The notes under the pieces: generated by a model
What the model was told of the DNA's origin: nothing
Seen by the model: only the letters and a program-made list of their open reading frames with translations
Databases searched by the model: none
NCBI GenBank assembly: GCA_017381015.1
Contig: JAFOCV010000132.1
Span: 1 to 33,884, forward strand
Source of the DNA: Bacteroidaceae bacterium
GTDB taxonomy: Bacteria > Bacteroidota > Bacteroidia > Bacteroidales > Bacteroidaceae
DNA length: 33,884 bases
Reading direction: 5' to 3'
Part shown: piece after piece, positions 1-33,884 of the stretch
Position numbering within the stretch: position 1 is the first letter of the stretch
Layout: every line of letters begins with the position of its first letter
Translations under genes and position numbers: made by a program

Positions 1-96
1 TAACGATGATATGTATGGTACCATAGCGTGAAGAACCTGTTAATCAAGAGCACTTTTATTTTGAAATGTTTGTTTATTAATGTTGTTTTGTTAACT

Positions 97-307
97 ATGT
101 CTTCGGATAGGTGATGAAAAGAGTGATAAACAGGGCGAACCTCTTCTGTGGAAAAGATGTGGCTACTGCACTGGGGTACAGCAATCCACAAAAAGCTATT
201 CGCGACCATGTGGAGACATAGGACAAACGGTGAACAAATCGTTCACCGTCAATGGGCCCCAAGCGATACTCGTCAACGAGTTGGGTCTCTACTCCCTCTT
301 TATATGA
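97..307 (+). pseudogene. Bro-N domain antirepressor remnant (broken)
   Basis: Translation from about 114 gives residues resembling the core of the Bro-N domain of phage and baculovirus antirepressors: FCGKDVATALGYSNPQKA followed by IRDHVE. This stops at the TAG at 219-221. The same domain resumes in a different frame from 242 with GPQAILVNELGLYSLF and ends at the TGA at 305-307. The upstream part, around the ATG at 97, reads MSSD in a third frame, which fits the usual stretch before the FxGKDV motif. The gene therefore has at least two frame disruptions plus stops and lacks any C-terminal domain. Bro-N proteins are typical of prophages and other mobile elements, so this is probably a scar of one. 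No integrase or att site is visible nearby. Confidence 0.7.
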
Positions 308-418
308 CCAACAGGTTGAGGTTCTGAACGTGACCTCGTTTTGAAATCCCCCAATTTTACTTACTTGAAAAATCTGAATAGCTTCGAAATACCGAAAATC
401 AATGGAAGGGCAAAATCA

Positions 419-503
419 GCACCTCGGAGCACCAAAACAAGCACTTTTACACCACGAATCAGCACTTTTTTCCTTCAAAAACGCAGTTTTATGAGGTGCT
501 TTG
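419..503. repeat. Degenerate 21-22 bp tandem repeat, non-coding
   Basis: Four successive units begin with GCAC or GCAG at 419, 441, 462 and 483, giving spacings of 22, 21 and 21 nt. The units share GCACTTTT followed by a C-rich then A-rich half. The match is weak from unit to unit, but the spacing is regular and near two helical turns. A similar periodic stretch lies at 10336-10503. The rest of 308-604 shows no gene. Confidence 0.5.
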
Positions 504-517
504 AAAACACCTCATAA
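489..517. other. 10-bp inverted repeat (hairpin)
   Basis: TTATGAGGTG at 489-498 is exactly complementary to CACCTCATAA at 508-517, with a 9-nt loop. It lies about 90 nt beyond the stop codon of the minus-strand acyltransferase gene, so it could end that transcript. Neither strand has a clean T-run directly after the stem, so a terminator role is only a possibility. It overlaps the end of the 21-bp periodic repeat. Confidence 0.35.
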
Positions 518-604
518 TCCACTGATTGAATATTCCTTACACCCAGAGAAAAACAATGACACCAATACTCTTTGCTTTCGCCATTGCTGGAGGGGTATAA
601 AATA

Positions 605-1786
605 TTAGCCGATGATGTATTTGCCAATCTTAGGGATGCGTTGCAATACCATGCAAATGATGCTGACGATGATGAAACCGATGATGCTGGAGAGCAGTAT
701 CTGGATGGGGGTGGTCCAGAAACCTAATACCCCATCTTCGCCAATACCAAGCCAATCGCGGAAGAAACCACATATGGGCACAAGCACAAACAGGTGGCTG
801 AGGTATATACCATAACTGGCCTTGGATATGGGCAACAACACTTTCTGATAGAATGCTCCGGATGCCTGAATCTTGCGGAAGAGAAGAATCCACGCAATGG
901 CCATGAGGGCTACGCCGATGGTGTCATTCGTCCAGGTAGTTTCCCACCATACGGCCTTGTCCAGTGTTCCTTCCACGGGGAAGCTGCCTTCTGCACTCTT
1001 GAACACTCTCCAGAGGAATCCGCCAAAGCAAGTGGCAAAGCCCACGAGATAGCATGGTATGGCTATGCACAATGTCTTGCGCCAGGAGAGTTCGTGCACG
1101 AAGCGACGCAGATACAAGCCCAGCAACAGATAGCCAATAAAACCGCTAAAATAATAGAATGTGCCGTAGCTGTTCCAACTGCATTCGCCCCATAGTGGGA
1201 AGAAGGCTTGGCGAGGAATCCCCGAGGTACCATGAATCAGAGTTACCTGTCCATCAGCAAGCCAGTCGCGAAGGGAAGGAAACAGAGTGGTAAACAGGCA
1301 AAGAGCGAGGTATATCTGTAATTCGCGCTTGCTCACCTTCTCTGCCCAGGGCGAGAGCATAGGAATGAGCAAATACACTCCCACCAGCATGTACACAAAC
1401 CACAGATGCCCGCTAGCATAGTAAAAGTTGAAAATCAAATTCTGAAGGTTCTGTATCGGTTCGCCCCAAAGCAAGGCATATGCCAGTGTCCAGAACAGGA
1501 AGGGGACAAGCACCCTCACGGCACGGCGCTTGAGAAACTGGGCAGAGCTTTGCCCTTGCAATGGAAAGAGCAGATAGCTGGAAGCAACAATGAAGAGCGG
1601 TACGCATGAGCGCACAAAGGAATCGAAAAACGAAGCCCAGAAGGCATCACTCTGAGTGAGTATGAGCGAGCCCTTGCCTCCGTAGTAAAATGGCTCTGTA
1701 CTGTGCACCATTATCACCATGAAACAGGCCGCTACGCGCATCCAATCCAGCCACAGGATGCGTGGAGAGTGGTTTGTATCTTTCAT
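605..1786 (-). CDS. Acyltransferase family 3 membrane protein (WecH-like)
   Basis: This 393-residue integral membrane protein looks like the acyltransferase-3 family, which moves acetyl or other acyl groups onto surface polysaccharides or lipids. The N-terminus has the family pattern LDWMRVAACFMVIMVHS, with the conserved His at residue 28 in the first membrane helix. About ten hydrophobic segments follow, as expected for the family. The layout resembles WecH/OpgC-type enzymes more than OafA. The substrate cannot be read from the sequence. It lies 127 nt downstream of a second acyltransferase on the same strand. The leader carries a long inverted repeat (1804-1866), and no clear TAnnTTTG promoter was found directly upstream. 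Confidence 0.85.
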   Translation of the reverse strand: MKDTNHSPRILWLDWMRVAACFMVIMVHSTEPFYYGGKGSLILTQSDAFWASFFDSFVRSCVPLFIVASSYLLFPLQGQSSAQFLKRRAVRVLVPFLFWTLAYALLWGEPIQNLQNLIFNFYYASGHLWFVYMLVGVYLLIPMLSPWAEKVSKRELQIYLALCLFTTLFPSLRDWLADGQVTLIHGTSGIPRQAFFPLWGECSWNSYGTFYYFSGFIGYLLLGLYLRRFVHELSWRKTLCIAIPCYLVGFATCFGGFLWRVFKSAEGSFPVEGTLDKAVWWETTWTNDTIGVALMAIAWILLFRKIQASGAFYQKVLLPISKASYGIYLSHLFVLVPICGFFRDWLGIGEDGVLGFWTTPIQILLSSIIGFIIVSIICMVLQRIPKIGKYIIG

Positions 1787-1803
1787 GTGTCCCTTATCTT
1801 TGG

Positions 1804-1866
1804 AGGTAGGTTCTATAAATTAGTTTATCATTTCATCAGACAGAACTCCTATTATAGAACCAACCT
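1804..1866. repeat. 15-nt inverted repeat in acyltransferase leader
   Basis: The arms are AGGTAGGTTCTATAA (1804-1818) and TTATAGAACCAACCT (1852-1866). They pair at 14 of 15 positions, with one A-A mismatch and a 33-nt loop. It lies 18-80 nt upstream of the ATG of the minus-strand acyltransferase gene. It could form an RNA hairpin in the leader, be a regulator site, or be recombination arms; the sequence alone does not decide. Confidence 0.55.
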
Positions 1867-1913
1867 TAATGTATTGCTTAGTTTTACTTAACTCAAAAAA
1901 GGAGGGGGTGTGC

Positions 1914-3068
1914 CTACTTCTTCATCAACCAGCGACGTACTGGTTCATCATACAACTTGAGGCACAGGAGAGCAAGCGCTATGCTGGATACTACCACCAA
2001 TAGTGCCACTGACCAGCAACTCTGCAAGGTATAGAGCTCATTCTCAATAAGCCATGCATAGAAGATGTACATGATGGGGTAGTGCACGATGTAGAGAGGA
2101 TAAGAGATGTCGCCTAGGAGCTGGTTGATCTTGCCCGTTGCGCCCTTGGTACTGCCACATGCTCCCAACCAAACTAATACGGGGAAAATGAAGGCAATGC
2201 ATACGTACTCGAACAAGCAATTCATGTTAATCACGCCATCAGATGGGATATATGGCACGGCAAACAATGCGATGAGTGACAGGCTACAGATCCAGAAGGC
2301 TCCCTTGACCTGACGAGGCTTGAAGGTGCGGGAGAGCAGCATGCCCAAGGTGAAGGGGAATAGCATACGTATCAGGCCACCCCAGAAGTTGACCTCGTCA
2401 ATGGTCCATCCCACACCTATCATACCATAACCGGATACGTCAAACAGGAAGAACCATGCATGAACGGCACCCAGCAATACGGTGAGCAATGCCATCATCT
2501 TGGTGGACAAGCGACGAATGAATAGGGCATACAGGATATTGCCTACGTATTCAAAGAAGAGTGACCATCCCGGACCATTGAGGGGGAACATCTCGCCATT
2601 GCCGCGCACCTCGTATGGCACTCCTGGCACGGCTGGTATCATGAGCATGGTTAGCAACAGGGCTATCATCACCCAGCCAGTGGGTGTGGTGCTACCATCC
2701 CAGCGCTGAAAGCCCACAGAGGCAAATGCTACCGCACCTATCAAGGCTCCCATTACGAGCATTGGGTGAAGGCGAATGAGACGGCGCTTGAAGAATTGCC
2801 AGGTACCCATCTCTTGCCAACGATTGTCGTAGGCATAGCTGATGACGAATCCCGAGAGGATGAAGAAAAAGTCCACGGCTATGTGACCATGGTTCAGAGT
2901 GGTGATGATTCCGCTTCCAGCACCATTGGTAACTTCGGCAAAGGAGAAACCCTCAAAGATGTGGTAGAAGACCACTAGGATAGCAGCTACTCCGCGAAGA
3001 CCATCCAGGAGCTCGTAATGCGCCTTGGTGTTGGCAAAAGATGCCGAGGAAATGTTTTTGTGTTGCAT
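1914..3068 (-). CDS. Acyltransferase family 3 membrane protein (OafA-like)
   Basis: This is a 384-residue membrane protein of the acyltransferase-3 family, related to OafA/NodX-type O-acetyltransferases that decorate surface glycans. Signature stretches are LLDGLRGVAAILVVFYH (Arg25 and His36 in helix 1), then VDFFFILSGFVISYAY and RRLIRLHP, all typical of the family. Multiple hydrophobic helices run to the C-terminus, and no extra SGNH domain is fused. A possible promoter -7 box lies at 3120-3127 on the minus strand. The short Crp-type regulator gene ends 144 nt upstream. The acceptor molecule is unknown. The two neighbouring acyltransferases are clearly different subtypes, not a recent duplication. 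Confidence 0.9.
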   Translation of the reverse strand: MQHKNISSASFANTKAHYELLDGLRGVAAILVVFYHIFEGFSFAEVTNGAGSGIITTLNHGHIAVDFFFILSGFVISYAYDNRWQEMGTWQFFKRRLIRLHPMLVMGALIGAVAFASVGFQRWDGSTTPTGWVMIALLLTMLMIPAVPGVPYEVRGNGEMFPLNGPGWSLFFEYVGNILYALFIRRLSTKMMALLTVLLGAVHAWFFLFDVSGYGMIGVGWTIDEVNFWGGLIRMLFPFTLGMLLSRTFKPRQVKGAFWICSLSLIALFAVPYIPSDGVINMNCLFEYVCIAFIFPVLVWLGACGSTKGATGKINQLLGDISYPLYIVHYPIMYIFYAWLIENELYTLQSCWSVALLVVVSSIALALLCLKLYDEPVRRWLMKK

Positions 3069-3119
3069 ATAATTATCTGTTTTTATGATTAGGCACTAGC
3101 TTTTTCATAATTTTTGCGA

Positions 3120-3127
3120 CAAAGATA
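3120..3127 (-). promoter_or_regulatory. Candidate -7 box for the OafA-like gene
   Basis: Read on the minus strand this is TATCTTTG, an exact fit to the Bacteroidetes -7 consensus TAnnTTTG. It sits about 50 nt before the ATG at 3068. No good TTTG -33 box is found 20 nt upstream, so support is partial. Confidence 0.45.
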
Positions 3128-3212
3128 TGCTATTCATTTCTTGCTCCCTTTGCTCTAAAGCAAAAAATGCATCAGTTATGGCCCATTTTGCCAGGAAAGC
3201 AAAAAAAGGATA

Positions 3213-3776
3213 TCAAATTTCTCCCCTGACTCTGCTCAATGTATAGATACTGATACCCAGAAACTCTGCAATGTATTTCAGTTTCACTCTGTTGACAAGC
3301 CCGGGATAGTGTTTGAGAAACATCTGATAGCGTTCTTTCGGTGTGAGCTGAAGTCGCTCCACGAAGAAGAGGCTCAGCATGGCATTGCACTCCTGATGAA
3401 TGACACGCCCCCAGTTGGCTATGTCGATATACCTCTCGTAGAGGGCATTCAGGCTATCGATGGGCATGGAATAGATAAGGCAATTGGTCAGCGTCTCCAC
3501 ACTCTCGATGGAGGGATTGCCATGATAGAGCGAGTACATACCAAAGGTAATATCACCCTCGCAACTGAACCAGGTGGTGGTGTCCTTATCGCCATTGTGG
3601 AATATGGAGCGAGTAACACCTTCCTCGATGAAGTACACCTTCCCGTCCTTCCTGCCCGAGTGCACCAGCACCGTATCCTTGGGATAGTGCACGGGGGGCA
3701 TACAATCCAGCATGGCTTGTAGTGCTTCATCACTCATAGGGTAATATTCCCGTATCTTGGTGACTATGTTTTTCAT
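3213..3776 (-). CDS. Short Crp/Fnr-type cyclic-nucleotide-binding-fold regulator
   Basis: The 187-residue protein has the double-stranded beta-helix fold of Crp/Fnr regulators at about residues 20-130, including KDTVLVHSGRKDGKVYFIEEG and FGMYSLYHGNPSIESVE. A C-terminal helix-turn-helix, LKYIAEFLGISIYTLSRVR, runs almost to the end. The length (about 190 aa) is usual for the many short Crp-like regulators of Bacteroidetes and is not a truncation. The residues that bind cAMP in E. coli Crp are not clearly kept, so the ligand is unknown. It stands between the U32 gene (91 nt upstream) and the two acyltransferase genes, and may regulate the latter, but nothing in the sequence proves this. Confidence 0.88.
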   Translation of the reverse strand: MKNIVTKIREYYPMSDEALQAMLDCMPPVHYPKDTVLVHSGRKDGKVYFIEEGVTRSIFHNGDKDTTTWFSCEGDITFGMYSLYHGNPSIESVETLTNCLIYSMPIDSLNALYERYIDIANWGRVIHQECNAMLSLFFVERLQLTPKERYQMFLKHYPGLVNRVKLKYIAEFLGISIYTLSRVRGEI

Positions 3777-3867
3777 GCGCGAAATCAGTTACGTTTTGTT
3801 GGAGCACTATGCTGGATGTATGCTTTTATGAGGAATATAAATCTTCTGGGCTGTCCCCCCCTGGTCG

Positions 3868-5130
3868 TTATCTCTTATCCACGGTGGGGTCGTTTTCCAC
3901 GATTACGTACAACTTGTCGCTACGGCGCACCTTGCGAGGAACGGCAATACTGACGTGCTGACCCTTCTTGGCCACGTCAACGGGCTCCAGGTCGTAACGT
4001 ATTTCATCAGCCGTACAATAGAGAGCACCCGTGGTGGGACCCGTGATGAGGATCTTGTCGCCCTTTTTCAGCTCGCATGCCTCTATCTTGAATTCAGCCA
4101 CACCCAACTTGGTAAAGTAGCGTATGGTCTTGGCACAATACACCTTCTTTTCTGTGGCGGCACTGCCGGCGATGTTGTTCCATTCGCCCAGAGTTTGTCC
4201 CTGATAGTAGCCATCCCAGAAGCCGCGATTGAACACGGTGGCCAATTGAGTGTCCAGCTGGTCCTTCAATTCCTCGGTGAAGGTGTCATTGAGCACGGCA
4301 TTGATGGCTTCGTTGTAGGCAGACACTACGGTGCTGACGTATTCAGGACCACGAGCTCGACCCTCTATCTTGAATACACGCACACCAGCCTCCATCATTC
4401 TGTCCATGAAGCGGAGGGTCTTCAGGTCCTTGGGAGACATGATGTACTTGTTGTCAATGTCCAGCTCGGTACCCGTTTCGCGGTCGCGTACGGTGTATCC
4501 TCGGCGGCACAATTGCATGCACTCGCCTCTGTTGGCCGACCTGCCAACATTGTTCAGCGACAAATAGCACTTGCCACTCACCGCCATGCACAGAGCACCA
4601 TGGCAGAACATCTCGATGCGTATCAGTTCGCCACGAGGACCGCAGATATTCTCCTCCACTATCTGGCGATAGATGTCGGCCACCTGCTCCATATTCAATT
4701 CGCGTGCCAGTACCACCACATCGGCAAACTGGGCATAGAAGCGAAGAGCCTCGATATTGGATATATTCAATTGGGTGGAGAGGTGTACCTCCTGACCTAT
4801 CTTGTTGCAATACGACATCACGGCCACGTCGCTGGCTATCACGGCACTGATATTTGCTTCGCGGGCAGCATCCAGTATCTTGCGCATGAGAGGGAGGTCT
4901 TCACCATAGATGATAGTATTTACCGTCAGATAACTCTTCACACCACATATACGGCACTGATGAGCTATTTCCTTGAGGTCGTTGATGGTAAAGGCAGATG
5001 CCGAGTGTGACCTCATGTTCAGGTTTTCAATACCAAAATATATACTATCAGCTCCTGCGCGCAATGCGGCCGCAAAAGACTCTCTGGAGCCTACGGGAGC
5101 CATTATTTCAAAATCCTTACGCTTCATCAT
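3868..5130 (-). CDS. Peptidase U32 family protein (TrhP/YegQ-like, tRNA hydroxylation)
   Basis: This 420-residue protein belongs to the U32 family. The family signature runs from E173 to S191: EMFCHGALC, then G-K-C-Y-L-S. Cysteines at about 176, 181, 188, 204 and 208 could hold a metal or Fe-S cluster. The order of blocks follows E. coli YegQ (TrhP): MAPVGSRESFAAALRAGAD at the start, the Cys block, YIMSPKDLKTL, FKIEGRARGPEY, and a C-terminal beta-barrel. TrhP forms 5-hydroxyuridine in tRNA from prephenate; the same role here is inferred. The family name 'peptidase' is probably misleading. The start overlaps the end of dusB by 14 nt, so the two are co-transcribed, which suits a shared tRNA-modification role. 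Two ATG codons (5130 and 5127) are possible starts. Confidence 0.88.
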   Translation of the reverse strand: MMKRKDFEIMAPVGSRESFAAALRAGADSIYFGIENLNMRSHSASAFTINDLKEIAHQCRICGVKSYLTVNTIIYGEDLPLMRKILDAAREANISAVIASDVAVMSYCNKIGQEVHLSTQLNISNIEALRFYAQFADVVVLARELNMEQVADIYRQIVEENICGPRGELIRIEMFCHGALCMAVSGKCYLSLNNVGRSANRGECMQLCRRGYTVRDRETGTELDIDNKYIMSPKDLKTLRFMDRMMEAGVRVFKIEGRARGPEYVSTVVSAYNEAINAVLNDTFTEELKDQLDTQLATVFNRGFWDGYYQGQTLGEWNNIAGSAATEKKVYCAKTIRYFTKLGVAEFKIEACELKKGDKILITGPTTGALYCTADEIRYDLEPVDVAKKGQHVSIAVPRKVRRSDKLYVIVENDPTVDKR

Positions 5131-6115
5131 TGTTCTTGAGCATTGCTCTAATTTCTTCTATAATTGCAAATAGTTCTTCCACCGTTTCTGCACGCAGCAT
5201 ACGTATGCGGGTCTCACGGAAATTACGTATTCCCTTGAATATGGGCGAAGCAGCCAAGTGTCTTCTCACGTGCAGGATGCCACGGTATTCGTCTATGCGC
5301 TCCACGGAGGTAACCACCTGTTGCTTCAATATATCTATCTTTTCGTCCAAAGAGAGTTCTCCTCCCTGAAGTTCGCGGAATATCCAGGGCCTGCCAAATG
5401 TGGCGCGACCCACCATCACGGCATCCACGCCATAGCGGTCAAAGCATTCTCTGACTCGCTCCTTCGTGGCAATATCGCCATTACCTATGATGGGGATGTG
5501 CATGCGAGGATTGTTTTTCACCTCACCTATCAGTGTCCAATCGGCTTCACCTTGATACATCTGTGCACGGGTACGGCCATGTATGGTGAGGGCTTGAATA
5601 CCCGTATCCTGAAGGCGCTCTGCCAGGTCCACAATGAAGGGAGTGCCATCGGGCAGGTAAAGGCTTGGCGTGTCCCATCCCAGACGTGTCTTGACCGTGA
5701 CGGGGGTATTGGGCACGGCATCCACCACGGCCTTGGTGATGTCCAGCAATAGGGGTACGTTTTGGAGCATGCCACTACCAGCTCCCTTGCCTGCCACCTT
5801 GCGTACGGGGCAACCAAAGTTGAGGTCCAGAACATCGGGATGAGCTTGGTCAACAACTATCTTTGCCGCTTCGCGCATGGCATCCACATCCTTGCCATAT
5901 ATCTGAATGGCCACGGGGCGCTCGTCCTGGCATACCTGCAACTTGGCAAGACTCTTATTGACCATACGAATCAAGGCATCCGAACTGACAAACTCGGAAT
6001 ACACCATAGCGGCACCCATCTGCTTGCATAGCAGACGAAAACCGATATCCGTAACATCCTCCATGGGGGCAAGGAATATTGGTTCGTGACCAAGTTCTAT
6101 GTTTCCTATCTTCAT
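5117..6115 (-). CDS. dusB: tRNA-dihydrouridine synthase DusB
   Basis: The product (332 residues) reduces uridines in the tRNA D-loop to dihydrouridine using FMN and NADPH. It starts with the flavin-binding block IFLAPMEDVTDIGFR. The catalytic cysteine is Cys102 in LNFGCPVRKVAGKGAGSGML, whose KVxGKGAGS pattern is typical of DusB. Later blocks QALTIHGRTRAQMYQGEADW and GNGDIATKERV complete the TIM barrel, and a helical C-terminal domain follows. Length matches DusB (about 320-335). It is on the same strand as sufE, 228 nt downstream of it, and overlaps the U32 gene by 14 nt. Confidence 0.95.
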   Translation of the reverse strand: MKIGNIELGHEPIFLAPMEDVTDIGFRLLCKQMGAAMVYSEFVSSDALIRMVNKSLAKLQVCQDERPVAIQIYGKDVDAMREAAKIVVDQAHPDVLDLNFGCPVRKVAGKGAGSGMLQNVPLLLDITKAVVDAVPNTPVTVKTRLGWDTPSLYLPDGTPFIVDLAERLQDTGIQALTIHGRTRAQMYQGEADWTLIGEVKNNPRMHIPIIGNGDIATKERVRECFDRYGVDAVMVGRATFGRPWIFRELQGGELSLDEKIDILKQQVVTSVERIDEYRGILHVRRHLAASPIFKGIRNFRETRIRMLRAETVEELFAIIEEIRAMLKNNDEA

Positions 6116-6172
6116 TCTTATTGAGAGAAATATTCTGTGTGTGTTAGTGGGGGTGGGGGAGTGTTCTTGGGA

Positions 6173-6334
6173 TTATTCAGAGCAGGGGACACTTGTTGTG
6201 GACTCTATCTCTTCGGCTTCGTCCTTGGGGATGGGAAAGCCTCTGTCTCCATGTCCCACAACTTCTGTCCATGGGCATATGGTACGTTCGTCCTTGTCCT
6301 CCTGATCGCCCTTTCTTGTCCAGTATTGTCCCAT
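6173..6334 (-). CDS. Possible small protein, 53 aa, between sufE and dusB
   Basis: An ATG at 6334, only 9 nt after the sufE stop, opens a 53-codon frame that ends at the TAA at 6173-6175. The protein starts MGQYWTRKGDQEDKDER, is very hydrophilic and charged, has two Cys, and ends SVPCSE. No known domain was recognised. In its favour are its position in the operon and that it fills most of an otherwise empty 228-nt gap. Against it are its short length and the lack of any recognisable family. Confidence 0.35.
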   Translation of the reverse strand: MGQYWTRKGDQEDKDERTICPWTEVVGHGDRGFPIPKDEAEEIESTTSVPCSE

Positions 6335-6343
6335 AGGATTATT

Positions 6344-6769
6344 TTAGTTTGCTTTCTGATTAAATACCAAGGCGTACATCTTGATTTGCTTCAGCATGGC
6401 CAGCAGACCATTGGAGCGAGTGGGCGAGAGGTGCTCTCTGAGTCCTATCTGCTCGATAAAGTAGAGGTCGGCATCAAGAATGTCTTTGGGTGCCTGATTG
6501 TTGAACACACGCAATAGCAGAGCCACAATGCCCTTCACTATCAGGGCATCGCTTTCGGCTTGCAATTGCATCTTGCCATCCACCAAATCTGCCTGAAGCC
6601 ACACACGACTTTGGCATCCGTCAATCAGATTTTGTTCTGTCTTGTACTGAGCTGGCAATTCGGGTTGGTCACTACCCATGTCTATCAGCAATTGATAGCG
6701 ATCCATCCAATCGTCAAAGTCCTGAAACTCTTCGATTATCTCGTCTTGTATTTCGTTTATAGTCATCAT
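6344..6769 (-). CDS. sufE: SufE family sulfur acceptor for Fe-S assembly
   Basis: The 141-residue protein matches SufE, which takes persulfide sulfur from the cysteine desulfurase SufS and passes it to the SUF scaffold. The active cysteine is Cys52 in the conserved loop LIDGCQSRVWL. Other family blocks are FDDWMDRYQLLIDMG near the N-terminus and the C-terminal HLSPTRSNGL. Length is normal for the family. No other suf gene is in the window, which is common when sufE stands apart from sufBCDS. It lies in the minus-strand run downstream of the glutaminyl cyclase gene, with a 48-nt gap. A second Met (residue 2) could be the start. Confidence 0.93.
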   Translation of the reverse strand: MMTINEIQDEIIEEFQDFDDWMDRYQLLIDMGSDQPELPAQYKTEQNLIDGCQSRVWLQADLVDGKMQLQAESDALIVKGIVALLLRVFNNQAPKDILDADLYFIEQIGLREHLSPTRSNGLLAMLKQIKMYALVFNQKAN

Positions 6770-6817
6770 TTTCTAAAAAAGGTTTTATGAAAAAAAACAT
6801 TATGTCCCCCCAAAAAA

Positions 6818-7819
6818 TCACTTCTGCTCATTGTAGAGCAATTGGAGAACGGTTTGTCCTACGGCCTCGAGCACGTTCTTGTCTATATTCTCGGGTGTAT
6901 CGTTGATGGTGTGCCATGTAGGACCAAAACTGCTTGGTCCATCGGCAAAGTAAGGCACTATGTCTATGCAAGGAATCTGTGCAATGGTATTCACATTGAT
7001 ATGGTCATCCACCAATGTGCCGCCCTCTTGATAGGGGAAGAATTGTCCATAACCCAAATCGGATGCCAGGTTCCATACCTTCTTGACAATGTTGCTGGCA
7101 AAGTACATGCTCACCTGCTCGTGGGAGAAGGTAGCACCACGTCCACCCACCATATCCAGCAGGATGCCATACTTGGGGCGATAGCCGCTGGTGGCTGCTC
7201 GCTCTGCCCATACCTTGCTACCCAGACACCATGTATCCTGGTCGTCGGTCAATGGTTCTGCCCACTCGGGAGTGCCCATGTCTTCGGCATCGAAGCAAAT
7301 GAAATCCACACCCACGCCTTGGAGGGGTTGGCTCTGCAGGAGGCGAGCTATCTCTATCATTACGGCCACACCGCTGGCACCATCATTGGCGCCAAGCACG
7401 GGGGTCTTGTGATTGTTGGGATTTGGGTCGTTGTCTGCCCATGGGCGAGTATCCCAATGAGCACAAAGCATGATGCGGCTGGTGGCAGAGGTGTTGTAGC
7501 TGGCAATGATATTGCGGCATGGCATCTTGGTGCCATCCCATGTGCTAACCTCGACCTTCTGTTCGGCCACGGCGCATCCCATTCTTTCAAACTGACTTTT
7601 TATCCACTCGGCGCACTTGTCGGCTTCGGGAGTGCCCAGGAGACGAGGACCAAAGTTGCATTGCTCTTCAATGTACCTGAAAGCACTATCTGATTGGAAC
7701 GAAGGGCATGCCTTGTGAGCTGGAGTTTGCGCCTGCTTATTTTTACCTGAAGAACCTCCACATGCCACGAGAGCAAGGGAGATTATTCCAAATGATATAA
7801 TATAAAATAGGTGTTTCAT
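6818..7819 (-). CDS. Glutaminyl-peptide cyclotransferase-like M28 lipoprotein
   Basis: This 333-residue protein is an exported zinc enzyme of the M28 fold. It matches bacterial type II glutaminyl cyclases known from Porphyromonas, Prevotella and Tannerella, which convert N-terminal Gln of exported proteins to pyroglutamate. A signal peptide ends in a lipobox, LVAC, with Cys20 as the lipidated residue. Single-zinc ligands fit Asp146 (GANDGASG), Glu179 (CFDAEDM) and His303 (TWHTINDTPENI). The block CAHWDTRPWADNDPN is characteristic of the animal-like bacterial QCs. In Bacteroidetes many exported proteins begin with Gln after signal cleavage, so the role is probably in periplasmic protein maturation. 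An aminopeptidase function is the alternative. It lies 35 nt downstream of the C26-M19 fusion gene. Confidence 0.88.
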   Translation of the reverse strand: MKHLFYIISFGIISLALVACGGSSGKNKQAQTPAHKACPSFQSDSAFRYIEEQCNFGPRLLGTPEADKCAEWIKSQFERMGCAVAEQKVEVSTWDGTKMPCRNIIASYNTSATSRIMLCAHWDTRPWADNDPNPNNHKTPVLGANDGASGVAVMIEIARLLQSQPLQGVGVDFICFDAEDMGTPEWAEPLTDDQDTWCLGSKVWAERAATSGYRPKYGILLDMVGGRGATFSHEQVSMYFASNIVKKVWNLASDLGYGQFFPYQEGGTLVDDHINVNTIAQIPCIDIVPYFADGPSSFGPTWHTINDTPENIDKNVLEAVGQTVLQLLYNEQK

Positions 7820-7854
7820 CAGTTTGGTGAAATAGTTTTGTATTTGTATTGTTG

Positions 7855-9588
7855 TTAAGTAGAAAATTCTGCATTATCCATGGCATACGTCTGTGCTTGA
7901 TGCATGACGCGGAGGAAGTTGGCTCCCCAAAGCTTTCGCAAGTCGTCCTCGGAGTATCCTTCACGAAGGAGCATTCTGGTGAGGTTTATCAGTTCTCCAG
8001 CATGAGCCAAACCCATCACACCTCCGTCTCCATCAAAGTCGGTTCCGATGCCCACGTGGTCGATGCCCATAACATTCACGGCATGACGTATGTGCGAGAG
8101 TGCATCTTGAATATTTGCAATACCTTGCTTGCGAAGGAAACCCTCGTAGAAGGTTATCTGCATCACGCCACCACTCTTGGCCAAGGCACGCATCTGCTCA
8201 TCGTTGAGATTGCGTGGGTGGTCACACAGATGCTTGCAACTGGAATGGCTGCACACAATGGGCACTTTAGAGAGGTTGATGGCATCGTAGAAACTCTTTT
8301 CCGACGCATGGCTCAGGTCAACCATCATGCCTAAGCGATTCATTTCGCGTATTACCTGAGCACCAAATTCGCTTACTCCATTATGATTATGCTCGTTTTC
8401 GGTATTTCTGCACGAGTCGCAAATATCGTTGTTGCCATTGTGGCAAAGTGTCATATACACCACGCCAGCTTCTCTGAGGCGTTGTAACTGAGCGATATCC
8501 CTGCCTATAGCATAACCGTTCTCCACACCCAGCATGATGGCGCGCTTGCCTTTTGCCTTCAGGTGATAGAGATGGTCGGGGGTAAGGGCCAGCTCGGCTT
8601 CGTCGTGGTTTTCGGAGAGCATCTCCTTTATCTGAGATAGGATGTCTTCCGCCTTCTTGATAGCGACCTTGTGAGCATCGTCATTGCGCTCCTGCTGAGG
8701 CAGGTAAGCCACCATGATGGTAGCATCCAAGCCTCCGTCCTTCATGCGTGGGATGGTGACAAGGCGCTCTTGCGAGGTACCAAACTTCATTGGCGTATCG
8801 CAATGGGAATCCAGGGTGAGTATGCGACTATGTATCAGCCTTGCCTGAGCATAGTTTTTGGCTTCTTCCACCAACCATTCAAAGATGGGTATCATGCTCT
8901 TGTCGCCAGAGAGAATGGGGCATTCGGGATGCCATTGCACACCTAGTATACTCTTGTATTCGGCACTCTCGATGGCTTCTATTACTCCATCTAAGGAGCG
9001 TGCAGAGACCCTGAAACGGCATCCTGCGCTCTTGACCGCCTGATGATGGAAGGAATTGACCGCCAGAGCCATTTTTCCCTCTCCTTTCTTAGTGACATCT
9101 GACTTTTCAAAGATTTTCTCCAAGAGAGAATCATGCTCGATGAAGACGGTGTGAGAAGCCTGCTCGCGAGGCAGGTCCTGACTATGCTTTATCAGCGGAG
9201 CATCGGTGTATTGTACCCCCAGGTCCTGATAGATGCTTCCTCCCAGGCAAGCCGCCAGCATCTGTATGCCTCGGCATATACCCAGCATGGGCACCTGCTT
9301 GTTGGCGGCCATGCGTATCAGTTGCATCTCGGGCATATCGCGCTCGGGATTGACAGAGTGCAATTGGGGGATGGGTTCTTCGCCTACCAAAAGAGGGTTC
9401 AAGTCGCCACCACCACTCAGCACTATGGCATCCAAACTATCCAGAAGAGCCAACAATGCCTGCTCGTCCATGTAGGGAGGGATAACAACAGGACTGCCAC
9501 CCGCCGCAAGGACACTCTGATAGTATCCCTTGGCTAGCTCGCAGCCCTTGTCGCCGAAATTGCCAGTTATACCAATAAGGGGCTTCAT
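7855..9588 (-). CDS. Fusion: C26 gamma-glutamyl hydrolase-like domain + M19 membrane-type dipeptidase
   Basis: This 577-residue protein joins two enzymes. Residues 1-245 are a class I amidotransferase-like domain of the PuuD/peptidase C26 type: SGGGDLNP, nucleophile Cys105 in LGICRGIQML, and His220/Glu222 in GVQWHPE. Residues 250-577 are an M19 (renal dipeptidase) domain with metal ligands His262/Asp264 (DSHCDTP), Glu356 (GVENG), His427 (DLSHAS), His448 (CSHSSC) and Asp517 (GTDFDGD). Both catalytic sets appear intact. There is no signal peptide, so it acts in the cytoplasm. It could remove gamma-glutamyl groups and then split dipeptides, but the substrate is unknown. It follows the Lrp-type regulator gene by 26 nt and is probably under its control. 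Confidence 0.9.
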   Translation of the reverse strand: MKPLIGITGNFGDKGCELAKGYYQSVLAAGGSPVVIPPYMDEQALLALLDSLDAIVLSGGGDLNPLLVGEEPIPQLHSVNPERDMPEMQLIRMAANKQVPMLGICRGIQMLAACLGGSIYQDLGVQYTDAPLIKHSQDLPREQASHTVFIEHDSLLEKIFEKSDVTKKGEGKMALAVNSFHHQAVKSAGCRFRVSARSLDGVIEAIESAEYKSILGVQWHPECPILSGDKSMIPIFEWLVEEAKNYAQARLIHSRILTLDSHCDTPMKFGTSQERLVTIPRMKDGGLDATIMVAYLPQQERNDDAHKVAIKKAEDILSQIKEMLSENHDEAELALTPDHLYHLKAKGKRAIMLGVENGYAIGRDIAQLQRLREAGVVYMTLCHNGNNDICDSCRNTENEHNHNGVSEFGAQVIREMNRLGMMVDLSHASEKSFYDAINLSKVPIVCSHSSCKHLCDHPRNLNDEQMRALAKSGGVMQITFYEGFLRKQGIANIQDALSHIRHAVNVMGIDHVGIGTDFDGDGGVMGLAHAGELINLTRMLLREGYSEDDLRKLWGANFLRVMHQAQTYAMDNAEFST

Positions 9589-9614
9589 TCGCGTTTCGTA
9601 TTATAAAAATAAGG

Positions 9615-10127
9615 CTAATCCAATATCTTCTTCCAGTCTTCCTCCATCTGAGGCTTCTCTTCCTTGTGGGGACCACCGATGGGAAGTTCTTTCTTGATGC
9701 TTTGAGTGAGCGAAATCAAGGTCTCGGTGCTTACCACACCATTGATCTGTTGCAAGGTGCCATTGAGCAATTCCATCAGGTGGGCATTGTCCTTGGCATA
9801 CAACTTGATGAGCATGGTATAAGAACCGGTTGTATAGTGGCACTCAACGATTTCGGGCACTCGGGTAAATTCCTCTACCACATCATTGTACATGCTACCA
9901 CGCTCGAGAGTAATGCCCACGTAGGTGCATGTGTTATATCCCAAGCTTGCGGGATTCACGTGATAACCGCTACCCACAATTACGTTCATATCTATCAATC
10001 GCTGCACGCGCTGGTGAATAGCAGCACGACTGACACCACACTGAGCAGCTACATCTTTAAATGGAATACGAGCATTGTTTGAGATGATTTCTAAAATCTT
10101 TTTGTCAAGAGAATCAATTTTTTCCAT
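9615..10127 (-). CDS. Lrp/AsnC family transcriptional regulator
   Basis: The 170-residue protein begins with an AsnC-type winged helix-turn-helix, LDKKILEIISNNARIPFKDVAAQCGVSRAAIHQRVQRL (residues 7-44). A RAM/ligand-binding domain follows, with YVGITLERG, the C-H-Y-T-T-G-S-Y-T loop, and VVSTETLISL. The last 20 or so residues form a charged tail that most Lrp proteins lack. Members sense amino acids and form octamers on DNA. It heads the minus-strand operon and has a very good promoter at 10151-10182. A direct repeat around that promoter could be its own binding site. The metK gene is divergent and 638 nt away. Confidence 0.93.
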   Translation of the reverse strand: MEKIDSLDKKILEIISNNARIPFKDVAAQCGVSRAAIHQRVQRLIDMNVIVGSGYHVNPASLGYNTCTYVGITLERGSMYNDVVEEFTRVPEIVECHYTTGSYTMLIKLYAKDNAHLMELLNGTLQQINGVVSTETLISLTQSIKKELPIGGPHKEEKPQMEEDWKKILD

Positions 10128-10130
10128 GTC

Positions 10131-10244
10131 TTTTCTTACATTTTAACACACAAAGGTACGTATAAGCTGGCATTTTTCCAAAGATTTCAAGTTTTATTTT
10201 TCCAGAGAATATACTTTTTCTTACATTTTGATACACAATGATAC
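10131..10244. repeat. 29-bp direct repeat flanking the lrp promoter
   Basis: The copies are 10131-10159 and 10216-10244, 85 bp apart. Both begin TTTTCTTACATTTT and end in TAC, and 25 of 29 positions are identical. The first copy covers the -7 box of the lrp promoter (10151-10158). In the second copy the same place reads as a decayed -7 box. It may be a duplicated promoter or a pair of regulator sites. Confidence 0.6.
10151..10182 (-). promoter_or_regulatory. Promoter of the lrp operon
   Basis: On the minus strand there is TTTG (10179-10182), exactly 20 nt, then TACCTTTG (10151-10158). Both boxes match the Bacteroidetes sigma-ABfr consensus. The predicted start lies about 15-20 nt before the ATG at 10127. 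The spacing equals that of the metK and cysS promoters in this window. Confidence 0.8.
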
Positions 10245-10335
10245 TATTTTGAATACTTTATAGATGCAACAATTAGTTAGCATGATGCCATAAATGGTTT
10301 ACAATGTGTTATTTATTTTCTTTTGTCCGAGCGAA

Positions 10336-10503
10336 ACACACTTTCCACATCTTGATTATCCCTTTTTGAGTACAAAAACGCATTTCCTAATCCTCAGAAC
10401 TGCTCTCCCAAACTCAGAAATGCATTTTCCAGTCTCAGAAAATACTTTTCCGGCTCGGGGACAATATTTCCAACGTAAGGAAATTCCACTTCCGTCATTT
10501 GGG
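10336..10503. repeat. Eight-unit degenerate 21-bp periodic repeat, non-coding
   Basis: Eight consecutive 21-nt units align with the loose consensus ANNCATTTTCCANNNTCAGAA. The fourth and fifth units are the closest pair. If translated, the run gives a seven-residue pattern such as THFPHLD, MHFPVSE and NTFPARG, but start signals and a protein family are missing, so a DNA-level repeat is more likely. The 21-bp period is two helical turns, with T-tracts phased on one face, which could cause DNA bending. It lies between the lrp and metK promoters. The remaining parts of 10183-10572 hold no gene I can support. Confidence 0.6.
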
Positions 10504-10572
10504 CAAGAAAGCCCTCGGAGACGGCATAATTGTATTTCTTACACACATTAGCATCAACTCGTGGAAAATAAA

Positions 10573-10604
10573 TTTGCATAGAATCAGATTTCTTCGTACC
10601 TTTG
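10573..10604 (+). promoter_or_regulatory. metK promoter
   Basis: TTTG at 10573-10576, 20 nt, then TACCTTTG at 10597-10604 gives a full Bacteroidetes promoter. Transcription would start near 10611, leaving a leader of about 155 nt before the metK ATG. Confidence 0.8.
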
Positions 10605-10610
10605 CACCCG

Positions 10611-10765
10611 ATTTAATTAACACATGTGGATAGATTTGGGCTGCTTGCAACCACAGAAAAAAATGCTAAAAGAAAAGACCTGCCTTTGCCAAAGCACAGG
10701 ACTTTCACGCATTCCGCCCTATTTCTCTCCCCATACATTATTAATATATTTAATTATTAAAGATT
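10611..10765 (+). promoter_or_regulatory. Long metK leader with S-box-like core (candidate SAM-responsive RNA)
   Basis: The leader contains GCTTGCAACC (10643-10652), then an A-rich stretch and ATGCTAA (10663-10669). These resemble the GGCAACC and GGUGCUAA core of SAM-I-type riboswitches in sequence and order. A hairpin follows with CCTG (10679-10682) paired to CAGG (10697-10700) and inner CTTT/AAAG pairs. The usual SAM-I 5' strand of helix P1 and the AGAGGGAGGGA region are not seen, so this would be a reduced or different architecture. Placement directly before SAM synthetase supports SAM feedback. No intrinsic terminator with a T-run is present, so control of translation would be expected. 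Confidence 0.45.
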
Positions 10766-12025
10766 ATGGGTTACCTATTTACTTCAGAATCAGTTTCAGA
10801 AGGCCATCCCGACAAAGTGGCCGATCAGATCAGTGATGCCGTATTGGACAAGTTGTTGGCATTCGATCCTGAATCAAAAGTTGCGTGCGAGACATTGGTT
10901 ACCACCGGTCAGGTGGTCTTGGCTGGTGAGATTAAGACTCAAGCCTATGTGGACCTTCAGCGCATTGCACGCGAAGTGATTAATCGTATCGGTTACACCA
11001 AGAGCGAGTACATGTTTGAGGGCAACTCTTGTGGTGTATTCAGCGCCATTCATGAGCAGAGTAGCGACATCAACCGTGGTGTGGAGCGTGAGGAGCGCGA
11101 AAACCAGGGTGCTGGCGACCAAGGTATGATGTTTGGTTATGCCACCAACGAGACAGAAAACTACATGCCTCTTAGCCTTGACCTCAGCCACCGTCTATTG
11201 CGCGAATTGGCCGACATTCGTCGCGAGGGCAAGGTGATGACCTACTTGCGTCCCGACTCCAAGAGCCAGGTTACCATCGAATACGATGACAACAATGTGC
11301 CCGTACGCATCGATACCATCGTGGTGAGCACTCAGCACGACGAGTTTGATACCGATGAGGCTATGCAACAGAAGATTCGCGAGGATGTAATCAACATTCT
11401 CATTCCTCGTGTGAAGGCCACCATTACAAGCGAGAAGATTTTGGCCTTGTTCAACGACGATATCATCTATCATGTCAATCCCACCGGCAAGTTCGTAATC
11501 GGTGGCCCTCATGGCGATACCGGTTTGACTGGTCGTAAGATTATCGTAGACACCTATGGTGGCAAGGGTGCACATGGTGGTGGTGCCTTCAGTGGTAAGG
11601 ACCCCTCAAAGGTGGACCGCTCTGCAGCTTATGCGGCACGTCACATAGCCAAGAACATGGTGGCAGCAGGTGTGGCCGACGAGATGTTGGTTCAGATCTC
11701 TTACGCCATCGGTGTGGCACAACCCGTCAGCATCTGTGTGGACACCTATGGTCGCGCCAAGGTGGGCATGACCGATGGTCAGATAGCAGAGAAGATCAAG
11801 GATATCTTCGACCTTCGCCCCTATGCCATTGAGCAGCGCCTCAAGTTGCGCAATCCAATCTATGAAGAGACAGCTGCCTATGGCCACATGGGACGCGAGC
11901 CACGTATCGTAACCAAGACCTTCGATTCTAATTACAATTGTGGCAAGAAGACCGTCGAGGTAGAGCTCTTCACTTGGGAGAAGCTCGACTACGTAGAGAA
12001 GATTCGCGAAGCTTTTGCTCTCTAA
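10766..12025 (+). CDS. metK: S-adenosylmethionine synthetase
   Basis: The 419-residue enzyme makes SAM from methionine and ATP in the cytoplasm. Signature blocks are [18 protein letters not shown] at the N-terminus (ATP-binding His14), [12 protein letters not shown] near residue 118, [10 protein letters not shown], and the phosphate-binding loop [16 protein letters not shown] near 270-285. Length fits the longer Bacteroidetes MetK proteins (E. coli has 384). A Bacteroidetes promoter and a long, probably regulatory leader precede it. It heads a plus-strand gene run reaching yidD, with a 41-nt gap to the LOG-family gene. Confidence 0.98.
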
Positions 12026-12066
12026 CATAGCCATCCTTTAGAAACAAATAAACGATACTAAGGCAC

Positions 12067-12645
12067 ATGTATAGCATTTGCATATATTGCGCTAGTAGTG
12101 ACCAAATTCCCGAGAAGTACTTCAATGCTGCTCGGGAACTTGGTAAACTAATGGGCGAGCAAGGAATGACCTTGATAAATGGTGCGGGCAACATGGGTTT
12201 GATGAAGGCTTCTGCCGATGCTTGCATGCAAGCCGGTGGCAAGGCCATAGGAATAATCCCCACCTTTATGATAGAGGAGAATTGGCACCACACGGGCATG
12301 AGCCAACTAATAGAAACTCCCGACATGCACTCTCGCCAGGAGATGATGGCCAGAATGTCCGATGCTGGCATCATCCTGCCTGGAGGTTTTGGTACCTTGG
12401 CAGAACTTAGCGAGATAGTAACCTGGAAACAATTAGGCATCTATCTCAAACCCATTGTGATTCTCAATACTGATGGTTATTACGATAAATTGATAACTTT
12501 CCTCCACAAGGGAATGAACGAGAAATTCTTGCGCAAGGAGCACCTGGACACTTTCCTCGTGGCATCTACTCCAGAGGAAGCATTGGAACTGGCCCTGAAC
12601 ACACCTCAGTGGGATATCAACGTGAGAAGAAACGCCAAGCTATAA
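12067..12645 (+). CDS. LOG family protein (nucleotide 5'-monophosphate phosphoribohydrolase type)
   Basis: The 192-residue protein belongs to the LOG/YvdD family (TIGR00730). The family motif PGGFGTLAELSE, matching PGGxGTxxE, sits at 105-115, and the N-terminal block ICIYCASSDQIP with LINGAGNMGLM forms the Rossmann-like nucleotide pocket. The middle Met-His-Ser-Arg-Gln block corresponds to the family's MHxRK region. Plant and bacterial LOG proteins split cytokinin or other nucleoside monophosphates into free base and ribose 5-phosphate. The natural substrate in this organism is unknown. It lies between metK and DUF4271 in one transcript direction, with only 15 nt to the next gene. Confidence 0.9.
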   Translation: MYSICIYCASSDQIPEKYFNAARELGKLMGEQGMTLINGAGNMGLMKASADACMQAGGKAIGIIPTFMIEENWHHTGMSQLIETPDMHSRQEMMARMSDAGIILPGGFGTLAELSEIVTWKQLGIYLKPIVILNTDGYYDKLITFLHKGMNEKFLRKEHLDTFLVASTPEEALELALNTPQWDINVRRNAKL

Positions 12646-12660
12646 GTCTAGCTTAACGAG

Positions 12661-13668
12661 ATGAAATCATTGCCACTAAGTACAACAAATCCAAGCATCG
12701 TCCCCAGTGCACAAGATAGCGCATCCGAGTACTGGGTGGCACGTGTTGTACGGCAGATGAAGGGGTGCTCGCCATCAAAAATTGACTCCGTCATTCAAGC
12801 CAACCTCCCTCCTCGCAAGATAAAGTGGAGCCAAAGGCCAGACACACTGGAGATACCAGGCATTGAGGGCCGCGTGCCTTATAGCATAAACTTGGAGCAT
12901 GGCTACGAGTTGGGTTTCTTCAAGGAAAATCCCTTGTTGCACCCAGAGATTGCGGTAGGCCCCAATGGCAAGGTGGCCGTACCTATTGCGCATCAGCACC
13001 AATACAATGCCAAGATAGCCACTCTGACCTTGGGGTGCTTCATGCTTTTGGCATTGATAATAAGATTTACACGCAACTTCACGTCATTTCAGATGTCAGG
13101 CTTCTTTCTCCAACCCAAGAAGCTCATGGCCAACAACAGCATTCCTCCAACGGCAGGCACGGCTTTCATCGGTATGACATACCTTTTGCTTGGCTTGACG
13201 GGTGCTCTGCTCTTCTATTTGTATGCTCAGGACAAGTACGACCTCTTCTTCTGCCAGGTCCCAAAAACCACCTTGTATGCCTACTATTTAGGGTGTTTTA
13301 TCATCTTCTTCTGCGCTAAACATCTATTCACCAAATTCATTAACTGGATATTTTTTGATAAGACGAGCAGAGAAAATTGGCGACAAACGTATGGATTTTT
13401 GCTCATAGCAGAGTCAGCGCTCTTATTGCCCGTTGTCATAGTGGGAGTGTTTCTGAACCTTCCATCACATATCACTATGATACTAGCAATTCTAGTCATC
13501 TCAATCATCAAGATAGCTCTCTTATATAAGACATTTTCAATATTTTTGCCCAAAATATATTGTATTCTGCATTTATTGTCGTACCTTTGTGCCCTTGAAA
13601 TCATACCCCTCCTTGCATTAGGGGTTAGTTTGACAGGTATTACAGAAAGATTGTCCTTAATTTTTTGA
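12661..13668 (+). CDS. DUF4271 membrane protein
   Basis: A soluble N-terminal part of about 110 residues is followed by at least six hydrophobic segments (from about residue 118 to 330), so this is a polytopic inner-membrane protein of 335 residues. Position directly before hemD and the C-terminal pattern, with W-x-x-Y-x-x-L-L and E-x-x-L-L-L-P, match the Bacteroidetes family DUF4271. No function is established that I know of. The 12-nt gap to hemD and the constant neighbourhood suggest a link to tetrapyrrole synthesis or simply shared expression. The N-terminal region has no signal peptide and looks poorly conserved. Confidence 0.75.
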   Translation: MKSLPLSTTNPSIVPSAQDSASEYWVARVVRQMKGCSPSKIDSVIQANLPPRKIKWSQRPDTLEIPGIEGRVPYSINLEHGYELGFFKENPLLHPEIAVGPNGKVAVPIAHQHQYNAKIATLTLGCFMLLALIIRFTRNFTSFQMSGFFLQPKKLMANNSIPPTAGTAFIGMTYLLLGLTGALLFYLYAQDKYDLFFCQVPKTTLYAYYLGCFIIFFCAKHLFTKFINWIFFDKTSRENWRQTYGFLLIAESALLLPVVIVGVFLNLPSHITMILAILVISIIKIALLYKTFSIFLPKIYCILHLLSYLCALEIIPLLALGVSLTGITERLSLIF

Positions 13669-13680
13669 CATAGAAAAAAT

Positions 13681-14424
13681 ATGATAAAGAAGATTCTGGT
13701 TTCGCAGCCCAAGCCCTCATCAGAGAAATCTCCTTATTATGATATTATGCGCAAGCATGGTGTAGAGATTGATTTCCGCCCCTTCATCAAGGTAGAAAGC
13801 CTCACTCCTCGTGAGTTCAGAGCTCAGCGCATCAATATATTGGACCATACTGCGATTATCTTTACTAGTCGTCATGCTATTGACAACTTCTTCTTGCTTT
13901 GTCAAGAAATGCGTGTAGAAATTCCCGAGGATATCAAGTACTTCTGCATCACAGAAACTATTTCTCATTACATTCAGAAATACGTACAGTATCGCAAGCG
14001 CAAGGTGTTCTTTGGCGATACGGGCAAGGTGGGCGACTTGTTGCCACTGATCCTCAAGCACAAGAACGACAAGTACTTTATTCCCCAGAGCGACGTTCAT
14101 AGCAAGGATTTTACAGACATGCTTGATGCAAAGGGCATTTCCTATACTAGTGGTGTAATGTATCGCACCGTAAGTACTCAGATTACAGAGGAGGAAGTTT
14201 GCGACTATGACATGTTGGTATTCTTCAGCCCTAGCGGAATTCAGTCTTTGCAAACAAACTTGCCCAATTATAATCAGGGTGATACACTGATAGCAACCTT
14301 CGGTCCTGCTACCGCCAAGAGCGTACAGGATGCAGGTTTGCGCCTGGACTTGCAAGCTCCCACACCAGCACACCCAAGCATTACAGCTGCTTTGGATGCT
14401 TACTTGAAGGAACATAATGGATAA
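13681..14424 (+). CDS. hemD: Uroporphyrinogen-III synthase
   Basis: The 247-residue protein fits the two-domain HemD fold that closes hydroxymethylbilane into uroporphyrinogen III. HemD sequences are very divergent, so the call rests on characteristic short blocks: ILVSQPKPSSEKSPYYD at the start, HTAIIFTSRHAIDNFF, MLVFFSPSGIQSLQ, IATFGPATAKSVQDAGL and the C-terminal APTPAHPSITAAL. Neighbourhood also supports it: DUF4271 before and rnpA after, the usual Bacteroidetes order. The end overlaps the rnpA start by 8 nt. No other heme gene is in the window. Confidence 0.88.
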   Translation: MIKKILVSQPKPSSEKSPYYDIMRKHGVEIDFRPFIKVESLTPREFRAQRINILDHTAIIFTSRHAIDNFFLLCQEMRVEIPEDIKYFCITETISHYIQKYVQYRKRKVFFGDTGKVGDLLPLILKHKNDKYFIPQSDVHSKDFTDMLDAKGISYTSGVMYRTVSTQITEEEVCDYDMLVFFSPSGIQSLQTNLPNYNQGDTLIATFGPATAKSVQDAGLRLDLQAPTPAHPSITAALDAYLKEHNG

Positions 14425-14818
14425 TGACCTTGGGTTGAAGAAGCAAGAGAGGCTCTGTAGCAAAAAAGCCATAGACGCACTCTTCTCTAGCACTGATAGT
14501 AGCTCACTATCGGCTTATCCCATACGTGCTGTGTTCAGATTTACCGAGGAGGCGGAAAACCGCATCCTCGTTTCTGTTTCCAAAAAGCGCTTCAAACATG
14601 CCGTGGACAGAAACAGAGTAAAGCGTCAATTGCGCGAGGCATACCGATTAAACAAATCCATACTGTCCTCCGCCCCCGATAAAGGGTTAGATATAGCATT
14701 CATCTGGCTTACCAACAAGCACCACAAGAGTGAAGTGGTAGTGTCCAAAATGATATCCATCCTGAAGAGAATAGAACAATCCAGAATAAAAGATGAAACC
14801 ACTACTCAAGATACTTAG
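14417..14818 (+). CDS. rnpA: Ribonuclease P protein component
   Basis: A 133-residue basic protein that assists the RNase P RNA in tRNA 5' maturation. The family signature, the RNR motif, is at residues 65-78 ([14 protein letters not shown]), preceded by [12 protein letters not shown]. The N-terminal [18 protein letters not shown] is the usual start of RnpA. It overlaps hemD by 8 nt and yidD by 26 nt, so translation is probably coupled. In most bacteria rnpA is next to rpmH and dnaA; association with hemD is the Bacteroidetes arrangement. Confidence 0.96.
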
Positions 14819-15023
14819 TTGGATATTAATTCTGCCCATACGTTTCTATCAAACGTGCATCTCACCCCTCACGCCTCCAGCATGTAGATTTACTCCAACA
14901 TGTAGCCAATACGCCATAGAGGCACTTCGCAAGCATGGCCCTTTCAAAGGAATGTATCTTGCAATACGCAGAATATTGCGTTGTCACCCCTGGGGCGGAC
15001 ATGGCTATGACCCAGTTCCTTAG
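14793..15023 (+). CDS. yidD: Membrane protein insertion efficiency factor YidD
   Basis: The 76-residue protein has the YidD (UPF0161) pattern: an N-terminal amphipathic helix, then [25 protein letters not shown] with three conserved Cys, and a C-terminal [12 protein letters not shown]. It works at the inner membrane with YidC in protein insertion. Length is normal. It overlaps rnpA by 26 nt, as in many genomes. The reading frame ends 62 nt before the CoA-transferase gene and no terminator is visible in the gap. Confidence 0.96.
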
Positions 15024-15085
15024 AGGGGAGCAAAAACAAACAAGAAAATACTAAAACAGGAAACAAACAAATAAATACATACATT

Positions 15086-16597
15086 ATGGAATTTAATAGA
15101 ATCACAGCTGCCGAAGCCGCAGCCCTAATTGAAAATGGACAAACCATCGGTTTGAGTGGTTTTACTCCAGCAGGTACTCCCAAGTGTACTCCTGCAGAAA
15201 TTGCCATTAAGGCAGAGGCAGAACATGCAGCTGGTCGTCCCTTCAAGATTAGCATTATTACTGGCGCTAGTACCGGTCAGAGTTGCGATGGTGCACTAGC
15301 TAATGCACAAGCAATTGATTTCCGTACTCCCTACACCACTAATGCAGATTTTCGCAAGCGCGTAAATCAGAACGAAATCAACTATCACGACCTTAACCTT
15401 AGCAATCTTGCAACACAGATGCGTCAGGGCTACCTCGGCGAATTGGATTGGGGTATCATCGAGGCTTGTGCTATCGAAAAGGTTGGTTCCAAGGCTCATA
15501 TCTATCTAACAGCTGCTGGTGGTATCAGCCCCACAGTTTGTAGACTTGCTAAGCGCGGTATCATCGTAGAGCTCAATGCCTTCCATTCTCCCAAGAGCAT
15601 GGGTATTCACGATGTATACGAGATTGAGGATCACCCCTTCCGCACTCCCATCATGATTACCAAGGCATCTGACCGTATTGGTAAGCCTTATATCGAGGTT
15701 GATGCTGATCGTATTGTGGGTGTAATCGAGTGCAATATTCCTGATGAGGCTCGTGGCTTTAAGGATGCTGATCCCATTACCACTCAGATTGGACAGAACG
15801 TGGCAGACTTCCTGCTTCACAATATGCGTCAGGGCTTGATTCCAAAGACCTTCTTGAACTTGCAGAGTGGTGTAGGTAGCGGTGCTAATGCAGTGCTTGG
15901 TGCACTGGGTCAGTGCTCAGAGGTTCCCAACTTCAATATTTACACAGAGGTTCTTCAGGATGCCCCCGTAGAACTTATGCGTGAGGGTCGCGTATTGAGT
16001 GCTAGTACTTGTTCGCTAACTGTTACCAACGAGTGCTTGGAGGGTATCTACCGCGATATCGATTTCTTCAAGGACAAGCTTGTGATTCGTCCTTCAGAAA
16101 TCAGCAACTGCCCCGAGGTAATCGCACGTATCGGTGTATGTTCGTTGAACACAGCTATCGAGTGTGACATCTATGGCCACGTAAATAGTACCAAGATTTG
16201 TGGTACCAAGATGATGAACGGTTTGGGCGGTAGTGCCGACTTCACCAACAATGCATACTTGAGCATCTTCACTTGTGGTTCTACACAGAAGGGTGGTGCT
16301 ATTAGTAGCATCGTTCCTTTCGCTAGCCATATAGACCACACCAATCACTTCATCGATGCCGTTATCACCGAGTATGGTGTAGCTGATTTGCGTCGCAAGA
16401 GCGATATGCAGAAGGCAAAAGAGCTTATCAAGGTGGCTCATCCCGACTATCGTCCCATGTTGGATGATTACTTGCGTTACGCTCAGAAGGGTGGGGGACA
16501 TACTCTCCACAATCTTGCTGCTGCATTTGCTATGCACGACACCTTCTTGCGTACTGGCGACATGCGCAATATCAACTTTAGTGATTATATCAAGTAA
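15086..16597 (+). CDS. Acetyl-CoA hydrolase/succinate CoA-transferase (Cat1-type)
   Basis: The 503-residue enzyme belongs to the acetyl-CoA hydrolase/transferase family that moves CoA between succinyl-CoA and acetate, or hydrolyses acetyl-CoA. The conserved glutamate that carries the CoA thioester is Glu288 in NIYTEVLQD. Glycine loops include SGFTPAGTPK, GVGSGANAVLGAL and GLGGSADFTNNAYLSIF. The C-terminal HFIDAVITEYGVADLRRKS is typical. In succinate- and acetate-forming Bacteroidales it probably connects these fermentation end products and recovers CoA. Exact acceptor preference is not readable. It ends at a strong terminator at 16621. Gly/Ala/Ser codons are heavily of one type, suggesting high expression. 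Confidence 0.9.
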   Translation: MEFNRITAAEAAALIENGQTIGLSGFTPAGTPKCTPAEIAIKAEAEHAAGRPFKISIITGASTGQSCDGALANAQAIDFRTPYTTNADFRKRVNQNEINYHDLNLSNLATQMRQGYLGELDWGIIEACAIEKVGSKAHIYLTAAGGISPTVCRLAKRGIIVELNAFHSPKSMGIHDVYEIEDHPFRTPIMITKASDRIGKPYIEVDADRIVGVIECNIPDEARGFKDADPITTQIGQNVADFLLHNMRQGLIPKTFLNLQSGVGSGANAVLGALGQCSEVPNFNIYTEVLQDAPVELMREGRVLSASTCSLTVTNECLEGIYRDIDFFKDKLVIRPSEISNCPEVIARIGVCSLNTAIECDIYGHVNSTKICGTKMMNGLGGSADFTNNAYLSIFTCGSTQKGGAISSIVPFASHIDHTNHFIDAVITEYGVADLRRKSDMQKAKELIKVAHPDYRPMLDDYLRYAQKGGGHTLHNLAAAFAMHDTFLRTGDMRNINFSDYIK

Positions 16598-16620
16598 AAG
16601 TATATCTTACACAACGATAT

Positions 16621-16665
16621 TGGTGCTGGATTCATTGTTTATGAATGAGTTCAGCACCATTTTTT
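16621..16665 (+). terminator. Rho-independent terminator after the CoA-transferase gene
   Basis: TGGTGCTG (16621-16628) pairs with CAGCACCA (16652-16659). An inner stem ATTCAT/ATGAAT extends it, and six T residues follow at 16660-16665. Confidence 0.88.
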
Positions 16666-16730
16666 ATGTCCAAATCTCAATTACTCACGAATCGCTTAGT
16701 AAAAATCATCAATGTTAGGAAAAAGTTTTA

Positions 16731-16738
16731 TATCTTTG
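16731..16738 (+). promoter_or_regulatory. Candidate -7 box for the GH84-pepC pair
   Basis: TATCTTTG matches TAnnTTTG and lies 40 nt before the GH84 ATG, just after the preceding terminator. The expected TTTG box about 20 nt upstream is not clear. Confidence 0.5.
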
Positions 16739-16777
16739 TTGCCATTAAGAACTAAATAAACTTTTAATAATACATTT

Positions 16778-19000
16778 ATGAAGAAACTATTTGCTACAAT
16801 CTTTTCCTGCATGGCAGTTCTTTCTGCTAGCAGCCAAACTGTAACAATCTCGCCCATTCCCCAGCAGATCTCTTGGGGTGGCAAGGCATTTGCCAATAGC
16901 GAGCAGTTCTATCTGGTAGGTGCCAGCACAGCAGATGCTGATGCGGTAGAGGTTCTTTCTGCCAAGCTCAATGTAGTTGGTACCAGCGAGAAGGTGGACG
17001 TTAAGAAGTTCCCCAATGCCACTCCTATTATCATTGGTGAGGCTAATGACAAGGCTGTAAAGAAGTTCAAGAAGCAGATTCCAGCCAATGCCGAGGGTTA
17101 TTATCTCAAGGTGGATGCCGACCAGGTTGTTATCGCTGGTCGTGACAATAGTGGTACATTCTATGGCGTGCAGAGCTTGATGCAGGTAATGAGCCAGCCC
17201 GAGGTAATGCAGTGCGAGGTAACGGACTATCCCAGCGTTACAGACCGTGGTGTAATTGAAGGTTTCTATGGCAACCCCTGGAGCCACAAGGACCGTCTTC
17301 GTCAGTTCGACTTCTATGGTCAGTACAAGATGAATACCTACGTCTTTGGTCCTAAGGACGATCCCTACCACCGTGCACGTTGGCGCGAGCCATATCCTAC
17401 TCAGGAGGCAGCACAGTTGAAGGAGTTGGTAGATGCAGCTCACAAGAACAAGGTTAAGTTCGTATGGGCTATCCACCCCGCTGGTGACATCAAGTGGTGC
17501 TTGGAGGACTCTATCAACGTAGCCAAGAAGTTGGAATTGATGTACGACCTTGGTATCCGTTCATTTGCAGTATTCTTTGACGACGTTTGGGGCGAGGGTG
17601 CTCGTGGTGACAAGCAGGCAGGTTTGCTCAACTATTTGACAGACAATTTCGTTCGCAAGCACAAGGACGTAGAGCCTCTTATCATGTGTCCTTCTCAGTA
17701 CAATAAGGGTTGGACCAGTGGTGACTACCTCAACACGCTTGGTACTAAGATGTATCCCGAGGTGCGTATCATGTGGACAGGTAATTCCGTTGTAGACATG
17801 ATTGGCGAGGTGGACATGCAGTGGATCAACGAGCAGATCAAGCGTAAGGCATACATTTGGTTGAACTATCCCGTTAACGACTATTGCCAGAGCCGTATGC
17901 TTATGGGTAAGACCTATGGCAATGACCTAAACATCAACGATATGGTTAGTGGTTTCTGCTCTAACCCCATGGAGTATGCCGAGGCTTCTAAGGTAAGTCT
18001 TTACAGCATAGCAGACTATACATGGAACATGCCTGCCTACGACGACGTTAAGTCTTGGGAGCGTGCACTGGAGGCTCTTATGCCCACCAGCAAGATGGCA
18101 TTCCGTATTTTCTGCGAGAATAATATCGACCTTGGTCCCACTGGTCATGGTCTGCGTCGTGAGGGTGAAAGCCCCAACTGGGCAAAGGCTTCAGAAAGCC
18201 TAATGGGCGTATCAATGTACTTCCAACAGTTGGTATGGGCTGCCGACAATCTGTTGGCCGACGAGGTTAATCACCCCGAGATGTTGGCAGAAATCAAGCC
18301 TTGGGTGGAGAGCATGCGCTACCTTGGTTTGCGTGGTCAGCAGTACATTCAGATGGTAACAGACTTGGCTCAGAAGGACAGCGTAGCCTTCATCGGTCAC
18401 TATCGTGCACAGTTGCAGTTGGAGCAGAAGCAGAAGAGCATCATCAGCCGTAACTATGAGGGTTCTATCGTAAAAGCTAAGCCCGTTGTCAGCGGTGACG
18501 TAGTAACTCCTTGGTTGAACGAAAAGTTGGCAGATATTGTCAAGGTTTACAAGAAACAATTCAATTACGGTCATGAATACTTCCCCGTTCAGGCTATCGA
18601 GGACGGTGAATATTTCATCAAGGTCAATGGTGCTTATTTGACCAACGCTCAGGCAGGAGCCGACCGTGTGGGTGACTATCCCGTATTCCAGGCAGAGCGC
18701 GACGTAATCAATCCTCAGCGTCAGCAGTGGGTAATCGAGCAGAATAGCAAGACTGGTCGCTACAAGATTTACAACAAGCAGGATGGCCGTTACATCAACG
18801 AGACAGGTGCATTCTGGTTCAATAAGGACCGCAACCCATTCGATGCAGCATGGCACACCTATCTCCTCGTTAAGCAAGAGGGCAAGTGGAGCATCCAGAA
18901 TGCAGGTAGCGCAGGTAAGGGCTACTGGCAGCGCGAAGGCAATCGTATCAGCAGCAACGGTGCTGGCGAGTTTATCTTCGAAATCGAAAAGGTTAAGTAA
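16778..19000 (+). CDS. GH84 beta-N-acetylglucosaminidase (O-GlcNAcase-like), exported
   Basis: The 740-residue protein has a signal peptide (residues 1-19, ending SASSQ) and the architecture of Bacteroides GH84 enzymes such as BtGH84. An alpha/beta GH20b-like N-domain (about 20-145) comes first. The TIM barrel begins at GVIEGFYGNPWSHKDR and carries the catalytic pair Asp268-Asp269 in FAVFFDDVWGEG. NDYCQSRMLMG and other pocket residues follow. A helical region and a C-terminal beta-rich module (from about 600) complete it. It removes GlcNAc from glycans, probably host mucin or peptidoglycan-derived sugars, in the periplasm or at the surface. No susCD pair is nearby, so it is not part of an obvious polysaccharide locus. 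The next gene starts 41 nt downstream. Confidence 0.93.
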   Translation: MKKLFATIFSCMAVLSASSQTVTISPIPQQISWGGKAFANSEQFYLVGASTADADAVEVLSAKLNVVGTSEKVDVKKFPNATPIIIGEANDKAVKKFKKQIPANAEGYYLKVDADQVVIAGRDNSGTFYGVQSLMQVMSQPEVMQCEVTDYPSVTDRGVIEGFYGNPWSHKDRLRQFDFYGQYKMNTYVFGPKDDPYHRARWREPYPTQEAAQLKELVDAAHKNKVKFVWAIHPAGDIKWCLEDSINVAKKLELMYDLGIRSFAVFFDDVWGEGARGDKQAGLLNYLTDNFVRKHKDVEPLIMCPSQYNKGWTSGDYLNTLGTKMYPEVRIMWTGNSVVDMIGEVDMQWINEQIKRKAYIWLNYPVNDYCQSRMLMGKTYGNDLNINDMVSGFCSNPMEYAEASKVSLYSIADYTWNMPAYDDVKSWERALEALMPTSKMAFRIFCENNIDLGPTGHGLRREGESPNWAKASESLMGVSMYFQQLVWAADNLLADEVNHPEMLAEIKPWVESMRYLGLRGQQYIQMVTDLAQKDSVAFIGHYRAQLQLEQKQKSIISRNYEGSIVKAKPVVSGDVVTPWLNEKLADIVKVYKKQFNYGHEYFPVQAIEDGEYFIKVNGAYLTNAQAGADRVGDYPVFQAERDVINPQRQQWVIEQNSKTGRYKIYNKQDGRYINETGAFWFNKDRNPFDAAWHTYLLVKQEGKWSIQNAGSAGKGYWQREGNRISSNGAGEFIFEIEKVK

Positions 19001-19041
19001 GCGACAATCGCTCATTTTCAACAACAACTCACACTTTTATA

Positions 19042-20439
19042 ATGAAGAAAATTCTTTCTATCCTAGCAGTAAGCGCCCTCACTTTGGGCGCTTCTGCTCA
19101 GAATATCACCCCAGAGATACTTTCCACCCTGAAGCAGAGCTACGAGGGCAATGCTGCCGATCGTGCTCGTCAGAGCGTGGTGAGCAACGGTAGTTTCAAG
19201 AAGATGGCCATGCGTCCCGAACTCAATGCCAATGGCGAGAATACCTATTTCTCCATCGACATTCGCAGCACAGGCATTACCGATCAGCAGAGCAGTGGAC
19301 GCTGCTGGATGTTCACCGGTCTCAATGTGCTTCGCAACAAGGCCATGAAGAAGATGGGCAATTCTGGTTTTCAGTTCAGCCACATCTATCTCTTCTTCTA
19401 TGACCAGTTGGAAAAGTCCAACCTCTTCCTGCAGGGTATCATCGATACTCGCAATGAGGACCTCGACAGCCAGAAGGTACAGTGGCTCATGCAGAATCCC
19501 CTTTCCGATGGTGGCACCTATACCGGTGTGGCTGACCTGGTAAGCAAATACGGTCTTGTTCCCTCTGAGGTGCAGCCCGAGACATGGGCCAGCAACAATA
19601 CCAGCGAGATAGACGGCCATCTGAAGCGCAAGTTGCGCGAGATAGGTATCAACCTTCGCGAACAGGCACAGGCAGGCAAGAGCGAGGCAGAACTTCAGGC
19701 CTACAAGGTAGAGCAGCTAAAGACCATCTATCACATGCTGGTCTTCGCTTATGGCGAACCCGTACAGGAATTCCTCTGGGCACCACGCGACAAGAACGGC
19801 AAGGCACTATCAGAGCTCAAGAAATACACTCCCATGGAGTTCTACAAAGAGTACTGTGCAGAGGCAGGTGACCTGCAGAATGACTATATCATGCTCATGA
19901 ACGATCCCTCTCGTCCCTACAACAAGGTCTATGAGATTGATATGGACCGCCATGTTCACGAGGGTCACAACTGGTTGTACCTCAATCTGGACATCAAGGA
20001 CCTGGCTCCCATTGCTCTCGCATCTCTTCAGGACTCTACTCAGATGTATTTCTCTTGCGACGTGGGCAAGTTCCTCGATAGCAAGAAGGGCATTCTGGAC
20101 ATTCAGGCATGGGACTATAATTCGCTCCTTGGCACCACCTTTGGTATGAACAAGAAGCAGCGCATCCAGACCCGCGACTCCGGTTCTTCCCATGCCATGA
20201 CCCTCATGGCCGTAGACCTGGACGAGAAGGGCAACCCCATCAAGTGGAAGGTTGAGAATTCATGGGGCGCAGCCAGCGGTCACAATGGCTACCTGATTAT
20301 GACCAACGAATGGTTCAATGAGTACATGTTCCGCGTAGTAGTCAACAAGAAGTACATCCCCAAGAAAATCCTCAAGCTCACCGAGCAGAAGCCCATCCAG
20401 CTCCCAGCCTGGGACCCCATGTTCATGGGAGAAGAATAA
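19042..20439 (+). CDS. C1B cysteine aminopeptidase (PepC/bleomycin hydrolase), exported
   Basis: The 465-residue protein has a signal peptide, MKKILSILAVSALTLGASA. It matches the bleomycin hydrolase/PepC family. The oxyanion Gln and nucleophile are in TDQQSSGRCWMF (Cys88), the catalytic His384 is in SGSSHAMTL, and Asn406 is in VENSWG. Insertions such as FSHIYLFFYDQLEKSNLF are typical of the hexameric self-compartmentalising enzymes. Exported versions are common in Bacteroidales, while PepC of lactobacilli is cytoplasmic. It should trim peptides in the periplasm. It lies 41 nt after the GH84 gene and is probably co-transcribed; a terminator-like hairpin follows at 20476. Confidence 0.93.
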   Translation: MKKILSILAVSALTLGASAQNITPEILSTLKQSYEGNAADRARQSVVSNGSFKKMAMRPELNANGENTYFSIDIRSTGITDQQSSGRCWMFTGLNVLRNKAMKKMGNSGFQFSHIYLFFYDQLEKSNLFLQGIIDTRNEDLDSQKVQWLMQNPLSDGGTYTGVADLVSKYGLVPSEVQPETWASNNTSEIDGHLKRKLREIGINLREQAQAGKSEAELQAYKVEQLKTIYHMLVFAYGEPVQEFLWAPRDKNGKALSELKKYTPMEFYKEYCAEAGDLQNDYIMLMNDPSRPYNKVYEIDMDRHVHEGHNWLYLNLDIKDLAPIALASLQDSTQMYFSCDVGKFLDSKKGILDIQAWDYNSLLGTTFGMNKKQRIQTRDSGSSHAMTLMAVDLDEKGNPIKWKVENSWGAASGHNGYLIMTNEWFNEYMFRVVVNKKYIPKKILKLTEQKPIQLPAWDPMFMGEE

Positions 20440-20475
20440 TTCCTCCTCGCAGAATATAATACACACATACACAGC

Positions 20476-20514
20476 AGCGCCAGCATAGCCCTCCAGCTAC
20501 GTTGGCGCTATTTT
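20476..20514 (+). terminator. Probable terminator after pepC
   Basis: AGCGCCAGC (20476-20484) pairs with GTTGGCGCT (20501-20509), 9 bp with one G-T pair, and the following bases are ATTTTC. The T-tract is short. Confidence 0.65.
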
Positions 20515-20515
20515 C

Positions 20516-20810
20516 ATTAGCATGGTTCTTAGCAATGTTTCCGACATCTTTGCATGCGAAAAAGAAATAGAAAACTAATGTTTGACCTATCTCTACAAGA
20601 AAGGGGTGGATAAAAGGACTACTCAGAGCAGGATATCGTTTTTCAACCACTTGCAGGGGTCTAAGTGACCATAAAACGCCATACAGCCAACGATATCTAT
20701 CATAAACTGGTAGGCATAGTCAATGTATAGGCTTCATATCTTTTGCCATTTTGTCCACCCATCCAAAATAGAAAGCATGTTATGTAACGGGATGTGTGGT
20801 GGTGTGAGAG
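20516..20810. other. Gene-poor spacer between convergent operons
   Basis: No convincing gene was seen. There is an imperfect -7-like sequence at 20545-20552 followed by a 19-codon frame at 20554-20613. A 9-bp inverted repeat GATATCGTT/AACGATATC lies at 20632-20640 and 20689-20697. None is strong enough to call. Confidence 0.4.
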
Positions 20811-20857
20811 ATAAAAAACAAAGAGGATGGGCCTATTTTGACACACCCTCCTTTTTT
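20811..20857 (-). terminator. Terminator for pyrH (possibly bidirectional)
   Basis: GAGGATGGG (20823-20831) pairs with CCCTCC and following T residues (20846-20853), with one bulged base. On the minus strand the stem is followed by TTTGTTTTTT, fitting termination of pyrH. On the plus strand it is followed by six T, so it could stop both directions. Confidence 0.75.
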
Positions 20858-20880
20858 AATTCTTATGAATTGGAAGAGAT

Positions 20881-21588
20881 TTAGTTGTGTACCAAGGTGC
20901 CGATGTCTTCGCCTTCGATGACTTTCTTGAGGTTACCCACGATGTCCATATTGAAGACGTAGATGGGGAGGTCGTTTTGCATGCACATGGCTGTTGCGGT
21001 AATGTCCATTACCTTGAGGCCCTTGGCAATGACATCCTGGTAGGTGATGTCTTGGAACTTGGTGGCGGTAGGGTCCTTCTCGGGGTCAGCGGTGTAGATG
21101 CCGTCTACGCGAGTACCCTTGAGCATAACATCAGCTTCAATCTCAATGCCGCGCAATGAAGAACCTGTATCGGTAGTGAAGTATGGAGAACCGGTACCTG
21201 CACTCATGATTACTACTTCGCCTTGTTCCATAGCTTCGATGGCCTTCCACTTGGTATAGAACTCGCCAATGGGTTCCATGCGAATGGCGGTGAGCACACG
21301 GTTCTTCTGACCAATGGCACCAAGAGCACTGCTCAATGCCAGAGAGTTAATCACGGTAGCACACATACCCATTTGGTCACCCTTTACGCGGTCGAAACCC
21401 TTGCCGGCACCTGTGAGTCCACGGAAAATATTGCCACCACCGATAACGATACCTATCTGAACGCCCATCTCGGCAATTTCCTTAATCTGACGAGCATAGT
21501 CGTTAAGACGCTCTGTGTTGATACCCTGTTTTTGTTCGCCAGCTAGGCTCTCTCCCGAAAGCTTTAGCAAAATACGATTGAATTTCAT
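20881..21588 (-). CDS. pyrH: UMP kinase
   Basis: The 235-residue enzyme phosphorylates UMP to UDP. It belongs to the amino-acid-kinase fold of bacterial PyrH, unlike eukaryotic UMP/CMP kinases. Blocks include ILLKLSGESLAG at the N-terminus, IVIGGGNIFRG, GTGSPYFTTDTGSSLRG and KGTRVDGIYTADPEKDP, and the C-terminal VFNMD. Length is typical. It is the last gene of the minus-strand run and lies 23 nt after birA. frr, often next to pyrH, is not here because a terminator follows directly. Confidence 0.97.
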   Translation of the reverse strand: MKFNRILLKLSGESLAGEQKQGINTERLNDYARQIKEIAEMGVQIGIVIGGGNIFRGLTGAGKGFDRVKGDQMGMCATVINSLALSSALGAIGQKNRVLTAIRMEPIGEFYTKWKAIEAMEQGEVVIMSAGTGSPYFTTDTGSSLRGIEIEADVMLKGTRVDGIYTADPEKDPTATKFQDITYQDVIAKGLKVMDITATAMCMQNDLPIYVFNMDIVGNLKKVIEGEDIGTLVHN

Positions 21589-21611
21589 AGTTGTGTTAAT
21601 GTATATATGTG

Positions 21612-22373
21612 TTATTGATTAATATTCTGGTTTATGTTCAGGAATTTTACTTCCTTGAAGGCATAGCGTCTTTGTCTTGAATGGTTGTCCTCGATGATAA
21701 GGTGACCATCAGCTTCGACGTGAGAAATCTTGCCAAGAAACTCGCCTTCTGAGTCTTGGAAGCAACAGCTTTGTCCTCGAAGATAAAGGTGTTGGTGATA
21801 AAGTTGGCGTATCGTGGTGTATTCTCCTTCTTGTATCTGCTGGTAATACTTTGTAAAGTTTTCCATGATAGAGTTGAGCAGGTAAGATGGAGATGTCTCC
21901 ATGTTTGTAAGCAGATATATGGACGTTGGAGGAGCGGCTAATCCATCGGGAAAGGACTTCTGGTTTATGTTGATTCCGCTCCCGATTATGGAGCGACCTA
22001 CCAACTTGCCGAAAAGGGTATTTTCTATCAGGGTGCCACATATTTTCTTTCCATCAGAATATATGTCGTTGGGCCACTTGATAGAAACCTTCTTTATGTG
22101 GTTGTCTAGTGCTTCCTTGATGGATAGTGCCATAGCCTGACTAAGCACGAAACCATCGGAGGCCTTTAGGTTATTGGGTTGGAGGAGGATGCTGAAGAGG
22201 AGATTTTCCCTTCGGTTGCTCAGCCAGGTATTGCCCATCTGTCCACGTCCCTTTGTTTGAAAATCAGTAGAAACGATGGTGATGTCGGTGCTAGGAGTGA
22301 GTGTACGAAGAAAATCGTTGGTAGAATCCAACTCCTCAAAATGTTTATATTCCAACTCCAGGTCTGAATGCAC
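21612..22373 (-). CDS. birA: Biotin--[acetyl-CoA-carboxylase] ligase, no DNA-binding domain
   Basis: The 253-residue protein attaches biotin to biotin-dependent carboxylases. The ATP/biotinyl-AMP loop is GRGQMGNTW at 42-50, a variant of GRGRxGRxW. KWPNDIYSDGKKICGTLIE (about 98-116) and GSGININQ are other family blocks. It lacks the N-terminal winged helix of E. coli BirA, so it is a group I ligase and not a repressor. The first residues overlap the 3' end of yraN by 29 nt. The symbol follows common usage. Confidence 0.93.
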   Translation of the reverse strand: MHSDLELEYKHFEELDSTNDFLRTLTPSTDITIVSTDFQTKGRGQMGNTWLSNRRENLLFSILLQPNNLKASDGFVLSQAMALSIKEALDNHIKKVSIKWPNDIYSDGKKICGTLIENTLFGKLVGRSIIGSGININQKSFPDGLAAPPTSIYLLTNMETSPSYLLNSIMENFTKYYQQIQEGEYTTIRQLYHQHLYLRGQSCCFQDSEGEFLGKISHVEADGHLIIEDNHSRQRRYAFKEVKFLNINQNINQ

Positions 22374-22713
22374 TTTCGTAATGTTTAATGTAAGGTTTTT
22401 CTAAGGTTCCCGTAATGGTAATGATATCAAAACGTACTTCCAAATCAATTGCGTTGTATCGGAGATAGGCATCAGCCGCAAGTACCAGCAAGTGCATCTT
22501 GCGAGGTGTAACGGCATCCTGAGGATTACCATAAAAGACATTTGCTCTGGCCTTTACCTCAACAAAAATAATAGTGTCTTCGTGCCTTGCCACGATGTCT
22601 ATTTCCTTGTGACCACTATGCCAGTTTCGGTCAAGGATGATATATCCTTTGCGACGAAGAAAGTCGACGGCCAATTCTTCACCTCTAGCACCAAAATCAT
22701 TATGCAGAGCCAT
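22345..22713 (-). CDS. yraN: UPF0102/YraN family protein
   Basis: The 122-residue protein from the ATG at 22713 begins MALHNDFGARGEELAVDFL, the usual start of YraN. A longer upstream frame exists to 22761 but would overlap tadA, so this start is preferred; it leaves 5 nt after the tadA stop. Family blocks are KEIDIVARHEDTIIFVEVKAR, resembling an Endonuclease-like E-x-K core, then AVTPRKMHLL and RFDIITI. A nuclease-type fold is known for the family, but its cellular role is not firmly set. It overlaps birA by 29 nt. Confidence 0.93.
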   Translation of the reverse strand: MALHNDFGARGEELAVDFLRRKGYIILDRNWHSGHKEIDIVARHEDTIIFVEVKARANVFYGNPQDAVTPRKMHLLVLAADAYLRYNAIDLEVRFDIITITGTLEKPYIKHYESAFRPGVGI

Positions 22714-22718
22714 AGTTA

Positions 22719-23150
22719 CTATCGTTTTTTCTGGAAAAAGTTCTTCATCAGAGCTGCACACTCTTGTTCAAGAACACCTCCAAGAACTTCACATCTAGGA
22801 TGCAAGGCCTTGGGTGCAAAAGCACGGAAGCCACGTTTCTCGTCGGGAGCACCATACACCACTCTGGATATCTGACTCCACCCCAGAGCACCTGCACACA
22901 TGATGCATGGTTCTACGGTGACGTATAGAGTGCAATCCGTCAGGTACTTGCCTCCCAGATACTCAGAGGCAGCCGTGATGGCAAGAATTTCGGAGTGGGC
23001 CGTAACATCGTGCAGGCGTTCTGTGAGATTGTGGGCCTTGGCTATTATATGCCCATTGCTCACGATTACCGCGCCTATGGGTATTTCACCTTCAGCAAGC
23101 GCGAGGTGCGCCTGCTGAAGGGCTTGTTTCATATAGTGCTCGTCGGTCAT
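22719..23150 (-). CDS. tadA: tRNA-specific adenosine deaminase TadA
   Basis: This enzyme converts A34 of certain tRNAs to inosine. From the ATG at 23150 it has 143 residues. Zinc and catalytic residues are visible: His52 and Glu54 in TAHSEI, and Cys82/Cys85 in EPCIMCAGA. A-x-H-S-E replaces the commoner A-x-H-A-E, which is seen in Bacteroidetes relatives. An in-frame extension to 23192 exists, but the start at 23150 gives a 4-nt ATGA overlap with the upstream gene and the family-like start MTDEHYMKQALQQA. It is in the dnaE-to-pyrH run. Confidence 0.94.
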   Translation of the reverse strand: MTDEHYMKQALQQAHLALAEGEIPIGAVIVSNGHIIAKAHNLTERLHDVTAHSEILAITAASEYLGGKYLTDCTLYVTVEPCIMCAGALGWSQISRVVYGAPDEKRGFRAFAPKALHPRCEVLGGVLEQECAALMKNFFQKKR

Positions 23151-23464
23151 TCCTGAGATTCCCAGAATTCCAACTGGCCATCTACAATCCAACGAATATC
23201 CTCTGCATCGAAGGTACCGATTTTCTCCTTCTTAGCCTGTTTTGCCATGAATTCGGCAGCTTCCTCGATGTCAATTTCGGCTTCTTCGTCCTCATTGTCC
23301 ATCAAGCCGGAGGTTTCGCAATACTCAGCAAAAGCATCCAGGAAATAATACAGGTCGTCCTCTGTAAATTTATCTTTTACCTCTTGGGGAAGATAACCTT
23401 GGATGAACTCTACCGTCTGGCGGTCTTCTTCTGCAAAGAGAAGTTCTTCGTTAAATTCGCTCAT
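23147..23464 (-). CDS. Small acidic conserved-type protein, function unknown
   Basis: The 105-residue protein is strongly acidic, with a run of Asp/Glu near residues 57-70 (NEDEEAEIDIEEAAEF). It appears mostly helical and has no signal peptide or membrane segment. No domain with a known function was recognised. It starts MSEFNEELLFAEEDRQTVEF and ends in ESQE. It is tightly held: 19 nt after trxA and a 4-nt overlap with tadA, so it is very likely a real gene translated with its neighbours. A cytosolic partner or adaptor role is possible, but nothing supports a specific one. Confidence 0.85.
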   Translation of the reverse strand: MSEFNEELLFAEEDRQTVEFIQGYLPQEVKDKFTEDDLYYFLDAFAEYCETSGLMDNEDEEAEIDIEEAAEFMAKQAKKEKIGTFDAEDIRWIVDGQLEFWESQE

Positions 23465-23483
23465 AAATGCTTCGTTGTAAATA

Positions 23484-23798
23484 TTAAAGAATGTTCTTTA
23501 GCTTCTCTTCCAAAGCAACCTTAGTGCATGCGCCAACCTGCTTGTCAACAACCTCGCCATTCTTGATGAACAAGATAGTGGGGATATTGCGTACGCCAAA
23601 ACGCATTGGAAGGTCCTCGTCTTCCTCGATATCGCACTTGCCAATGATAGCCTGGTCGGCATACTCCTCTGCCAGTTGCTCTACCAATGGAGCCACGCGC
23701 TTGCAAGGACCACACCATGTTGCCCAGAAATCCAATACTACGGGCTTGCCGCTAGCTACCAACTCTTCAAAATTTGCGCTGTTAATTACCTGTGCCAT
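23484..23798 (-). CDS. trxA: Thioredoxin
   Basis: The 104-residue protein is a classical cytoplasmic thioredoxin with the active site WCGPCK (Cys29, Cys32). Before it stands VLDFWATW and after it RVAPLVEQLAEEY. The cis-Pro is in VRNIPTILFIKNGE. No signal peptide is present. It lies 56 nt downstream of dnaE and 19 nt upstream of the small acidic protein gene. A separate promoter in the 56-nt gap is not obvious. Confidence 0.97.
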   Translation of the reverse strand: MAQVINSANFEELVASGKPVVLDFWATWCGPCKRVAPLVEQLAEEYADQAIIGKCDIEEDEDLPMRFGVRNIPTILFIKNGEVVDKQVGACTKVALEEKLKNIL

Positions 23799-23854
23799 AA
23801 TGAAAAATTTTAATTGTGTGAATAAATAATCTTATTTAGGTTTTCTCGTTAGTA

Positions 23855-26800
23855 TTAATTTATATTGTAATCCAAACCATCAGTTTCTCGCAAGTAATCC
23901 AATAGTGGGCGAGTGACCTTGATTTTGAGGTCTTTTGGTTTCATCGTAAGCGAATGCCCCTCGCTATTGTGGAAGATGAACTCTACGCTCACATTACCCT
24001 CTTCCCTGGCGAGAGCCTCCTTTAGAGATATGACCACATCGTCCGTCAGTTTGTCGGCATTGAGGTGGATGGTTATCTTTTGAATCAAATCATCCTTTAC
24101 ATCGCTGAGGTATTGTATATCTCCAATGGATAGTTGTACACGAGTGGGGTCGTAGCGTCCAGGCTGTACGCGACCCGTGATATACAATGTGCTACCAACC
24201 ATCATGTATCCACCCCATTTGGGCCAATCCTGGCCAAAGAGAGCAATTTCTCCTTGTCCGCTATAATCCTCTATGGTGACAATGCCATAGCCAGAGCCAC
24301 GCTTGCTGATACCCGTCTTTACGTTGGTGATGATACCACCCAGGGTAAAGTCGCAATTAACCAATGGTGAGGGGTCTTCCAAGTCCGTGGCATGCATGGT
24401 ACATACATCGCGAATGATAACGGCATACTCGTCTAGAGGGTGAGCAGAAAGGTAGATACCCACAAGTTCACGTTCCTTGTTAAGGCGTTCAAGAGTGCTC
24501 CATGGTTCGGCATTAGGTATTGGGGGAGTACTTACCTCCACCATATCCATTCCAAACAAGGAGAATTCAGCCTCTTTTACGCTTTGCTGGTAGCTATTGC
24601 CATACTTGGTAAGAGTATCAACGAATACCTCTCCCTTGGCGTTGAAGCCCAAGAATTGTTCTCTGCTGATTTGGTCTTTGAATGAATCGAATGCACCGCT
24701 GAGTGCCAGGCATTCCATACCACTCCTTTTTACGGCAGACATGGGTACTCGTTGTGTAAAATCAAAGATGTCCTTATAGGGGCCGTTCTTCTCTCTTTCA
24801 TTAACGATGGCTTCAGCGGCAGACTCACCAAGACCTTTAATGGCCATCAATCCGAAGCGAATCTGCGACTTGGCATTTACGCCAAAGTTGCAATGCGATT
24901 CATTCACATCGGGTCCCATGACTTCTATCTTCAAGGCCTTACATTCGTCAAGCAACTTGGTTATTTCCTTGATGTCGTCTTTACGACGTGTCAGCAGGGC
25001 AGCCATGAATTCGGCAGGATAGTGAGCCTTCAGGTAAGCCGTCTGATATGCTACCCATGAATAACATGCGGCATGAGATTTATTGAAGGCATAGGAGGCA
25101 AACTTTTCCCAGTCGCCCCATATCTTTTCCAATATTTTTGGGTCATGACCATTACGCACGCCACCCTCGATGAACTTGGGCTTCATGGCATCTACGATAT
25201 CCTTCTTCTTCTTACCCATCGCCTTACGCAAGGCATCACTCTCGCCTCGTGTAAAGTCGGCCAAAAGACGACTGAGCAGCATCACCTGCTCCTGATACAC
25301 GGTAATGCCATAGGTGTCCTTCAAATACTTCTCCATGATGGGAATGTCGTATTTGATTTCCTCCAGACCATTCTTTCTCGCAATAAACGAGGGGATATAA
25401 TCCATAGGACCAGGACGATAGAGGGCGTTCATGGCGATGAGGTCCTCAAATACCGTTGGGCGCAATTCCTTCAGGTACTTCTGCATACCAGCCGATTCAA
25501 ACTGGAAGGTACCAATGGTGCGTCCCTCCTGGTATAGCTTGTATGTCAATTCATCATCGATGGGCAAATTGTCAGGGTCAATATCTATGCCATGAGCTTC
25601 CTTGATTACTCGGCAAGCCTCCTTCATCTCCGAGAGGGTTTTAAGACCCAGGAAGTCCATCTTGATTAAGCCCGTGGATTCGATGACATGACCATCATAT
25701 TGAGTCACGGCCGTCTTTTCGCCGGGGAAATCGGGGTCGTCGGCGGTGCTGACGGGTACATGTTCAGAGATGGCATCACGACAGATGATAAAACCGCAAG
25801 CGTGAATGCCAGTACCTCTGATATTGCCCTCCAGCATGCGTGCATACTTGATGGTATTGGAGAGCACTGGGTCGCTACTGGCTTCGGCTTGTTGCAATTC
25901 GGGCGTACACTTGATGGCGTTGCTTAGGTTCATCTTCAAGTCCTTGCCATCAAGGTTCAATCTATCGGGGATTGCCTTGCAGAGGGCATTGGCTTTGTCC
26001 AGGGGTAGTTTTTCTATTCTGGCTACGTCCTTGATACTGTTCTTGGTGGCCATAGTAGAATAGGTGATGATATGGGCACAATTTTCTTTACCATATTTGT
26101 CCATTACCCATTGCAAGACCTTGCCTCGGCCATCATCGTCAAAGTCGGTATCAATATCAGGCAAGGAGATACGGTCGGGGTTGAGGAAACGCTCGAAAAG
26201 CAAGTCGTATTTCATAGGGTCCAATCGGGTGATACCCAGGCAATACGCCACCACGCTACCAGCCGCCGAACCACGTCCTGGGCCTACCCATACGCCTAGT
26301 TCGTTTCTGGCAGAGTTGATAAAGTCTTGCACGATAAGGAAGTAACCAGGGAAACCCATGGTCTTCATGATGTGCAACTCAAATCTTATTCTATCGTTTA
26401 CCTCCTTGGAGAGTTCCTCTCCATATAGCTTCCTGGCACCTATGTATGCAAGATGTCCCAGGTAATCGGCTTCAAATTTGATGCGATACAACTTGTCTAT
26501 GCCGCCCAGTTTGGCTATCTTCTTCTCGCCTTCCTCGCGTGGCATCATGTTTTCTCCGTTTTCGTCGGAGGTAAACTCTCTGAAGAGGTCTTCCGTGGAA
26601 TATCGCTCACGCCATTGTGCCTCGGTACCAAAGTCTTCTGGTATGGGGAAGAAGGGCATGATGGGATTGGAGTCCAGGTTGTAGGTCTCCACCTTGTCCA
26701 ATATCTCGGCCGTATTTGTGAGCGCCTCTGGAATGTCAGAAAAGACTTCTGCCATTTCCTCGCGTGTTTTGAACCACTCCTGCTTGGTGTAAAGCATTCG

Positions 26801-27568
26801 CGTGGGGTCGTTCAGGTCCTTGTTGGTAGACAGGCAAAGCAAATGGTCGTGAGCCTCGGCATTGTCTTCGTCCACAAAGTGTACGTCGTTCGTGGCAATA
26901 ACCTTGACACCAAGTTTCTGAGCCAACTCTATGATGATGGGATTGACCTTTGTCTGTATTTCATACACCTCGCGATTGGCCCTCTGGCGAGGGTCTTTCA
27001 CCTTGTGACGTTGCAATTCCAAATAATAGTCGTCGCCCCATATTTCCTTGAAGCGGAGTATGGCTTTTTCGGCTTCTTCTATATTGCCCGACATTATCTT
27101 TTTTGGTATCTCGCCACCAAGACATGCCGAGGAGATAATCAGTCCCTCGTGATATTGAGCAAGGTCGTTAAAGTCGGTGCGAGGACGCATGTAATAACCA
27201 TCCACCCACGAACGGCTCACCAGTTTGATAAGATTCTTGTATCCAACCTCGTTTTTGGCCAACACAACCAAATGCCAACCACTTTGGTCAACCTTTCCTT
27301 CCTTTAAAGTCTTATCTCCACGTCTTGCAACATACATTTCGCATCCAAAAATGGGTTTGAAAGGTTCCAAACCTTCTTTTTTGCGCTTGCCATTGACTTT
27401 GGCACAATAATCAAAGAAATCCTTGATGCCAAACATATTTCCATGGTCGGTAATGGCCATTCCCCTCATGCCGTCGGAAATAGCCTTGTCTACCAATCGC
27501 GAAATACTTGCCTGTCCATCAAGCAGAGAATATTGCGTGTGAACATGGAGATGTACAAAATCTTGCAT
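23855..27568 (-). CDS. dnaE: DNA polymerase III alpha subunit
   Basis: The 1237-residue replicative polymerase has an N-terminal PHP domain (VHLHVHTQYSLLDG and AITDHGNMFG, residues 5-60 and onward). The C-family palm follows, with GRGSAAGSVVAYCLGITRLDP and the catalytic Asp pair at about 471/473 in PDIDTDFDDDGR. Later blocks are YRPGPMDYIPSFIARK, an HhH region (MAIKGLGESAAEAIV), and an OB fold near 1040-1130. It is DnaE1-like and lacks the 3'-5' exonuclease insert of PolC. Length is somewhat above the E. coli protein (1160). It is first in its minus-strand run; an imperfect -7 box TACCTTTA lies at 27602-27609. Confidence 0.98.
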   Translation of the reverse strand: MQDFVHLHVHTQYSLLDGQASISRLVDKAISDGMRGMAITDHGNMFGIKDFFDYCAKVNGKRKKEGLEPFKPIFGCEMYVARRGDKTLKEGKVDQSGWHLVVLAKNEVGYKNLIKLVSRSWVDGYYMRPRTDFNDLAQYHEGLIISSACLGGEIPKKIMSGNIEEAEKAILRFKEIWGDDYYLELQRHKVKDPRQRANREVYEIQTKVNPIIIELAQKLGVKVIATNDVHFVDEDNAEAHDHLLCLSTNKDLNDPTRMLYTKQEWFKTREEMAEVFSDIPEALTNTAEILDKVETYNLDSNPIMPFFPIPEDFGTEAQWRERYSTEDLFREFTSDENGENMMPREEGEKKIAKLGGIDKLYRIKFEADYLGHLAYIGARKLYGEELSKEVNDRIRFELHIMKTMGFPGYFLIVQDFINSARNELGVWVGPGRGSAAGSVVAYCLGITRLDPMKYDLLFERFLNPDRISLPDIDTDFDDDGRGKVLQWVMDKYGKENCAHIITYSTMATKNSIKDVARIEKLPLDKANALCKAIPDRLNLDGKDLKMNLSNAIKCTPELQQAEASSDPVLSNTIKYARMLEGNIRGTGIHACGFIICRDAISEHVPVSTADDPDFPGEKTAVTQYDGHVIESTGLIKMDFLGLKTLSEMKEACRVIKEAHGIDIDPDNLPIDDELTYKLYQEGRTIGTFQFESAGMQKYLKELRPTVFEDLIAMNALYRPGPMDYIPSFIARKNGLEEIKYDIPIMEKYLKDTYGITVYQEQVMLLSRLLADFTRGESDALRKAMGKKKKDIVDAMKPKFIEGGVRNGHDPKILEKIWGDWEKFASYAFNKSHAACYSWVAYQTAYLKAHYPAEFMAALLTRRKDDIKEITKLLDECKALKIEVMGPDVNESHCNFGVNAKSQIRFGLMAIKGLGESAAEAIVNEREKNGPYKDIFDFTQRVPMSAVKRSGMECLALSGAFDSFKDQISREQFLGFNAKGEVFVDTLTKYGNSYQQSVKEAEFSLFGMDMVEVSTPPIPNAEPWSTLERLNKERELVGIYLSAHPLDEYAVIIRDVCTMHATDLEDPSPLVNCDFTLGGIITNVKTGISKRGSGYGIVTIEDYSGQGEIALFGQDWPKWGGYMMVGSTLYITGRVQPGRYDPTRVQLSIGDIQYLSDVKDDLIQKITIHLNADKLTDDVVISLKEALAREEGNVSVEFIFHNSEGHSLTMKPKDLKIKVTRPLLDYLRETDGLDYNIN

Positions 27569-27601
27569 CGTGTGGAATCCTTTGGTTATAGTTTTATGGC
27601 A

Positions 27602-27609
27602 TAAAGGTA
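27602..27609 (-). promoter_or_regulatory. Possible -7 box for dnaE
   Basis: The minus strand reads TACCTTTA, one base off TAnnTTTG, about 35 nt before the dnaE ATG. No clear -33 box. Confidence 0.4.
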
Positions 27610-27714
27610 TAGCATTTTATTCTCTTGAGATGTAAGCAAGGATAAATCTTTTGTTTTTTTGCACATATTTAATAAAAAACTAGTGGCAAAAGAGTGATTA
27701 TTACAATTAAATTG

Positions 27715-27722
27715 TATCTTTG
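27715..27722 (+). promoter_or_regulatory. Candidate -7 box for psd-pssA-tsaE
   Basis: TATCTTTG fits TAnnTTTG exactly and lies 20 nt before the ATG at 27743. The upstream TTTG box is not evident. The leader would be only about 13 nt. Confidence 0.55.
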
Positions 27723-27742
27723 CGTATCAATTGTATAAAAAG

Positions 27743-28441
27743 ATGGGTAAAAGACTCAGAAAATTAAGGAAGATTCGCCTTCACAGAGAAGGTACCGCCA
27801 CACTGATTTGGGGATTCATTGTTTACGCAGCATTGAATGCATTGGTATATTATCTGGTTACGCCAATATGTCCCATGGTAGGCTATCTGTTTGCTGGTGT
27901 AACAACGGTTATTTACCTCGTGGTGGTAAATTTCTTCCGTTGTCCCATACGACATTATGAAGACGATGATACCGAGGGCCTGATTATCGCTCCTGCCGAT
28001 GGCAAGGTGGTGGTGATTGAAGAGGTTGAGGAAAATGAATATTTCCATGACCGTCGCCTTATGGTAAGCATCTTCATGAGTCTTTTCAATGTACATGCCA
28101 ATTGGACTCCCTGTGATGGTAAGGTCAAGATGGTGCGCCATCATGACGGACGTTACCAGGCGGCATGGCTTCCTAAGTCCAGTACCGAGAACGAGCGAAG
28201 CACAGTGGTGATAACCACCTCCACTGGTCACGATATCCTTGTACGTCAGGTGGCAGGCGCTATGGCCAGACGTATTGTCACCTATCTGCAAGAAGGAGAT
28301 GAGAGTTTCATCGACGAGCACATGGGCTTCATCAAGTTTGGTAGCCGAGTAGATATATATCTGCCCGTAGGTACCAAGGTTAATGTAGAACTAGGTCAGC
28401 GCACAACTGGCAACGAAACCATTATAGCAAGACTTTCATGA
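27743..28441 (+). CDS. psd: Phosphatidylserine decarboxylase
   Basis: The enzyme converts phosphatidylserine to phosphatidylethanolamine. From the ATG at 27743 it has 232 residues; an in-frame TTG 12 nt earlier is a weaker start. Two N-terminal hydrophobic segments (about 20-65) anchor it in the inner membrane. The self-cleavage site that makes the pyruvoyl group is Gly-Ser in [13 protein letters not shown] (about residues 200-201), the short GS-type found in the smaller PSD class rather than LGST. Blocks [10 protein letters not shown] and [13 protein letters not shown] are typical. The last 4 nt overlap pssA, so the consecutive steps of PE synthesis are joined. Confidence 0.95.
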
Positions 28442-29157
28442 AGAAACATATTCCTAATATTATTACTTGTGGCAATCTGATATGCGGATGCATTGCCACA
28501 GGTGCGGCTTTCCACACCCCTCTCCCAGCCAATTATTTCTGGGCCATCGTATTTATCCTCCTCGGAGCCATTTTCGATTTCTTTGATGGCATGGTAGCAC
28601 GAGCATTAGGAGTGTCTTCGCCTATCGGCAAGGAATTGGATTCATTGGCAGATGTAGTAACCTTCGGTGTAGCACCCAGCGCCATGCTCTTTAGCCTGTT
28701 TCAGGAGGTGCAATACCCCATGTTCATGGAGCCCATTCGCAACTTCATGCCATACACAGCATTCATCATGGCAGCCTTTTCGGCATTGCGCCTGGCCAAG
28801 TTTAATATCGACACTCGTCAGACATCATCCTTCATAGGCCTTCCCACTCCCGCCAATGCACTATTTTGGGGAAGTCTCATCGTAGGTCAGCATGCCTTCC
28901 TGGTGAGCGGACGCTTCAATGCCATGTTCCTCTTCCTCTTCATGCTGCTTTTCTGCTTCTTGTTGGTAGCAGAATTGCCCTTGTTCGCACTGAAGTTCAA
29001 GAATATGTCCTGGGCAGACAACAAAGTAAAGTACATCTTCCTCCTCGGATGCATACCATGCTTCCTGTTGGTGGAAAGTTGCTTTGCAGGCATTATTCTA
29101 TGGTATGTGATACTTTCTATAGTAGCACCACTTTTCTCTCCGTCCAAGGCAGGATAA
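28438..29157 (+). CDS. pssA: CDP-diacylglycerol--serine O-phosphatidyltransferase
   Basis: This 239-residue polytopic membrane enzyme makes phosphatidylserine from CDP-diacylglycerol and serine. The CDP-alcohol phosphatidyltransferase motif DGx2ARx8Gx3Dx3D is complete: Asp50, Gly51, Ala54, Arg55, Gly64, Asp68 and Asp72 within [10 protein letters not shown] and GKELDSLAD. About seven hydrophobic segments are present. Its start overlaps psd by 4 nt, and tsaE follows after a single base. The product is used directly by Psd. Confidence 0.96.
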
Positions 29158-29158
29158 T

Positions 29159-29572
29159 ATGAGCGAAATCATCATTCACTCTCTGGAGGACATCAAGCGT
29201 GCGGCAAGCGAATTTGTTGCACTCATTGGCAATCGTCGTATTTTTGCCTTCTATGGCCATATGGGAGCAGGCAAGACCACCTTCATCAAGGCTATATGTG
29301 AAGAATTGGGTGTGACGGATGCCGTGAGTAGTCCCACCTTTGCCATCGTCAATGAATATGCCTCCAATATGGGAAGCATCTATCATTTTGATTTTTATCG
29401 TATCAAGCGCTCCTCCGAAGTTCTGGACCTGGGTTTCGAGGACTATGCCTATAGTGGCAACCTGTGCCTGATGGAATGGCCAGAGCTGATAGAAGAGTTT
29501 TTGCCCGAGGAAACCGTCGAAGTCCATATCGAAGAGATAGAAGGAGGCAAACGACGTGTCACGGTAGGTTAG
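29159..29572 (+). CDS. tsaE: tRNA threonylcarbamoyladenosine biosynthesis ATPase TsaE
   Basis: The 137-residue P-loop ATPase works with TsaB, TsaC and TsaD to put threonylcarbamoyl on A37 of ANN-reading tRNAs. The Walker A loop is GHMGAGKTTF (Gly33-Thr40). SSPTFAIVNEY and IYHFDFYRI, with the usual H-x-D-x-Y-R, and LMEWPE (Walker B-like) follow. Length is typical. It is one base after pssA, and a hairpin that could end the transcript lies about 100 nt downstream. Confidence 0.96.
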   Translation: MSEIIIHSLEDIKRAASEFVALIGNRRIFAFYGHMGAGKTTFIKAICEELGVTDAVSSPTFAIVNEYASNMGSIYHFDFYRIKRSSEVLDLGFEDYAYSGNLCLMEWPELIEEFLPEETVEVHIEEIEGGKRRVTVG

Positions 29573-29670
29573 CCAATTTCATAGCCAAGCAATTTTGGAG
29601 CTATTGCCACATAAAAAGAGCCCCGATATTTAGCATTAAAGAACCTATATTTAATAAGGATATATATAAT

Positions 29671-29707
29671 AAAGAGAGTATGCCACGCTGGATGACATAC
29701 TCTCTTT
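29671..29707. terminator. Bidirectional hairpin between tsaE and glnN
   Basis: AAAGAGAGTATG (29671-29682) and CATACTCTCTTT (29696-29707) form a perfect 12-bp stem with a 13-nt loop. It lies between convergent genes. Flanks are A/T-rich on both sides, with T-rich stretches but no long T-run. Confidence 0.7.
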
Positions 29708-29741
29708 CTCTTAATATATGTATGAATTTGAAGTAAACAGG

Positions 29742-31934
29742 TTATCTGATGAAGAGCATTTCTCTGTACTTGGGCAATGGCCAAAGCTCATCGTCGATGA
29801 TAGTTTCCAGCTTGTCCACATGAGTGCGTATTTCCTCGATTAGAGGCGCAACATTGTCGTGATAGGCAATAGCCTTCTCGCGCTCAGTTTCCAGGCGATT
29901 GGCCACCTTGCGTGCACCTATCAGTGAATACACATGTTGTGTGATGCTGGCGGTGCTTTCTGCTATCTTCTCGATGAGGTCAATGTTTGCGGCATTCATC
30001 GTCTTGGCTTGCTCGGCAGGGAATACTTGCGATACCTTGCACACATTGTCCAGCAATTGGCTCTGATATCGAGTAGCCACGGGCACAATGTGGTTCAGGC
30101 AAATGTCGCCCAGGATACGAGCCTCTATCTGTACCTTCTTCGTGTATGTTTCCAGTTTTATCTCATTGCGAGCCTCCAGTTCGGGTAGAGAAAGTACATT
30201 CATACGTGTAAACATATTCACGGTTTCCTCGCTTAGATATTGGTCCAGAATGAGGGGTATGCTGGTTTCGGTGTCCAATCCTCGGCGTGCGGCCTCTTCC
30301 TTCCATTCATCGCTATATCCATTGCCATCGAAGTGTATGGGTTTGCATACCTTGATGTCCTCGCGGAGTACCACCAGAATGGCTTTCACCATATCCACAC
30401 CTTCCGAGATTAATTTGTCCACACGTTGCTTGAAGTCGGTCAATTGTTCTGCCACGGCCGTATTAAGCACTATCATGGAAGCAGCACAATTGGCTTGTGC
30501 GCCAACGGCTCTGAACTCAAATCTATTACCCACAAAGGCAAATGGCGAGGTACGGTTACGGTCGGTATTGTCTACCAGCAGTTCTGGTATCTGCGGTATG
30601 TCTAGCATAACGCTTTGGCGTGTGGCCAGGTTGAAGATGTCGTCATCTTCGCTTGTCTCCAGTTTTTTCAGGACCTCTGCCAACTGACTGCCCAGGAACG
30701 AGCTGATGATGGCTGGAGGAGCCTCATGAGCACCTAGGCGATGAGCATTTGTTGCGCTTACGATAGAGGCTTTGAGCAATCCATTGTGGCGATACACGGC
30801 CATAAGGGTTTCCACGATGAAGGTGATGAAGCGGAGGTTGTCCATCGGGGTCTTGCCTGGTGCGTGCAATAGAATGCCGGTGTTTGTGCTCAGACTCCAG
30901 TTGTTGTGCTTACCGCTACCGTTGATGCCCTTGAATGGTTTTTCGTGCAGGAGGCATCGGAAGCCATGCTTGTGAGCCACCTTCTTCATCAATGCCATAA
31001 TGAGCATGTTGTGGTCTATGGCAAGATTCATCTCTTCGAAGATGGGTGCCAATTCAAACTGATTGGGAGCCACTTCGTTGTGGCGAGTCTTGCATGGAAT
31101 GCCCAATTCCAAAGCACGAATCTCCAGGTCTTTCATGAAAGAAACCACACGCGAGGGGATAGAGCCAAAGTAATGGTCGTCCATCTGCTGGTTCTTTGCC
31201 GAGTCGTGTCCCAGAAGAGTGCGTCCGGTCATGATAAGGTCGGGACGAGCCGAGTAGAAACACTCATCCACCAGGAAATACTCCTGTTCCCAACCGAGAT
31301 TGCACTTCACGCTACTGATTTCGGGGTAGAACATGCGTGCCACATCCAGTGCAGCCTTGTCCACCGCCTTGATGGATTTCTTCAATGGTGCCTTGTAATC
31401 AAGGGCTTCGCCTGTGTAGGAGATGAATACGGTGGGTATCATCAGCGTGTCGCCCATCACAAAGACGGGGCTGGCAGGGTCCCAGGCACTGTATCCACGT
31501 GCCTCAAAGGTGGAGCGGATGCCACCATTTGGGAAACTACTGGCATCGGGCTCCTGTTGCACCAATTGCTTGCCGGTAAATTCCTCTATCATTCCGCCCT
31601 TGCCGTCGTGCTCCACAAAACCATCGTGCTTCTCGGCGGTACCCTCGGTGAGTGGTTGAAACCAGTGGGTGGTATGGGTCACGCCCAGTTCCATGGCCCA
31701 TCGCTTCATACCTTCCGCCACGGCATCGGCGGTTTTGAGGTCGAGTGTAGAACCTTTGTCTATCACATCGCACATCTTTTCATACACACCAGCAGGAAGA
31801 TACTTGAACATCTTCTGCTTGTTGAATACATATTTGGCAAAGAATTCGCTAGGGCGTTCCTTGGGGGCTGGTACCTCTAGAGCTTTCTTGCCAAAGGCCT
31901 CTTCAACAACCTTAAATCTAAGTGTAGCAGGCAT
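29742..31934 (-). CDS. glnN: Glutamine synthetase type III
   Basis: The 730-residue enzyme joins ammonia to glutamate. Its length and order fit GSIII, the large dodecameric form common in Bacteroidetes, and exclude GSI (about 470 aa). Key blocks are RSTFEARGYSAWDP, CNLGWEQEYFLVDE (a metal-binding Glu region), HNEVAPNQFELAPIFEE (about 285-300), INGSGKHNNWS (about 335-345) and NRTSPFAFVGNRFEFRAVGA. It starts 20 nt after cysS on the same strand, so it is probably transcribed from the cysS promoters. No separate promoter fits into those 20 nt, though one inside cysS cannot be excluded. A P-II or amtB gene is not nearby. Confidence 0.97.
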   Translation of the reverse strand: MPATLRFKVVEEAFGKKALEVPAPKERPSEFFAKYVFNKQKMFKYLPAGVYEKMCDVIDKGSTLDLKTADAVAEGMKRWAMELGVTHTTHWFQPLTEGTAEKHDGFVEHDGKGGMIEEFTGKQLVQQEPDASSFPNGGIRSTFEARGYSAWDPASPVFVMGDTLMIPTVFISYTGEALDYKAPLKKSIKAVDKAALDVARMFYPEISSVKCNLGWEQEYFLVDECFYSARPDLIMTGRTLLGHDSAKNQQMDDHYFGSIPSRVVSFMKDLEIRALELGIPCKTRHNEVAPNQFELAPIFEEMNLAIDHNMLIMALMKKVAHKHGFRCLLHEKPFKGINGSGKHNNWSLSTNTGILLHAPGKTPMDNLRFITFIVETLMAVYRHNGLLKASIVSATNAHRLGAHEAPPAIISSFLGSQLAEVLKKLETSEDDDIFNLATRQSVMLDIPQIPELLVDNTDRNRTSPFAFVGNRFEFRAVGAQANCAASMIVLNTAVAEQLTDFKQRVDKLISEGVDMVKAILVVLREDIKVCKPIHFDGNGYSDEWKEEAARRGLDTETSIPLILDQYLSEETVNMFTRMNVLSLPELEARNEIKLETYTKKVQIEARILGDICLNHIVPVATRYQSQLLDNVCKVSQVFPAEQAKTMNAANIDLIEKIAESTASITQHVYSLIGARKVANRLETEREKAIAYHDNVAPLIEEIRTHVDKLETIIDDELWPLPKYREMLFIR

Positions 31935-31954
31935 ATAATCTCTATGTATGTGTG

Positions 31955-33463
31955 TTATTTGTTCAATGACCAGGTGAAGCCATCCTTTGTATCCTTTACC
32001 TCAAAACCAAGGGCAGCCAGGTCGTCTCTAATCTTGTCTGACAAAGCCCAGTTCTTTTCGCTCTTGGCTTGCTGGCGCTGCTCCAATACAAAGTCCACCA
32101 CCTTGCCAAAGGCCTCTTCTCTAGCCTTGTTGCTGCCGTCCTTTTCCTCTGAAAGACCAAGGATTTCTAAGGCAAAGGTATGGAACACCTCGGTGAGTGC
32201 AGCCACTACATCTTCCTTGATGCTAGCCTTCTTGTCGATGACGGTGTTCAGCACTCGGCATGCGTCAAACAGATGGCTAATCACCATGGGCGAAGCCATA
32301 TCGTCGTTCATGGCATCGTAGCAATTCTGGCGCAAGGTGTCCACATAGCTCATTTCCACCTGGGGCTGACCCTTTACCTTCTGTCCCTCTTTCAGACGCT
32401 TCAGAGCCTTCCATCCGTCCATCAATCTGGCCAAGCCCTTTTCTGCACTCTGCAGAGCCTCGTTGCTGAAGTCTACGGTGCTACGATAGTGAGCCTGAAG
32501 GATGAAGAAGCGTATGGTCATAGGAGAATAACCACGCTCCAGGCGCTCGTGCTCACCAGCGAAGAACTGAGGCAGAGTGATGAAGTTGTTGTATGACTTA
32601 CCCATCTTCTTGCCATCGATGGTAATCATATTGTTGTGCATCCAGTATGTCACCATGGGGTGTCCCTGACTAGCCTGAGCCTGAGCTATCTCGCACTCAT
32701 GATGAGGGAAGACCAGGTCAAGACCACCGCCATGAATATCAAAGCGCTCGCCCAGATACTTCTTGCCCATAGCCGTACATTCGCAATGCCATCCAGGGAA
32801 ACCCTCGCTCCAGGGGCTGGGCCAATGCATGATGTGCTCGGGGCTTGCCTTCTTCCAAAGGGCAAAGTCGGCCTGATTGCGCTTTTCGCCCACACCAGCC
32901 AGTGTGTCACGACTGGCATCCTTGATGTTCTCCAACGAACGACCGCTCAGTATACCATACTTATGGTCCTGATTGTAGCGCTCTATATCAAAGTAGATAG
33001 AACCGTTGCTCTCATAGGCATAACCATTGTCCATAATCTGTTGTACCAACTGCTGCTGCTCTATGATATGACCCGTAGCATGAGGTTCTATGCTTGGGGG
33101 CAGACAGTTGAGCGCATCCATAGCCTCATGGAAGCGATTGGTATAGTACTGAGCCACCTCCATGGGTTCCAATTGTTCCAGACGAGCCTTCTTTGCAATT
33201 TTGTCCTCGCCCTCGTCAGCATCATGTTCTAGATGGCCCACATCAGTAATGTTACGCACATAGCGCACCTTGTAGCCCTGATGCTTCAGGTAGCGGAACA
33301 ATAGGTCAAAGGTAATTGCAGGTCTTGCATGACCCAAATGAGCATCGCCATAAACGGTGGGACCACATACATACATTCCCACGCGCCCCTCCACCAAGGG
33401 ACGGAACATCTCCTTCTGTCTAGTCAGAGTATTATAAATCAAAAATGGTTGCATAATCTTCAT
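31955..33463 (-). CDS. cysS: Cysteinyl-tRNA synthetase
   Basis: The 502-residue class I synthetase charges tRNA-Cys. HIGH motif: HLGH at 42-45 in [16 protein letters not shown] motif: KKMGKS near 284. Zinc ligands fit Cys33 (VCGP), Cys in WHCECTAM, and His/Cys in PHHECEIAQ. The C-terminal DALR-like helical region and anticodon domain end in [16 protein letters not shown]. Two starts are possible, Met1 (33463) or Met4 (33454, MQPFLIYNT); the second matches relatives better. It lies directly behind three tandem promoters at 33480-33660. Confidence 0.97.
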
Positions 33464-33479
33464 TATTTTATTTCGCGTA

Positions 33480-33660
33480 CAAAATTACGATTAAGTGAGC
33501 GAATTACCAAATTTATTTGAGTAATTCCGAACGATAGTAATTTAGAACGCAGTTCAAAGGTACGATTAAGCGAGCGAAATATCAAATTTATTTGAATATT
33601 TCCGAGCGATAGTACCTTAGAGTGTGACTCAAAGTACGATTAAGCGAGCGAAAAAGCAAA
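33480..33660 (-). repeat. Three tandem 75-bp repeats, each with a full minus-strand promoter
   Basis: Units begin at 33480, 33555 and 33630, an exact period of 75 bp. Units 1 and 2 share about 59 of 75 positions; unit 3 is partial and diverges after about 33656. On the minus strand each unit contains TTTG (33508-33511, 33583-33586, 33657-33660), exactly 20 nt, and a -7 box: TAATTTTG (33480-33487), TACCTTTG (33555-33562) and TACTTTG (33630-33636, one base short). Each also has the conserved plus-strand core TACGATTAAGYGAGCGAA. The nearest unit would start transcripts about 10-15 nt before cysS. Confidence 0.85.
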
Positions 33661-33706
33661 AGAATTTTGTTTCTAACGATTTTATACTCCCTCCTCCTTC
33701 TGGAAT

Positions 33707-33739
33707 AAAAAGCCCCTGACGGCTGGTGCCATCAGAGGC
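33707..33739 (-). terminator. Rho-independent terminator on the minus strand
   Basis: On the minus strand GCCTCTGATGGC pairs with GCCGTCAGGGGC over 12 bp (two G-T pairs) around a 4-nt loop. TTTTTATT follows. It would end the transcript of a gene lying to the right of the window. Confidence 0.85.
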
Positions 33740-33825
33740 TGGGAGAGGAGATTACTTCGTGAGGTTAGAATAGCGAATAGCTGAACAGTTTAACCATGCG
33801 GAACTTATACACGTTTGATTACTAC

Positions 33826-33884
33826 TTATCCACTATATATTTGTGGAGGAGGCAGATTTTCTATTTTCTTAGGGCCGAAATAAA
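33826..33884 (-). CDS. Possible C-terminal end of a gene cut by the window edge
   Basis: From the right edge one minus-strand frame is open for 18 codons, reading YFGPKKIENLPPPQIYSG, and then stops at TAA (33826-33828). The other two minus frames close earlier. The strong terminator about 90 nt further on supports a gene ending here. The fragment is too short to assign a family. Confidence 0.35.
   Translation of the reverse strand, partial: YFGPKKIENLPPPQIYSG

Follow-up and report, generated by a model that had tools for sequence, protein, structure and literature searches.

What is the role of a promoter-like sequence that stands three times in front of one pair of genes? The question is raised by the end of the window, the whole stretch of 33,884 nucleotides of a Bacteroidaceae bacterium that was analysed, where direct reading of the sequence reveals a minus-strand repeat array ahead of cysS that occupies the final 400 bases. 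The initial annotation had described units at 33480, 33555 and 33630 on the minus strand, each with TTTG, 20 nt and a -7 box directed towards cysS-glnN, and had read them as three promoters. This arrangement is confirmed, as is the loss of one base from the distal -7 box, since positions 33630-33660 read TTTG-N20-TACTTTG. The form itself, TTTG-N20-TAnnTTTG, matches the Bacteroides geometry published in PMC7366714. The features of the locus are listed below, where R1 is the covariance model of the hairpin repeat family to which the units belong.

33480..33543, minus strand: proximal unit, whole hairpin, with TTTG-N20-TAATTTTG without mismatch; 86.8 bits with R1, which was built from 67 sequences that include this unit; DNA fold z -2.5
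33480..33487, minus strand: the proximal unit's -7 box, TAATTTTG, 16 nt ahead of the start codon ATG of cysS
33508..33511, minus strand: -33 TTTG of the proximal unit, within the inner stem (pattern scan)
33545..33555, no strand assigned: spacer palindrome GAAC-gca-GTTC at the proximal/middle boundary, found by reading and only partly paired in the fold
33555..33618, minus strand: middle unit, whole hairpin, with intact TTTG-N20-TACCTTTG; 90.8 bits with R1, this unit being likewise among the 67; DNA fold z -3.2
33620..33630, no strand assigned: spacer palindrome GAGT-gtg-ACTC at the middle/distal boundary, found by reading and paired in the RNA fold
33629..33690, minus strand: distal unit, truncated, with TACTTTG; 25.7 bits with R1 (E 0.0047); DNA fold z +0.7
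33711..33740, minus strand: terminator-like hairpin with a T-rich tail, in the cysS direction and just upstream of the array (pattern scan, 1 found against 0.4 expected)
31955..33463, minus strand: cysS, cysteine--tRNA ligase (TIGR00435, 452 bits; PF01406)
29742..31934, minus strand: type III glutamine synthetase, glnN, 20 nt after cysS (PF12437 GSIII_N; ORF list)

The type III glutamine synthetase is likely encoded in the same operon as cysS. A pattern scan for TTTG-N20-TAnnTTTG returned minus-strand matches without mismatch at 33480-33511 and 33555-33586; from one -7 box to the next across the three units, the TTTG ends lie 75 apart, with the core of the third unit shifted by one base. A repeat search found 75-nt copies at 33477-33551 and 33552-33626 with 80% identity, as well as a 37-nt family of three copies at spacings of 75 and 74, and TRF reported 33482-33660 with a period of 75, 2.4 copies and a score of 230, the runner-up among 8 window rows scoring 39. 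Since the third unit lacks most of its left part, the array amounts to two complete units plus a truncated third. When up to 3 mismatches are allowed, the core TACGATTAAGYGAGCGAA is confined within the window to the three array sites (shuffle mean 0.01). By itself, the bare promoter pattern is weak evidence, because with up to one mismatch it has 8 matches in the window against 2.9 expected, and because a perfect minus-strand match at 33307-33338 lies within the coding sequence of cysS, probably by chance. No E. coli-type sigma-70 promoter was found in 33400-33884, and the array has no Rfam match at gathering score. Elsewhere in the window, a SAM-II riboswitch (RF01726, 55.8 bits) is present on the plus strand at 10620-10679, 15 nt after a perfect TTTG-N20-TACCTTTG at 10573-10604 and ahead of the ORF 10766-12025.

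The array is not special to cysS-glnN. Indeed, the genome-wide search for the core that the initial annotation had suggested shows that it precedes other genes too: with up to 2 mismatches, the genome holds 24 matches in 12 clusters (reversed control 0), and all 12 clusters stand before a start codon, with the -7 box ending 8-34 nt ahead of it. The genes behind them include queA, cysS, NAD kinase, IMP dehydrogenase and yidC, a Mrp/ApbC-like ATPase that scores under the curated cut-off, a DUF1016/YhcG nuclease, a BspA-type LRR protein, phosphomannose isomerase, a GH20 enzyme and prolyl-tRNA synthetase, while one is a small protein with no NCBIfam or Pfam match. The R1 search added a thirteenth promoter locus, on contig C145 ahead of a P-type ATPase gene, and with 150 first-look candidates scored per genome it gave at least 34 matches in this genome and at least 92 and 94 in two relatives. 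In a genus sample, the core (up to 1 mismatch) was present in 81 of 121 genomes with a maximum of 69 copies, the reversed control giving 2 matches overall; in a family sample, it was present in 37 of 151 genomes and 9 of 30 genera (5 control matches). A scan of named genomes, which required the exact core ending in GTA and thus favoured intact units, listed at least 115 stretches, largely from rumen or gut MAGs labelled Prevotella, Prevotellaceae or Bacteroidaceae, with a few isolates. Cultivated Prevotella with the family include strain P5-50 and aff. ruminicola Tc2-24. Core-pattern counts miss variant lineages, as exemplified by the close relative G004: it has one core match, yet its cysS unit is present with another inner hairpin and another core. 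The hairpin repeat family is scattered through many Prevotella-like genomes; it was not met in the open-access literature, supplements apart, whose RNA or REP lists may hold it.

How the units relate to genes can be followed in 104 clusters from 12 loci of this genome and 80 of the at least 115 listed named loci, related genomes making them non-independent. Promoter-type units are not found mainly in places without a downstream gene, the outcome that the initial annotation had named as speaking against it: an ATG-started ORF of at least 60 aa lies within 150 nt of the -7 box in 96 of the 101 clusters that entered the gene test, and within 45 nt in 87, though a subfamily of non-promoter copies also exists. 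Among the 5 clusters lacking such an ORF, one has what we take to resemble RNase P RNA and one presumably a GTG-started release-factor gene. On the far side, an ORF starts within 150 nt in 40 of 91 clusters and within 45 nt in 18, as expected with divergent genes. TAnnTTTG is present in 99 of 103 clusters and TTTG at 19-20 nt in 96.

The number of units per cluster bears on the view that three working promoters act in tandem, their number raising or tuning the expression of cysS and glnN. In its favour, two of the three units at cysS have perfect -33 and -7 boxes, both boxes are kept in 17 of 56 internal units elsewhere (91 of 100 proximal ones), and copy number differs among relatives, where orthologous promoters carry from none to three or more units, as checked between species-level genomes. 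Against it, 65 of the 104 clusters consist of a single unit (25 have two, 9 three, 4 four and 1 five), the distal box at cysS is broken, and TAnnTTTG is intact in only 24 of 56 internal units against 97 of 100 proximal ones, a count restricted to units that have at most 3 core mismatches and do not lie too close to an end. If only this genome is counted, at a tolerance of at most 2 mismatches, 11 of the 12 proximal units retain an intact box, and 3 of the 15 internal ones do. The usual case is thus one maintained promoter with decaying copies behind it, and three equal promoters are an unlikely account of the array. As a whole, the initial interpretation is partly supported: judged from sequence, the proximal unit is most likely the promoter of cysS-glnN, and would be the main one, the middle unit possibly adds a minor start, and the distal unit is probably inactive.

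The units have a further property, absent from the initial annotation, as each is an imperfect hairpin whose stems change in a compensatory manner. A unit runs from a small spacer palindrome through one arm of an outer stem (about 7 bp), an unpaired TnnCGYTCGG, an inner stem-loop and an unpaired CGCTYRCTTAWTCG to the second arm of the outer stem. Compensatory variation is seen in the stems, and conservation in the unpaired strands. In the promoter subfamily, the -7 box (GTACCTT-TG) is the outer 3' arm and the -33 TTTG lies in the inner stem, so that the gene-side unit has the complete sigma-ABfr geometry. The structure was aligned over those 67 of 169 distinct units whose inner part measures 25 nt, a set that includes at least 4 non-promoter copies. 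Over these equal-length units, 90.0% of the paired cells are pairs against 80.4 in shuffles, 15 of 20 pairs are changed on both sides against 8.4, and double-change cells number 129 against 39.8, with 0 of 500 shuffles as high. The covariation score is 0.279 against 0.112 shuffled and at most 0.100 for slid versions, bearing in mind that a structure derived from these same sequences has an advantage over the slid control, and that the comparison with shuffles is inflated by related rows. As to the folding of single-stranded DNA, a G079 copy (z -2.3) joins the proximal and middle units, and the L221 copy (z -0.3) and the truncated distal unit fold no better than shuffles.

Such a hairpin might act in the messenger, as a structured RNA leader or attenuator of cysS. 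Indeed, the RNA fold of the minus strand beats shuffles (z -2.8), and transcripts from upstream units would include the downstream hairpins. Nonetheless, the plus strand folds about equally well (z -2.6) and 33440-33720 has no Rfam match at E up to 1. Pairing in DNA rather than in RNA is favoured by the scarcity of one-sided, G-T (in RNA, G-U) type changes, with 21 cells against 129 two-sided ones, and by the 65 single-unit clusters, in which the hairpin precedes the expected start. All in all, an RNA leader is very unlikely.

A second possibility is that the conserved spacer is the site of one regulator or sigma factor, the repeats being its operators. The 20-nt spacer is the most conserved part of the unit, and several of the downstream genes have core functions. 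By contrast, the downstream genes are mixed, ranging from aminoacyl-tRNA ligase to the DUF1016 nuclease and the LRR protein, and among cysS orthologue loci of 30 genomes an R1 unit lies directly upstream in only 5 (G000, G079, G095, G004 and G080). Above all, the same conserved unpaired strands are found in copies without a promoter, and because of this an operator regulon is regarded as quite unlikely.

The matching of the stems could also arise without selection, by template switching in quasi-palindromes that repairs both arms together, a mutational mechanism described in PMC8794818. This would account for the many double and few one-sided changes, and also for an orthologous non-promoter site at which G000 and G079 hold near-identical copies with a wholly different, again self-complementary inner stem. 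It leaves unexplained both the scattered near-identical copies and the conservation of the unpaired strands. Template switching is thus a possible origin of the stem matching, if clearly short of an even chance, and it is compatible with the dispersed hairpin repeat that is preferred below.

The pairing extends to the promoter itself. The left arm of the proximal unit at cysS, AAATTAC, matches the variable letters of its -7 box TAATTTTG, and in 46 of 64 proximal units complementarity holds for both variable letters. Nine proximal units have a box that differs from TACCTTTG, and in 8 of them the arm matches the box actually present, against a shuffled mean of 0.83; 0 of 20000 arm shuffles reach 46 of 64 or 8 of 9. 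Guides of IS200/IS605 elements pair with their own cleavage sites. Owing to the 8 of 9 matches, the unit may be conceived as a promoter-seeking element, in which the left arm would act as a guide that pairs with the -7 box of the host, and a single-strand nuclease would place or rebuild the unit beside vegetative promoters. This reading is rather improbable; if true, each event would give the host gene a new -33 region and spacer, and, since both boxes would be drawn into stems by the same fold, supercoiling could gate the promoter.

Copies are also found outside promoters. Several of the R1 matches in this genome differ in their outer arms and lack a -7 box. In four of these scattered copies the 64-nt match is the same; identity is 92-100% over 77-114 bp, one pair among them reaching 100% over 77 bp, and the remaining flanks do not align. 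By eye, the same 4-mer stands on both sides in 2 of the four, the flanks being repetitive, and comparison of a G079 copy with the empty G095 site gave no clear target-site duplication. In 40 regions of G079, one outer-arm type was found combined with different inner hairpins; these regions were hand-picked, most for short match length, and hence yield no subfamily ratio.

Other sequences are seen next to or within the units. Next to many non-promoter copies of G079 (L299-L318), either on a single side or on both, a TTTTCCG-like heptad is repeated in runs; this heptad may be a target or may have been amplified with the element. A second unit type, GCTCTCGTTCGGCATAAAAAGTA...CTCTCTCTTAATCGCAAATTTG, is seemingly inserted inside the inner hairpin of a promoter-type unit at L193 (cysS, G061), L199 (proS, G079) and L200 (cysS, G064). 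At L027, L035, L038 and L070, palindromic modules of the CAAGGCATA...CTTGT and CTCGGCCA...GATGGC types lie just upstream of units, where they stand in place of the customary left part, immediately ahead of the unit's TTCGG. Finally, at L196 and L234, AGGTAGGTTCTGTAAATTAG-like ends face TATAGAA...ACCTT and by eye resemble a small transposable element, one hairpin at L234 sitting inside it.

Comparison among relatives points to turnover. The non-promoter site mentioned above holds a copy in G000 and G079 and none in G095, G064 and G004, while G061 has unrelated sequence there. Promoter presence was read by eye over 260 nt in G079, G095, G004, G061 and G064, for loaded loci only. Units are present at the cysS promoter in 5 of 5 relatives (one degenerate unit in G004), the core at the proS promoter in 5 of 5, and units at guaB in 4 of 5 (not G004) and at mrp in 3 of 5 (not G064 and G004). 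No unit was found at the promoters of manA (0 of 4 loci) and queA (0 of 1), nor at the promoter of the small unknown gene (L003) in any of five relatives, three of which have arrays farther up that face away. Across the five loci with orthologues compared, the best likeness of the proximal unit is found at the same locus of another genome for cysS (0.91) and guaB (0.88) and narrowly so for the small unknown gene (0.81 vs 0.79), and at another locus for mrp and proS. Conservation of the proximal unit at a locus thus appears mixed. Of internal units, 5 were compared, and none has its best likeness at its own locus in a different genome. The initial annotation had suggested slippage as the way in which copy number varies. 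As the sole source of copies slippage was rejected: within-array identity is high in nadK and manA, where units are 0.94-0.96 alike, and other units are nearer to other loci.

As for what moves the element, a natural candidate is the RAYT (Y1) transposase of the genome, which would make the family a true REP family. Many intergenic hairpin copies are indeed present, and for RAYT subclass 2.6 of Bacteroidetes, PMC6006769 describes atypical flanking structures with copies elsewhere in the genome. Yet the association is negative: at least 20 copies were found in 1 of 24 genomes with Y1 (at least 40 bits) and in 26 of 97 without it (p 0.015; 121 genomes, mainly incomplete MAGs, so that single Y1 absences are weak), and of the 10 genomes that have 40 copies or more, 8 lacked a Y1 over the cut-off. 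An R1 match was found beside 0 of 9 Y1 loci tested, and the 5 Y1 proteins read from these loci have a motif ending in EHH, resembling subclass 1.2, which is listed without REPs in the classification of PMC6006769. Y1 was accordingly rejected as the mover, and a REP family mobilised by RAYT is very unlikely. The outer stem could represent the inverted ends of a classical MITE, which are shared with an autonomous transposon.

Collectively, these data favour the reading, with a probability of about 0.65, that a dispersed REP/MITE-like hairpin repeat, its unit measuring about 75-77 bp, forms the array as a local run, and that the proximal copy serves as the vegetative promoter of cysS-glnN. The remaining copies are best read as mostly products of turnover and not as three equal promoters. 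New units would arise by tandem duplication, as suggested by the likeness of the nadK and manA units within their arrays, and also when loci exchange units or one is copied from another; the family would spread as a DNA hairpin, single-stranded or extruded, through some enzyme. A repeat with a complete predicted vegetative promoter precedes cysS, guaB, yidC, NAD kinase and other genes; if the dispersed repeat is correctly read, promoters of core genes in rumen and gut Prevotella would be rewired by a mobile or fast-recombining DNA element. Furthermore, compensatory stems around conserved unpaired strands would make it possible to study DNA hairpin recognition, or else mutation by template switching, independently of RAYT and REPs.

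Different known systems share part of these traits. The sigma-ABfr promoter of Bacteroidota has TTTG near -33 and TAnnTTTG at -7 (PMC7366714), and the proximal unit shows this -7 box, TTTG about 20 nt upstream of it and a short distance to the start codon. It differs from a plain sigma-ABfr promoter in that the spacer is strongly conserved and both boxes lie within hairpin stems. As in putative mobile promoters, one promoter sequence stands here ahead of many unrelated genes; among such promoters, we know of no palindromic unit with compensatory stems. Putative mobile promoters are mentioned in PMC4596501, whose authors raise the idea of a mobile promoter for BrickBuilt, a MITE of Porphyromonas gingivalis. 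BrickBuilt is similar in belonging to the Bacteroidota and in being intergenic, with tandem units that change in copy number, and in its promoter activity, which is predicted from sequence for the repeat described here (PMC4596501). Its tandem unit is 23 nt long within a MITE that has a leader and a tail, whereas the hairpin unit here is 75 nt with a period of 75, so that the two are set apart by description (PMC4596501). The likeness to REPs and BIMEs is closer in form, as these are short imperfect hairpins in many intergenic copies, single or in tandem, with complementary stem changes between families (PMC3733652, PMC6006769), and the hairpin repeat is likewise a short palindromic repeat in many intergenic copies. 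In contrast, its unit of about 60-75 nt exceeds the REP length of about 20-40 bp (PMC3733652), its consensus has neither a GTAG nor a CGTC tag on either strand, it shows no association with RAYT, and it carries a complete promoter. By look and behaviour, the family is placed beside REPs and MITEs, and it is not filed as a REP mobilised by RAYT.
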